NCBI GenBank assembly: GCA_945874105.1
Contig: CAMCFJ010000019.1
Coordinates: forward strand, 1-53,861
Length of the DNA: 53,861 nucleotides
Direction of reading: 5' to 3'
Source of the DNA: Candidatus Nitrotoga sp. CP45
GTDB taxonomy: Bacteria; Pseudomonadota; Gammaproteobacteria; Burkholderiales; Gallionellaceae
A program made the position numbers and the translations under genes. Below are positions 1 to 53,861 of this stretch, piece by piece; position 1 is the first letter of the stretch, and each line of letters opens with the position of its first letter. A model generated the notes under the pieces. That model made no database searches, was not told the DNA's origin, and saw only the letters and a program-made list of their open reading frames with translations.

Positions 1-289
1 TTCTTCAGATACGGAAATTCCTCAAACAGCTTGCTCGATGTGCGGCCCTTTATTCGTCTCATGATTTCGCTGGGTGCCATGTTCGGCGGACAACTCACCA
101 GAATATGCACATGATCTTTACTCACGACACCTTTGACTATCCTGATTTCGAAGGCTTCGCATGTCTCTCTCACCAAGTCTCGGATCGAACCGCTACATCC
201 CCGTTCAACACTTTGTATCGGTACTTCGTTACCCACACAAAATGGTACTCAATTTGAAAAACTGTATGACTTCCGTATCTGTATTCCAT
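1..289 (-). pseudogene. tnpA: IS200/IS605-family transposase TnpA, frameshifted, cut by window edge
   Basis: The reading starts at ATG 289 behind a strong AAGGAGGT ribosome site (about 294-305). It begins MEYRYGSHTVFQIEYHFVWV, the typical N-terminus of IS200-type Y1 transposases, which nick and join single-stranded element ends. After 39 codons the frame hits TGA. Dropping back one base near 183-190 restores the family sequence, including the HUH metal-binding motif HVH (105-113) in the context KDHVHILV and a following helix with MRRIKGRTSSKLFEEF. One missing base therefore explains the break. The catalytic tyrosine lies beyond the left edge. The copy is inactive unless this is a sequencing error or recoded. 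A 10-base palindrome GGTTTAAACC at 335-344 just outside tnpA may belong to the terminal hairpin of the element. Confidence 0.85.
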
Positions 290-350
290 GCCGCACCTCC
301 TTTCGTGCAGCATATTGTCGCAGCTAAAGCCGGTGGTTTAAACCTTATGA

Positions 351-527
351 TTGTTAATTAAAAATATGTTGCCAATGCAGGCTGGGGATGTGCTGGCGAC
401 ATATGCAGATACAAGCGATTTGCGTAAAATGGTCGGCTTTGCTCCTGGCACTCCGCTCAATGAAGGAGTAATCAAGTTTGCCGATTGGTTCCAAATGCAT
501 CATGCAAAAATGTTTTTACAGTGTTGA
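351..527 (+). pseudogene. 3' stump of a UDP-glucuronate 4-epimerase (CapI-like) gene
   Basis: The open frame from about 351 to TGA 525-527 contains LPMQAGDVLATYADTSDL and ends near FADWF. This is the conserved C-terminal tail of CapI/WbpP-type UDP-glucuronate (or UDP-GlcNAcA) 4-epimerases, whose family tail reads like LPMQPGDVxxTxAD. The Rossmann fold and catalytic YxxxK are absent: an in-frame TGA lies at 348-350 and the IS200-type element abuts directly upstream. The simplest reading is that the element separated the last ~55 codons from the rest, which would lie left of the window. The enzyme used UDP-glucuronate, as does the next gene, so this was probably part of one nucleotide-sugar locus. 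Confidence 0.75.
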
Positions 528-621
528 TAAATTTAGCTCATGTTTTCCCGCTTTAGTTAGTTTGATTAATAATTCATAACACGCATGCTGCTTTGCAGTG
601 CATCTATTTAAGGAAATTGTA

Positions 622-1665
622 ATGAAAAAGGTTTTAATCCTTGGCGTAAACGGCTTCATCGGACACCACCTGTCCAACCGCATCCTTGCTACGACTGATT
701 GGGAAGTGTACGGCATGGATATGAACGCTGACCGTATTACTGATCTGCTCAATCAGCCACGCTTTCATTTTTTTGAAGGTGACATCACCATCAACAAAGA
801 ATGGATGGAATATCATGTAAAGAAGTGCGACGTGATTTTGCCGTTGGTGGCAATTGCCACGCCCTCCACTTATGTCAAGGAACCGCTGCGTGTATTTGAG
901 CTGGATTTCGAAGCTAATCTACCCATCGTGCGCGCAGCCGTTAAATACAAGAAACATCTAATATTCCCTTCTACTTCTGAAGTATATGGCATGTGTCACG
1001 ATGAGGAATTTGACCCTGAAAATTCCGAGCTTATCTGCGGCCCGATCAATAAACCGCGGTGGATTTATTCCTGCGCCAAGCAATTGATGGATCGCGTGAT
1101 TTGGGGCTATGGAATGGAACAGGGATTGAACTTTACCCTCTTCCGTCCATTCAACTGGATCGGCTCCGGACTGGACTCCATCCACACGCCAAAAGAAGGA
1201 AGCTCGCGCGTACTGACACAATTCTTCGGCCACATCGTGCGCGGCGAAAATATAAGTCTGGTGGACGGTGGGCAGCAGAAACGCGCATTCACTTATATCG
1301 ACGATGGCGTAGCCGCACTGATGAAGATCATTGCAAACGAGGATGGCATCGCTTCCGGCAAGATTTACAACATCGGCAATCCGGTCAACAACTATTCCAT
1401 CCGTGACTTGGCTACCATGATGCTTAAACTGGCCGAGGAATACCCCGAGTACCGCAATTCTGCGAGCAAGGTGCAACTGGTAACAACCACTGCGGAAATC
1501 TATTACGGCAATGGTTACCAAGACGTGCAAAACCGTGTTCCCAAGATTACCAACACCTGTGAGGAGCTGGGATGGGAGCCAGTCATTTCGATGGCCGATG
1601 CTCTGCGCAAAATTTTTGATGCTTACTGCGGACAAATTAATGACGCGCGCGGCCTGGTTGAATGA
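622..1665 (+). CDS. UDP-glucuronate decarboxylase / UDP-4-keto-pentose synthase, ArnA C-terminal-domain type
   Basis: 347-residue SDR-family enzyme matching the dehydrogenase half of ArnA, without the formyltransferase half. The NAD-binding motif is GVNGFIGHH near residue 8. The catalytic set is visible: the serine in PSTSEVYG, YSCAKQ (YxxxK), and the arginine in QKRAFTYIDDG that in ArnA supports decarboxylation. The family oxidises UDP-glucuronate at C4 and decarboxylates it to UDP-4-keto-pentose; stand-alone forms can continue to UDP-xylose. Start ATG 622 is preferred over GTG 598 because AAGGA lies 7 bases upstream. No arn lipid A genes are nearby, so a role in supplying pentose for surface polysaccharide is more likely than L-Ara4N synthesis. 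Confidence 0.88.
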   Translation: MKKVLILGVNGFIGHHLSNRILATTDWEVYGMDMNADRITDLLNQPRFHFFEGDITINKEWMEYHVKKCDVILPLVAIATPSTYVKEPLRVFELDFEANLPIVRAAVKYKKHLIFPSTSEVYGMCHDEEFDPENSELICGPINKPRWIYSCAKQLMDRVIWGYGMEQGLNFTLFRPFNWIGSGLDSIHTPKEGSSRVLTQFFGHIVRGENISLVDGGQQKRAFTYIDDGVAALMKIIANEDGIASGKIYNIGNPVNNYSIRDLATMMLKLAEEYPEYRNSASKVQLVTTTAEIYYGNGYQDVQNRVPKITNTCEELGWEPVISMADALRKIFDAYCGQINDARGLVE

Positions 1666-1951
1666 ACGACAAGGTGCTGAAAAAAACATGAATTTAAATT
1701 CGCGATTTAAAAAACGCAAACGGTAAAGAGCAAGCGCAGACGGCCAGTGCATTGGCAACTACGCGTTAACCAGGAAATCTATAGTAGATTTTTAAGTGTG
1801 AACGATTGTTATTGAAGCAGCCTACTACTTTTAAAAATTTACAAATGATTGTTTTGCTGACTTATATGACAAGTTAAATCATAATTGACAATATCGCGAA
1901 GTTACATTCCACGCGAAGAATTGTTCACCATCTCCCGACCTGACTAAACAT

Positions 1952-2500
1952 ATGACAAATACACTTAAAATTGGCCTTATTTCAATTAGCGACCGAGCCA
2001 GCAGCGGGGTTTATCAGGACGCTGGCTTACCCGCATTACAAGAGTGGTTTACACAAACGCTGACTAGCCCATGGCAATGTGTCACACGTTTGATACCGGA
2101 TGAACAGACGATGATTGAGTCTACCTTGATTGAATTGGCAGACCAGGAAAAGTGCCATCTGATCTTGACTACAGGGGGAACCGGTCCAGCGTTACGCGAT
2201 GTCACTCCGGAGGCAACATTGGCCGTCGCACACAAGGTATTACCGGGGTTCGGAGAACAAATGCGTGCAGTCAGCCTGCGTTATGTTCCTACGGCAATTT
2301 TGTCACGCCAGGTTGGCGTGACACGCGGACAGTCCCTGATTCTGAACCTGCCTGGGCAACCGAAGGCAATCAAGGAAACACTGGATGGAATTTTTGCTGC
2401 CGTGCCTTACTGCATAGATTTGATTGGTGGACCCTACATAGAAACGAATCCAGACGTATTAACGTCATTCCGTCCCAAGTCAGCACAACGACAAAAATAA
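1952..2500 (+). CDS. mogA: Molybdopterin adenylyltransferase MogA
   Basis: 182-residue MogA/MoaB-fold protein. It adenylylates molybdopterin before molybdate insertion, in the cytoplasm. The substrate-binding signature TTGGTGPALRDVTPEA lies near residues 73-88 and NLPGQPKAIKETL near 147-159, as in MogA. Length and N-terminus (KIGLISISDRASSGVYQD) are typical of the family. It faces moaC tail to tail, with only 12 bases between stop codons, and forms one arm of a divided Moco locus. No strong Shine-Dalgarno is visible before ATG 1952, so translation may be modest. Confidence 0.93.
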   Translation: MTNTLKIGLISISDRASSGVYQDAGLPALQEWFTQTLTSPWQCVTRLIPDEQTMIESTLIELADQEKCHLILTTGGTGPALRDVTPEATLAVAHKVLPGFGEQMRAVSLRYVPTAILSRQVGVTRGQSLILNLPGQPKAIKETLDGIFAAVPYCIDLIGGPYIETNPDVLTSFRPKSAQRQK

Positions 2501-2512
2501 GGTGCCCGTAAG

Positions 2513-2992
2513 TTATGCAGCTTGCCAATGCCCCGAACGCCCACCCTTTTTTTCCAGTAAACGTAGTCGGTTAATTTCCATGCCACGATCAACCGCCTTG
2601 CACATATCGTAGATAGTAAGCAGGGCGATACTTACTGCGGTCATGGCTTCTATTTCGACACCAGTGCGGCCAAACGTTTCTGCGGTGGCGATGCATTCCA
2701 CCGTGCTGCCCTCATGGTCGAGATTAAACTCCACCGCAACATGGGTCAGATACAGCGGATGACATAATGGAATCAATTCAGCGGTACGCTTGCTCGCCTG
2801 TATCGCAGCAATGCGCGCGATACCCAGCACATCGCCCTTCTTGGCGGTACCGGAAGCAATCAACTCCAGCGTGCTGGGGCTCATTTTGATACTACCGGAG
2901 GCTTTTGCGATACGCTGGGTCTCGCTCTTGCCAGCAACATCCACCATATGTGCTTGTCCGTCTTTATCGAAGTGGGTCATGCCATTTGTCAT
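2513..2992 (-). CDS. moaC: Cyclic pyranopterin monophosphate synthase MoaC
   Basis: 159-residue MoaC, which converts the MoaA product (3',8-cyclo-GTP) to cyclic pyranopterin monophosphate in Moco synthesis. Family signatures are present in order: [27 protein letters not shown], then [20 protein letters not shown] and MCKAVDRGM. These include the conserved His of CHPL and the active-site Lys and Asp region. Its ATG overlaps the moaE stop by 4 bases (2989-2992), so it is probably coupled to moaE. moaA is not in the window. Confidence 0.95.
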
Positions 2993-3462
2993 GCTGATTT
3001 CCTGACTGTATCGTTATGCCAATGTTCCATGCGTTTCACGTCAGTGTCACGTGTTTCCAGCCACTGTGAACCTTCGCTGGTTTGTTCTTTTTTCCAAAAT
3101 GGGGCGGCAGTTTTCAGGTAATCAATGATGAATTCACAGCCCGCAAATGCTTCACCACGATGTAATGCCGTAGTCGCCACCAGCACGATCTGGTCACTTG
3201 CAAATAGCTGCCCAATGCGATGGATTACACGGACATTTATTAAGCTCCACCGTTCAGTCGCCTCAGCAATGATTTTATTCAGCGCCTTTTCAGTCATGCC
3301 GGGATAGTATTCAAGATAGATGCTATCAATCATTTCGTTATGACTAAAATCGCGCACTAAACCGACGAAGCTAACCATGGCCCCAACTCTTGAATTTCCG
3401 GAACGCAGGGCTGTCAATTCGGCGGCAAGGTCAAAATCACCTTCCTGTATTAACACGCTCAT
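2989..3462 (-). CDS. moaE: Molybdopterin synthase catalytic subunit MoaE
   Basis: 157-residue large subunit of molybdopterin synthase, which uses the thiocarboxylated MoaD tail to add dithiolene sulfur to the pterin. Seen: [13 protein letters not shown] near the N-terminus, [39 protein letters not shown] and APFWKKE with the active-site lysine pair region. The open frame extends upstream, but ATG 3462 ([16 protein letters not shown]) is the natural start: it lies one base after the moaD stop and has GGAGG in the end of moaD (GGAGGTTGAA) in front of it. Confidence 0.94.
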
Positions 3463-3463
3463 T

Positions 3464-3718
3464 TCAACCTCCGGAGATAGGCGAGAAAATGGCGATCTCG
3501 TCATGCTCGTTAATAGCGGTAGGCAAACCGGCAAACTCTTGATTGATCGCGCAACGCACACGGCTATCAGCCAGCTCCTGCGCCCATATGTCTCCGCGCA
3601 AACGCAACCATGCCAGAAGACCGGCTAGTGTAGATGCCTCTGCTGGCACATCTGCAGTTTCGCGTGATATTTTCAAATGCTCTCTCGGTCGACCGAAATA
3701 CACCAATTCAATTTTCAT
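3464..3718 (-). CDS. moaD: Molybdopterin synthase sulfur carrier subunit MoaD (intact copy)
   Basis: 84-residue ubiquitin-fold sulfur carrier. It begins MKIELVYFGRPREHLK and ends DEIAIFSPISGG, with the C-terminal Gly-Gly that is adenylylated and thiocarboxylated by MoeB. The stop is one base before the moaE start, giving the normal moaD-moaE order. The bases just upstream (3719-3836) are not a normal leader but a decayed copy of the mobB 3' end. This copy is the right-hand member of a moaD duplication (see 3839-4162) and is the one expected to work. Confidence 0.93.
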   Translation of the reverse strand: MKIELVYFGRPREHLKISRETADVPAEASTLAGLLAWLRLRGDIWAQELADSRVRCAINQEFAGLPTAINEHDEIAIFSPISGG

Positions 3719-3836
3719 AACTGTTCCTGGAAAAATAATTCAAAATAAATACGGCTAATTCTATTGGGCATGTCTATATCAAATATAGATGCGGCGGGCG
3801 AAATCTTTGCGCGGATATTTGTAATATTTACTTTAA
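3719..3836 (-). pseudogene. Decayed duplicate of the mobB 3' end
   Basis: Read on the + strand, the stretch following the intact moaD start (TTCCTGGAAAAATAATTCA and on) aligns base by base with the stretch following the second moaD start inside mobB (TTCCCTGGAAAAATAATTCA). The match continues weakly through the region coding for the MobB tail (LPVLDIDAPKDVAEFILNYF), as far as about 3836 (ATATTTGTAAT versus CTATTTGTCACAAT). Indels destroy the frame. It is explained by a tandem duplication of the block [mobB 3' end + moaD], after which this internal mobB piece decayed. Confidence 0.75.
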
Positions 3837-3838
3837 AA

Positions 3839-4162
3839 TCAAGAGCATATATTCTGTTTAAAGCCTGGCTCAATTGGCCTTAAACGTGGATCATCAATCC
3901 AAAATTCTGAACAGCCACGGTAATGGGCGGTGATGGCGATCTCGTCATTTTTGTTCAATGCACTCGCCGGACCGGCCCACTCCTGATTAACCGCGTAGCG
4001 CACACGATCTAAGTTCATTTCTTGTGCCCATGCTTCTCCACGCAAACTTAGCCACGCAAGCAGACCAGAAAACGTCAACGACTCGTCCGGAACATCTACA
4101 GTTTCCTGTGATATTTTCAAATTTTCTCTCAGCTTACCAAAATACACTATCTCAATTTTCAT
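3839..4162 (-). pseudogene. Second moaD copy that has lost its Gly-Gly tail
   Basis: The first ~78 residues (MKIEIVYFGKLRENLK to NDEIAI) are about two-thirds identical to the intact MoaD. Then the frame slips: instead of the family ending it continues TAHYRGCSEFWIDDP for about 30 unrelated residues. Small indels at about 3925-3940 explain this: in a neighbouring frame the DNA still encodes PPIT and, with one base added, GG. Without a C-terminal Gly-Gly it cannot act as a sulfur carrier. The start overlaps the mobB stop by 11 bases, the probable ancestral mobB-moaD junction. It could still be expressed as a non-functional MoaE-binding protein. Confidence 0.75.
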
Positions 4163-4667
4163 GACTTTCCCTGGAAAAATAATTCAGAATAAACTCAGCC
4201 ACATCCTTAGGCGCGTCAATATCAAGCACCGGTAGCGGGAATTTGTCTTTGCTATTTGTCACAATTGCAATAATACCCGGTTCGGTTGGATATAGACTTT
4301 CGGCCCCGGTTTCTTTGCGATGCACTTCCAGTTTTGGTATGGCTGCATGCTTGTACCCTTCCGCCAATATAAGGTCATAGCCTGAAAACCGTGAGCAGAG
4401 ATATTCCAAGCTAGGCTCCGGCTCATCGTTCAGCTCGTGCATTAACGCCCATCTTTGCGATGAAACAATCAATACTTCTCCCGCACCGGCCTTGCGATGG
4501 CGGTAAGTATCTTTACCCGGTTTGTCGATGTCAAAATCATGGTGGGCATGCTTGATAACGGCAATGCGCAAGCCTTGTGCAGTCAGAAAAGGAATGACTT
4601 TTTCCAGCAATGTCGTTTTGCCGCTACCGGAATAACCCGCGAAACCAATTATTTTTTTATTAAACAT
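4152..4667 (-). CDS. mobB: Molybdopterin-guanine dinucleotide biosynthesis adapter MobB
   Basis: 171-residue P-loop GTPase. Walker A is GYSGSGKTT at about residues 11-19, followed by VIKHAHHDFDIDKPGKDTYR, the MobB hallmark, then a region around GYDLILAEGYKHAAIPKLEV. MobB binds GTP and assists MobA in making the guanine-dinucleotide form of Moco. It is the first gene of the minus-strand Moco operon and probably carries the promoter in the 4668-5013 spacer. mobA and moeA are not in the window. Confidence 0.93.
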   Translation of the reverse strand: MFNKKIIGFAGYSGSGKTTLLEKVIPFLTAQGLRIAVIKHAHHDFDIDKPGKDTYRHRKAGAGEVLIVSSQRWALMHELNDEPEPSLEYLCSRFSGYDLILAEGYKHAAIPKLEVHRKETGAESLYPTEPGIIAIVTNSKDKFPLPVLDIDAPKDVAEFILNYFSRESHEN

Positions 4668-5013
4668 AAAGTTTATTTAAATGCGCGTGACCAAAATGTA
4701 GTATCAGCGTAGCGTACAGTGAACCCATCCGTCAAGACAGTAGCCAATCTAGCTTAAGCTGCATTGTCTACCCCAGCACAGCTGGCACCAAGCTACCTCA
4801 ATATTGCTATCCAACCGGCCTATCTTTACACCGATTTCATATTGGAATTCGAATTTTACATCTCCATATGGCAACTCAAAAAAGGTATTTGTTACTTCAG
4901 TCTCTAACGACCCACCGGTTGTCATGTAAAATATTAGCCGGACTCTGAAAAACGGGACATGCCTGTTTCAATAGTTTCAAAACCATTCTGCTTTGCTTAT
5001 GTGAGGCCACTTC
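4668..5013. other. Divergent intergenic region between mobB and nth
   Basis: 346 bases without a gene, separating the minus-strand Moco operon from the plus-strand nth operon. It must hold promoters for both, but no -35/-10 pair stands out clearly. No riboswitch-like fold, repeat or RNA gene was recognised by eye. Confidence 0.5.
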
Positions 5014-5646
5014 TTGAATCCAGCAAAACGCCAGGAAATTTTCATCCGCCTGCAAGCAGCTAATCCACACCCGACCACTGAGCTGGAATACCACTCGGCG
5101 TTTGAGCTATTGATCTCGGTGATCCTCTCTGCGCAAGCTACCGACATCAGCGTAAATGCCGCCACCCGCCAACTATTCCCTGTGGCTAACACACCGCAGG
5201 GCATTCTCGAACTAGGCGAAGAAAAATTGCGCGGCTATGTGCAGCGCATTGGCCTTTACAAAACCAAGGCAAAGCACATTATTCAAACCTGCCGACTATT
5301 ATTGGAAAATCATGAAGGCAAAGTGCCGCAAACACTCGAGGCGCTGGAAGCTCTGCCAGGCGTAGGGCGCAAAACCGCAAACGTAGTGCTCAACACTGCC
5401 TTCGGCCAACCCACCATCGCAGTGGATACCCACATCTTCCGCGTATCCAACCGCATCGGCCTTGCTCCTGGCAAAACCACGCTGGAAGTGGAACATAAAC
5501 TGCTCAAGTTCGTGCCAGATAAATTCAAACATGATGCACACCATTGGCTGATCCTGCATGGACGCTATGTGTGTCAAGCGCGAAAGCCAAAATGTGGCAT
5601 TTGCAGCATCGTTGATCTGTGCGAATACCGCCACAAGGAAATATAA
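5014..5646 (+). CDS. nth: Endonuclease III (DNA glycosylase/AP lyase)
   Basis: 210 residues, the normal length. Nth removes oxidised pyrimidines and cuts the abasic site in base-excision repair. Seen: helix-hairpin-helix LPGVGRKTANVV with catalytic Lys120, catalytic Asp138 in AVDTHIFRV, and the C-terminal 4Fe-4S ligands Cys187, Cys194, Cys197 and Cys203 in the exact C-x6-C-x2-C-x5-C spacing. TTG 5014 is chosen as start because GAGG lies 7 bases upstream and the protein then begins MNPAKRQEIF, as in relatives. The stop overlaps the next start by one base. Confidence 0.95.
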   Translation: MNPAKRQEIFIRLQAANPHPTTELEYHSAFELLISVILSAQATDISVNAATRQLFPVANTPQGILELGEEKLRGYVQRIGLYKTKAKHIIQTCRLLLENHEGKVPQTLEALEALPGVGRKTANVVLNTAFGQPTIAVDTHIFRVSNRIGLAPGKTTLEVEHKLLKFVPDKFKHDAHHWLILHGRYVCQARKPKCGICSIVDLCEYRHKEI

Positions 5647-6068
5647 TGTTCAATCCCAGCAGAGATGAAGCTCGAATGTTTCTCATCGATACCTGGCGCA
5701 AGCGTCGCGCAGGCGCGCTGCTCTCTCCGCTGGAAGACCTCGCTGCACAACTTATCGAAAAGCATCCTGAATATTACTCAATACTGGAAAATCCGGAACG
5801 CTATCAGGATAAGGACTACGCACCGGAGCAAGGCACGACTAACCCCTTCCTGCACCTGATGATGCACCTCACCATCGAGGAACAGATTTCCATCAACCAG
5901 CCGCATGGCATCCGCATGCACTTTCAGCGGCTTGTCGCACATCATGAATCAGAACACAACGCTCAACATCGCATGATGGAATGCCTGGGTGAAATGATCT
6001 GGCAGGCGCAGCGTAACGGCACGGCGCCAGATGCCAACGTATATTTGAATTGTCTGGAGAAACAATAG
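5646..6068 (+). CDS. DUF1841 family protein
   Basis: 140 residues beginning MFNPSRDEARMFLIDTWRK, with a conserved centre around NPFLHLMMHLTIEEQ and QPHGIR and a histidine-rich helix ending HHESEHNAQHRMMECLGE. This matches the DUF1841 family, common in betaproteobacteria and of unknown function. ATG 5646 shares one base with the nth stop, and its own stop shares one base with the next GTG, so the three genes form a very tight operon. The many His and Glu residues could bind metal, but that is speculation. Confidence 0.8.
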   Translation: MFNPSRDEARMFLIDTWRKRRAGALLSPLEDLAAQLIEKHPEYYSILENPERYQDKDYAPEQGTTNPFLHLMMHLTIEEQISINQPHGIRMHFQRLVAHHESEHNAQHRMMECLGEMIWQAQRNGTAPDANVYLNCLEKQ

Positions 6069-6607
6069 TGGCAAATCGATTAAGCAAAATCGTCACCCGC
6101 ACGGGGGATAAAGGTAGCACCGGACTAGCCGACGGCACGCGCGTGGAAAAATTTTGCGCACGCATTCACGCTATTGGCAGCATAGATGAACTCAACAGCC
6201 ACCTCGGCGTACTACTCACTGAAACCGTACCGGATGACGTGCGCAACTTGCTGTTACATGTACAGCATGACCTGTTTGATCTCGGCGGCGTATTGGCCTA
6301 CCCTGCTGCGCAATTTACCGAAGACAAACTCCTGCACCTGGATGCCGTCATTGCTCACTACAACGCCGACCTGCCCCCTCTGAAGGAATTCATCCTGCCG
6401 GGTGGAACCCGTGCAGCGGCACAATGCCATGTGGCGCGTACCGTGGCACGCCGCGCTGAACGAGACTTCGCCGCACTCGCTCACCGCGAAAACGTACCGC
6501 AATATGGCCTACCCTACCTGAACCGTCTTTCTGACTTATTGTTCATACTATGCCGTGTGCTCAACCGCACAATGGGGCAAGAAGAAACTTTATGGCAAAG
6601 AAAATAG
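6068..6607 (+). CDS. PduO-type cob(I)alamin adenosyltransferase
   Basis: 179 residues. The enzyme transfers the adenosyl group of ATP to cob(I)alamin, making coenzyme B12. The ATP-binding signature TRTGDKGSTGLADGTRVEK is near the N-terminus. IGSIDELNSHLG, LPGGTRAAAQCHVARTVARR and the C-terminal LNRLSDLLFILCRVLN are all PduO-family. GTG 6068 is taken as start: it overlaps the previous stop by one base and has GGAG at 6056-6059. B12-dependent enzymes themselves are not in the window; a BtuF-like protein is encoded at 25749-26633. Confidence 0.92.
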   Translation: MANRLSKIVTRTGDKGSTGLADGTRVEKFCARIHAIGSIDELNSHLGVLLTETVPDDVRNLLLHVQHDLFDLGGVLAYPAAQFTEDKLLHLDAVIAHYNADLPPLKEFILPGGTRAAAQCHVARTVARRAERDFAALAHRENVPQYGLPYLNRLSDLLFILCRVLNRTMGQEETLWQRK

Positions 6608-7199
6608 TGAGGCTGCAAAAGATGCAACTATCCGAACTGGCAGCAGCGCATGCTGTCGCTTAGCTTATGTGCGGTAACAAACATAATGAATTTTAAAAAC
6701 TGTATATACTTTAATAATTTAGAATATCTGTAAGAAATTGGGAAAGGGCAGCAAATAAACGCCATTCGTTAACGTGTCTTGCAGAACTCAATAATCAACA
6801 ACCTCCCAGGAGATTGCCTGATTTATATCGTAACAAACTCATTAAATTGATGTGCCTATTATCCAGATAAATGCGCTAATCTATAAATGCAATGGCTAAC
6901 ACTGAAACAGGATGAACTTGAGGACGTTGTTATCGCCACTTGCGCCTGCCCATTCACGCCATGGTTTTCAAAGAATGGAATTGCTATGACAGTGGAACCG
7001 AAAATCACATTACGCCTGCAATTTCTAACTCGAGGTGTGCGCAAAGATGCAGCCACCTCGCACCACAGACCAGGAGCTGGGCATAATGCAAACACCACTA
7101 TGACAGACCGACACATGTGCTCAATTTCTGATGGCCTTGTCGCATTGAGCCGACTTAATTCCGCCAGCAAAAATAGTTCTCTACCCCCTATTAATCCTT
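6608..7199. other. Intergenic stretch before the polysaccharide export operon
   Basis: Almost 600 bases with no convincing complete gene. It holds a short gmd remnant (6887-6946) and a small hairpin with arms CGAGGTG (7031-7037) and CACCTCG (7054-7060). The open frame through 6887-7222 resembles Gmd only at its very start, then becomes compositionally odd. Promoters for the export operon are expected here but none is clear. The whole stretch looks like decayed locus edge. Confidence 0.55.
6887..6946 (+). pseudogene. Fragment of a second gmd (GDP-mannose 4,6-dehydratase) gene
   Basis: The reading MQWLTLKQDELEDVVIAT matches [18 protein letters not shown] of the intact Gmd encoded at 17165-18268 in 13 of 18 positions. 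Beyond VIAT the similarity fades. A stop codon (TAA 6884-6886) sits immediately upstream, so only about 20 codons are recognisable. It is a relic of an earlier gmd copy on this side of the locus, left by a rearrangement or replacement of the cluster. Confidence 0.6.
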
Positions 7200-8012
7200 A
7201 TGCTCGGGCAACCAATGTCTAATAGCATTTTTCTCACCCTCTGGCGCCATCGCAGCCTAGTGCTTGAACTGACAAAGCGGGAGTTTAGCGGGCGATATCG
7301 GGGGTCATTCGGTGGTATTGTCTGGTCGTTTGCTCAGCCGTTGTTCTTGCTCATAGTCTACACCATTGCCTTTGGCGTCATCCTTAAAGCCCGTTGGAGC
7401 TTTTCTGGCAGCACTGCCGATTATGCGCTGATGCTCTTCGCCGGGCTGATTGTCTTTAACGCGTTCTCGGAATGCCTGAGCAAGTCCACCACGCTGGTTA
7501 CAGATAACCCCAACTTCGTCAAGAAGGTGATTTTTCCTCTTGAGTTGTTGCCGGTCATCACCGTAGCAACCGCCTTGATACACGCCTTGATCGGTATTAC
7601 CGTTTGGTTCCTGGGTTATATTCTTCTGTTTGGAACTCCAAAGGCAACCGCCATTCTGTTCCCGTTGATTTTGGTGTGCTTCGTCCCTGTGCTGTTGGGT
7701 CTGGGGTGGTTGCTTTCAGCGCTTGGCGTCATCGTCAGGGACATCGGCCAGCTGACGGGCATGCTTAGCCACACCCTGTTGTTCATGACACCCATTTTCT
7801 ACAGCATTGAAGCAGCTCCCCCGCTGCTGCAAAACCTGCTTAAGCTGAACCCGCTGACTTTCGTTGTGGAGCAGTTCCGACTGATAATCTTCTACGGGCA
7901 AATGCCCGCCTTGACAGGTTTGGCAATGTACTTTGTGCTCGCCTCCCTTTTTGCATGGGCTTCGCTCGTCTTGTTCAGACGGCTGCGCCCCACCTTTGCG
8001 GACATGGTGTAA
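7200..8012 (+). CDS. wzm: Polysaccharide ABC exporter, permease (Wzm-like)
   Basis: About 270 residues with six predicted hydrophobic segments. The N-terminal pattern LTKREFSGRYRGSFGGIVWSFAQPL is typical of ABC-2 glycan exporters, and the conserved NPLTFVVEQFR lies near the C-terminus. It would move a lipid-linked polysaccharide across the inner membrane together with the ATPase encoded 3 bases downstream. ATG 7215 is an alternative start; neither start has a strong ribosome site. It opens a plus-strand operon reaching 25520. Confidence 0.9.
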   Translation: MLGQPMSNSIFLTLWRHRSLVLELTKREFSGRYRGSFGGIVWSFAQPLFLLIVYTIAFGVILKARWSFSGSTADYALMLFAGLIVFNAFSECLSKSTTLVTDNPNFVKKVIFPLELLPVITVATALIHALIGITVWFLGYILLFGTPKATAILFPLILVCFVPVLLGLGWLLSALGVIVRDIGQLTGMLSHTLLFMTPIFYSIEAAPPLLQNLLKLNPLTFVVEQFRLIIFYGQMPALTGLAMYFVLASLFAWASLVLFRRLRPTFADMV

Positions 8013-8015
8013 GTC

Positions 8016-9335
8016 ATGACAGATGTCGCCATCTCCGTCCACAACGTCAGCAAGCGCTATCACGTTTTTGAGAATCAGCGCGCGCGCTTACGTCACGCGC
8101 TGTGGCCATCCCGAAGTAAAGGCATGAGTGAAATCTGGGCCTTGCAGAACATCAATTTCGAGGTCAAGCGCGGCGACTCCGTAGCCATCATCGGCCGCAA
8201 CGGCAGCGGCAAAAGCACCCTGCTGGAAATTATCACGCAAACACTCACCCCAACCACGGGCCAGGTTCAAGTCAAAGGCCGGATTGCCGCATTGCTGGAA
8301 CTGGGCAGCGGCTTCAAGCCGGACTATACCGGGCGGGAAAATGTATTCCTCAATGGCTTGCTGCTGGGGCTTTCCCGCGCTGAAATCGAACACCGCTACG
8401 ACGAAATCGTGGCTTTTGCCGACATTGGTGACGTGCTGGACAGGCCCGTCAAAACATACTCCAGCGGCATGCTGGTACGCCTGGCTTTTGGAGTGCAAGT
8501 GGCGCTGGAGCCGGATATTCTCATCGTGGATGAGGCGCTCAGCGTGGGAGATTATTTCTTTCAGCAGAAATGCTTTGGCCGCCTGCGGCAAATGCGCGAG
8601 AACGGGCTGACACTGCTATTTGTTTCGCACGACATGGGAACGGTACGCGATTTATGTTCAACCGCCGTATATCTCAAACAAGGCAAACCGCAATATGTTG
8701 GCGACAGCAGAACCGCTATACGTTCGTATCTGGCTGAACAAACACCAACCAGTTTAGCGGAGCCTGAGGCGAACACTTCTTCGGTGCTTACATCCAATCA
8801 GAACACAAGCCTTGAACTTGCCGAGATCAAGAGAACCGCGCTCTGGTCAGTGGCAGATGACAAGGAAGAGGGGCGCAGGTTATTGGCCGTATGCCTGCTT
8901 GGGGCGGATGGTCAGCCGACTACCCATGCCAGGATCGGTGACACTGTAAAAATGCAGGTTTTTTTCAGGGCACCACCAGATAAATCCGGGCACATTTCGC
9001 TCACCATCAAGAATCGTTACGATCAGGTCGTAACTAACATCGGTTCGTACCTAATGGGAATGGAAGTGTGCTCTTCAGGTAATTTACCATTTGCTATTTT
9101 TGAGATTGAAATTGGCCTCAAGCTTGAGGCCGGGCTGTATTCTTTGATGGTTAGCTATGGGCAACCCAGTGGTGCAAACCATGGCAAGTCGCTTGATCGC
9201 ACAGATTGGTTCGGGCCGATGCAAGTTGATTGGGACTATGAAACAGAAAAAGCCCCCTTTCTGGGAATGTTTGGCGTGCCGGTTGCTGGAAAACTTATTA
9301 TGGGTGGTCAAAAAATTATTTCTAAGGAGTCATAA
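8016..9335 (+). CDS. wzt: Polysaccharide ABC exporter, ATPase with C-terminal glycan-recognition domain (Wzt-like)
   Basis: 439 residues. The ATPase half shows Walker A GRNGSGKST (60-68), signature SSGM (149-152), Walker B ILIVDE (168-173) and the H-loop His205. After a linker at ~235-260 comes a beta-rich domain of about 175 residues (from RRLLAVCLLGADGQ to the end) like the C-terminal domain of Wzt proteins. In known systems that domain recognises a modified non-reducing end of the O-antigen before export. Its presence implies that the exported chain carries a terminal cap, which fits the modifying enzymes encoded directly downstream. Confidence 0.9.
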   Translation: MTDVAISVHNVSKRYHVFENQRARLRHALWPSRSKGMSEIWALQNINFEVKRGDSVAIIGRNGSGKSTLLEIITQTLTPTTGQVQVKGRIAALLELGSGFKPDYTGRENVFLNGLLLGLSRAEIEHRYDEIVAFADIGDVLDRPVKTYSSGMLVRLAFGVQVALEPDILIVDEALSVGDYFFQQKCFGRLRQMRENGLTLLFVSHDMGTVRDLCSTAVYLKQGKPQYVGDSRTAIRSYLAEQTPTSLAEPEANTSSVLTSNQNTSLELAEIKRTALWSVADDKEEGRRLLAVCLLGADGQPTTHARIGDTVKMQVFFRAPPDKSGHISLTIKNRYDQVVTNIGSYLMGMEVCSSGNLPFAIFEIEIGLKLEAGLYSLMVSYGQPSGANHGKSLDRTDWFGPMQVDWDYETEKAPFLGMFGVPVAGKLIMGGQKIISKES

Positions 9336-9336
9336 A

Positions 9337-10584
9337 ATGCAGCAAATTGACCACAAGGAAAAACTGATCAACTGGCCCTCATGGCAGAATGAAGTTACCC
9401 CCGAGTTCATCGGAAAATGGCACTTAGGAAAAATCTATAACCAGTATCCAGAAAAACAGCAACTCAGGCAGGAGGGAATGTCTGCCATAGCCAAGGGCTG
9501 GCTACCAGAACATCCGATTATCGACCTTGACACGAGGGTTCTAGCCGTTGGCAGTTGTTTTGTAAGAAACTTCACGCTTTGGCTTGCCGAGCATGGCTTC
9601 AACCGGGCATTTCCAGACTCCCCTTACAATGCGCTACTTCGCTTCAACGCCGATTTTGCTAGCCCTGCCGTAATCGCACAACAATTCCGCTGGGCTTTTG
9701 ACGAATTGAACCCAGAGTCACTACTCTGGATCGACAAAAATCGCCATTTGATTGCGGCAACAGATGAGGGTAAAAAGGCTGTTCGTAGCACTCTGGAGCA
9801 AACCGATGTTCTGATCCTGACGTTGGGATTGTCGGAGATATGGTATGACAAGGCTTCTGGGGAGCCGCTCTGGAGAGCACTGACTGAAAAAACCTACGAT
9901 CCTGAAAGGCATGTCTTCCGTGTGGAATCAACCGCCGCTACAATCGAGTGGCTGGAATGTATTGAGCGGATCAGGCAACGCCACCTTCCGAAAATGAAGA
10001 TTGTATACATGCTGTCCCCCTCCCCACTGAAAACAACGTTCCGGCCAGTCTCGGCGATTACTGCTAACAGCGTTTCAAAAGCCATCTTGAGAGCTGCGCT
10101 GGATGAGTTTTTGCGTAATCATGAGGCTATATTGAATAAGCAACTGTTCTATTTTCCAAGTTACGAGATAGTAACCAGTTTCTTCATTGATCCTTTCCGG
10201 GAAGATAATCGTCACCTCGCCCCAATTGTTCCAGGCAGTATTATCGCTTTCTTTGCCAAATATTTTTGTGAACCCAGTCTGATGCAACGCAACGATGGCT
10301 CACTCACAAACATTCCCGGTGGGGAAATGCAAGAACGCGTTATGCGTCATGCGGCAGTTACTGAAGGCACGCAGTCCCGGGAGCTATTGGTGCGCATTGC
10401 GGAATTGGAAGACAGGAACGGTGACCTTCAGAAAACTTGTGATGAGCGCCAAGCTGTCATAGATGAATTGGATGCAGCTGCCAAAGAGCGTTTGGACCTT
10501 ATAGTGCAGCTAGACGCAGTTGCCAGAGAGCGTTTGGAGCTTATAGTGAAGCTGGACGCACAATTAAAGAGTGCCATTAAATGA
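9337..10584 (+). CDS. GSCFA-domain protein with C-terminal coiled-coil repeats
   Basis: 415 residues from ATG 9337, chosen over upstream in-frame starts because AAGGAG (9324-9329) lies 7 bases before it and the wzt stop is just ahead. GSCF at residues 72-75 (AVGSCFVRNF) names the GSCFA family, an SGNH-hydrolase-like group whose serine could act in acyl transfer or hydrolysis. Supporting motifs are LGLSEIWYD, LSPSPLKTTF and a late DNRHLAP that could supply Asp and His. The last ~60 residues form a coiled coil with three 14-residue repeats (C/A-x-ER-xxxI-xxLD). The stop overlaps the next start by 4 bases (ATGA). Acylation of the glycan is a guess; the family's biochemistry is poorly known. Confidence 0.8.
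   Translation: MQQIDHKEKLINWPSWQNEVTPEFIGKWHLGKIYNQYPEKQQLRQEGMSAIAKGWLPEHPIIDLDTRVLAVGSCFVRNFTLWLAEHGFNRAFPDSPYNALLRFNADFASPAVIAQQFRWAFDELNPESLLWIDKNRHLIAATDEGKKAVRSTLEQTDVLILTLGLSEIWYDKASGEPLWRALTEKTYDPERHVFRVESTAATIEWLECIERIRQRHLPKMKIVYMLSPSPLKTTFRPVSAITANSVSKAILRAALDEFLRNHEAILNKQLFYFPSYEIVTSFFIDPFREDNRHLAPIVPGSIIAFFAKYFCEPSLMQRNDGSLTNIPGGEMQERVMRHAAVTEGTQSRELLVRIAELEDRNGDLQKTCDERQAVIDELDAAAKERLDLIVQLDAVARERLELIVKLDAQLKSAIK
10438..10563 (+). repeat. Three 42-bp repeats encoding a coiled-coil tail (GSCFA gene)
   Basis: Units 10438-10479, 10480-10521 and 10522-10563 each encode 14 residues (CDERQAVIDELDAA, AKERLDLIVQLDAV, ARERLELIVKLDAQ). Two heptads per unit give a continuous coiled coil. 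Units 2 and 3 are more alike at DNA level than either is to unit 1. Confidence 0.85.
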
Positions 10585-11510
10585 TTGTCTGGCTGGCGTC
10601 CTATCCGCGCTCAGGCAATACGCTTTTGAGGACGGTGTTGTATCAATGTTTTGGGATCGGATCATATTCGGATGAAATCGATCCCTCAGTTAGATTGCGT
10701 GTTGCATTAACCGACTCGGCTGAGGCATTGTTCGGGCACAGGGAGCTTGATGAAAGCTGGGATAATTTTTATGTGCGCGCATCATCGTCAAACCAGTTGT
10801 TCACTATAAAAACACATCAGTACCCACGTGACAATCAAAAGGCAATCTACGTTATCAGGGATGGGCGACAAGCTTTGGTAAGCTACCGTAAATTTCATCA
10901 GGATTTTCTCGGAGACCGCCAATCATCTTTACTTCAACTGATATTCGGGCTTGATTACTATGGGGGATGGTCTGCGCATTACGAGGCGTGGGCAATTAAC
11001 CGGCCTGATACATTAGTGGTCCATTTTGAAGACTTGGCTCGTGGCGAAAATTTTACAATTGAAGCATTGGCAGAACATCTTGGCTACACCGGAAAATTAC
11101 GCCCATGGAACAACCCTTTTCATAGACTAAATCAGGATAATCCGACTTTTTTTCGTGAAGGCAAATTGACGTGGGAAAAAGATGACCTGTGGAATGATTT
11201 TTTTGATGGGGTATTTTTCCAACTTCATGGCCATTTGATGGAAAAATTGGGGTATGCAAATAAGTTGACTGTGGCACATGCCATGATGCAGATGCCTTTG
11301 GAACTAAAAAATCTTGTTGCCTTAGTAAAGGATTTTGCCAGCAAGAACCGGGAACTAAGTCATGTCTGCGATGAGCGCCAGAAAGTTATTGAAGGCCTAA
11401 AGAGGACGTGTGATGAGCGCTTGGCTGTAATAGAAGAACTGAAACAAGCATGTGACGAACGTTTGGCGCTCATAGAAACGCTGAATGAGAGGTTGGCATG
11501 GGAGCAGTAA
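10581..11510 (+). CDS. Sulfotransferase-family protein with C-terminal coiled-coil repeats
   Basis: 309 residues. The PAPS 5'-phosphosulfate loop is SYPRSGNTLLR (7-17), the base KTH is at 77-79 and the 3'-phosphate site is IRDGRQALVSY (92-102). This is the layout of cytosolic-type sulfotransferases, which move sulfate from PAPS to a hydroxyl group. The catalytic domain ends near residue 235. The rest is a coiled coil with three 14-residue repeats starting CDERQKVIEGL, CDERLAVIEEL and CDERLALIETL. It is coupled to the GSCFA gene by an ATGA overlap and overlaps the next gene by 13 bases. A sulfated chain end is the likely product; the acceptor is unknown. Confidence 0.85.
   Translation: MIVWLASYPRSGNTLLRTVLYQCFGIGSYSDEIDPSVRLRVALTDSAEALFGHRELDESWDNFYVRASSSNQLFTIKTHQYPRDNQKAIYVIRDGRQALVSYRKFHQDFLGDRQSSLLQLIFGLDYYGGWSAHYEAWAINRPDTLVVHFEDLARGENFTIEALAEHLGYTGKLRPWNNPFHRLNQDNPTFFREGKLTWEKDDLWNDFFDGVFFQLHGHLMEKLGYANKLTVAHAMMQMPLELKNLVALVKDFASKNRELSHVCDERQKVIEGLKRTCDERLAVIEELKQACDERLALIETLNERLAWEQ
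11367..11492 (+). repeat. Three 42-bp repeats encoding a coiled-coil tail (sulfotransferase gene)
   Basis: Units 11367-11408, 11409-11450 and 11451-11492 each encode a 14-residue CDER-xxxI-xxL unit. The first unit shares the run GATGAGCGCCA with the first unit of the neighbouring GSCFA gene, so the repeat family is shared between two genes of different enzyme class. Confidence 0.85.
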
Positions 11511-13459
11511 GCTTCTCGATTGACCTGGGCTTGGTTAATGCTCTAAAAGAAGCGATCCCGCTTGACGTATTTGTCGAGACCGGCACGTTCAGGGGGGATA
11601 CCGTTGAGCTAGTCAAAGATTGCTTTCTGGAAATCCATACCGTCGAGCTTTCTCCTGAGTATTTCGAAGCGGCCCGTTTCAGGTTCAAAGTCCATGCGCA
11701 CATCGACCTTGTGCATGGCGATTCGGCGATGGTACTGGCCACTTGGGCATCGAGGCTGCATGATAAGTCGGTACTCTATTTTTTAGATGCACACTGGTGC
11801 GTGGCGGACAATACGGCAGGCGAAACCTCGCAGTGCCCATTGCTCGACGAAATACTAGGTATCGGGCAGCTCAATGCCGCAAGCCTGATCGTCATAGATG
11901 ACGCGCGTTTGTTTCTGGCTCCGCCTTCTGCCCCGCACGAGATATCCCATTGGCCAGGTTTCAATGAGGTGTTGGAAGCCTTGCGAGCTACAAGCCCGAC
12001 CCATCGGGTCATGGTGTTGAATGACACCATCGTCTTTTTTCCGCCTGTGGCGGGCAGCGCTTTGCTGGAATATGCCCAACATGCCGGCACCGATTGGCTG
12101 GCCGTGACGAGCAAGATTCGGGATTACGATAATCTGCATACCCAGTTTGATGGCGCGATACGGCAGCTTGAAGAAAAAGAATGCGTGATTCAGCAGCTGA
12201 AACCCGCATATGGCGATGCGCACGCTCGGCTTGTGCAGCTTGAAAGTGTGATACAGCAACAACGCAATGAACGTTCATCATGCAAGCAGTTGCTTGGAGT
12301 TAGCGACGCGAAGTTAGAAGCCATGGCAGCCCAACTTGACGAGCGTGACAAAACCATTCAGATAATTAGTGATTCCTGCATGTTTTCTAGCGTCAGCGGT
12401 TCGACTCAAACCAATCTGGCGTTGGCCAAAAGCCTAGCGGAAAAAGAAGCAGTGATCCAGGAATTGGTAAATGCAATCGATGCGTACCGCGCAGCTTTTC
12501 GGATATTCGGCTATCTGCTGCACCCAGCGAACCGTATTCATGCAGCCGTGGCTGGAATCAAAAATCGCCTCCGTGCCATGGTGGCACCTCGCCTGGGAAA
12601 TCTCAATCAGCACCCCCCGCGCCCGATGATCCTTCCAGAGCATTATGAGCAGGTCATCACCTTATCGGATATACCCAAGGTATCCATTGTCACACCGTCA
12701 TTCAAGCAAGCAGGGTATATTGGCCGGACGATTGATAGCACGTTGGGCCAGAACTATCCCAATCTTGAGTATTTCGTCCAGGATGGAGGCTCGCCAGATG
12801 GAACGGTGGGTGTATTGAATGGTTACGGGAATCGCATTACTGGCTGGGAGTCAAAACCGGATGGCGGTCAAGCCCAGGCAATCAATCTAGGTTTCGCCCA
12901 TACGACTGGCGAAATTATGGCTTGGCTCAATTCGGACGACCTTCTCCTTCCGGGGGCAATTCACACGATCGTAGACTACTTTAACCGCCATCCAGAAATT
13001 GACGTCGTGTACGGCAATCGCCTACTGATCGATGAAAATGATATGAAAATCGGCCGCTGGATCTTGCCTGGACACGATGGTGAGGCGCTGTCATGGGTAG
13101 ACTTCGTGCCTCAGGAAACAATGTTCTGGCGGCGGCGTATATGGGATAAGGTTGGAGGGAAAATAGATGAATCCTTCAGTTTCGCGATGGACTGGGATTT
13201 ACTGGTTCGCTTCCGCGATGCTGGGGCACAATTTGCACACATTCCACGCTTCCTGGGAGCATTCCGGATTCATGAGCATCAGAAGACCTCGACGGTAATC
13301 AATGAAATCGGCCACAAAGAAATGGACCGGATACGAGAACGCTTGCTTGGGAAAGTGCCAACTCCTAGAGACATCCATAAATCAATCCTCCCTTTCATGC
13401 TGAAGCATGTTGCGGTGGATATGTGGCACAGAGTAAAAACAAGACTGGGAATAAAATGA
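11498..13459 (+). CDS. Methyltransferase-like / coiled-coil / GT2 glycosyltransferase fusion
   Basis: 653 residues in three parts. Residues 1-205 look like a class I SAM-dependent methyltransferase: motif I VFVETGTFRGDT (24-35), an acidic VELSPE loop and YFLDAHW (94-100). Residues ~210-330 are coiled coil with ERDKTIQ and EKEAVIQEL units similar in flavour to the two preceding proteins. Residues ~385-600 are a GT2 glycosyltransferase: PKVSIVTPSFKQ, FVQDGGSPDGT, KPDGGQAQAINLGF and the WLNSDD metal site. The start overlaps the sulfotransferase stop by 13 bases. The architecture recalls WbdD-type chain terminators, where a coiled coil spaces a capping enzyme from the polymerase, but here the partner domain is GT2. 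The methyltransferase call is less certain than the GT2 call. Confidence 0.82.
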   Translation: MGAVSFSIDLGLVNALKEAIPLDVFVETGTFRGDTVELVKDCFLEIHTVELSPEYFEAARFRFKVHAHIDLVHGDSAMVLATWASRLHDKSVLYFLDAHWCVADNTAGETSQCPLLDEILGIGQLNAASLIVIDDARLFLAPPSAPHEISHWPGFNEVLEALRATSPTHRVMVLNDTIVFFPPVAGSALLEYAQHAGTDWLAVTSKIRDYDNLHTQFDGAIRQLEEKECVIQQLKPAYGDAHARLVQLESVIQQQRNERSSCKQLLGVSDAKLEAMAAQLDERDKTIQIISDSCMFSSVSGSTQTNLALAKSLAEKEAVIQELVNAIDAYRAAFRIFGYLLHPANRIHAAVAGIKNRLRAMVAPRLGNLNQHPPRPMILPEHYEQVITLSDIPKVSIVTPSFKQAGYIGRTIDSTLGQNYPNLEYFVQDGGSPDGTVGVLNGYGNRITGWESKPDGGQAQAINLGFAHTTGEIMAWLNSDDLLLPGAIHTIVDYFNRHPEIDVVYGNRLLIDENDMKIGRWILPGHDGEALSWVDFVPQETMFWRRRIWDKVGGKIDESFSFAMDWDLLVRFRDAGAQFAHIPRFLGAFRIHEHQKTSTVINEIGHKEMDRIRERLLGKVPTPRDIHKSILPFMLKHVAVDMWHRVKTRLGIK

Positions 13460-14385
13460 TTTCGCTGATTTCACCTTTCTATAATGAGGAAACGGTAATC
13501 CATAAGTTTTTTTATAGGGTTATCCCAATACTCGAATCATTGAATTATCCATACGAAATTGTTTGTGTAAATGATGGAAGCAAGGATGCAACGCTATCAA
13601 TTTTGATTGATTATGCAACGCTTAATCCGAATATAAAGGTCATTGATCTTTCAAGGAATTTTGGCAAAGAAGCAGCTCTAACTGCCGCGTTAGATTATGC
13701 GTCAGGAGAAGCTATTATTCCAATTGACAGTGATCTTCAGGATCCACCAGAACTAATTCCGACGATGGTTAATCTCTGGATGGGGGGTGCAGAAGTTGTG
13801 CTTGCACGCCGTACCGACAGGTCTTCTGATTCATGGTTCAAGCGAACATCAGCAACTCTGTTCTACAAACTCCACAACAAAATGTCAGATTCTCGAATTC
13901 CCGTGAATGTAGGGGATTTTCGATTAATGGATCGCGTTGTTGCTGATGTTGTGCGCTCCTTACCAGAGAACCGTAGATTCATGAAAGGCATTTTTGCGTG
14001 GGCTGGTTTTACAGCGGTCACAATTGATTATGAAAGGGAGCCGAGAGTAGCGGGCGATAGCAAATTCAATGGATGGAAACTATGGAATTTTGCTCTAGAA
14101 GGAATTACTTCATTTTCAACAGCACCGTTAAGGGTGTGGTTGTACATTGGCATGGCTGTCGCTGCGCTGTCACTTATATACGCATGCATTATCATTATCC
14201 AGACTGTTTTCTTTGGCATACGTCTTCCGGGTTACGCGTCAATCATAACGTCAATTCTATTTCTGGGCGGTATTCAACTTATGGGAATAGGTGTACTTGG
14301 CGAATATATCGGTCGAATTTATATGGAAACCAAGCGAAGACCAACTTATGTCGTCAGAAATATTTTCACTAAAAGCCAAAGTTAA
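13456..14385 (+). CDS. GtrB-like polyprenyl-phosphate glycosyltransferase (GT2)
   Basis: 309 residues. The N-terminal GT2 domain shows SLISPFYNEE, VCVNDGSKDAT, LSRNFGKEAALTAALDYA and PIDSDLQDPPE; two C-terminal membrane helices follow (~230-290). This is the GtrB/DPM-like layout: transfer of a sugar from a nucleotide donor to undecaprenyl phosphate on the cytoplasmic side. ATG 13456 overlaps the preceding stop by 4 bases. With GtrA (15158) and a GT-C protein (15547) it makes a gtr-like side-chain cassette. Its AT-rich sequence differs from the genes before it. Confidence 0.88.
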   Translation: MISLISPFYNEETVIHKFFYRVIPILESLNYPYEIVCVNDGSKDATLSILIDYATLNPNIKVIDLSRNFGKEAALTAALDYASGEAIIPIDSDLQDPPELIPTMVNLWMGGAEVVLARRTDRSSDSWFKRTSATLFYKLHNKMSDSRIPVNVGDFRLMDRVVADVVRSLPENRRFMKGIFAWAGFTAVTIDYEREPRVAGDSKFNGWKLWNFALEGITSFSTAPLRVWLYIGMAVAALSLIYACIIIIQTVFFGIRLPGYASIITSILFLGGIQLMGIGVLGEYIGRIYMETKRRPTYVVRNIFTKSQS

Positions 14386-14387
14386 AA

Positions 14388-15161
14388 ATGAGCGATCAAT
14401 TTTTAAATCCACTTTTCGAACTGCAAAAAACTCTTTACCAATCGACCAACTATACACGCAGAAGATTGCATCAAAGAAGATGGGCATGGGTGGTGAATTC
14501 AATTGAGAAATATGCCATCAATATGCCAGTAGATAAAGCAATTGAATATGGCCCTGGCTCTGGTATTTATCTTCCTACGCTTGCTAAAAATTTCAAGTCT
14601 GTTGTTGCTGCTGATGTCGAAAATGCATATTTGAACGGAATATTGCCATTGGTTGATGAGATTGCTGGGCTCTCACTTGTCGTGGATGACATTTTGGACT
14701 CAAAACTACCAAAAGAAGATTTTGGGCTTGTATTATGTAGTGAAGTACTTGAGCATGTAAAAAACCCTGAGCACGCAATTGACACACTCTTTAAAATATT
14801 GATGCCCGGAGGGATTGCAATTGTAACTACCCCACAACGTTTCAGTCTGCTGGAATTATGTTGCAAGGTGGCATTTTTGCCCGGAGTAATTCAATTGGTG
14901 CGGAAAATTTACCGAGAGCCAGTCCTAGAGACTGGGCATATAAGCTTACGATCTAGCGTTGAATTCCGTGGAGCACTTATTGAAAATGGGTTTGAAATTC
15001 TTGAAGAAGAAAAATATGGGCTGTACATTCCTTTACTGGCCGAATTTGGGGGGGGTGTGGGCGGGCGTTTTATCGAGGGTTTAGAGCGTTATTTTAAAAA
15101 TACATTTTTAAATGAGTTATATTGGACCCAGGCCTACGTATTAAGAAGACCGTTAAGGTGA
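14388..15161 (+). CDS. Class I SAM-dependent methyltransferase
   Basis: 257 residues. SAM motif I is AIEYGPGSGIYLPTLA (~51-66), with acidic DVEN after the next strand, then LVLCSEVLEHVKNPEHAID and LKPG-like LMPGGIAIVTTPQ: the UbiE/methyltransf_11 layout. The role is probably O-methylation of a sugar or of a lipid-linked intermediate. It lies two bases after the GtrB stop and its own stop overlaps the GtrA GTG start. Placement inside a gtr-like cassette is unusual and suggests the transferred side-chain sugar is methylated. Same AT-rich composition as its neighbours. Confidence 0.8.
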   Translation: MSDQFLNPLFELQKTLYQSTNYTRRRLHQRRWAWVVNSIEKYAINMPVDKAIEYGPGSGIYLPTLAKNFKSVVAADVENAYLNGILPLVDEIAGLSLVVDDILDSKLPKEDFGLVLCSEVLEHVKNPEHAIDTLFKILMPGGIAIVTTPQRFSLLELCCKVAFLPGVIQLVRKIYREPVLETGHISLRSSVEFRGALIENGFEILEEEKYGLYIPLLAEFGGGVGGRFIEGLERYFKNTFLNELYWTQAYVLRRPLR

Positions 15162-15550
15162 GAAATTTACTATCCAATATAATAATACGATATGCAATCG
15201 TTGGTATCGCCACTCTCTGTGTGTATTTGATTGCCGGTGCTGCGCTTTATAGATCAGGTGTTTCAATAAATTGGGTGGCAACGTTGTCATTCACGGCGGC
15301 AGTCGCGGTAAATTATGTTTTACAAAAAATGTGGGTCTTTCAAGACTCCCGATCCGTGATAGCGAGCTTGCCAAAATATTTTGTTATGACACTAGTTGGT
15401 TATGTGACCAATTTCTTCGCGTTGAACGCATCAATTTCCCAACTTCCCTTGCCAGTAGCACAATTATTTGCTGCGTCGGCTGTTGTTATATCGAATGCAC
15501 TGTTTTCATTTTTGTGGGTTTTTGCGATTAAGTCGGAGCGTAGATTATGA
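15158..15550 (+). CDS. GtrA-like flippase
   Basis: 130 residues, four hydrophobic helices, with the family signature in NYVLQKMWVFQDS. GtrA-family proteins are thought to flip undecaprenyl-phosphate sugars to the periplasm. GTG 15158 is preferred to the upstream TTG because it forms a GTGA overlap with the preceding stop and yields a family-sized protein. The stop overlaps the next ATG by 4 bases. Confidence 0.85.
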   Translation: MRNLLSNIIIRYAIVGIATLCVYLIAGAALYRSGVSINWVATLSFTAAVAVNYVLQKMWVFQDSRSVIASLPKYFVMTLVGYVTNFFALNASISQLPLPVAQLFAASAVVISNALFSFLWVFAIKSERRL

Positions 15551-17151
15551 AATTAGATATGTCGGTTTTTAAAAAAACTGATTTTGTAATTTCGGCTGTT
15601 ATCGCACTTTTACTCTTGGCCTGGAATCTAAAGAACTCATTTGAGTTTGGTCGTTTGGCTTTCGTTCCAAGTTATGACGACATTTCCTACTTTAACGATG
15701 CGTTGTTGCGCTATCAAAAATTTTTAACTGGAAATGTATTTACTCTGCTTAGAGATGCATATTCCAATCCACCTCACTCCCCAGTGATTGCTTTTCAGGC
15801 TGTTATTTCTTATATCGTGTTTGGGGTTGAGGACTGGGCTCCTTATGTGTTCCTGGTATGGATACCTTTTTTGGTGATACTACTAGCTGTTTCTTATACA
15901 CTTAATATCGATCGGGGTCGGTGGATTTTAGTTTTATATGTCGCTACAACTCCGCTTCTGGGCGCGTCAGTTGTTGAATTTCGACCTGATATTGGAAATG
16001 GAATTTTTACGACTCTTGCTATTGTGTTTGCTATCAATGCGATTACTGAATCCAAAAATATTTTCCTTACACGAACCATGCTCGCCTCAGCTTTTTTTCT
16101 GGGGGGTGCCCTTTTATTCAAGCCGTCGGCAGCTGTTTATACCGTCGCTCTTTTCGGATTTGCAGAGGTTGCATCTCTTATTGCCCTTCTGCTTATGCGA
16201 CATAATCAATTAGTTTTTAGTTTATATAAAGCAGGTTCCATTCTCACAATAGGCTTGCTTGTTAGCCTTCCCTACTATTTAGCGGCAGGTCATAGGGTCA
16301 TTGAATACACCTATAATGCAGTTGTGCGTGATAAAAAAATATGGGCAGTAGATATGTCCATGGTGGATCAAGCGCTTTTTTATCTTGTTGGGCAGGGCGG
16401 AAAGTTTATGCTCGGTTTGCATTTCTGGGCGTCTATAGCATCGGTTGTTTTGTTCTTTATTTTCAGGAAGAAATTCACTTCTAGCTTAAAATTGAGGCTT
16501 TATATTCTTATAGCCACGACGTTTGTTGGTTATGTTGTCGTAGCCGCCAATTCGGTGAAAACTCACTTTTTAGGTGTTACATTTCAAGCGTTGTTGGTTT
16601 TCATTTCATTCATTATATTTTCTGAATTGTTGCGTATATATATTGGCAAGAGGGCCTATTGGCCTGCTGTATCTGCTTTGTTTTTAGTGGGCATTACTTC
16701 AATACAACCCGCTGGCTACTGGGGGGTGCGTGATGGCTTATACGCACAAGAGGTTCGAGGAACTATTGAGCAAGTAAATGAAGCGATAAGAGGTATTGCA
16801 TCCACCAATGACAAGCCCAAAGTTACCTTTATGACGTTTACTGGCTTTCTTAATCGCGATGTCGTGACCTACGACCTACAACGACGTAGCATAGCAAATA
16901 TGCGGGTTGATGCCTGGTTTTGGAGACCATCAGAAGAAAAGCCAGAAGAAGTGTTTGGTCGGGCAATTAGCGGATCAGATGTTGTTATTGCAGCAACTGA
17001 AGGGACGCGAGTTGCTCAGGCAGGGCTGCCATCAAATACTATTTTGCCACTGACGCTATCGCTTGTTCAACAAAATCCCGATTTTGTTTTGCTTAAGTCA
17101 ATCCCATCTGGGCAGGGCAGTATTCATATTTATGTACGCAAATCAATTTGA
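15547..17151 (+). CDS. Multi-membrane-span GT-C (GtrC/ArnT-like) glycosyltransferase
   Basis: 534 residues with about ten hydrophobic segments and a hydrophilic C-terminal ~120 residues. After the first helix comes [13 protein letters not shown], a loop with paired acidic residues as in GT-C/GT39 enzymes, which move sugars from polyprenyl phosphate in the periplasm. Later [10 protein letters not shown] lies in a second loop. Position after GtrB and GtrA fits the variable third member of a gtr cassette, the one that decides the linkage. No closer family is recognised. AT-rich, with long runs of TTT and ATT codons. Confidence 0.7.
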
Positions 17152-17164
17152 GTCAGGTCTAATA

Positions 17165-18268
17165 ATGCATAAAAAAGCTCTCATCACTGGCATCACCGGA
17201 CAAGACGGCGCCTATCTCGCCGAATTCCTGCTCAAGAAGGGCTATGAGGTACACGGTATTAAACGTCGTGCCTCGCTTTTCAACACTGACCGCATCGACC
17301 ATCTCTATCAGGATCCGCATATCTCCAATCGCAACTTTGTGCTGCACTACGGCGATCTGACCGACTCTACTAACCTGATACGCATTATCCAGCAGGTTCA
17401 GCCGGACGAGATCTACAATCTCGCGGCGATGAGCCATGTGGCGGTATCGTTCGAAACCCCGGAATACACTGCCAATGCGGACGGCATCGGCACACTGCGT
17501 ATTCTCGAAGCAATACGTATTCTTGGGTTGGAGAAAAAAACACGGTTCTATCAGGCTTCCACTTCAGAGTTGTATGGTCTCGTTCAGGAAACACCGCAGA
17601 AAGAAACCACGCCTTTCTACCCACGTAGCCCTTATGCAGTGGCCAAGCTTTATGCCTACTGGATTACGGTGAATTATCGCGAGGCATATGGCATGTATGC
17701 CTGCAACGGGATTTTGTTCAACCATGAATCGCCGATTCGCGGCGAGACGTTTGTTACCCGCAAAATCACTCGTGCGCTGGCGCGGATCAAGCTGGGCCTG
17801 CAAGATTGCCTTCACTTGGGAAACATGGATGCCAAGCGCGACTGGGGCCACGCCAAGGATTATGTCGAGATGCAGTGGCTGATGTTGCAACAGGATAAGC
17901 CTGAAGACTTCGTCATAGCCACCGGCGTGCAGTACAGCGTGCGCGACTTTGTAGATACGGCGGCAAAGGAGCTGGGCATGAATATCCGCTGGGAGGGACA
18001 TGGAGTGGATGAGGTTGGTTATTTGCTTTCCTCTTCACCTGCCGGTGGAAAGAACGCAATCGTCAAGGTTGATCAGCGCTACTTCCGCCCCACTGAAGTG
18101 GAAACCCTGCTGGGCGACCCGACCAAAGCGAAAGAAAAATTGGGCTGGGTGCCGAAAATAACTTTTAATGAGCTGGTGGCGGAGATGGTGCGCGAAGATT
18201 TAAAGGCTGCAGAGCGGGATGAACTGGTTAAGAAGCATGGCTACAAGGCGATGGACTACCATGAATAG
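17165..18268 (+). CDS. gmd: GDP-mannose 4,6-dehydratase
   Basis: 367 residues from ATG 17165. It converts GDP-mannose to GDP-4-keto-6-deoxymannose. NADP-binding motif [25 protein letters not shown], catalytic region [19 protein letters not shown] (YxxxK), and the tetramer loop [17 protein letters not shown] are all present. A longer in-frame extension upstream overlaps the previous gene and is rejected. The GC content returns to about half here, in contrast with 13456-17151. Together with Fcl (18458) it makes GDP-L-fucose. Confidence 0.96.
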
Positions 18269-18461
18269 CACCCCTTACACTCTCGTCGCGGCGGAATCGA
18301 TCGCTCATCGAATCCTCTCGATTCAGGGGCACAAAATATCCAGCCACAACCAAACTATCGCGTGCCAGATCAACGCCATCCGACAACTGATGCAAGTGCC
18401 TGCTGGCTCCTCTCGTCCGATTGGTTTTACGGCTGATATCAGCAAGCACCGAAGCAAATGA
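18261..18461 (+). pseudogene. Internally deleted ORF6N-domain relic
   Basis: A 66-residue frame between gmd and fcl. Its first part, VAAESIAHRILSIQGHKI, resembles the start of ORF6N-domain proteins (…IEQKIxxIRGQKVMLD…). Its last part, INAIRQLMQVPAG…RPIGFTADI, resembles their very C-terminus (…AIRQLMxPP…RRIGF…). The ~100 residues expected between are missing, which suggests an in-frame internal deletion. It overlaps gmd by 8 bases and shares an ATGA junction with fcl, so it is still translated or at least keeps coupling between gmd and fcl. The assignment is from memory of the family and is moderate. Confidence 0.55.
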
Positions 18462-19456
18462 ATAAAAACTCAAAAATCTACGTCGCAGGACACCGCGGCC
18501 TTGTTGGCTCGGCTCTCATGCGAAATTTGCAGAGCAAAGGCTTCAACTGCCTTATTACCCGCACCCACAGCGAGCTGGATCTCACCAACCAGGCTGCCAC
18601 TAAAACTTTCTTCGCGCAGGAAAAACCTGACTATGTCTTTCTTGCTGCCGCCAGGGTGGGTGGGATACTGGCTAATAACACCTACCCAGCAGAATTCATC
18701 CGTGACAATTTGGCTATTCAGACCAACATCATCCACTCGTCCTACCAGAATGGCGTTGAGCGTCTGATGTTTCTCGGTTCGAGCTGCGTCTATCCAAAAT
18801 TTGCGCCACAGCCAATGCGTGAAAATTGCCTTCTTACGAGCCCTTTGGAACCGACCAATCGGCCTTATGCCTTGGCCAAAATCGCTGGTATCGAGATGTG
18901 CTGGAGCTACAACCGTCAGTATGGAACAAGCTATCTGGCGGTGATGCCGACTAACCTTTATGGACTAGGGGACAACTACGATTTGAACAATAGCCATGTC
19001 ATTCCGGCACTGATCCGCAAATTTCACGAAGCCAAGGTGCGCGGTGAACAGCAAGTGGTGGTTTGGGGTACCGGTTCGCCCAAGCGGGAGTTTCTTTACA
19101 GTGAAGACATGGCCGACGCCTGTGTTTATCTGATGAATTTGCCGGATGACGCTTATTGCGGATTGCTGGGCAGCGATGAAACCGTGAGTGGTAAGTTTGA
19201 GCCGCCTTTGGTGAACATTGGTGTTGGTGAAGATGTGACCATCGGCGAACTGGCAGCATTGGTAAAGGAGGCGGTGGGGTTTGATGGCGAGATCGTTTTT
19301 GATACCTCAAAACAGGATGGAACTCCGCGAAAACTGCTGGACGTTTCCCGCCTCAATGCAATAGGTTGGCATGCATCCACTTCATTTCAGGCTGGGCTGG
19401 CGAAGGCCTATGCGAATTTCCTCAACAGTCATGCATCCAATGCCGGGGTTAGTTGA
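18458..19456 (+). CDS. fcl: GDP-L-fucose synthase
   Basis: 332 residues. An epimerase-reductase that makes GDP-L-fucose from the Gmd product. Seen: [16 protein letters not shown] near the N-terminus, [32 protein letters not shown], the catalytic YALAKIAG (YxxxK), and [18 protein letters not shown]. Close to the usual family length. It starts in an ATGA overlap with the ORF6N relic and is followed by a GT2 gene whose ATG shares one base with its stop. Confidence 0.96.
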
Positions 19457-20220
19457 TGAATTATTCTGCAACACCGCTGATCACTGTTGCGGTTCCATCT
19501 TTTAATCAAGGCCGTTATCTTTCTGATGCACTGGAGTCTATTTTCCATCAGGATTTGCCTGTGGAAATTTTCGTTTCGGATGGTGGCTCTACCGACAATA
19601 CGCTGGCTATCATCGAAAAATGGCAACATAGACTATCTTGGTGGCGTAGCAGCCCCGATGGCGGGCAAGCAGCCGCAATCAATGAAGCAATATCGCATGG
19701 AACAGCTCCTTTTGTATGCTGGTTGAACTCTGACGACACCTACCTTGCGAATGGGCTGAAAATTCTGCTGTCTTTCCTCCAATCTCATCCGAAAGCACCC
19801 TTTGCCTATGGTCGATCCTGGAATACGGATGAGCGTGGAAAACCCACCAAACCCTACTGGACAGGAAAATTTTCGGAATGGCACTTGGCGCAAAGGTGCA
19901 TGATCTCGCAGCCAGCAACTCTGATTCGACGCGAGGCATGGGAAGCTGTAGGCGGTCTTGATGAAAATCTTCAGTTCGCTATGGATTACGATCTGTGGTG
20001 GAAGATCCTGCGCCGTTCCGGCGCCCCCGTTTTCGTTCCCGAATTTGTTGCCACCAACCGAATTCACGCACAAACCAAAACCTCCAGCCAAAGGTACCAG
20101 CACCATGCCGAATCCATGGCCGTAGTTAGGCAATATACTGGCGGGGTGCCACTCAAGTGGCTTCTAGCCTGGCCATGGTCTGTATGGTTCAGGTCAAAAA
20201 TAAACAAGCAACAGGCATGA
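19456..20220 (+). CDS. GT2-family glycosyltransferase
   Basis: 254 residues with a GT-A fold: TVAVPSFNQGRYLSDALES, FVSDGGSTDNT, SSPDGGQAAAINEA and CWLNSDDTYL, then FAMDYDLWWKI as acceptor-side motif. It resembles the GT2 half of the fusion at 11498-13459 and may be its paralogue. ATG 19456 shares a base with the fcl stop. Donor and linkage cannot be told from sequence; fucose or mannose are plausible from context. Confidence 0.88.
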   Translation: MNYSATPLITVAVPSFNQGRYLSDALESIFHQDLPVEIFVSDGGSTDNTLAIIEKWQHRLSWWRSSPDGGQAAAINEAISHGTAPFVCWLNSDDTYLANGLKILLSFLQSHPKAPFAYGRSWNTDERGKPTKPYWTGKFSEWHLAQRCMISQPATLIRREAWEAVGGLDENLQFAMDYDLWWKILRRSGAPVFVPEFVATNRIHAQTKTSSQRYQHHAESMAVVRQYTGGVPLKWLLAWPWSVWFRSKINKQQA

Positions 20221-20315
20221 ACCTGCTCGTGCCCACTATTGACGGATGGCTTCAGTTCTTCGGCACATGGATGAATGCGGACAAGACTCTGGATAATGGA
20301 GGATCATCCAGATGA
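20217..20315 (+). CDS. Possible 32-residue micro-ORF between two glycosyltransferase genes
   Basis: ATG 20217 overlaps the preceding stop (ATGA) and TGA 20313-20315 overlaps the following ATG 20312 (ATGA). The peptide begins MNLLVPTIDGWLQFFGTWMN and ends NGGSSR. It fills the only gap in a run of coupled genes. It may be a real small protein, a coupling device, or the stub of a lost gene. No family is recognised. A GGAG at about 20299-20303, inside it, serves the next gene. Confidence 0.3.
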   Translation: MNLLVPTIDGWLQFFGTWMNADKTLDNGGSSR

Positions 20316-21475
20316 AAGTGGCTGTAATTCATGATTGGCTAACAGTCTATGCGGGGGCCGAGCGTGTTTTGGAACAAATATTATCGTGCTATCCAAATGC
20401 TGATTTATATGGCGTGGTAGATTTTATTCCACCCATGAAACGAGGCTTTCTGCTGGGGAAAACGGCAACAACTTCGTTTGTACAAAACCTGCCTTTCGCC
20501 AGAACTAAATACAGACAGTATCTACCCTTGATGCCATTGGCTGTCGAGCAGTTCGACCTGTCCGGCTATGACTTGGTAATTTCCTGTAGCCATGCGGTCG
20601 CAAAAGGCGTTATTACAGGACCGGATCAACTTCATATCAGTTATGTTAATTCGCCTATGCGTTATGCGTGGGATTTGCAGCATCAATATTTGAGAGATTC
20701 GGGTTTGGATAAGGGCGTAAAGGGGTGGATCGCCAAATGGCTGCTGCACAAGATGCGATTGTGGGATGTTAGAACAGCGAATGGTGTTGATTGCTTTATA
20801 GCAAATTCACAATTTATCAAACGGCGAATTTGGAAAACCTATCGCCGCGATGCTGCGGTAATTTATCCGCCAGTAGAAATTTCGAAATTCACCTTATGCG
20901 AAAACAAGGAAAATTTCTATCTGGCAGCTTCTCGCTTGGTGCCTTACAAAAAAATTGATTTGATCGCGGAAGCTTTTACGGCTATGCCGGAACGAAAATT
21001 GGTCATCATTGGCGACGGCCCGGAAATGAAAAAAGTCAGAGCGAAGGCGGGTCCAAATGTAACAGTGCTGGGATATCAGCCTGATGATGTATTACGCGAT
21101 TACATGCAGCGCGCCAAGGCATTTGTATTCGCTGCAGAGGAGGATTTCGGCATTACCCCATTGGAAGCCCAGGCTTGTGGTACGCCAGTGATTGCGTATG
21201 GCAAGGGCGGTGTGCTGGAAACCATTCGCGGCTTGGATGATAAACAACCGACTGGGGTATTTTTTGCGGAGCAATCTATTCCTGCCATTAAAGCAGCAGT
21301 CATTTCTTTTGAACAGGAAGCCGCTCGTATTTTGCCAATGACCTGTCGTAATAATGCGTGCCGTTTTGCGCCCGAAAGATTTCGTGCAGAGTTCATGACG
21401 TATGTAGAAAATGAGTGGCATCGATTTCAGCAGTCACTTCCGACAGCCTCGTCGGACAAAATGAAATTGCCATGA
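20312..21475 (+). CDS. GT4-family glycosyltransferase (mannosyltransferase WbaZ-like)
   Basis: 387 residues with a GT-B fold. It starts MKVAVIHDWLTVYAGAERVL, has ISYVNSPMRYAWDL in the middle and the C-terminal donor site with YLAASRLVPYKKIDL, VIIGDGPEM and EDFGITPLEAQACGTPVIAYGKGG (E-x7-E motif). The pattern is close to WbaZ/WbdC-type mannosyltransferases that use GDP-mannose, in line with gmd upstream needing the same precursor. Good ribosome site GGAGGA ahead of ATG 20312. The stop overlaps the next start (ATGA). Confidence 0.88.
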   Translation: MKVAVIHDWLTVYAGAERVLEQILSCYPNADLYGVVDFIPPMKRGFLLGKTATTSFVQNLPFARTKYRQYLPLMPLAVEQFDLSGYDLVISCSHAVAKGVITGPDQLHISYVNSPMRYAWDLQHQYLRDSGLDKGVKGWIAKWLLHKMRLWDVRTANGVDCFIANSQFIKRRIWKTYRRDAAVIYPPVEISKFTLCENKENFYLAASRLVPYKKIDLIAEAFTAMPERKLVIIGDGPEMKKVRAKAGPNVTVLGYQPDDVLRDYMQRAKAFVFAAEEDFGITPLEAQACGTPVIAYGKGGVLETIRGLDDKQPTGVFFAEQSIPAIKAAVISFEQEAARILPMTCRNNACRFAPERFRAEFMTYVENEWHRFQQSLPTASSDKMKLP

Positions 21476-22881
21476 ACTCGCGCAGCCTGCTCAAAGAAAA
21501 TGCTGGCATTCTTGAATTAGCCCAGCGTTTCCTGGATCCTTTTGTGGTGGTAGCCACCGGAATGTTGCTTTACGCGATCAGGTTCGAGTCTTGGGCTTTT
21601 CCGATGAATTACGTTTTTGTACTAATCGGTGTACTTCTGTTTTGCCTCGCAGTATTCCCATTTTTCGACCTATACCGCCCCCGTCGGGGTGCCAGTCTGT
21701 GGGCTGAAATACAGATATTGACGAGAGCCTGGGCAGTGGTTTGCGCTGGATTGATCATTGTGCTGTTTGCCACCAAGTCCAGTACATATTTTTCCCGTAT
21801 ATGGATTGGCCAATGGGCAGTGGCGGGGTTCGTCTCTTTGGTCGCCTTCAGGGTGGTGTTACGCGTCGGACTGCGCTTTTTCCGCCGCCGTGGCTTTAAT
21901 CTTCGTTATATCGCCATCGCCGGCGCAGGGAAGTTGGGGCGTGACGTGGCACACCGCCTCGCCGCTTCACCGTGGACGGGCTTAAAAGTGCTAGGCTTTT
22001 ATGATGATGATCCGCAGATGCAGAGGCAAGCGTTCGAGGGCGTTCCGGTTCGTGGTGGCCTGCATCGCCTTCCCCAAGAAGTAGCCGAGCTTGGTATTGA
22101 CCAAGTATGGATCGCCCTGCCGTTGCAACATGATAAGCAGGTCAAATCACTGGTGGCACATTTAAGTCGTTTGCCAGTGCAGGTCACCTTCGTTCCAGAC
22201 ATTTACGGAGTTCATTTGCTCAACCATTCCATCGGCGAGGTGGCCGGTTTCCCGGTCATTCATCTGATGGAATCGCCCTTGTCTGGAGTACAGGGTATCG
22301 TTAAAGCCGTCGAGGACAAAATTCTGGCGGTATTAATTCTGTTGGTTGCCAGCCCCCTCATGTTGCTTATCATAATCGGAGGCAAACTAAGTTCTCCGGG
22401 ACCCATTTTCTTCAGGCAGCTACGTGGCGGATTGCATGGGGAACGCATCTGGGTTTGGAAATTCCGCACCATGAAACATCAAGCAGAACCTTCTGAAAAA
22501 GTGCCTCAAGCGATACCTGGCGATCACCGTATTACGGCCTTTGGAGCTTTTCTACGGCGCACAAGTCTGGACGAATTACCTCAGTTTTTTAATGTGTTAA
22601 AGGGTGATATGTCAATTGTGGGGCCTCGTCCACATGCAGTGGTACATGACGAATTTTATCAGCAACAAATTGATGCCTACATGCTGCGACATCACGTCAA
22701 GCCGGGCATTACCGGTTGGGCACAAGTTAACGGCTGGCGAGGCGAAACGGGGGAGATTGAAAAAATGGAAATGCGAGTAAAATACGATTTGCACTACATT
22801 AATAACTGGTCATTATGGTTCGATCTGCGAATTATTTTTATGACGGTTTTTATGATGATCACAGGCAAAAATGCGCATTGA
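21472..22881 (+). CDS. Undecaprenyl-phosphate sugar-1-phosphate transferase (WcaJ/WbaP type)
   Basis: 469 residues. Four N-terminal membrane helices, a nucleotide-binding-like middle domain (AIAGAGKLGRDVAHRL), one further helix, and the C-terminal catalytic domain: GPIFFRQLRGGLHGE, VWKFRTMKH, RRTSLDELPQFFNVLKGDMS, VGPRPHAV and KPGITGWAQVNGWRGE. It starts glycan assembly by moving hexose-1-phosphate to undecaprenyl phosphate. ATG 21472 is chosen over an upstream GTG because of its ATGA overlap with the GT4 stop. Confidence 0.93.
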   Translation: MNSRSLLKENAGILELAQRFLDPFVVVATGMLLYAIRFESWAFPMNYVFVLIGVLLFCLAVFPFFDLYRPRRGASLWAEIQILTRAWAVVCAGLIIVLFATKSSTYFSRIWIGQWAVAGFVSLVAFRVVLRVGLRFFRRRGFNLRYIAIAGAGKLGRDVAHRLAASPWTGLKVLGFYDDDPQMQRQAFEGVPVRGGLHRLPQEVAELGIDQVWIALPLQHDKQVKSLVAHLSRLPVQVTFVPDIYGVHLLNHSIGEVAGFPVIHLMESPLSGVQGIVKAVEDKILAVLILLVASPLMLLIIIGGKLSSPGPIFFRQLRGGLHGERIWVWKFRTMKHQAEPSEKVPQAIPGDHRITAFGAFLRRTSLDELPQFFNVLKGDMSIVGPRPHAVVHDEFYQQQIDAYMLRHHVKPGITGWAQVNGWRGETGEIEKMEMRVKYDLHYINNWSLWFDLRIIFMTVFMMITGKNAH

Positions 22882-22943
22882 ATATCAAGTTTCGTATGGT
22901 TGTTAAACTACCTCTGTCGTGTTTTCATTAAAGAAATTATGGT

Positions 22944-24131
22944 ATGTCCCTTCAACTTGAACCCCACCCCGCACCCTATAAAAAAACCCTGCGCCAAGAG
23001 TGGCTAGCTGTACCCCTGCTATTTCTTGCGGGCGCTTTGATTTTGTCGCTAGTCTATCTTCAACACAACTGGCCAAAAAAATGGATGAACGGTGCCAAGC
23101 CTTTAAGTTGGAACGGTGCGGCACTAACCATGAACAAGGGTCTAGGTGATATCGACCAAGGCAAGCTGATAATCAAAGCGCTAACGGATCAGGGTATTGC
23201 TGTTGCCTCACTATCCCCGCCAACTTTTCAAGCCGAGAAATATCCCACTATTATCTGGTCTGTTTCAGGCGCCACACCAAGCGTTGAAATGGAGTTTTTG
23301 TGGCGCACTGCAGAGAATCGTGTTTTTGTGCGTCCGCTTGTTTTGGCAGCCAATGCCTTGGAGCCATTGGAGATAGCGGAAGATGAAAATTGGCGCGGGC
23401 AAATTATTGACCTGGCTATCATTGTCAAGGGAACGCTGGCTGCGCCGATTTTTATAAATGGTGTTTCACTTGGGTCCGCGTCTTTGCCAGAAGCACTATC
23501 AAACATGGTTAAGAAATGGTTTGCGCTTGACCGATGGCAGGCAACTTCGATCAACTTTGTAGATGGAGATGCCATCGACAAAAAAGTCTCTCCTGTATTA
23601 GTCATCGCCGCGATTATATTGCTGGCGCTGGCCTTGAATTTAATCTTGTCCATAGCAAAAATCATGCCCCTAAATGTTGCCATGGTGTGGGGCATGGTAC
23701 TTCTCGGCTGGTTCATACTGGATATCCGTTGGCAGGCAAACTTGTTTCAGCAATTGGATCTGACACACCAGCAATTTGCCGGTAAAACCTGGGAAGACAA
23801 GCATCTTGCTGACGAAGATGCTGCATTGTTCAACTTCATGAGGAAAGTGAAATCAACGTTGCCTCCTGCAAATGGCCGCATCCTGTATTTTTCCGATAAC
23901 GCCTACTCGCGGGGAAAGGGCGCTTACCATTTATATCCTCATAATGTTCTAGCTCGTAATGACCTGCCTTCGGCATCAAAGATCAAAACCGGGGACTATA
24001 TTGCCCTGTTCGCAAAGAAGGGCTTGCAATATGATCGTCCACATCAATTACTGATATGGGGTGATGGGCAATCTCTAAAAGTTGACTTACTGTTCTTGGC
24101 TGAAGGCAATGCTTTGTTCAAGGTGCGATAG
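22944..24131 (+). CDS. Membrane protein of unknown function in the polysaccharide locus
   Basis: 395 residues. One helix near residues 24-42, a long beta-rich presumably periplasmic region (~45-210), two helices around 213-262, and a soluble C-terminal ~130 residues that include RILYFSDNAYSRGKGAYHLYP. No family is recognised. Its stop is immediately followed by the start of the next gene, a GT-C protein, so the two probably work together, for example as a lipid-linked sugar transferase and its accessory subunit. That pairing is inferred from position only. Confidence 0.65.
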   Translation: MSLQLEPHPAPYKKTLRQEWLAVPLLFLAGALILSLVYLQHNWPKKWMNGAKPLSWNGAALTMNKGLGDIDQGKLIIKALTDQGIAVASLSPPTFQAEKYPTIIWSVSGATPSVEMEFLWRTAENRVFVRPLVLAANALEPLEIAEDENWRGQIIDLAIIVKGTLAAPIFINGVSLGSASLPEALSNMVKKWFALDRWQATSINFVDGDAIDKKVSPVLVIAAIILLALALNLILSIAKIMPLNVAMVWGMVLLGWFILDIRWQANLFQQLDLTHQQFAGKTWEDKHLADEDAALFNFMRKVKSTLPPANGRILYFSDNAYSRGKGAYHLYPHNVLARNDLPSASKIKTGDYIALFAKKGLQYDRPHQLLIWGDGQSLKVDLLFLAEGNALFKVR

Positions 24132-25520
24132 ATGGAATTAATTACGTTAGTAGCTGGCTTGTTTTTGCCTTGGCTATTGGGGGTAGTGTGGTTGCGTGCG
24201 CCTTGGCTCAGGGCCACCGGGATCACATGGCCGACGCTTTTGGGGTATGGTTATCTGGGTGGAATATTATTAACCACGCTGATGATGCGTTTGCTGGATG
24301 CGCTGGGAATCCGCCTTGGTTTATTCAGTATTGGCCTTACACTTTTATTATTGACAGTGGCCGGTGCTTGGCTTGGTCGCAGGGAACCTTGGCGAATCAG
24401 GCGACCCGGAGCGGATTGGCAAAGCTTGGCCGGGTGGCGGAAAATTGTCTATGCCGTCGTGTTGGCCGCTATTGTGGTACGGCTGACAGGGCTGGGGCTG
24501 GAGATTGTGTGGCGTCCGCTGTTCCCTTGGGATGCCTGGTCGCAGTGGGCGACCAAGGCCCGGGTTTGGTATGAGCTTGGACATTTGGCGACATTCGTGC
24601 CCACTGACGTTTGGCTTGGCGGCGAATTGGCAGGTGCTTACACTGATTCAGCCCCCCTCTACCCCCCTGCCATACCGCTAATACAAGTATGGATGAGCTA
24701 CAGCCTGGGCAGATGGGACGACTCTCTGATGAACCTGCCTTGGCTACTATGCGCGGTTGCCTTGGGCCTGGCGTTTTATGGTCAGGCCAGGCAATGGCAG
24801 GTGTCACCAATGTTTGCTCTGATGTTTACCTATTTCCTGCTTTCACTTCCCATTCTGGATGTTCATGTGGCTTTGGCAGGCTATGCGGATTTATTTATGG
24901 GGGCGTTTTACGGCTTGGCAGCAATGGCTTTTTTCCACTGGACCAGGAAGCGCGATTTCTGGCAGGGGATCATGGCATTGCTGTTTGGGCTAGGGTGCAT
25001 CTTGATCAAGCAACCTGGCATTGCGTGGGCGTTGACTTTTCTTCCCGCGTTGTTGATTGTGTTCATGCCACGCGCTGGGCTAGCGGGAACCTTCGTGCTG
25101 GCAGCAGCGGGCGTGGTAACTTTGTTTGTTCTTGGTGAAAAAGATTTTCATTTGTTTGGCTATCACGTGCATCTGCGCTTCGTGGCGGATTGGCAGCCAT
25201 TTTGGCAAAATATGATGGTGATGGACAACTGGCATTTGCTCTGGTATCTGGTAGCGGCGGCGCTTGTTTTGTCGTTACCGCGGCTTCTTGCCCCCTCTTT
25301 TCGAAGCATGACAGTTCTTCTGCTCAGCGCTGTTTCGTTTCTCGGGGTAATTTTCTTCTTTACCCATGTTCAAGCATGGGCGGAAGATTACACTACGATC
25401 AATCGCGCTTTGTTGCATATTGTGCCCATGCTTTTGTTTTATGTGATGGTGCTATTCCGGGAAGCTGTCAGTCTCCCGATGATCATAACTAAATACTGTT
25501 CGCTTAACCCTTCGTGGTGA
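24132..25520 (+). CDS. GT-C-type membrane glycosyltransferase, C-terminus rewritten by a MITE
   Basis: 462 residues, about twelve hydrophobic segments. After the third to fourth helix lies RPLFPWDAWSQWATKARVW, an acidic/aromatic loop of the GT-C (RgtA/ArnT-like) kind, then YTDSAPLYPPAIPLIQVW, typical of the next loop. It probably transfers a polyprenyl-phosphate sugar in the periplasm. The last ten codons (from about 25491) are read from an inserted repeat element. Taking the element and one copy of its 9-bp flank out restores an ending ITTRRKLT with TGA at 25657-25659. The change affects only the tail, so the protein is probably still functional. Confidence 0.75.
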   Translation: MELITLVAGLFLPWLLGVVWLRAPWLRATGITWPTLLGYGYLGGILLTTLMMRLLDALGIRLGLFSIGLTLLLLTVAGAWLGRREPWRIRRPGADWQSLAGWRKIVYAVVLAAIVVRLTGLGLEIVWRPLFPWDAWSQWATKARVWYELGHLATFVPTDVWLGGELAGAYTDSAPLYPPAIPLIQVWMSYSLGRWDDSLMNLPWLLCAVALGLAFYGQARQWQVSPMFALMFTYFLLSLPILDVHVALAGYADLFMGAFYGLAAMAFFHWTRKRDFWQGIMALLFGLGCILIKQPGIAWALTFLPALLIVFMPRAGLAGTFVLAAAGVVTLFVLGEKDFHLFGYHVHLRFVADWQPFWQNMMVMDNWHLLWYLVAAALVLSLPRLLAPSFRSMTVLLLSAVSFLGVIFFFTHVQAWAEDYTTINRALLHIVPMLLFYVMVLFREAVSLPMIITKYCSLNPSW

Positions 25521-25630
25521 GCTTGTCGAACCATCAGCGGCTCACCCAGAGTCCTTGGACAATGCCTTCAGTCCTGAGCAAAGTCGAAGGGTCAGGGCAA
25601 ACGGAATTTCTTTAACCAAACAGTATTGGG
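25492..25630. mobile_element. MITE-like palindromic element with 9-bp direct flanks
   Basis: A 139-bp element. The ends are inverted: AATACTGTTCGCTTAA (from 25492) against AATACTGTTTGGTTAA (reverse strand, ending 25627), and inner arms both contain ACCCTTCG. It is flanked by the direct repeat TCATAACTA at 25483-25491 and 25631-25639, as expected for a target-site duplication. The core contains GGTGAGCTTGTCGAACC, a sequence type widely repeated in betaproteobacterial genomes. No coding capacity. It lies across the 3' end of the upstream GT-C gene. Confidence 0.75.
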
Positions 25631-25748
25631 TCATAACTACCCGCCGCAAGTTAACGTGATTGACATGACGAAAATGGGTCTCAGCCTAATTCGCCCAATG
25701 ATAATCGAAAGCATGCGGCGCATTGTGTAGCGAATGCCCTTAATCCTC

Positions 25749-26633
25749 TTAATGCCGAGCTGACTCTATCTGTTCGCATATCCGTTTTGCACCAAGCAGA
25801 ATGCGCGGCGTGGAGCGGCTGATCAGGTCGGGGGGAATGAAAGCCACTCTTCCTTGCCGGGCAGCAATCAACGGCAACCCGCGCCATATTCTTTTTGTCT
25901 CTTCTTCCTGCTCATGCGTGGCAGCGACAGCCAGCATCACCTGCGGATTTTCTTTTACCAGTGCCTCGTTCGAAATGGCAGGAGTCAACAAAGGTACACC
26001 GGCAAATACGTTCTGTGCACCGCACAAACGCATCACATCACTGATGATATGTGCATCGTTGACCGTAAGCAGCGGCGCTGCGGCTATTTGAAAATAGGCA
26101 CGCACTTGAGTGCGTCCGGCATATTGCCGGTGCAAGGTATCCAGCTGCTGCACGAAAGCGTGCGCGGCAGCGTCGGCTACTGTCTCATTGCCAACAACGC
26201 GTCCCAGCAAACGCATTGCCTTGGGAATATCATCAAGACGGCGGGGTTCCAGCACCAGCACTTTCAACTTCAGCTTTTCAAATGTGGCGCGGTCTCGCGA
26301 TGACAGACCGCTGCCCCATGCAAGTACCAGATCGGGTTTTAACGCGACCAAACGCTCCCAGTCAAGTCGAAATGCATCGCCTACTTGCGGGAGTTGTTTG
26401 GCTTGCTGTGGATAGTCGCTGTACGCCGTAACCGCCACCATATGACTACCCATGCCTGCGGCATAAGCCAGTTCAGTGAGATTGGGTGCTAACGAGATAA
26501 TGCGTTGCGGCGGTGTGACAAATACTACTTGCGTGCCACTGGCATCGGTGACCGTAAATGGCGTGGTGGCCTGCGAAGTTGCGCAAAAGAACAGCAGGCA
26601 GAAAAAAGCGAAGGAACCGAACCAGGCTGAAAT
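25749..26633 (-). CDS. BtuF-like periplasmic substrate-binding protein, probable ATT start
   Basis: 294 residues if started at ATT 26633. A signal peptide (FGSFAFFCLLFFCATSQA) is followed by PPQRIISLAPNLTELAYAAG, SDYPQQAKQLPQVGD and LKPDLVLAWGSGL, the layout of cobalamin/Fe-siderophore binding proteins (BtuF/FhuD class), then LTVNDAHIISDVMRLCGAQNVF. After the DAHP synthase stop (26647-26649) no ATG, GTG or TTG occurs in frame before the signal peptide; the only sensible start is ATT 26633, with GGAGG six bases upstream (26640-26644). Upstream in-frame starts would lie inside the DAHP synthase gene and spoil the signal peptide. No BtuCD genes are adjacent. B12 is the likely ligand but iron chelates remain possible. 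Confidence 0.85.
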   Translation of the reverse strand: MSAWFGSFAFFCLLFFCATSQATTPFTVTDASGTQVVFVTPPQRIISLAPNLTELAYAAGMGSHMVAVTAYSDYPQQAKQLPQVGDAFRLDWERLVALKPDLVLAWGSGLSSRDRATFEKLKLKVLVLEPRRLDDIPKAMRLLGRVVGNETVADAAAHAFVQQLDTLHRQYAGRTQVRAYFQIAAAPLLTVNDAHIISDVMRLCGAQNVFAGVPLLTPAISNEALVKENPQVMLAVAATHEQEEETKRIWRGLPLIAARQGRVAFIPPDLISRSTPRILLGAKRICEQIESARH

Positions 26634-26646
26634 GGAAGACCTCCGT

Positions 26647-27762
26647 TCACTGCGCAAAACGTTGAGCCAATGCCACACGCTTAAGATACGCGTCGCGCGC
26701 AATTTGTACGTCCTCAAGAAAGTGCGGCAATTCTTTCAGCAATAATGCCTGCGGCCCATCCACCAGAGCCTTTAAGGGAACTGGATGGAAATCCACCAGC
26801 ACCATATTAGCGCCAGCCATCACCCCTTGCGCGGTGATATGCATCAAATCGAGAATGCCATCGGGCGCGGCACTGCGCGTGCCAACTGAATGCGATGGGT
26901 CTATGCACACGGGCATCCGGGTCAGGCGCTTGACCACCGGCACATGCGCAAAATCCACCAGGTTGCGGTGCGGATCGCCCATGTTGGTCTTCATACCACG
27001 CAAGCCGAACACAACATTTCGATTGCCTTCTGATGCCAGATATTCGGCGGCGTTGAGTGATTCGTCCAGCGTGATGCCAAAGCCGCGTTTAAGCAGCACC
27101 GGGAACTCCTGCTGACGCCCAACGATTTTCAGCAATTCGAAATTCTGTGTATTGCGTGTACCGATCTGTAACATCACGCCAGTGGGGTTGCCGGTCTGCA
27201 GCAATGCGGCGCGGATTTCGTCGAGATGCGACTCATGCGTAATTTCCATCGCAATCACCTTCATCCCGTACTTTCCCGCCAAGTCGAAAACAAAAGGCAA
27301 ACAATTCTTGCCATGGCCCTGGAAAGCATAGGGGCTGGTGCGCGGCTTGTACGCGCCCATACGCGTGCAAATCTGGCCATTATCGCGCAATGCTTTTAAC
27401 ATGATCTCGACATGCTCAGCGTTATCCACCGCACAAAGTCCGGCAAACACGTTGAGCGTGTCCTGGCCAAAGCGCACGCCGTTATAGTCGAAATACGTTG
27501 GGCGCGGGTCATCTTTATGCTGCCCAAGAATACGATATTCCTCCGACACGCGCACCACACGCTCGACACAGGGCAAACTTTGCATGTCCTTGATGTCTAA
27601 AGGTTTGGTGTTACCGATGAGGTAAATCTCGGTTAATGACTGCTCTGCACCGCGCTCGACATGCACGCGCATGTGAATATCCGGCAACCCGGCGAGGTAG
27701 GTAATCAGCTGCTGGTAGTCCGCGCTTTTCTGGTTGGTATTGGAAGAAAGAATCAATATCAT
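26647..27762 (-). CDS. 3-deoxy-7-phosphoheptulonate (DAHP) synthase, type I-beta
   Basis: 371 residues from ATG 27762, which has AGGAG 7 bases upstream; the open frame continues further but without a ribosome site. DAHP synthase joins phosphoenolpyruvate and erythrose-4-phosphate at the entry of the shikimate pathway. The N-terminal ~85 residues form the ferredoxin-like (ACT-like) regulatory domain typical of the I-beta class. Catalytic motifs follow: MGAYKPRTSPYAFQG, LQIGTRNTQNF, PVLLKRGFGIT, FGLRGMKT and VCIDPSHSVGTRS. It is followed closely by the BtuF-like gene and preceded by a MITE-like element. Confidence 0.93.
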   Translation of the reverse strand: MILILSSNTNQKSADYQQLITYLAGLPDIHMRVHVERGAEQSLTEIYLIGNTKPLDIKDMQSLPCVERVVRVSEEYRILGQHKDDPRPTYFDYNGVRFGQDTLNVFAGLCAVDNAEHVEIMLKALRDNGQICTRMGAYKPRTSPYAFQGHGKNCLPFVFDLAGKYGMKVIAMEITHESHLDEIRAALLQTGNPTGVMLQIGTRNTQNFELLKIVGRQQEFPVLLKRGFGITLDESLNAAEYLASEGNRNVVFGLRGMKTNMGDPHRNLVDFAHVPVVKRLTRMPVCIDPSHSVGTRSAAPDGILDLMHITAQGVMAGANMVLVDFHPVPLKALVDGPQALLLKELPHFLEDVQIARDAYLKRVALAQRFAQ

Positions 27763-27849
27763 GGTAAAGCTCCTATTATTTGCTAGCCAATCATTTTCGA
27801 GTTTGAAACTTGTATTCACCCGGTTTGGTGTCCATGTCGTTCCGCTTTA

Positions 27850-27989
27850 GGACACCTCTAAAAATCCAAGTTTCGTCACAATACGGCGTTACTCGAAAAA
27901 AATTATCGCTTACATATAAACTATATGCCGCGCTCAAATTTTTTACTCGTGCCTTGTCTTGCTTAGAAACTTGAATTTTTAGAGGCGCC
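27850..27989. mobile_element. MITE-like palindromic element with CTTTA direct flanks
   Basis: A 140-bp non-coding element with ~24-bp inverted ends: GGACACCTCTAAAAATCC on the left against GGCGCCTCTAAAAATTC on the right (reverse strand), both continuing AAGTTTC. It is flanked by CTTTA at 27845-27849 and 27990-27994, a candidate 5-bp target duplication. The right CTTTA contains the stop codon of the HAD gene (27992-27994), so insertion was just at that gene's end. The centre is AT-rich. It separates the HAD gene from the DAHP synthase gene. Confidence 0.72.
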
Positions 27990-27991
27990 CT

Positions 27992-29550
<1,559 letters not shown>

Positions 29551-29582
29551 TCAGAAGTCCGTCATCATTGCAGCACAATACA

Positions 29583-29607
29583 AACGGGCGGCACCAAGCC
29601 GCCCGTT
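29583..29607 (-). terminator. Hairpin between the PCuAC gene and argB
   Basis: Perfect 10-bp stem AACGGGCGGC / GCCGCCCGTT with a 5-base loop, 35 bases after the stop of the PCuAC gene. On the minus strand only three T residues follow, so it is a weak intrinsic terminator or an RNA-stabilising hairpin. Confidence 0.6.
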
Positions 29608-29641
29608 ACACACGCAATTTGCGTTTACTCAATGATGCATG

Positions 29642-30100
29642 CTAATGGGTATGATGCTCGTGCTCATTGCGGCTTGCCATGAGTGGCTTGACTTCGGCAT
29701 TCACATTAACTTTCTCTTTATGCTTATCGGCGAACTCAACGGTGATGGAGAGCGGCACGCTGTCACCCGCTTTAAGCGGATTCTTGAGGTTGAGCAACAT
29801 CACATGACTACCGCTCGCTCCCAGCTTGACCATCTTGCCTGCAGGTAGCGGCAGAAATTCAATGGCACGCATTCTCATCACGCCGTTATCATGCGTCATG
29901 TCGTGAATCTCGACTGCACCCGCAACCGGACTGGCAATCGCCACCAGCCGTGCATCTTTCTTGCTGGTTATGGAAAACCGTATTGCGGCGCTTTCTTGTC
30001 CCGGTGCTGTGGCGCGGGCCGACGCGTCGCTCACGACCACATTTTCTGCCCATGCTTGGGCCGCACAGAACAGCATGACGATTGCAATTGCGTAACGCAT
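29642..30100 (-). CDS. PCu(A)C-family periplasmic copper chaperone (DUF461)
   Basis: 152 residues from ATG 30100, preceded by AAGGAG. Signal peptide MRYAIAIVMLFCAAQAWA. The mature part has the copper-binding pattern with EIHDM, then VMRMR, then SHVMLL (His and Met ligands), as in PCuAC proteins that deliver copper for cytochrome oxidase assembly. The C-terminus EHEHHTH is an extra metal-binding tail. It stands alone; no cox or sco gene is adjacent. Confidence 0.88.
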   Translation of the reverse strand: MRYAIAIVMLFCAAQAWAENVVVSDASARATAPGQESAAIRFSITSKKDARLVAIASPVAGAVEIHDMTHDNGVMRMRAIEFLPLPAGKMVKLGASGSHVMLLNLKNPLKAGDSVPLSITVEFADKHKEKVNVNAEVKPLMASRNEHEHHTH

Positions 30101-30304
30101 TTGAGTCTCCTTAATATTAAATATGTGCAGCAAGATACATGAATTGCGCAAAAATAGGCAAGCATGTCCTCTGCAATAGGATCCGGAAAACCGAGCACCA
30201 CTTTCAATTTAGCGAAATATAAGCATATTTCCGTCAGCAATTTAGCTAAACTGTTAGTAGCAAGCATTTAACAATAACGAACAGATCCGACTCGAGGTAT
30301 GAAC

Positions 30305-31189
30305 ATGCCAACCAATAGCACAGATGAAGTTCCCAGCAACCAAAATATTGATCTTAGACAGGCAGTCAAAAATATTGATGCGCTGCCAGCCATGCCGGTC
30401 ATTGCGCAAAAGTTGTTGGCACTACAGATAGATACCGACAAGGGCGAACGGGAAATGTTAATACTGATCGAGCAAGACCCGCAAATCTCGGCAAAAATTA
30501 TCGGTCTATCCAATTTAGCAATGCTCGGCTCCACTCGAAAAACAACGTCAGTTAAAGATGCTGTGACATTGCTGGGCATGAACCGTGTCAAATCGATTTC
30601 GACTGGCATCGCCATCATGTCCTTGTCGACCAAAGTAGCATCGGGTAAGTTTAAGACACAGGATCTTTGGTTGCATAGTTTTGGCATCGCATTTGCCATG
30701 CTCGGCATTGCCCGTGCCATGCCCGCAAAGATCCGTCCTAAGGATGATCAGGTTTTTTTGGCTGGCATACTGCATGACATCGGTTATTTGGCGCTCGCTT
30801 TCCTGGATCCAAATCGCAGCGATGATCTGCATGCACGCTTGGCAGCGGAATCCGACTGTCCTGCGCTGAGTATAGAACGGGAAATGCTGGAAATTTGCCA
30901 CGACGAATTGGGTGCAGAGTTAGCGCGCCACTGGAATTTGCCGAATGAAATTATTGCCGTGCTGCGCTACCACCATACACCGGATGCAGTCGAAGCGGCA
31001 GCGGGACAACCAATAGTGCACATGATTAACCTGGCAGAAAAATTGCTGGCTTCCTTCGGTATTCATGAACACGTAGCTACCAACATCAGCGACGAGGATT
31101 GGGAAGTTCTGGGAATTGATCCAAGTAGAGCCGAGGAAATTGGCGTACAAGTAGCTGAACAAGCGGAGCAAGCTGCCGCTGTGTATTGA
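30305..31189 (+). CDS. HDOD-domain signalling protein
   Basis: About 294 residues. The HDOD domain spans ~20-215: IDALPAMPVIAQKLLALQ, IEQDPQISAKIIGLSN, VKDAVTLLGMNRVKS and LAGILHDIGYLAL, followed by an HD-like YHHTPD. HDOD proteins are non-catalytic relatives of HD phosphohydrolases, found in chemotaxis and stress signalling. ATG 30305 is chosen because GAGG (30294-30297) is then 7 bases away; ATG 30299 would be too close. It is a single-gene unit, divergent from the PCuAC gene. Confidence 0.88.
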   Translation: MPTNSTDEVPSNQNIDLRQAVKNIDALPAMPVIAQKLLALQIDTDKGEREMLILIEQDPQISAKIIGLSNLAMLGSTRKTTSVKDAVTLLGMNRVKSISTGIAIMSLSTKVASGKFKTQDLWLHSFGIAFAMLGIARAMPAKIRPKDDQVFLAGILHDIGYLALAFLDPNRSDDLHARLAAESDCPALSIEREMLEICHDELGAELARHWNLPNEIIAVLRYHHTPDAVEAAAGQPIVHMINLAEKLLASFGIHEHVATNISDEDWEVLGIDPSRAEEIGVQVAEQAEQAAAVY

Positions 31190-31308
31190 TTAAGATGCGG
31201 ATTAAGATGCGCAGTTTTCCGGCGCATTTAACCTGGGCAATCAAACGCTCCCCATAGCCCAACCAATCCCACACGTTTATAATTGCGGTTTGGGTTACTG
31301 GCCTCAAT

Positions 31309-32448
31309 ATGAAGTTTCCGCTGTCGTTTCTCATCGTTCTGTTATTTCCATTACTCGCCCAGGCGCAGCCAGGCAACCTGCTGCCCGCTCCAGTGTTAGC
31401 AGCCAAATCCTATCTGCTCTACGACTTTACCAGCAATCAGATTCTCTTCGACCAGAACGGCAATGATCGCACCGAACCAGCATCCATTACCAAGCTGATG
31501 ACGGCCTACCTGACCTTCAGCGCCCTCAAGCTGAACAAACTTACACTGAACCAGTCCATAACCCCCGCAGCAGAAGCACTGCGCACCCAAGGCGTGGAAT
31601 CACGCATGTTTCTCGATAAAAACAAACCAGTGACGATTGCAGAATTACTGCGCGGCCTCATCGTGCAGTCTGGTAACGATGCAGCGCGTGTGTTGGCAAC
31701 CACCATAGCTGGCAGCGAGGAAAACTTCGCCAAACTGATGAACCAGGAAGCACAACGATTGGGCATGATCAACACGCATTACGTCAACGCCACTGGATTG
31801 CCGCATCAACAGCACTATTCCAGTGCGTTTGATACTGCGCTACTCGCGGCCGCCATAGTGCGCGACTTTCCCGAGCACTATTCGATCTATAGCTTGCGCG
31901 AATATCAGTACAACAATATCAATCAAGCCAACCGCAACCGCTTGTTGTGGATGGATCCCTTTGTGGATGGAATGAAAACGGGTCATACCGAAAGTGCAAA
32001 ATTCTGTTTAGTGGCTTCGGCCAAGCGCAACCAGCGGCGGCTAATATCAGTGGTGCTGGGCGCAGACTCCGATAACAAGCGAGCGACCGAAAGCCAGAGG
32101 CTGCTAAATTACGGCTTCCAAAATTTCGAAGCCGTGCGCCTGTATCAGAAGGACGTACCTGTAGCCAGCATTCGTCTGTGGAAAGGCACCGAGAGCAAGG
32201 TCAAAGTGGGATTCCGCAGCGATCTGTTACTGTCCATACCGACGGGACAACTTGCACAATTGAAGGCAACCATGGAAACACAGCAGCCTCTTATTGCGCC
32301 GATTGCTGGTGGGCAAAAAGTCGGTATGATAAAAATTACCTTGGACGGCAAACCCTATGCTGAATACCGGCTGGTGGCACTGGAGCCTGTGCCGCTAGCC
32401 AATGTATTTTCGCGCGGATGGGACAGCATCCGTTTACTTTTTAAATAA
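31309..32448 (+). CDS. D-alanyl-D-alanine carboxypeptidase (PBP5/6 type)
   Basis: 379 residues. A signal peptide (FLIVLLFPLLAQA) is followed by the penicillin-binding active site: S59-I-T-K62, S121-G-N123 and K223-T-G225, then the C-terminal PBP5 beta domain and an amphipathic tail ending WDSIRLLFK for membrane anchoring. It trims the terminal D-alanine of peptidoglycan stem peptides. It heads the usual betaproteobacterial order dacA-dat-ybeD-lipB-lipA. Confidence 0.94.
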   Translation: MKFPLSFLIVLLFPLLAQAQPGNLLPAPVLAAKSYLLYDFTSNQILFDQNGNDRTEPASITKLMTAYLTFSALKLNKLTLNQSITPAAEALRTQGVESRMFLDKNKPVTIAELLRGLIVQSGNDAARVLATTIAGSEENFAKLMNQEAQRLGMINTHYVNATGLPHQQHYSSAFDTALLAAAIVRDFPEHYSIYSLREYQYNNINQANRNRLLWMDPFVDGMKTGHTESAKFCLVASAKRNQRRLISVVLGADSDNKRATESQRLLNYGFQNFEAVRLYQKDVPVASIRLWKGTESKVKVGFRSDLLLSIPTGQLAQLKATMETQQPLIAPIAGGQKVGMIKITLDGKPYAEYRLVALEPVPLANVFSRGWDSIRLLFK

Positions 32449-32483
32449 AGGGCGCCTCTACAGGTTTCTTTAAGGATCATAAA

Positions 32484-33341
32484 ATGACAGTCTATTTGAA
32501 CGGGCAATTCATGCCCATTGAAGAAGCCCGCATTCCCGTGCTGGATCGTGGCTTCATTTTCGGCGATGGCGTATATGAAGTTATCCCGGTGTATTCGCGC
32601 TTTGCTTTTCGTCTGGCCGAACATCTCAAGCGCCTGCAATTCAGCTTGGACGGCATACGCCTGACAAACCCGCACAGTGATCAGGAATGGACCAAGCTCA
32701 TCACGGATTTGATCGAGCGCAACACAGCCGAAGATCAATATTTATATCTGCATATCACGCGCGGGGTGGCCAAACGCGACCATGCTTTTCCCAACCCTTC
32801 GGTCCAGCCGACCATATTCATGATGAGCAACCCGCTTCTCACCCCACCCACCGCGTTACTTACCAGCGGCGTGGGAGCCATAAGTGCGCCGGATAACCGC
32901 TGGCTGCGTTGCGACATCAAGGCCATCTCACTTTTACCTAACGTGCTGCTACGCCAAATGGCGATAGACGCCGACTGTGCCGAAACTATTCTAATCCGTG
33001 ATGATGATTTCATGACTGAAGGCGCAGCCAGCAACATTTTTTTAGTCAAAAATGGCGTCCTCCTCGCTCCGCCTAAAGACAATCTTATGCTGCCTGGAAT
33101 CACCTACGACGTATTGCTGGAAATCGCCGCTGCCAACAGCATCCCTCATGAAGTTCATAAGATTGCCAAGGAAGAAATATTCAACGCCGACGAGCTATTA
33201 CTCACCTCCTCCACCAAGGAAGTACTTGCTATCACCACATTGGATAATAAACCGGTAGGCGATGGCAAACCCGGAGTGATGTTCGCCAAGCTACATAAAC
33301 TTTATCAGGACTACAAACGCAACGTGATGCGGAAGACGTAA
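32484..33341 (+). CDS. dat: D-amino acid aminotransferase (D-alanine aminotransferase)
   Basis: 285 residues, PLP class IV. It starts MTVYLNGQFMPIEEARIPVLDRGF; the PLP lysine is K146 in RCDIKAISLLPNV. TEGAASNIFLV and TSSTKEVLAI are also typical. It interconverts D-alanine and D-glutamate for peptidoglycan. AAGGA lies about 8 bases before ATG 32484. The leader between dacA and dat contains GGCGCCTCTA, the end sequence of the 27850 element. Confidence 0.92.
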   Translation: MTVYLNGQFMPIEEARIPVLDRGFIFGDGVYEVIPVYSRFAFRLAEHLKRLQFSLDGIRLTNPHSDQEWTKLITDLIERNTAEDQYLYLHITRGVAKRDHAFPNPSVQPTIFMMSNPLLTPPTALLTSGVGAISAPDNRWLRCDIKAISLLPNVLLRQMAIDADCAETILIRDDDFMTEGAASNIFLVKNGVLLAPPKDNLMLPGITYDVLLEIAAANSIPHEVHKIAKEEIFNADELLLTSSTKEVLAITTLDNKPVGDGKPGVMFAKLHKLYQDYKRNVMRKT

Positions 33342-33481
33342 GAAAGCTCGATATTCCCGTGCAGTTAGCTAACAACTTGGCAGCGTCGAGAGTTAATAGA
33401 TTTCATTGAACTGCAATCAAATAATCAAACTGGATCCCTGCCTTCGTGGGGATAGAAGATCCTAAACTAACCAAGTTATCC

Positions 33482-33748
33482 ATGGCACTTACTGACAGTC
33501 TTATCGAATACCCATGCGACTTTCCGATCAAGGTGTTAGGGCTATCGCATCAGGGCTTCGCGCAAGCAGTGGCGGAAGTGGTAATGCGTTACGATCACGA
33601 CTTTGATGCCGCCACCATGGAAATGCGTCCCAGTAGCGGTGCGCGCTATATCGGTCTGACTTGCACCGTGCGCGCCACTTCACTCGAACAACTCAATGCG
33701 CTGTATCAAGAATTGTGTGACCACCCACAAGTAGTGATGGTACTTTAG
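33482..33748 (+). CDS. ybeD: YbeD-family (DUF493) protein
   Basis: 88 residues from ATG 33482, with an ACT-like small alpha/beta fold: IEYPCDFPIKVLGLSHQGF, MRPSSGARYIGLTCTVRATS and ending HPQVVMVL. The family is conserved next to lipB and dat; its role is unknown, possibly allosteric regulation of lipoate metabolism. A GTG at 33446 would add 12 residues, but DUF493 proteins are ~88 long. No clear Shine-Dalgarno is visible. Confidence 0.88.
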   Translation: MALTDSLIEYPCDFPIKVLGLSHQGFAQAVAEVVMRYDHDFDAATMEMRPSSGARYIGLTCTVRATSLEQLNALYQELCDHPQVVMVL

Positions 33749-33752
33749 TGAA

Positions 33753-34385
33753 ATGGTACCGCTGATTAAACATCTAGGTCTGGTCGAATACCAGCAAACC
33801 TGGCAAGCAATGAAACAGTTCACCGGTGCACGTAACGCCGACACGCGGGACGAAATCTGGCTACTGCATCATTTGCCAGTCTATACCCAAGGCGTGGCAG
33901 GAAAACCGGAACATCTTCTGCATACCAGCGACATACCGGTAGTGAAGATCGATCGCGGCGGCCAGATCACCTACCACGGCCCCGGCCAGATCGTCGCCTA
34001 CCTTATGCTGGATTTACGCCTCTGGAAACTTAACGTGCGTGGGTTGGTACGGTTAATGGAACAGGCTGTGATAGATTTGCTTGCACCATTCGGCGTAATC
34101 GCTCAGGGGCGAGAGGAAGCACCAGGCGTGTACGTAGATGGCGCAAAAATTGCTGCACTCGGGTTAAAAATCCGCAATGGATGCTGCTATCACGGATTGG
34201 CGTTCAACGTAAACATGGATCTTGCCCCATTCGCTAACATTAACCCATGTGGCTTTGCCGGATTGCGAGTTATCCAAGCAAAAGACTTGGGTATCTGCGC
34301 TCCGCAGTCCGAACTGGAACTGCAACTTGCAGATAACTTGATCAAATTATTGCAGCAACATCAATCAGAGAAATCCACCCAATAA
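33753..34385 (+). CDS. lipB: Octanoyl-[acyl-carrier-protein]-protein transferase
   Basis: 210 residues. It moves octanoate from ACP to lipoyl domains. Signature [18 protein letters not shown]; Lys of [23 protein letters not shown] and Cys of NPCGFAGL form the Cys/Lys dyad. It starts 4 bases after the ybeD stop and precedes lipA, which inserts sulfur into the octanoyl groups it delivers. Confidence 0.95.
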
Positions 34386-34446
34386 TGAACAATGGTTTAT
34401 GCAAGAGCACGCCTTGCATGCAAGCCAGCTAAAAGGAAAAACCATT

Positions 34447-35385
34447 ATGACTATTATAGAAAAGCAAACTGGTGCAGCTAAAACAACGCGGAATCCAATT
34501 AAAATTGTTCAGCTAGAGCAACGACTACGCAAACCAGAATGGATACGCGTTAAATCCGGTAGCGGGCAAGGTTATCACGACGTCAAGCGCCTGCTGCGTG
34601 AACACAAATTGCACACTGTGTGCGAAGAAGCCTCTTGCCCCAACATTGGCGAATGCTTCAGCAAGGGGACGGCCACTTTCATGATTCTAGGCGACCTCTG
34701 CACACGACGCTGCCCCTTCTGCGACGTAGGGCATGGAAAACCGCTGGCGCCAGACGCTAACGAACCGGCACATCTGGCGCAATCCATTGCGATACTCAAG
34801 CTTAAGTACGTGGTTATCACTAGCGTGGATCGCGACGATCTGCGAGATGGTGGCGCACAGCATTTCGTCGATTGTCTGACTGCCATTCGCGCTACTTCAC
34901 CACAGACCAAGCTGGAAACACTGGTACCGGATTTTCGTGGCCGCCTGGAAACCGCGTTGGATATTCTGGCGAATAGTCTGCCTGACGTACTTAACCACAA
35001 TATGGAAACCGTGCCGCGCCTCTACAAACTGGCGCGTCCCGGCGCTGACTACGCTCATTCGCTCAAGTTATTAAAAGATTTCAAAACGCGCTTTCCACAG
35101 GTGATAACAAAATCCGGCCTGATGCTGGGACTGGGCGAAACTGACGATGAGGTGCTACAGGTAATGAGAGACATGCGCGCACACGATGTACAAATGCTCA
35201 CGCTGGGACAATATTTGCAACCCTCAGACAGTCATCTGCCGGTGTTACGTTATGTCCACCCGGACACCTTCAAAATGTTCGAGCAGTCCGCGCTGGAAAT
35301 GGGATTCTCACATGCAGCCTGCGGGCCGATGGTGCGTAGCAGCTACCATGCTGATGAGCAGGCCCATCAGGCTGGCGCTATATAA
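34447..35385 (+). CDS. lipA: Lipoyl synthase (radical SAM)
   Basis: 312 residues from ATG 34447, preceded by AAGGA. Auxiliary cluster ligands [12 protein letters not shown] (C-x4-C-x5-C), radical SAM motif [10 protein letters not shown] (C-x3-C-x2-C), [24 protein letters not shown], and the C-terminal RSSYHA whose serine ligates the auxiliary cluster. It adds two sulfurs to octanoyl-lysine. A strong terminator follows. Confidence 0.96.
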
Positions 35386-35537
35386 TATTCAATGATTTAG
35401 GAATGAATTGCTATTACCTGCCAATTTCCACGTGATTTTTCGCAATTATATTTTCACAGCTTGCTCACATCGCCGATGCCGGCCGAAAACAAAAACGTCG
35501 GTGCAAAAAACAATCAAAAACATCATGCAATGCATAA

Positions 35538-35571
35538 ACGACAAGGCCAGCATTTCTGCTGGCCTTGTCGT
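35538..35571 (+). terminator. Strong intrinsic terminator after lipA
   Basis: 15-bp perfect stem ACGACAAGGCCAGCA / TGCTGGCCTTGTCGT, loop TTTC, followed by TTAATTTTT. It lies 150 bases after the lipA stop and ahead of a convergent gene; the A-rich left side means it may also act on the minus strand. Confidence 0.9.
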
Positions 35572-35612
35572 TTAATTTTTACTTCAACATCATGGTGTTA
35601 TGTTACCAAATA

Positions 35613-36023
35613 TTACCTGGCATTATAAAAATTTCTTCCAGAACTAGTAGGGAATGCATTAGGGCAAGAACCTGATCGATTATTCGTCCCGATCATGCAC
35701 CAAAAATTATTGGATTCAACTTTTGGCTTTGCTACATTTTGAGCTACCATGTATGGATTGGCTTGACCATGCACTGCCCTTACCCCATGCTCACTACCAC
35801 CTACGCTTGGCATGTCTGAAGCCATGTTGTAGGGAAGACGAACGCCCTTGGCATCAACCTTGATATTTTGTGCCTGGCCAGATATATCTGCTTTCGTGAA
35901 ATAGTTACCTGATGCATCATGAGCATGCCCATCAGCTTCATGCCCATGGGTAGAAGCTTGCGCCAATGAAATGCCAAATGCAAAACAGGAAACGATAGCT
36001 AGATTCATAACAGTTTTCTTCAT
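35613..36023 (-). CDS. Secreted small protein of unknown function, histidine-rich N-terminus
   Basis: 136 residues from ATG 36023, with AAGGAG upstream. The signal peptide MKKTVMNLAIVSCFAFGISLAQA is followed by a His/Asp-rich start (THGHEADGHAHDASG) that could bind metal. The mature part is Asn- and Gly-rich and has two cysteines in NFWCMIGTNN and SGSCPNAFP, which could form a disulfide. No family is recognised. It is convergent with lipA and has a long AT-rich upstream region, so it probably has its own promoter. Confidence 0.75.
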   Translation of the reverse strand: MKKTVMNLAIVSCFAFGISLAQASTHGHEADGHAHDASGNYFTKADISGQAQNIKVDAKGVRLPYNMASDMPSVGGSEHGVRAVHGQANPYMVAQNVAKPKVESNNFWCMIGTNNRSGSCPNAFPTSSGRNFYNAR

Positions 36024-36452
36024 TATTAAGCTCCTTAATATCAAATCTTACGAGGATAGTTGAGTGGGAGTGAAATGTGCCTCACACCTACAAGCTTTTA
36101 TTGCTACTGCGTTAAGTGTGCAAATAATCATCATGGAAGTAAATCAATATACAAGTTCACCTAAGTATCAATCAGCGTTTACTGAACTTAACTAATTTCA
36201 ATATCCACATAATTCATTGATACTAAAATTAAAGTTCACCTGCCTCAGAAAAAAACATACGTATAAAGTATTCTCCTGAAAAATCCCTGTTCCGTTTATA
36301 TTAAATGCAAAACATAACACTACGTCCCTCGCCTTTAGTTACACATACCAGCGAGAACCACATAATAGGACGATGGCTCTAAAAAGTAAATAAGCAAATC
36401 GTTTAAGCTACGCGAATACCACTAAATACATGAATATGAATGAGCACAACGT
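36024..36452. other. AT-rich intergenic region between motB and the secreted protein gene
   Basis: 429 bases without a recognisable gene. It is the 3' flank of motB and the upstream region of the secreted-protein gene, so it should contain a minus-strand promoter. It is clearly more AT-rich than its surroundings. No repeat, terminator hairpin or RNA gene was recognised. Confidence 0.5.
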
Positions 36453-37415
36453 TTATCGATGGGTGTTGTTACTCTCAATATTGCTCTTTATTAACTGCTG
36501 GACAGACGGTCCGCTTTCAGCTTCCACTTCGACTGTACCTCCATCAGTGCGCACAGAATCTTCTGCCATTTTGTTCATCACTATAATGTTGATACGACGG
36601 TTAATCGGATTGAATGGATCTTTCGCGTCGAACAGCACGGCAGAAGACAATCCCACCACCCTTACCATTTTTTCCTCCGCCATCCCGCCCGCAATCAATT
36701 CGCGGCGCGAGGCATTGGCACGATCTGCCGACAGATCCCAATTGCTGTAACCTTTTTCTCCAAATGAATATGGCCGAGCATCTGTATGTCCCGATAAGCT
36801 CACCTTATTTGGCACTTGATTCAGCATCTTGCCAATTTCACGCAGAATTACTACAGAGTAAGATTCAAGTTTTGCACTCCCGCTCTTAAACATGGGACGG
36901 TTTTCTTCATCCACGATTTGGATGCGCAGGCCTTCAGTGGTAATGTCAAGCATAATTTGCTTCTTGAATTGTTGCAGCTTAGCATCGGCGTCGATCACCT
37001 TTTCCAGGCTGGCTTTCAATGTCTTGAGCTTGCCCAGTTCATTCTGTCTTTCAATACGCAAAGCTTCTTCAGTTGCCACCTTCAGATTGACTGTCCTCTT
37101 TTCAGTCGGAAGCTCCCCTTGCTTCACTTGGCCTTCACTACGCGTCAAGTCTTTACCCCCACCTTTGATCAGGCTGGAGCTATCGCCGCTACCAGATCCG
37201 CCCAACAGTGAAACCTTGAGCGGCGTATTAAAATAATCAGAGATACCTTTCAATTCACCTTTGGTAGTCGAACCCAACAGCCACATCAACAGGAAAAATG
37301 CCATCATTGCAGTAACGAAATCGGCATAGGCAATTTTCCATGCGCCACCGTGATGCCCGCCCGTCACCTTCTTAATACGCTTCACTACTATGAGTCTTTT
37401 ATCGTCGCTCGCCAT
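36453..37415 (-). CDS. motB: Flagellar motor stator protein MotB
   Basis: 320 residues. One membrane helix with the proton-channel aspartate D32 in AYADFVTAMMAFFLLMWL, a plug and linker, then an OmpA-like peptidoglycan-binding domain (LSGHTDARPY, NWDLSADRANASRREL, RRINIIV). It anchors the stator to the cell wall. It follows motA at 30 bases, the usual flhDC-motAB order. A cytoplasmic basic N-terminus (KRLIVVKRIKK) is typical. Confidence 0.96.
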   Translation of the reverse strand: MASDDKRLIVVKRIKKVTGGHHGGAWKIAYADFVTAMMAFFLLMWLLGSTTKGELKGISDYFNTPLKVSLLGGSGSGDSSSLIKGGGKDLTRSEGQVKQGELPTEKRTVNLKVATEEALRIERQNELGKLKTLKASLEKVIDADAKLQQFKKQIMLDITTEGLRIQIVDEENRPMFKSGSAKLESYSVVILREIGKMLNQVPNKVSLSGHTDARPYSFGEKGYSNWDLSADRANASRRELIAGGMAEEKMVRVVGLSSAVLFDAKDPFNPINRRINIIVMNKMAEDSVRTDGGTVEVEAESGPSVQQLIKSNIESNNTHR

Positions 37416-37445
37416 GATGCAGCTCTCTCAAAGTGAATTTTCTAT

Positions 37446-38300
37446 TCAGCGCTTTTGTTTGACGTGTTCTTCCAACTCGATGAAACTGGGACGTTCAGTA
37501 GAAGTGAGAACCTTGCGACCGAACTCTACTGCCATCGCTGGAGCGTAACCATTCAGATTGGCCAGCAATGTAACCTTGATAGTCTGGTACATTTTGCTCG
37601 ACTCCTCTGCTTTTTGCTCCAGTAAAGTCGCCAACGGGCCGACGAAACCATAAGCCAGCAGGATACCCAGAAACGTACCAACCAATGCCGCACCGATCAG
37701 CTTACCCAATTCGGAGGGTGGTATTCCAACAGACCCCATGGTATGCACAACCCCCATAACCGCCGCAACTATACCGAAAGCTGGCAAGGCGTCACCGAAC
37801 TTGGCGAGAACATGCGACGGCACCATTGCCTCATGGTGATGGGTTTCAATTTCTACATCCATCAGATTCTCGATTTCCATCGCATTCAGGTTACCGCTCA
37901 ACATGATTCGCAGGTAATCTGCTATAAATTCAATTACATGATGATCCGCCATTACTGTTGGATACTTGGCAAAGAGAGGGCTCTCATTTGTATTCTCAAT
38001 ATCGTTTTCAATGGCCATTAATCCTTCTTTGCGAATTTTGCCAAGCAACTCATAGAGCAGAGCCATTAGTTCCATATAGTTGCTTTTGGTATATTTAGCG
38101 CCCTTAAATATGGTAGGCAATGCGTTCAAAGTGGCCTTGATTGTTTTGCTGCTATTTCCCACCAAAAAGGCACCGGCACCAGCACCTGCTATCATCAGCA
38201 GCTCAATTGGCTGAAGCAAGGAAGCCAAATGCCCGCCTGCTAATGCAAAGCCGCCGAACACAGAGATTAAAATTATTACATACCCGACAATTACCAACAT
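37446..38300 (-). CDS. motA: Flagellar motor stator protein MotA
   Basis: 284 residues from ATG 38300, which has AAGGGAG upstream; the longer frame adds a non-hydrophobic start. Four helices: the N-terminal pair (LVIVGYVIILISVFGGF; LLMIAGAGAGAFLVG), a cytoplasmic loop of ~110 residues, and a C-terminal pair with DALPAFGIVAAVMGVVHTMG and GAALVGTFLGILLAYGFVGPLA carrying the functional prolines. The proton channel forms with MotB. Confidence 0.96.
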   Translation of the reverse strand: MLVIVGYVIILISVFGGFALAGGHLASLLQPIELLMIAGAGAGAFLVGNSSKTIKATLNALPTIFKGAKYTKSNYMELMALLYELLGKIRKEGLMAIENDIENTNESPLFAKYPTVMADHHVIEFIADYLRIMLSGNLNAMEIENLMDVEIETHHHEAMVPSHVLAKFGDALPAFGIVAAVMGVVHTMGSVGIPPSELGKLIGAALVGTFLGILLAYGFVGPLATLLEQKAEESSKMYQTIKVTLLANLNGYAPAMAVEFGRKVLTSTERPSFIELEEHVKQKR

Positions 38301-38491
38301 GGCCCAGCTCCCTTGAGTTGCGCACAAAGCGATCGCTTATGGCAGTGCAGTATCAACTTCTGGAAAAACTTCGGAAAAAGGCTCGAAAAATCGACATTAC
38401 TTCGTGCATTCAGACAACCGGATAGCGTAAATATCATCATAATAATTCCACATAGCATTTTGTGTCGGTAACGGCACCCGATAACAAAACT

Positions 38492-39049
38492 TTAATTCGC
38501 CATGCTTAATGCCGACAAACTTGATGCTACGGCATTCCTTTTTGTTTTCCCGGCACGGGAAGGTGGACGACAGATGCCACAAACATAGTCGGCATACAGT
38601 CCATTGGCATGCGCTATGAAATGTCCACCACATTCAGTGCAGCCTGTCAGTTGCAGCATCTTTGCATCAAAGAACCGTACTAAAAACCATGCACGTGTAA
38701 CACTCAATATCGGCTCATCGCCGCTAGCATTGATTTGCTCAAGGTACAAACAATAACTTTTAATGAGTGCCTCGACGCCCGCCAAGCGGGTATGCGTCAG
38801 CATAAACTGATGAATGTCAATAAACAGAGAAGAATGGATGTTGGGCGACCAACTCATGAACCAATCAGTTGAATAGGGCAGCATACCCTTGGACGGCGAA
38901 ACCCCCTTTACCTCTTTGTATAGCTTAAGCAAACGTTCCCGACTTAAAGCGGTTTCCTCCTGCAATAATTGCAAACGTGCTCCTAGCTTGATTAAATCCA
39001 CGGCAATCTGGATTTGGTATGCTTCAGTGACCACACTCTTGTTTCGCAT
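38492..39049 (-). CDS. flhC: Flagellar master regulator subunit FlhC
   Basis: 185 residues. FlhC pairs with FlhD as FlhD4C2, the class I activator of flagellar operons. Seen: QIQIAVDLIKLGARLQLLQEET, SRERLLKLYKEVKG, SPSKGMLPYSTDWF and the zinc site CTECGGHF…CGIC followed by basic RPPSRAGKTKR. It lies 28 bases downstream of flhD. Confidence 0.95.
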   Translation of the reverse strand: MRNKSVVTEAYQIQIAVDLIKLGARLQLLQEETALSRERLLKLYKEVKGVSPSKGMLPYSTDWFMSWSPNIHSSLFIDIHQFMLTHTRLAGVEALIKSYCLYLEQINASGDEPILSVTRAWFLVRFFDAKMLQLTGCTECGGHFIAHANGLYADYVCGICRPPSRAGKTKRNAVASSLSALSMAN

Positions 39050-39077
39050 AATGCCCCCATCAATAGTTGATTTTAAA

Positions 39078-39398
39078 TCAAGCAGCTAAAGCCTCCAAAG
39101 GCTGTCCGGCCATCAGGATGGTGGTATGTGCTTGCGACATCATCCTGTTCTTGTTGTAATCGGTAATCATATTGAGTAGAAGCTTTTCATCAAAGCGAAA
39201 GCGACACAACAACATATTGGATGCCGCCATTTTGAGTAATTGTGCTGAGCTTAAGCCGGCGATGAGTTCAACCATTTCCTGGTTAATTCCAAGACGAAAA
39301 ATGGCTGCCTCCTTATCTTCCTGAATCATCTGCCGCGCGAGCAGCATATAAGAAAGATTGGCTTCTTTAATTTCTTGATGAAGTTGATTGGTATTCAT
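39078..39398 (-). CDS. flhD: Flagellar master regulator subunit FlhD
   Basis: 106 residues, the usual size. Helical, with EIKEANLSYMLLARQMIQED, EAAIFRLGINQEMVELI, LSSAQLLKMAASNMLLCRFRFDE. The ribosome site CAAGGGGG precedes ATG 39398. Its upstream region contains a perfect short palindrome and a 130-bp duplication, both candidate control elements. Confidence 0.95.
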   Translation of the reverse strand: MNTNQLHQEIKEANLSYMLLARQMIQEDKEAAIFRLGINQEMVELIAGLSSAQLLKMAASNMLLCRFRFDEKLLLNMITDYNKNRMMSQAHTTILMAGQPLEALAA

Positions 39399-39473
39399 GA
39401 TTCGCCCCCTTGCAAGTTAACAACACTGTCCTTTTCGACGGTTGCATATTGCTGCACGAACGAACAGAAAGAA

Positions 39474-39490
39474 ATCAGAAGACTTCTGAT
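39474..39490. promoter_or_regulatory. Palindrome upstream of flhD, candidate operator
   Basis: ATCAGAAG-A-CTTCTGAT: a perfect 8-bp inverted repeat with a single central base, 76-92 bases before the flhD start codon. The size and position fit a dimeric regulator site, but it could be chance or an RNA hairpin in the leader. Confidence 0.35.
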
Positions 39491-39575
39491 CTCTTTGTAA
39501 GAAACTTTCCTACACGGAATGACAAGACTCCTCTTACTCTGGCTGTAAGTGGAGGATTACATGCTTACCTGAGTT

Positions 39576-39848
39576 TGCAAGGGGACAAATTCAAGCTTAC
39601 GTTTTTGTTATCGACTAGCAATGGCAAAACTTTAATTAATTTTAATAATATATTTCACTTAGCGTACCTAATAGCACAGTCCATTAAAATATATGCATTT
39701 TCATTGATCATTTGAATCTGCAAGGGGACAAATTCAAGCTTACGTTTTTGTTATCGACAGGCAATGGTAAAACTTTAATTAATTTTAAAGAAATACTTTA
39801 CTTGGCATGCCTCATAACACAGCCCATTGAAATATATGCATTTTCATT
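39576..39848. repeat. Direct duplication of a 130-bp unit upstream of flhD
   Basis: Copies 39576-39705 and 39719-39848 keep a constant 143-base offset with no indels and about 14 substitutions (roughly 89% identity by eye). The first 40 bases and the last 18 are identical. The unit starts TGCAAGGGGACAAATTCAAG, contains CTTTAATTAATTTTA and ends ATATATGCATTTTCATT. No coding potential. Confidence 0.9.
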
Positions 39849-40056
39849 AAGCGTCCAGTTAAACAAGAGGGCTAACCCCTGATGTAGTCATAACTACCAA
39901 AGAATTCAGAGATGTTAAAGGTATTGCATACTTGAATGGCAATCAGAACAGGACAACGACTGCAACAAATTGAATCTATTCGCGGTTTAACCGGACGGCA
40001 ACTAGTTCCTGTATTATTGCGATTTAGTCTCAACCTTATGAAATAACAAATAGAAT

Positions 40057-41583
40057 ATGGTTGCCAATAAACTTCGTGTCTTATTAGTTGAAACCTCGTT
40101 AGAGGATGCCCAGCGCACGCTCGCAAAACTGGAACAGAGCGGTTATGAAGTTGAGCATCAACGAGTAGATAATGCATCCGCTATGCAAACTGCCTTAATT
40201 GAAGATGAGTGGGATGTGGTGCTGTGCAGCTACGACCCATCCGGATTTTGTGGACTTGCCGCGCTTGAGCTAATGCAATCGAAAGGAGTGGACCTTCCTT
40301 TTCTATTCCTGTCGCATGACCTACATGAAGAAACCATCATTCATACCATGCAATCCGGTGCGAACGATTACATTTTCAAGGGGAGCTTAAATAGGCTCGC
40401 TCCCTCAATTGCGCATAATTTGCGCGAGGCACGTATTCGTTGCGAGCACCGCCAGGCGCAAATCGCCTTACAAGAGAATCAAGCGCGTCTGCAAGCCTTC
40501 ATCACCAACCTGCCGGGTATGGCCTATCAAGTATTACTCAAACATGACGGCGACATTTCCTTTCCATATATCAGCGATGGCAGCAAAGCTCTTCTCGACT
40601 TGAACCCGCAAGATTTAGAAACATATCCTCATTTATTCATTAACATGCTACATCCGGATGACCGCATTTCCTATGAGCAATCCATGCGCACTTCAGCAGA
40701 TAATTTTTCCTTTTGGAACTGGGAAGGACGTATCGTGATAATGCCAGATGGCGAGATTAAATGGATCAATCTACGCTGCAGCCCTCGAAAAACATTGCAT
40801 GGCGAAATTCAGTGGGAAGGCATTATGTCCAACATCAGCCAAAGCAAGCAGGCGGAAATCGAAATAAAATATTCGCAGGAACAATTGCGTGAACTATCCT
40901 CTCACGTCCAACTCGCACGCGAACAGGAACGACTTAACATAGCGCGCGAGGTGCATGATGACTTGGGCAGCACACTTACCGCCATTAAGCTCAACATCGC
41001 TTGGCTGGGAGGACGCCTGAGCAGGGAAGCACCTGAACTGATTGCAAAAATCAAGGATGTTGAAAACCTGGTTGATAAGTGTACCGCCGCCGCCAACGAC
41101 ATCTCTCATTCCCTGCGTCCAAGCACACTGGACTGTTTCGGAATCATCGCAGCAATGGAAATTGAAGTAGATGAATTTGAACAGCGTACCGGTATTTCTT
41201 GCGTATTCAACCACCCGGATGAAGATATCACTTTAGGTCCGGATATTGCCATCGCGCTGTTCCGCATCCTGCAAGAAACGCTCACCAATATAATGAAACA
41301 CGCACATGCCAGCAAAGTAAAAGTAGATCTATACAATCAAGCTACCTGCGTCGAAATGATCGTTAGCGACAACGGTCTCGGCTTTACCGAATCCGACCGC
41401 ATCAAACCGCGCTCTTTCGGCCTGCGCGGCATTTATGAACGAGTCGCCTATTTCGGCGGCAATGTGCATATCAACGGCACACCCGGCTCAGGAACCACAA
41501 TTAAAGCACGCATCCCGCATCAGCCTGAACCAACGACTACTGGCGGCTTTTTTTTGCAACAGCCACAACAAAAGCTGTTGTAA
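40057..41583 (+). CDS. NarX-like sensor histidine kinase with degenerate receiver and PAS domain
   Basis: 508 residues. The N-terminal receiver fold (1-125) is degenerate: the acidic pair is E12-T13 and the phospho-aspartate is Ser58 (VVLCSYDPSGF), while the lysine in FKGSLN is kept. PAS/PAC follows (~145-275). HisKA_3 dimerisation domain has the His in REVHDDLGSTLTAIKL (~309), then HATPase with DNGLGF and SFGLRGIYERV. It is cytoplasmic, with no membrane helix. The response regulator gene follows 21 bases later and is its likely partner. The receiver may be a regulatory pseudo-receiver. Confidence 0.88.
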   Translation: MVANKLRVLLVETSLEDAQRTLAKLEQSGYEVEHQRVDNASAMQTALIEDEWDVVLCSYDPSGFCGLAALELMQSKGVDLPFLFLSHDLHEETIIHTMQSGANDYIFKGSLNRLAPSIAHNLREARIRCEHRQAQIALQENQARLQAFITNLPGMAYQVLLKHDGDISFPYISDGSKALLDLNPQDLETYPHLFINMLHPDDRISYEQSMRTSADNFSFWNWEGRIVIMPDGEIKWINLRCSPRKTLHGEIQWEGIMSNISQSKQAEIEIKYSQEQLRELSSHVQLAREQERLNIAREVHDDLGSTLTAIKLNIAWLGGRLSREAPELIAKIKDVENLVDKCTAAANDISHSLRPSTLDCFGIIAAMEIEVDEFEQRTGISCVFNHPDEDITLGPDIAIALFRILQETLTNIMKHAHASKVKVDLYNQATCVEMIVSDNGLGFTESDRIKPRSFGLRGIYERVAYFGGNVHINGTPGSGTTIKARIPHQPEPTTTGGFFLQQPQQKLL

Positions 41584-41604
41584 TAAACACTATTGAAATC
41601 AACC

Positions 41605-42237
41605 ATGATTAACATATTAGTAGTGGATGATCACGCACTGATCCGCAAAGGCATGAAGCAAATCCTCAATGACACCGAGGATATACGCGTAACCGGAGAA
41701 GCTGAAAATGGCATGCAAGCCATCAAGATGACTCAAACAAATGTTTACGATTTGGTGCTATTAGATATCAGCATGCCTGATAAACATGGCATTGATGTAC
41801 TCAAACAACTCAAACTCAATCAGCCGCAATTACCGGTGCTAATATTAAGTATGCATGAGGAAAGCCAATACGCATTGCGTTCCATGAAGGCCGGGGCGGC
41901 AGGCTATCTCAGCAAGCAAAGCGCCCCGACACAACTGGTTACCGCCATACGCCAAGTCGCCTGCGGTAAAAAATACATTAGCAACGAACTGGCAGAAGAG
42001 TTAGCCAATGGCCTGTCACAAGGATATCAAGAACTGCTGCACCAAACCCTATCCAACCGCGAATACCAAACACTGTGCCTGATGGCATCAGGCAAGAGCC
42101 TAAGCGAAATGGCGGAAACTATGTCGCTCAGTGCCAAGACTGTCAGCGTTTATCGCGCACGCTTATTGGAAAAAATGAAACTAAAGAACAATGCTGAAGC
42201 GGTTCGTTACGCAATCGAGAACCACTTGATCGAATAA
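41605..42237 (+). CDS. NarL/FixJ-type response regulator
   Basis: 210 residues from ATG 41605 (an in-frame TTG at 41593 is less likely). Receiver with D8-D9, phospho-site D54 in VLLDISMPDKHG and Lys in YLSKQSAP. The C-terminal LuxR-type HTH is LSNREYQTLCLMASGKSLSEMAETMSLSAKTVSVYRARLLEKM. DNA-binding partner of the kinase encoded just upstream. Targets are unknown. Confidence 0.93.
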   Translation: MINILVVDDHALIRKGMKQILNDTEDIRVTGEAENGMQAIKMTQTNVYDLVLLDISMPDKHGIDVLKQLKLNQPQLPVLILSMHEESQYALRSMKAGAAGYLSKQSAPTQLVTAIRQVACGKKYISNELAEELANGLSQGYQELLHQTLSNREYQTLCLMASGKSLSEMAETMSLSAKTVSVYRARLLEKMKLKNNAEAVRYAIENHLIE

Positions 42238-42263
42238 TGCCCATTTATGAATATGGCAAGCAT

Positions 42264-44075
42264 CTAAGTGCTTTGTATGGTGGGCATCTCTGTAAACGTT
42301 GACGCGCCGATCACTCGATTGCGCCCAGCCTGTTTGGCCTGATAAAGTGCAGCATCAGCTCGTGACATGACTTCATCGACCGTTTCATCCGATAAACGCT
42401 CTGCCACACCCGCACTAAAAGTAATGAGTACTCTCTCGTTATTATTTAAAAAGAAATTCTTGGTTAGATCGCGTTGCACTCCTTTAATTACCTCTATTGC
42501 ATCGCTTTCCTTTGTGCCAGGAAGAATAATAGTGAATTCTTCACCTCCGTAGCGGGCCAGTATATCGGTACTGCGTATCATGCTCTTAACCACTTCCGCC
42601 AAGTGTGTAAGTGCAACATCACCGGCAGAGTGTCCAAGGTTATCGTTGATTTTTTTGAAATGGTCAATATCCATCATTGCAAGCGATAAAGATGTGCCGT
42701 GCCTATCGGCCCTTTCGAATTCTTGCACAAGTGCCGAATCCAAACCGCGCCTATTCAACGCGCCGGTTAAAAAATCCTGGTGCGCAGCTTCACTAATATA
42801 ATCAAGCTTTGTAGTGAGGTCATTAATTTTCTTCTCTGCTTCTTCCACTTTTTTCTGGGTTTCCTGGAAGGCCGTAAGATTGCGTTTCGCATCCACACTC
42901 ATCATCCTTATATCGCCTACCAAATTTTCCAGTATGGCGTTTAAATTGGTCATGTCGTGCGTTGATGTGATTTGCTCCTGATAGTTTGTGATCTTGAGCT
43001 GATAACTACCCGTACTCTCAGTAATATCTGCCAAATTGCTTACAAAAGTGGCTGCCATTCTTTTAATGGCTTCTTTGGCCTCCATGAATCCCGGCTTGAT
43101 TTGTGACTGCTTGTGGATTAACTCTTTGAGACTGCTTTCTGCGTCGCAAAGTGCATCAATATTGATCGGCTTTGAAATAATCTCTTGAACGATTTTGATC
43201 TGTCCATGTAACCATTTATCGTCGATAGTCATCTCGCCCATGCTGGAAACCAGCAAGCGCAACATCTGAACAAGCAATTCCTGCATGCGATGCTGTGTAT
43301 CATTTTGCAACTCTGCGCGGAGCAAGGTAGATCTTAGTACCTCACCCAGCACATTCACCTCTTCTATTGTCAGAGATTCGCGCATGCTTTGTAGCAACGC
43401 TTCTATTCTCTGCGTCGCACCTGCAGTATCAGCAAGCTGTGGAGCAACGGCCAGATCAATAGTTCGGATCAACATATCGCGCCAGATAATTGCCAGTTCC
43501 CGCTGACTATCGTCAGTAATAGCTACTGGATTGGATGACTCCACAATTGTCTGAGTTGTAGATTTTTCTTGTCTGGCAGCTTGATGGGTTGTCTTACCTT
43601 CGCTCCAAGACGTGATCAAGACATGCATCTTCTGACCCAACTGATTGGGATCATTGGCAAACTTGATCAATAAGTGATTCAAGTTTTCAATTTTTTGACT
43701 GAGGCTAAAACTTCCATGATTTGTTTCTAATTGCTTTAACAGGGAACGTAAAAGCGTGGTCCAATTAACTCTAACGGTTTCACCAGTTGCCGATGAAAGA
43801 AGGCTACGTAACATCCCCTCCAGCTCGGCCGGATCCGGTTTCTCAACCAATTTATGAATGGACTCGGCAACTCTTGCCAACTCGGGACGTTCCTTGCCCA
43901 TCTCATATAAAACTTTTTCCAGCGATTTATTAAGGATTGCAGAATGATCTACAGACACAACGCCTGCTACCCTGTCATAAACACGACGATAGTTATCCGG
44001 CGTTGGTGGGATCTTGTCATTGGAAAGTTGCGTCAATGCCTGCCGAGCAAGCTCTAATGGTGTAATTTTTTTCAT
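42264..44075 (-). CDS. Diguanylate cyclase (GGDEF)
   Basis: 603 residues. A long helical N-terminal region (1-430; begins MKKITPLELARQALTQLSND) without membrane helices or a known sensor domain precedes a GGDEF domain. The active site is GGEEF (510-514) and the inhibitory I-site RSTD (501-504) sits five residues before it, so product inhibition by c-di-GMP is expected. DFLTGALNRRGLD marks the domain start. It faces the NarL-type gene tail to tail. It probably influences motility versus attachment together with flhDC and the neighbouring sensors. Confidence 0.93.
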   Translation of the reverse strand: MKKITPLELARQALTQLSNDKIPPTPDNYRRVYDRVAGVVSVDHSAILNKSLEKVLYEMGKERPELARVAESIHKLVEKPDPAELEGMLRSLLSSATGETVRVNWTTLLRSLLKQLETNHGSFSLSQKIENLNHLLIKFANDPNQLGQKMHVLITSWSEGKTTHQAARQEKSTTQTIVESSNPVAITDDSQRELAIIWRDMLIRTIDLAVAPQLADTAGATQRIEALLQSMRESLTIEEVNVLGEVLRSTLLRAELQNDTQHRMQELLVQMLRLLVSSMGEMTIDDKWLHGQIKIVQEIISKPINIDALCDAESSLKELIHKQSQIKPGFMEAKEAIKRMAATFVSNLADITESTGSYQLKITNYQEQITSTHDMTNLNAILENLVGDIRMMSVDAKRNLTAFQETQKKVEEAEKKINDLTTKLDYISEAAHQDFLTGALNRRGLDSALVQEFERADRHGTSLSLAMMDIDHFKKINDNLGHSAGDVALTHLAEVVKSMIRSTDILARYGGEEFTIILPGTKESDAIEVIKGVQRDLTKNFFLNNNERVLITFSAGVAERLSDETVDEVMSRADAALYQAKQAGRNRVIGASTFTEMPTIQST

Positions 44076-44282
44076 CTATTTGAAAAGGATTGGTTTTACT
44101 ACATGGGTAAAGTATGTTTTTACCCTTTTCTCCAGAAAAAAACAATACTTATCCAGCATACTTATCCAGCTCTCAGGGGCCAGTTCAAACTCGGCAGCGG
44201 CATCCAAACCGGCGCCGTGCAGCAGTTCGCCCGCCGCGACGGACCGCTTTATGGACGTCCAAATGCACACCCGACTGCGTGG

Positions 44283-44654
44283 TCAGCGGTCTTTGAATGC
44301 CGCCTCGATAACCTCGCGCAGCTCATAGTCTTCGAATGGCTTTGCCAAATAGCCAGCGGGCTTTGCGAGTTGGGCTCTTGCGCTATTCGCATCACCAGAA
44401 AAGGCGCTCAGAAAAACCGTTGGTATATCAAACTGTGTGCGAATGGCCTGGGCCGCTTCAATACCGTCCATGGCGCTGCCCAGGTGTACGTCCATCAGTA
44501 CCAAGTCGGGCCGCAACTGTCCAGCCATCTCGATGGCCTGCTCGCCGGTGTCGGCCGGGCCAAGCGGTTCATAACCCAGATCGCAGAGTTGCATGGCAAT
44601 GTCGCGGGCGATGATCCGCTCGTCTTCGACCACCAGAATTGTGCGTTTGATCAT
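44283..44654 (-). CDS. Stand-alone receiver (CheY-like) response regulator
   Basis: 123 residues, receiver only: E10-D11, phospho-site D55 in LVLMDVHLGSAMDGIEAA and Lys in YLAKPFED. It resembles the receiver at the start of the large hybrid kinase at 50677-53861. Its start overlaps the stop of the kinase gene by 4 bases (44651-44654), so it is the direct partner. The DNA here is visibly richer in GC than that around it. Confidence 0.93.
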   Translation of the reverse strand: MIKRTILVVEDERIIARDIAMQLCDLGYEPLGPADTGEQAIEMAGQLRPDLVLMDVHLGSAMDGIEAAQAIRTQFDIPTVFLSAFSGDANSARAQLAKPAGYLAKPFEDYELREVIEAAFKDR

Positions 44655-47410
44655 GGCGGTATCACCAGTACTGCGGGTGCTTGCACGGTAAATTCAACGC
44701 TGAACCGAGCGCCCGCACCGGGTACCGAGTCAATCACCAAGATGCCGTCGAGCTGATGGTTCATGTCAGTTACCAGTTGCAGACCGAGCGAGGCTTTGCG
44801 CTTGTCCTCAAAGTCGGGGGACAGGCCCGCACCGGTGTCGCTCACGCGCAAGCTCCAGCGGCCATCAGCGGGTTTGTCTTGGTCGTTGGCGGGTTGCAAC
44901 TCCACGCTCACTTCACCTGTTTGTCCCTCGGGGAAACCATGTTTCAGGCAATTGGAGACCAACTCGTTGAGCAGCAGCCCCGCCGCCGTGGCTTGGTCCA
45001 TGCCAGCCTGCACCGAGCCCAGGTTCAAAGTGAGCCGCACCGAGTCGCAGTTTAGCTCTTGGGCCTTGAACGCCTGTGTCGCAACTTGACTCAAATAAAC
45101 CCCTAAATCCACTGACGCAAAGGTGCCAGAACGGTACAGGGACTCATGCAACTGCGCCATGGTGCGGATACGACCGCGCATGTAGCCGAGCACCTCTTTG
45201 GTATCGGCTACCACGCAGCGACCGGCCTCCAGGCGCAGCAGGCTGGTGATGACTTGCAGGTTGTTCTTGACGCGGTGGTGGACTTCTTTGAGCAGGGCGT
45301 CTTTGTCTTGGAGCGCGGCCAGCAAAGCGAGCGCCGCCTGTTTGCGACTGGTGATATCCGTATGCGTGCCGATCACCCGCAGCGCTTTGCCGGCGGCATC
45401 ACGCTCGACCACCACGCCACGGTCAAGAATCCATTTCCAACTGCCATCCTTGCAGCTGACGCGGTGCTCATTGACATAATGGGGTGTCGTGCCGTCGAGA
45501 TGCGCCTGCACATCGGCCATGACCTTTGCCATGTCATCGGGATGAATGCGCTTGCTCCATTCGTCCAGGCTGCTACCAATCTCGTCTCCCGCGAAGCCGA
45601 GCATCGTTTTCCAGCGCGTGCTAAAGAACACGCTGCTCTCCGGGACGTTCCAGTCCCAGAGTCCATCGCCGGAGCCTTCGATGGCGAATTTCCAGCGAAA
45701 CTCGCTCTCGCGCAGTGCTTCATCGGCCTGTTTGCGCTCGGTGATGTCATAAAAGGCAACCACGTGTTCACCGGTATATCCACCTTCAATAGCTGAAGCG
45801 GATACCATGAAGTAACGTTCTAATCCATCTTTACACTGAATTTTTAATTCGATAGGCACGAATGGTTGGCTTGTACGTTTTGCTTCTTCTAGACTTTTCT
45901 GCCATTTGTCGGCAACCCATTGGCGATACTGTGGGTCTGGGTAAGCATATGGCCACCAGTCTGCTATGGTAGGTATGTCCTCTAATGTATAGCCAATCTG
46001 GCGAATGAAAGCATTGTTCAGATAAGTGATGTTTCCTTGTTCATCATTGAGAGCGAGAGGTACTGGCGATGCATCAACTGTGGCACGTTGTCTGTATATA
46101 CTCTTCGTTAGTTCGACTTCAGCTTGTTTGCGCTCGGTGATGTCACTATAGGTACCGACATAATGAGTGACGACATTGTCCTCATTCTTTACTGTGGAGA
46201 TGGTGAGCCAGTGGAGTCTTGTTTCTCCGCTCTTGATTCGGTTCCAGATTTCTCCCTGCCACGATCCATTGCTTAGAATACTTTCCCACATCACGGTATA
46301 AAAATGGGCGTCCTGCCGATCTGATTGGATAAAGTTCATATCCCGGCCAACGACTTCTTCAACGGTATAGCCGATGATTTTAGAGAAAGCTGAGTTGGCG
46401 CGTAGCACCACACTATGGGCATCGGTAACAACGATGCCGTCTTGAGTTTCGAAGGCAGCAGCAGCAATACGAAGATCGCTTTCATTTATATTTCGTTCAC
46501 GTTCTAACTCAATAAGGCTGGCTTGTTTTTTAGCCAACCAACCCAGCACACTGTCTTCATTATCCGCAGTAGCATGAATTGCGGTTGATAAACCATCCGT
46601 TCCAATGTTCGATATCAGTGAATATACTTCTTGTGGCGTGCCGCCCAATTGATTTTTTAGACTTGAATAAGTCCGAATTAAAATGAAGGTCAATCCAATT
46701 GCAAATACGATGATTAAGGCGCGTAAATATATTATGGCCATCTCAGCGCTGTTCACTGCGGCGATGGTGTGCATGTCCATCATCGAGATCACGTCGTTAA
46801 TCGGTTTCATGATGGAAGATTTAGCCTGAAGATAGACTTCGTCATGCAGCATTAAAGTTGCTTTGTTGTGTTCAGCTACATTTTCAGCGACAACTGCGGC
46901 TTCACTTAAGCGCATTGCTTCAAATTCAATTTTAGTAAGAGTGTCGGAGTTGGTCTTAGCTGTAGTGAGCTTCTGAATCTCTTGTTCAGAAAAGTCGGCC
47001 TGTCGCATTAAATCAAGTAGAGAAATCAATTGATGGCTGCTAGCGTCTGGCGGTACATCACCAGCAAGAACAAAGTCCCGATATATTTGCTGATACTGCG
47101 CTGGTCGCGGTTTTTTGCCATTGCGAATATCGAGAATATCTTGGTAGTATTTTTTGTAGAGCGGGTTGCCAGTCGCCACATAAATTCGCACCATTTTTGT
47201 CAAGTCCTCTGAGGACTGGCGTAGCTCATCTGTCAGCATGGAGGACTGAATGCGCAATTCGTTGGCTCTATTAACTCGTTCTTCTAACCACACATAGGTA
47301 GCAAACCCCACCGCAATAAGGACGAGCATGCCCATCAACAACCATAGGTTGCGATTGAATGTAGTCGGCGCAAGGTTTTTTATCGCCTTAGATGTTGTTT
47401 TGATGGGCAT
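44651..47410 (-). CDS. Membrane sensor histidine kinase, three PAS domains, HisKA_2
   Basis: 919 residues. Two membrane helices (~22-40 and ~228-247) flank a helical periplasmic sensor. Three PAS/PAC units follow, each ending in a DIT-x-RKQA linker. The HisKA_2 box is KEVHHRVKNNLQVITSLLRLEA, followed by HATPase with LLNELVSNCLKHGF and SDTGAGL. The partner receiver is encoded next. The downstream third (PAS3 and kinase, DNA ~44651-45770) is noticeably GC-richer than the N-terminal two-thirds, with the break near the second DITERKQA linker, so the gene looks like a recombinant mosaic. The kinase core is paralogous to that of 47665-49584. Confidence 0.92.
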   Translation of the reverse strand: MPIKTTSKAIKNLAPTTFNRNLWLLMGMLVLIAVGFATYVWLEERVNRANELRIQSSMLTDELRQSSEDLTKMVRIYVATGNPLYKKYYQDILDIRNGKKPRPAQYQQIYRDFVLAGDVPPDASSHQLISLLDLMRQADFSEQEIQKLTTAKTNSDTLTKIEFEAMRLSEAAVVAENVAEHNKATLMLHDEVYLQAKSSIMKPINDVISMMDMHTIAAVNSAEMAIIYLRALIIVFAIGLTFILIRTYSSLKNQLGGTPQEVYSLISNIGTDGLSTAIHATADNEDSVLGWLAKKQASLIELERERNINESDLRIAAAAFETQDGIVVTDAHSVVLRANSAFSKIIGYTVEEVVGRDMNFIQSDRQDAHFYTVMWESILSNGSWQGEIWNRIKSGETRLHWLTISTVKNEDNVVTHYVGTYSDITERKQAEVELTKSIYRQRATVDASPVPLALNDEQGNITYLNNAFIRQIGYTLEDIPTIADWWPYAYPDPQYRQWVADKWQKSLEEAKRTSQPFVPIELKIQCKDGLERYFMVSASAIEGGYTGEHVVAFYDITERKQADEALRESEFRWKFAIEGSGDGLWDWNVPESSVFFSTRWKTMLGFAGDEIGSSLDEWSKRIHPDDMAKVMADVQAHLDGTTPHYVNEHRVSCKDGSWKWILDRGVVVERDAAGKALRVIGTHTDITSRKQAALALLAALQDKDALLKEVHHRVKNNLQVITSLLRLEAGRCVVADTKEVLGYMRGRIRTMAQLHESLYRSGTFASVDLGVYLSQVATQAFKAQELNCDSVRLTLNLGSVQAGMDQATAAGLLLNELVSNCLKHGFPEGQTGEVSVELQPANDQDKPADGRWSLRVSDTGAGLSPDFEDKRKASLGLQLVTDMNHQLDGILVIDSVPGAGARFSVEFTVQAPAVLVIPP

Positions 47411-47664
47411 AGCCTATAATACGCCTAATGAACGTGACCGTTTTATGACATGCCAACCTATGGAAAATTCAATTTCAGGCTATGCTAAACAAGCCCCAAA
47501 TTTCCTAGATTCCAATTACCAAATATGCGTGATTGTGAAAAGGCAAGTTCAGCTGACCGTGCTCAATGGCCAGACTGACGCGACAAGATTTATAGTGCGA
47601 TAAAGTAGGGGTTGAAAATGCCAGTCATGGCGCGTCTGACTTCATGCTGCCAGGACTCTTTACT

Positions 47665-49584
47665 TCAAACTGGCTTCACACCATATTCTTTGACTGTAAA
47701 TTCCACAAAAAATACAGCTCCTGGCCCGAGTCCAATCTCAAGAGTACCGCCCATCTGAATGGCAAGGCCGTACACTAATTGAAGACCCATGGAAGCTTGA
47801 CGTTTAGCATCAAAACCTATCGGCAGACCCACGCCAGTGTCGCTTACTTGAAATCGCCATTGCGAGCCACCATCCACAGGCTGCAATTCGATGCAGAGTT
47901 CGCCAGCACGACCACGGGGAAATCCATGTTTGAGGCTGTTTGAGATCAACTCATTCACCAAGAGGCCAACCGGCGTGGCCTGATCAATCCCCACTTCAAC
48001 TGAAGCCAAGTTTAGCCGCAATTTAACTGGGGAAAGTTGCTCCCGAAGCGCGTGAAATGACTGGACTGCGAGCCTGTTGATATAAACACCCAAGTCTACT
48101 GATGCAAAGCTACCCGATTGGTAAAGCGACTCGTGCAACAGCGCCATGGATCGGACACGTTCCTGCATGGACTTGAGCGTATACCTGACTTCAGATAACT
48201 CATTGCGCCCGGCCTCCATCCGCAGCAAACTGGAAATTACTTGCAGATTGTTCTTGACCCGATGATGCACTTCATTAAGCAGGACAGTTTTTTCATGTAA
48301 AGATGACTGCGCGGCAATTTCTCTCTGCTTGCGCTCAGAAATGTCTTTGGCTAGTCCCAGATACCCAATAATATTATTGGAGGAATCCATTATTGCTGTG
48401 ACCGAAAGTAATACGGGAAAGCGAGTTCCATCTTTGTGTATATAGATCCACTCGTATTCGTTCGGCAAGTTTCTATGCGATTTTGCAACGAACACATCAA
48501 AACCGAGTTCAATTTGAACACCCAGCTCCTGGGAGAATATCTTGGCTCGTTCTACTACTTCACATGAATCATGAAAAATGGAAGGTGTCACAATGCCAAT
48601 AATATCCTCTGCACGATAGCCCAGCATCTTCTCAGCTGCCGTATTAAAGGAAATGATCACGCCATCAAGCGATGTCGAAATAATTGCCTGAGAGGCATAT
48701 TCCAGAATTGCGTTACGCCAACTCTCTTCACGCAATAGCTTCGCTGCCGTTAGCTTGCTTTCAGTGATATCTCTCATCGAAATCAATTGCCTGACCGTCA
48801 ATTGGCCTTGATCCTGTGATTGCGAGAAAGCCAGATCAACCCAGAGGACAGCTTCACTTTTATGACATATCCGCATCTCAATTTCAAATCCTTGCAGCTC
48901 ACCTTGCATGACTCGATTTAGCTGAGCGAGATACAGAGCAAAATCTTCACAATGGGCGATGGTCTTCAAATCGAGATGATGAAGTAATTGATCCTCAGAA
49001 TAGCCAGTTATCATAGCTAATTTATGATTAACCTGAATGAAACGCCCCGACACCGTGGCGATTTCCGCTATGCCCACTAACGCCTGATCCAAAAGAAATT
49101 GCAAGCTATCACTTCTCTTACGAATTTGCTGAGAAAGGAGTGCTTGCTGCGTTGAATATGACTTCAAAGCGCTCTCACGTTTGATCCACATGCTGGCATC
49201 GACAATCTGGATCAAACAACAAAAGTCACCGCTTTCACAAATGGGAGTGATCGTAATGGATTGCTGGATGCGAGGTTGATTCTTGCCTGTAAGAGGCAAT
49301 GGGTAAAGCGGCAGTGGTGTGTGATGCAACGCATTGGAAATGACTATCGGAAACTTCTGTGTTAGTGAATTATGAATGGCAAATTTAAAAACAGGTGCCA
49401 TACCGTCCCCAAACAGAGTATCAAGCGACTGACCCAAGGCTATTTGGAAGGTAATACCGCTGAATTTTGCAACCCAGTCGTTCCATAACAAAACATGGCC
49501 CTCTGCATTTATCAGGATCACGCCAGAATTAATAGTATTGAATACTGATTCGTAGCTAAAGTTATTGAGGGATACAGGATTCAT
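47665..49584 (-). CDS. Cytoplasmic sensor histidine kinase, PAS domains, HisKA_2
   Basis: 639 residues from ATG 49584; a TTG at 49611 is possible but overlaps the CheC gene. No membrane helix. Three PAS-like units: from YESVFNTINSGVILINAEG, from FLLDQALVGIAEIATVSG, and from AILEYASQAIISTSLDGV ending KDISERKQREIA. The kinase core has NEVHHRVKNNLQVISSLLRMEA, LVNELISNSLKHGFP and SDTGVGLP. It is closely related to the kinase core of the previous gene. It is encoded after cheY- and cheC-like genes, hinting at a link to chemotaxis-style signalling. Confidence 0.9.
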   Translation of the reverse strand: MNPVSLNNFSYESVFNTINSGVILINAEGHVLLWNDWVAKFSGITFQIALGQSLDTLFGDGMAPVFKFAIHNSLTQKFPIVISNALHHTPLPLYPLPLTGKNQPRIQQSITITPICESGDFCCLIQIVDASMWIKRESALKSYSTQQALLSQQIRKRSDSLQFLLDQALVGIAEIATVSGRFIQVNHKLAMITGYSEDQLLHHLDLKTIAHCEDFALYLAQLNRVMQGELQGFEIEMRICHKSEAVLWVDLAFSQSQDQGQLTVRQLISMRDITESKLTAAKLLREESWRNAILEYASQAIISTSLDGVIISFNTAAEKMLGYRAEDIIGIVTPSIFHDSCEVVERAKIFSQELGVQIELGFDVFVAKSHRNLPNEYEWIYIHKDGTRFPVLLSVTAIMDSSNNIIGYLGLAKDISERKQREIAAQSSLHEKTVLLNEVHHRVKNNLQVISSLLRMEAGRNELSEVRYTLKSMQERVRSMALLHESLYQSGSFASVDLGVYINRLAVQSFHALREQLSPVKLRLNLASVEVGIDQATPVGLLVNELISNSLKHGFPRGRAGELCIELQPVDGGSQWRFQVSDTGVGLPIGFDAKRQASMGLQLVYGLAIQMGGTLEIGLGPGAVFFVEFTVKEYGVKPV

Positions 49585-49597
49585 GCAGTGGGTAAAC

Positions 49598-50209
49598 CTA
49601 GAAGCTGGCAATGTATTGATCTACATGCACAAGTAGATTATGAAACGAATGAGAACTAAGCACAAATATCAGACTGCCCCGCGCCTCGTGTTTTTGGATG
49701 GCTAAATCAACGTGCATCACCATCATCATCGGCTGATCCATATTTGCACATAATAATCCCAAAACCTCCTCAGAATTTCCAATCGAGTAACTAGGCAACG
49801 TACTGTTCAGGGTAATATCAAACATGGCTGACATGGCCGACATACAAGCATTCAGAATAATATTGCCTAACTCGCACATTGCCTCTTCTTCAAATTCGAC
49901 TAAATCTTCCAAGTCTAATTGCGACTTCATCATGTCGCGCACTATACTCAGTGTGTTATTTTCATTGAACAGCAATGAGGCTTTAATCTCATATGGACCA
50001 CTAAAGGTTTGCTCTACCATGGTTAGTGGCTTGCTGCCAAATGAAATTAATGCCGTGTTAATTTCAGATGCCGGGACAAATTTAATTTGTGGCACGGACA
50101 ACGCGATTTCATCGCTTACGATCTGACTCAAACTGGCTGCGGCACGACCCGCGCCGATGTTAAAAATCTCCATGAGTGCATCCAGTTGCATTTCAGATAG
50201 TGGATTCAT
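49598..50209 (-). CDS. CheC-family CheY-P phosphatase
   Basis: 203 residues. Two copies of the phosphatase consensus D/S-x3-E-x2-N-x22-P are visible with exact spacing: D10-E14-N17-P40, and a second one with E in the first position (EAMCELGN then 22 residues then P). Such proteins remove phosphate from CheY-like receivers. It is coupled to the receiver gene before it by an ATGA overlap, so that receiver is the likely substrate. No cheA, cheW or cheD gene is in the window. Confidence 0.88.
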   Translation of the reverse strand: MNPLSEMQLDALMEIFNIGAGRAAASLSQIVSDEIALSVPQIKFVPASEINTALISFGSKPLTMVEQTFSGPYEIKASLLFNENNTLSIVRDMMKSQLDLEDLVEFEEEAMCELGNIILNACMSAMSAMFDITLNSTLPSYSIGNSEEVLGLLCANMDQPMMMVMHVDLAIQKHEARGSLIFVLSSHSFHNLLVHVDQYIASF

Positions 50210-50586
50210 ATATTTTCTTCCAAAAAATCAAGTGCCTGTGCCACGGTTTTTTCAGTGATGGGCTTGGGGACAAATTTTGCACCCAATGCAGCAGCTCGAA
50301 TCTGGAAAGCATCCTGAATGTTGGCGGAAAAGATGGCAATGCGGATACCGGGATGCTTGGCGAGTATCTGTTCAGCGGCATCAGTGCCCATTAGTCCAGG
50401 CATATTGATATCCATAGTGCAATAATTTGGCGTATCACTATCCACGCTCGCCAGTGCTTCTTCACCGCTGGCGGCTTCGGTAATGATCCATTGAGGATGC
50501 TTGGCGAGCGCGAGGGAGCGTATCATCAACCGTGATACGCGACTGTCATCGACGACAAGTAATTTTTTAATATCTGCTTGCGACAT
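50206..50586 (-). CDS. CheY-like single-domain response regulator
   Basis: 126 residues, receiver only: D13-D14 in VVDDSRVSR, phospho-site D59 in CTMDINMPGLMG and Lys in FVPKPITE. The cheC-like gene overlaps it by 4 bases. It lies 90 bases downstream of the hybrid kinase gene on the same strand. It may be the output of that kinase, with CheC resetting the signal. Confidence 0.92.
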   Translation of the reverse strand: MSQADIKKLLVVDDSRVSRLMIRSLALAKHPQWIITEAASGEEALASVDSDTPNYCTMDINMPGLMGTDAAEQILAKHPGIRIAIFSANIQDAFQIRAAALGAKFVPKPITEKTVAQALDFLEENI

Positions 50587-50676
50587 ATATTCCTTTCAAA
50601 TTTTTACTTACGTAAATTTATTTAAATCTTTTAGACATCATCAGCTATAAAAATAGATGCAGTTATTTTCAATTTT

Positions 50677-53600
50677 TCAGGCCAAACAAGCTTTTTGAAT
50701 TCTTTCTGATGCATCGTTAAATACCGCATCCAAACATTCGACAAGTGTGGCGCATGTCTGTGTATCACCTGCACGTCCGGCAGCTTCCAGCTTGTGACAC
50801 AGCTCACCCAGCCGCATTGCCCCAACAGTACGTGCAGCTGATTTTAAATTGTGTGCCACGTTAGTCACTATGTCGGTCTCGCTATCTGCCATGGCAGTTC
50901 TAATGGCGGCAACTTGCCCTTGCGAATTCAGCAAAAATTTCTCTAACAAGCGATGGTACATTTCGGCATTGCCGTCCACCAAGCCAAGGAGCGTCGCTGC
51001 ATCCCAAACTGCGGTCAAACCCGTCGTTTGCTCTTCCGGGGCTTCTTCTGATGCCAAATTATTCGTAAACAACCCGGCCGCTTTATCCGAAGATTCCCCC
51101 TGAATTTTTTCTGCCAACTCCGCTGTTAGTGGCAGCCACTTGGCCAATGTCCGCTCCAATTCATTCAGGCGCAGCGGTTTGGATAGGTAGCCGTCCATAC
51201 CGCTCTCCAGGCAGTGCCTGGATTCGCCCTTCATCGCATTGGCGGTAATAGCGATAATCGGCAAGCGCATACCATCTGGTTCAGCTTTGCGGATAGCTGC
51301 TGTCAGCTCAAAACCATCCATATTTGGCATATGGCAGTCAGTCAGCAGCAGGGCATAGCGGCCACTGCGCCACATGTTCAGTGCTATCAGGCCATCTGTG
51401 GCAACTTCGGCTCTGAAGCCCAATATGTGCAATTGCTTCTGCATCACCTCAAGGTTGATTTCATTGTCTTCCGCCAACAAGATAAGTTGGCCGGTAAGCG
51501 CGGCCTCATCAACGCTCGGAACACTTCTCCTCAGCCTCGGGGGTTCATGTTGGGTCCGATTGGCGATATCGGAAGCAGTAAACCGCCCGCTGGCAAGTCC
51601 CACCCCATAAATCAGGTCATCGTAGAGCAATGGGCTGGCCTGGATTTCGATTTCATTGATGTGGGATTCGCCACTCAACATTGTTAACCGAACGACACTG
51701 ACTCCCGCTGGCCAAGCTGGTTCGTCACCATTTGGCGTTACATCCTGTCCAAGCAGAATAACTGTTGTTATCGTTGCATTCTGCAATTTCTGCAATTGCT
51801 GACGGGCTGCAGCAAGATCGTCCGTCACGGTAACTTTGGCACCCACGGCCATTAAATAAGCTGACACGATTTCAACAGTGCACGCATCGTGGGTCACGGC
51901 CAGCACGTGCACCCCGGCCAAGCTTTGTTCTACCGGCAAAGCATGGCCAGACGCAAGTTCTTGCAGTGGCAGCTCGACAGTAAATTGAGAACCCTCTCCA
52001 ATGGAGCTGCACACCGATATTGATCCGCCCATGAGATCAATCAACTTTTTGCTGATGCTCAAACCTAGACCGGTGCCGCCGAATTTTCGTGCGGTGCTTA
52101 CGTCGGATTGGCAAAATGGCTGAAAGAGCTTGCCCAGTGACTCTGGGTTTATGCCAATGCCATTATCAATAATGTGGAACTGCACGCCGGGATGTCCATT
52201 GGCCAAATTACACGGATCGACGCGCAGCATAACCCGACCGGGTCGTCTTCCCTCTTGATTACTAGTGAACTTGATAGCATTACCAAGCAGGTTAAGGAGC
52301 ACCTGGCGCAGCCGGTTAGGGTCAGAAATAATCCGTTGCGGGAGATCAGGAGAAACAAATACATTGAGTTTGATGGAGTTTGCGGTTGAGGCGGTGAACA
52401 TAAGTTGCGCCACACTCTCGGCCACCTTGCGCAGGTTGGTTGGTATGTTTTCGATCGACAGCATACCAGCCTCTACCTTGGAGTAATCCAGGATGTCATT
52501 CAGGATGTTCAACAAGGCCAGCGAAGAATTGTGGATGATGCCAACCATGCGGTCCTGTTCTGGATTGAGTTTAGTCATATACAGAATATCGGCCATACCT
52601 ACTATGCCGTTCATAGGCGTGCGGATTTCGTGGCTCATGTTGGCCAGAAACGCAGACTTGGCAAGATAACTGGCGTTTGCGATTTCTTCGATATGCTTGC
52701 GTTCAGTAATGTCGGTGCGTATCGCGATGTACTCCAGAGGCTTTCCATCCTCCCCCATAAACGCGACAACGGTGCTGTCTACCCAATATAAATGGCCATC
52801 CTTGGCACGGTTACGCAATTCACCTTGCCATACTTCTCCCCGACAAATCGTTTTATACATGTTTTTGAAAAACGCCTTGGGATGATACCCGGAGTTCAGA
52901 ATATTGTGATTCTGTCCTAATAGCTCTTCACGAGAATAGCCGCTGATTTCGAGGAATCTGTCGTTGGCATAGGTAATTTTTCCATACAGGTCGGACACAC
53001 TTACGATTGAATGCTGGTCTAACACAAATTTTTGTTGCTCGAGAGCACGTAAGGTGCTTTGCGCTAAGTGAACGGATATTTGCAACGCCGATGTTTTAGT
53101 CCTCACCATTTCTTCAAGGTGCTCACGGTACTGTTGTAGTTCCAGTTCGACGACTTTGCGATCTGTGATGTCGCGCACGGTTCCAATAAAAGAAATCTTG
53201 CCACCGAATTGGGATTTAGTCACCGACAGGTTCATGGGAAACACGCTACCATCTTGGCGCTGGCCTTCTAACTCACGCTGAAAGCAGAACGATTGTCCAA
53301 TGCCCTTGTTCACGTTACGCTGCAGGTAGCCATCATGCTGGCTCCGGTTGGGCTCAGGCATCAGCATGCTTACGTTGCATCCAAGCACCTCTTCAGATTG
53401 ATAGCCAAAAATATTGCAAGCTGCCTTGTTGAAAAAACCAATCTCTCCTCGTTCATTAATGGTGATAATGCCGTCCACCATGTTTTCCAATATGAGTTGG
53501 TTATACAGTGATGCCTCGGCTAGTTTTACATCCGCCTGTTTTTTATACAGGGCCATCTCAACCACGGTGCGCAGTTCTCGCTCAGAAAATGGCTTGTGGA

Positions 53601-53861
53601 TGTAACCATAGGGCTCGGCAAGCTTGGCGCGGGCGAGGATGTCATCTGTAGCAAACGCCGTGAGAAATATGACTGGCAGAGAATATTGCGTGCGGAGGAT
53701 TTGAGCGACTTTAATGCCGTCCATGGCTCCGGCCAGTTGAATGTCCATCAATACCAGATCCGGCTTAAGCTCCCCGGCCAGGATGATGGCTTGTTCACCC
53801 AGAGCGGTGTGCCCTACCGGGTCGTAGCCCAGGTCTTCAAGTTGCTGTTGGATATCGCGGG
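50677..53861 (-). CDS. Large hybrid histidine kinase (Rec-PAS-PAS-HisKA-HATPase-Rec-HPt), 5' end beyond window
   Basis: The frame stays open to the right edge, so more than 1,060 residues are visible and the start is missing. Order: a receiver with LVLMDIQLAGAMDG and HKPFSE; PAS 1 with MLMPEPNRSQHDGYL, an FixL-like loop; a coiled linker; PAS 2 ending DITERKHIEE; HisKA with MSHEIRTPMNGIVGM; HATPase with NLLGNAIKFTSN, DNGIGI and GTGLGLS; a degenerate middle region; a receiver with LLTDCHMPNMDG and LSKPLRL; and a C-terminal HPt with AHNLKSAARTVGA. A full phosphorelay in one cytoplasmic protein. It reads into cheY-cheC. Confidence 0.94.
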   Translation of the reverse strand, partial: RDIQQQLEDLGYDPVGHTALGEQAIILAGELKPDLVLMDIQLAGAMDGIKVAQILRTQYSLPVIFLTAFATDDILARAKLAEPYGYIHKPFSERELRTVVEMALYKKQADVKLAEASLYNQLILENMVDGIITINERGEIGFFNKAACNIFGYQSEEVLGCNVSMLMPEPNRSQHDGYLQRNVNKGIGQSFCFQRELEGQRQDGSVFPMNLSVTKSQFGGKISFIGTVRDITDRKVVELELQQYREHLEEMVRTKTSALQISVHLAQSTLRALEQQKFVLDQHSIVSVSDLYGKITYANDRFLEISGYSREELLGQNHNILNSGYHPKAFFKNMYKTICRGEVWQGELRNRAKDGHLYWVDSTVVAFMGEDGKPLEYIAIRTDITERKHIEEIANASYLAKSAFLANMSHEIRTPMNGIVGMADILYMTKLNPEQDRMVGIIHNSSLALLNILNDILDYSKVEAGMLSIENIPTNLRKVAESVAQLMFTASTANSIKLNVFVSPDLPQRIISDPNRLRQVLLNLLGNAIKFTSNQEGRRPGRVMLRVDPCNLANGHPGVQFHIIDNGIGINPESLGKLFQPFCQSDVSTARKFGGTGLGLSISKKLIDLMGGSISVCSSIGEGSQFTVELPLQELASGHALPVEQSLAGVHVLAVTHDACTVEIVSAYLMAVGAKVTVTDDLAAARQQLQKLQNATITTVILLGQDVTPNGDEPAWPAGVSVVRLTMLSGESHINEIEIQASPLLYDDLIYGVGLASGRFTASDIANRTQHEPPRLRRSVPSVDEAALTGQLILLAEDNEINLEVMQKQLHILGFRAEVATDGLIALNMWRSGRYALLLTDCHMPNMDGFELTAAIRKAEPDGMRLPIIAITANAMKGESRHCLESGMDGYLSKPLRLNELERTLAKWLPLTAELAEKIQGESSDKAAGLFTNNLASEEAPEEQTTGLTAVWDAATLLGLVDGNAEMYHRLLEKFLLNSQGQVAAIRTAMADSETDIVTNVAHNLKSAARTVGAMRLGELCHKLEAAGRAGDTQTCATLVECLDAVFNDASERIQKACLA

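Follow-up and report, generated by a model that had tools for sequence, protein, structure and literature searches.

A rare coiled-coil tail of 14-residue units common to a GSCFA-family protein and a sulfotransferase encoded next to a Wzm/Wzt exporter in Candidatus Nitrotoga

Two enzymes encoded directly downstream of a Wzm/Wzt exporter in Candidatus Nitrotoga sp. CP45, a GSCFA-family protein and a PAPS-type sulfotransferase (ST), end in the same rare coiled-coil tail, and they probably finish a surface sugar chain. Judged from sequence, the common tail suggests that the two enzymes are held together while they work. CP45 is a freshwater nitrite oxidiser, and we know of no glycan structure for it. 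The genes lie in a stretch of 53,861 nucleotides (hereafter the window) and include the following features:

7200..8012, + strand: wzm, ABC-2 permease (PF01061, E 1.9e-25)
8016..9335, + strand: wzt, ATPase with a putative Wzt_C-like C-terminal recognition domain (PF00005, E 2e-22; PF14524, E 3.9e-6, below cut-off)
9337..10584, + strand: GSCFA-family protein, 415 aa, SGNH fold (GSCFA Pfam, E 1.6e-28)
10369..10581, + strand: C-terminal coiled-coil tail of the GSCFA protein, residues 345-415 (14-residue units at 10438, 10480 and 10522)
10581..11510, + strand: PAPS-type sulfotransferase, 309 aa (PF00685 Sulfotransfer_1, E 6e-11)
11298..11507, + strand: C-terminal coiled-coil tail of the ST, residues 240-309 (14-residue units at 11367, 11409 and 11451)
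11498..13459, + strand: third protein, methyltransferase - coiled coil - GT2, 653 aa (Pfam, coil caller, AF2)
11498..12097, + strand: N-terminal methyltransferase-fold domain of the third protein (AF2 model, PDB matches)
12119..12511, + strand: irregular coiled coil in the middle of the third protein, residues 208-338, in three segments
12683..13045, + strand: GT2 domain of the third protein, residues 396-516 (PF00535, E 9e-22)

A permease and an ATPase encoded together, as defines Wzm/Wzt export, were found in adjacent genes (PF01061 and PF00005); the PF14524 match to the end of Wzt scores 27.3 bits against a curated cut-off of 30.4. The GSCFA gene begins 1 nt after wzt, the ST frame overlaps it by 4 nt, and the frame of the third protein overlaps that of the ST by 13 nt. 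An earlier note on this DNA had placed the three genes after wzm-wzt in overlapping frames, and both the coordinates and the Pfam content agree with it. Its reading of the locus as a Wzm/Wzt pathway in which one protein resembles a coiled-coil terminator was likewise supported, by the Pfam matches and by the domain layout of the third protein. The locus is best read, from its layout, as a putative surface-glycan locus of the ABC-transporter (Wzm/Wzt), coiled-coil terminator kind.

The GSCFA protein shares its Pfam family and its predicted SGNH fold with the GSCFA family (PF08885, SGNH clan) and carries the Ser and the Asp-x-x-His of the SGNH superfamily, which would be its catalytic residues; the enzyme is presumably acyl-transferring or ester-cleaving. 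The coil tail on the window's member is rare in the family. In the accessible part of one source, no activity was listed for any GSCFA-family member in 2022 (PMC9487903). Our GSCFA alignment comprised the window's protein and 42 relatives; among 48 rows, five contained stop codons, and of these the one from the Nitrotoga genome LAW entered with its coordinates trimmed, while two more were omitted. The ST matches PF00685 above the cut-off and has SYPRSGNT at residue 7, IKTH at 76 and IRDGRQALVS at 92, which we take to be PAPS-binding motifs, as in PAPS-dependent sulfotransferases. It has PDB matches to SULT enzymes (best E 3e-6), the genome contains an APS kinase gene, and the ST may sulfate the glycan of the locus.

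The two tails, 71 residues long in the GSCFA protein and 70 in the ST, contain three 14-residue units each, starting at residues 368, 382 and 396 and at residues 263, 277 and 291, respectively, and 63 residues align without a gap. Structure prediction renders the GSCFA tail as one helix (residues 346-414). The alignment score of 101 was reached by none of 2000 residue shuffles and by none of 2000 heptad-preserving shuffles, and the highest score among 31 other coiled coils of at least 60 residues from wzm-wzt loci is 58. The same repeat therefore ends both proteins, as had been claimed before; the CDER after which it had been described occurs only in the first GSCFA unit, the other units having AKER and ARER. 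Searched for in all six frames of the window, a degenerate form of the repeat motif turned up only in the GSCFA, ST and methyltransferase-GT2 genes. The coiled-coil caller by itself was rejected as proof, since seven further ORFs of the window also trigger it, several of them presumably sensor-kinase-like; for that reason, caller-only counts (at 19 of 64 loci the gene that follows wzt has a coil, and at 24 of 64 the first two genes include one with a coil) are given as context only.

The tail profile, searched against the window's own genome at E<=0.01, matches only the GSCFA protein and the ST, and it has no match in 398 other genomes of the order at E<=1e-5 or in 397 other Pseudomonadota genomes at E<=1e-4. 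Three further genomes were found to encode a tailed GSCFA, and in two of them another glycan enzyme bears the tail as well: a polysaccharide pyruvyl transferase in one, and in the other an ST that shares 42% identity with the window's ST and is joined to an FkbM methyltransferase. The only two profile matches in a gammaproteobacterial MAG are a GSCFA protein and an ST; these genes lie on separate contigs, away from wzm-wzt, the GSCFA frame is interrupted, and the ST coil resembles the GSCFA tail no better than heptad composition allows (40 of 500 shuffles). Across 21 tail pairs with 500 shuffles each, 15 scores were reached by no shuffle and six by 1 to 40. The gene order wzm-wzt-GSCFA-ST, which the earlier note had proposed to look for elsewhere, recurs in Nitrotoga LAW (wzm-wzt-GSCFA-ST(coil)-MT-GT) and in a Nitrospinaceae MAG. 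In the latter the genes run wzm-wzt-GSCFA(tail)-weak ST-coil-GT2 and a cysC-like gene lies close by; the ST match there is weak (E 0.014) and has no coil. Tailed GSCFA proteins were also found away from wzm-wzt; of the 107 GSCFA loci, 23 span less than 12 kb, so that wzm-wzt could be missed there.

The third protein has the layout of a terminator, with a putative terminating enzyme and a polymerase GT parted by a coiled coil (Pfam, coil caller, AF2). Its N-terminal 200 residues gave no confident Pfam match (Methyltransf_24, E 0.07), and their AF2 model has a class I SAM methyltransferase fold, SAM-dependent methyltransferases making up nearly all of the 50 PDB matches listed. No kinase family is among its Pfam matches, a search that distant kinases can escape. 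Relatives of the methyltransferase domain were found in five of 274 genomes of the class, the window's own included; one of them, about 2700 aa long, combines a methyltransferase-like N-terminus with a GT2-like stretch. The view that the same repeat also ties in this protein had to be given up: its coil is irregular and lacks the 14-residue period, and its scores against the two tails were reached by 99 and 37 of 2000 heptad-preserving shuffles.

As far as the accessible part of PMC11231755 goes, coiled-coil protein terminators are established for Klebsiella, and such terminators are known with methyl, methyl-phosphate or Kdo as the cap. K. pneumoniae O7 ORF6 (methyltransferase-kinase - coiled coil - GT2-GT2), described in the same part of that paper, resembles the third protein in its order of methyltransferase, coil and C-terminal GT2 within a wzm-wzt cluster, a likeness of layout; it has a kinase and two GT2 domains, whereas the window has one GT2, no recognised kinase and two extra coiled-coil enzymes. 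WbdD of E. coli O9a and K. pneumoniae O3 also places its coil between the methyltransferase and a membrane-side polymerase function, but the window differs in that no kinase is recognised, the GT is fused in cis, and the ST and the GSCFA protein are added. The K. pneumoniae O4 terminator ORF7, with a catalytic N-terminus and a C-terminal coiled coil, is built like the ST and the GSCFA protein; unlike them, it transfers Kdo and belongs to family GT137. A search of the open literature, with subscription papers mostly outside it, found no ST or GSCFA module in a coiled-coil terminator protein and no paper on sulfate caps.

We give about even weight to the proposal that this is a locus of the coiled-coil terminator kind in which the GSCFA protein and the ST, docked by their common tail, modify the chain before export. 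Chain extension near the membrane would fall to the GT2 of the third protein, whose methyltransferase, at the opposite end of the coil, could act on the chain only once this had grown long enough; the ST and the GSCFA protein would be two free-standing finishing enzymes beside it, modifying the chain before its export by Wzt. Since the tails are copies of one module, equal in length and register, the two enzymes would most likely assemble together, possibly docking on the third protein. This hetero-assembly, and the timing of the modification at the chain end, we infer from the sequences. Evidence against a strict version of the earlier reading comes from the LAW cluster, whose coil is on the ST and not on the GSCFA protein, from the Nitrospinaceae MAG, whose tail is on the GSCFA protein and not on the ST, and from Wzt recognition domains that do not track the ST next to wzt (see below).

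Tails occurring singly in related clusters would also be expected if each coil only self-dimerised or self-trimerised, the likeness arising because the tail was copied between genes and the modification falling along the chain without a cap; we consider this possible but doubtful. The R-h-x-x-h-E pattern is typical of self-trimerising coils, and its presence in all three ST units, though in none of the three GSCFA units, speaks for this reading, as does the DNA identity of 0.74 between the nearest units, the first of GSCFA and the second of ST. Against it stand the equal length and register of the tails, their rarity and the second tailed enzyme in two of the three other genomes. Position 12 of the units is Asp, Asp and Asp in GSCFA and Lys, Lys and Asn in ST; under one of two heptad frames this position is in the core, which would favour mixed pairing, while the other frame has no such preference. 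That the two enzymes are ordinary neighbours modifying unrelated molecules, with the coils as functionless filler, we regard as very improbable: coiled coils are common in such clusters and tailed GSCFA proteins also occur elsewhere, but the overlapping frames, the order conserved in two other clusters and the rare common tail argue otherwise.

In 11 of 12 Nitrotoga clusters, one of the two genes that follow wzt (ORFs of at least 120 aa) encodes an ST, L127, a thirteenth wzm locus that ends inside wzt, being left out; six of 19 Nitrotoga genomes lack a wzm of this type. At 62 further loci within the order, counted per Pfam family among the best 25 of 84 families, which reach down to three members, no sulfotransferase family was found in more than three of 119 first-two-gene proteins, all trimmed to 350 residues or fewer. 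These loci remained from 80 after 16 without a recognised wzt ORF and two of the same genus were removed; the 16 include L212, with a sulfotransferase (PF13469, E 3e-16), and L196 and L215, with sulfotransferase-like motifs. One retained locus, L201, has a sulfotransferase farther away. The window and five other Nitrotoga clusters have an ST directly before a coil-containing GT gene, and at one locus of the order an ST, a coiled coil, WbsX and a GT2 are joined in a single protein of 1610 aa, encoded directly after wzt.

Methyl or methyl-phosphate is considered to serve as the Wzt-read export cap in E. coli O9a-type systems. That sulfate, together with whatever the GSCFA protein adds or removes, is here a non-reducing-end export cap read by the C-terminal domain of Wzt seems to us unlikely, even though the genes are placed beside wzt and the coil-GT fusion after wzt has its ST at the N-terminal end. 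The Wzt recognition domains of five Nitrotoga clusters are 0.77-0.88 alike (normalised score) despite a swap of the ST next to wzt between two types without a BLAST link, which argues in part against a cap made by that ST; the argument is softened by another ST, kept in all five directly before the coil-GT gene. A permutation of Wzt domain against ST type (0 of 20,000) was set aside as confounded, the five clusters being near-identical as a whole. Of 12 Wzt C-terminal parts compared, only that of the Nitrospinaceae MAG is clearly like the window's (score 311, shuffle maximum 53); three more exceed the shuffle maximum (300 shuffles) by 2 to 4 points. These two Wzt domains are 39% alike, whereas the STs are not alike (23 of 500 shuffles reach their score), which again weighs against a sulfate cap. 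As the two clusters share GSCFA besides Wzm, Wzt and GT2, the likeness of their Wzt domains lends a cap some support, with GSCFA rather than the ST as the cap enzyme.

A comparable gene occurs in Aeromonas salmonicida, where ORF19 of wbsalmo, a 216-aa sulfotransferase-domain gene, directly follows wzt and precedes WbbB; the authors saw no sulfate in the O-antigen, according to the accessible part of PMC4483657, and we count this against a sulfated glycan. More speculatively, and with rather little confidence, the tail could be a portable coil tag, rare in bacteria, that assembles finishing enzymes (ST and GSCFA, elsewhere a pyruvyl transferase or a methyltransferase) into a mixed bundle whose pairing is set by Asp/Lys core layers, bringing several end modifications to one place, with sulfate as a so far undescribed chain terminator. 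If the tails do pair, enzymes that cooperate on one glycan could be found by a simple rule, the GSCFA family would gain its first role, and sulfation of a surface glycan in freshwater nitrite oxidisers would become a testable case.

The C-terminal coiled coils ("tails") of the SGNH-fold GSCFA protein (71 residues) and the PAPS-type sulfotransferase (ST; 70 residues) align gap-free over 63 residues, and 14 is the autocorrelation peak of both. The alignment score of 101 was matched by none of 2000 residue shuffles and none of 2000 heptad-preserving shuffles; the top score among 31 other coiled coils of at least 60 residues from wzm-wzt neighbourhoods was 58. The earlier note had tied these two to the next protein, a methyltransferase-coiled coil-GT2 fusion (MT-GT2), by coiled coils, but by autocorrelation and shuffle comparison that coil lacks the 14-residue period and any clear similarity to the tails, which corrects the note.

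The tail is rare. A five-tail profile matched only the GSCFA and ST genes in its own genome (E ≤ 0.01), and in the genus gave weak matches in two other genomes (E 0.0017–0.004), to an apparent methyltransferase with a coiled coil and a GT2-coil-GT protein. It had no match at E ≤ 1e-5 across 398 other genomes of the order, nor had a seven-tail profile at E ≤ 1e-4 across 397 other genomes of the phylum, the two samples partly overlapping. Three named genomes with a tailed GSCFA were examined, their assembly and bins taken as they stand. In the gammaproteobacterial MAG GP_34 the tail occurs on two genes, one for GSCFA and one for a sulfotransferase-FkbM methyltransferase fusion, whose sulfotransferase is 42% identical to the window ST across 226 residues; in a Nitrospinaceae MAG, GSCFA is the sole tailed gene; the uncultured bacterium RBC016 has, besides its GSCFA:
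L251:8645-10537, minus strand, tailed polysaccharide pyruvyl transferase with five of these 14-residue units.
Among the 21 pairs of seven tails, 15 were matched by 0 of 500 heptad-preserving shuffles and six by 1 to 40, the weakest being GP_34's own pair (40 shuffles). We conclude that glycan enzymes are the carriers of the tail and that it tends to occur in pairs, MAG bins again taken as they stand. Another, LVERT-type coil repeat is common to two proteins (41% over 152 residues):
L130:11596-12834, minus strand, Nitrotoga sulfotransferase.
L177:6546-9098, minus strand, methyltransferase protein from another family of the order.
With one repeat on both kinds of enzyme, coil modules appear from their sequences to be mobile between enzymes.

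In Klebsiella it is established that the terminator resides in a coiled-coil protein apart from the polymerase, with the coil as ruler (PMC11231755). MT-GT2 fits this layout, and GSCFA and ST share that of the O4 terminator, a catalytic part followed by a C-terminal coil. That neighbouring enzymes bear equal tails of a single rare type would be most simply explained if the tails pair with each other. In one heptad frame, unit position 12 (Asp in GSCFA; Lys, Lys and Asn in ST) lies in the core, and mixed pairing scores 8 versus −6 and 2 for the homotypic pairs; in the other it is not favoured (−6 versus −4 and −6). Core charges favouring mixed pairing in one of two frames are suggestive only, and the single tails in two related clusters argue against strict pairing. 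A GSCFA-ST hetero-assembly is likely, the two enzymes being probably docked by their tails.

We compared 107 GSCFA loci (79 from the genome collection and 28 from the viral collection; 84 of at least 12 kb). By BLAST labels, only two of them contain wzm and wzt: LAW, another Nitrotoga cluster, and the Nitrospinaceae MAG. The order wzm-wzt, GSCFA, ST, for which the earlier note had proposed a genome search, does recur, in the MAG with a weak ST match (E 0.014) between the GSCFA and GT2 genes. LAW has flanking genes identical in kind to the window's, which we take to be gmd, fcl and a cobalamin adenosyltransferase-like gene; between them the order is GT2-wzm-wzt-GSCFA-ST-MT-GT2/GT4, and its ST carries a 28-residue coil repeat. 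Identities of the Nitrospinaceae contig to the window are 70% for Wzm, 67% for the Wzt NBD, 39% for the Wzt C-terminal part, 60% for GSCFA and 58% for the coil-GT2; a methyltransferase domain was sought in this GT2 protein and not found, and a presumably cysC-like gene is divergent to the cluster. At locus L011, the Nitrospinaceae MAG shares close wzm-wzt-GSCFA-GT2 relatives with a betaproteobacterial nitrite oxidiser; taking the bin as it stands, these sequences suggest transfer between phyla. Viral-collection contigs (L090-L117, L219-L228) also carry GSCFA and a VETGT-type methyltransferase domain, and the L100 GSCFA is near what we assume to be a phage lysozyme gene.

Twelve Nitrotoga wzm-wzt clusters were informative (window, L004, L128-L137). 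Eleven of them have a Pfam-supported sulfotransferase in first or second place after wzt; in L134 it is the third gene, after two of other kinds. Fourteen sulfotransferases of these clusters that we compared formed eight groups without a BLAST link at E 1e-6, which may be distant kin, all within the same broad Pfam families. Several such unlinked groups occupy the place after wzt (L128-L137, L004, window), as if repeatedly replaced. Several clusters have more than one sulfotransferase. Four Nitrotoga genomes (window, LAW, L136, L130) encode a C-terminally coiled one in first or second place after wzt. At 62 loci elsewhere in the order, methyltransferase families account for up to 27 matches each among the 119 first or second genes after wzt, whereas the 25 families listed of 84 include none of sulfotransferases, so that no sulfotransferase family exceeds three members. 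Fisher tests assuming 1, 3 or 6 positives of 62 gave p from 3e-11 to 3e-8, not to be read literally because the 12 clusters share ancestry. One of the 62 loci contains, directly after wzt:
L155:4019-8851, 1610-aa protein with sulfotransferase domain, coiled coil, WbsX and GT2.
With its sulfotransferase domain at 27.6 bits (cut-off 27) and coil at 303–459, it is a candidate single-polypeptide sulfating terminator/polymerase.

Is sulfate the export cap? The Wzt C-terminal domains of L128, L129, L132, L133 and L135 are 0.77–0.88 alike (normalised score) despite differing wzt-adjoining sulfotransferases, so Wzt is unlikely to recognise sulfate added by that enzyme. These five clusters keep an additional sulfotransferase immediately upstream of the coil-GT gene, placed like the window ST, and its sulfate is a possible signal. 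Aeromonas salmonicida has a sulfotransferase gene after wzt, yet an O-antigen without detected sulfate (PMC4483657), which counts against the cap. A sulfate cap is one option among others.

Beside the export genes, window 13456-17151 encodes a polyprenyl-phosphate-type GT2, a GtrA-like protein and a GT-C-like membrane protein, apparently a three-component periplasmic glycan modification set. The window arrangement is real, rare and within a known kind of pathway, and we place the locus among ABC-transporter glycan loci of the coiled-coil-terminator kind, here supplemented by two further enzymes.
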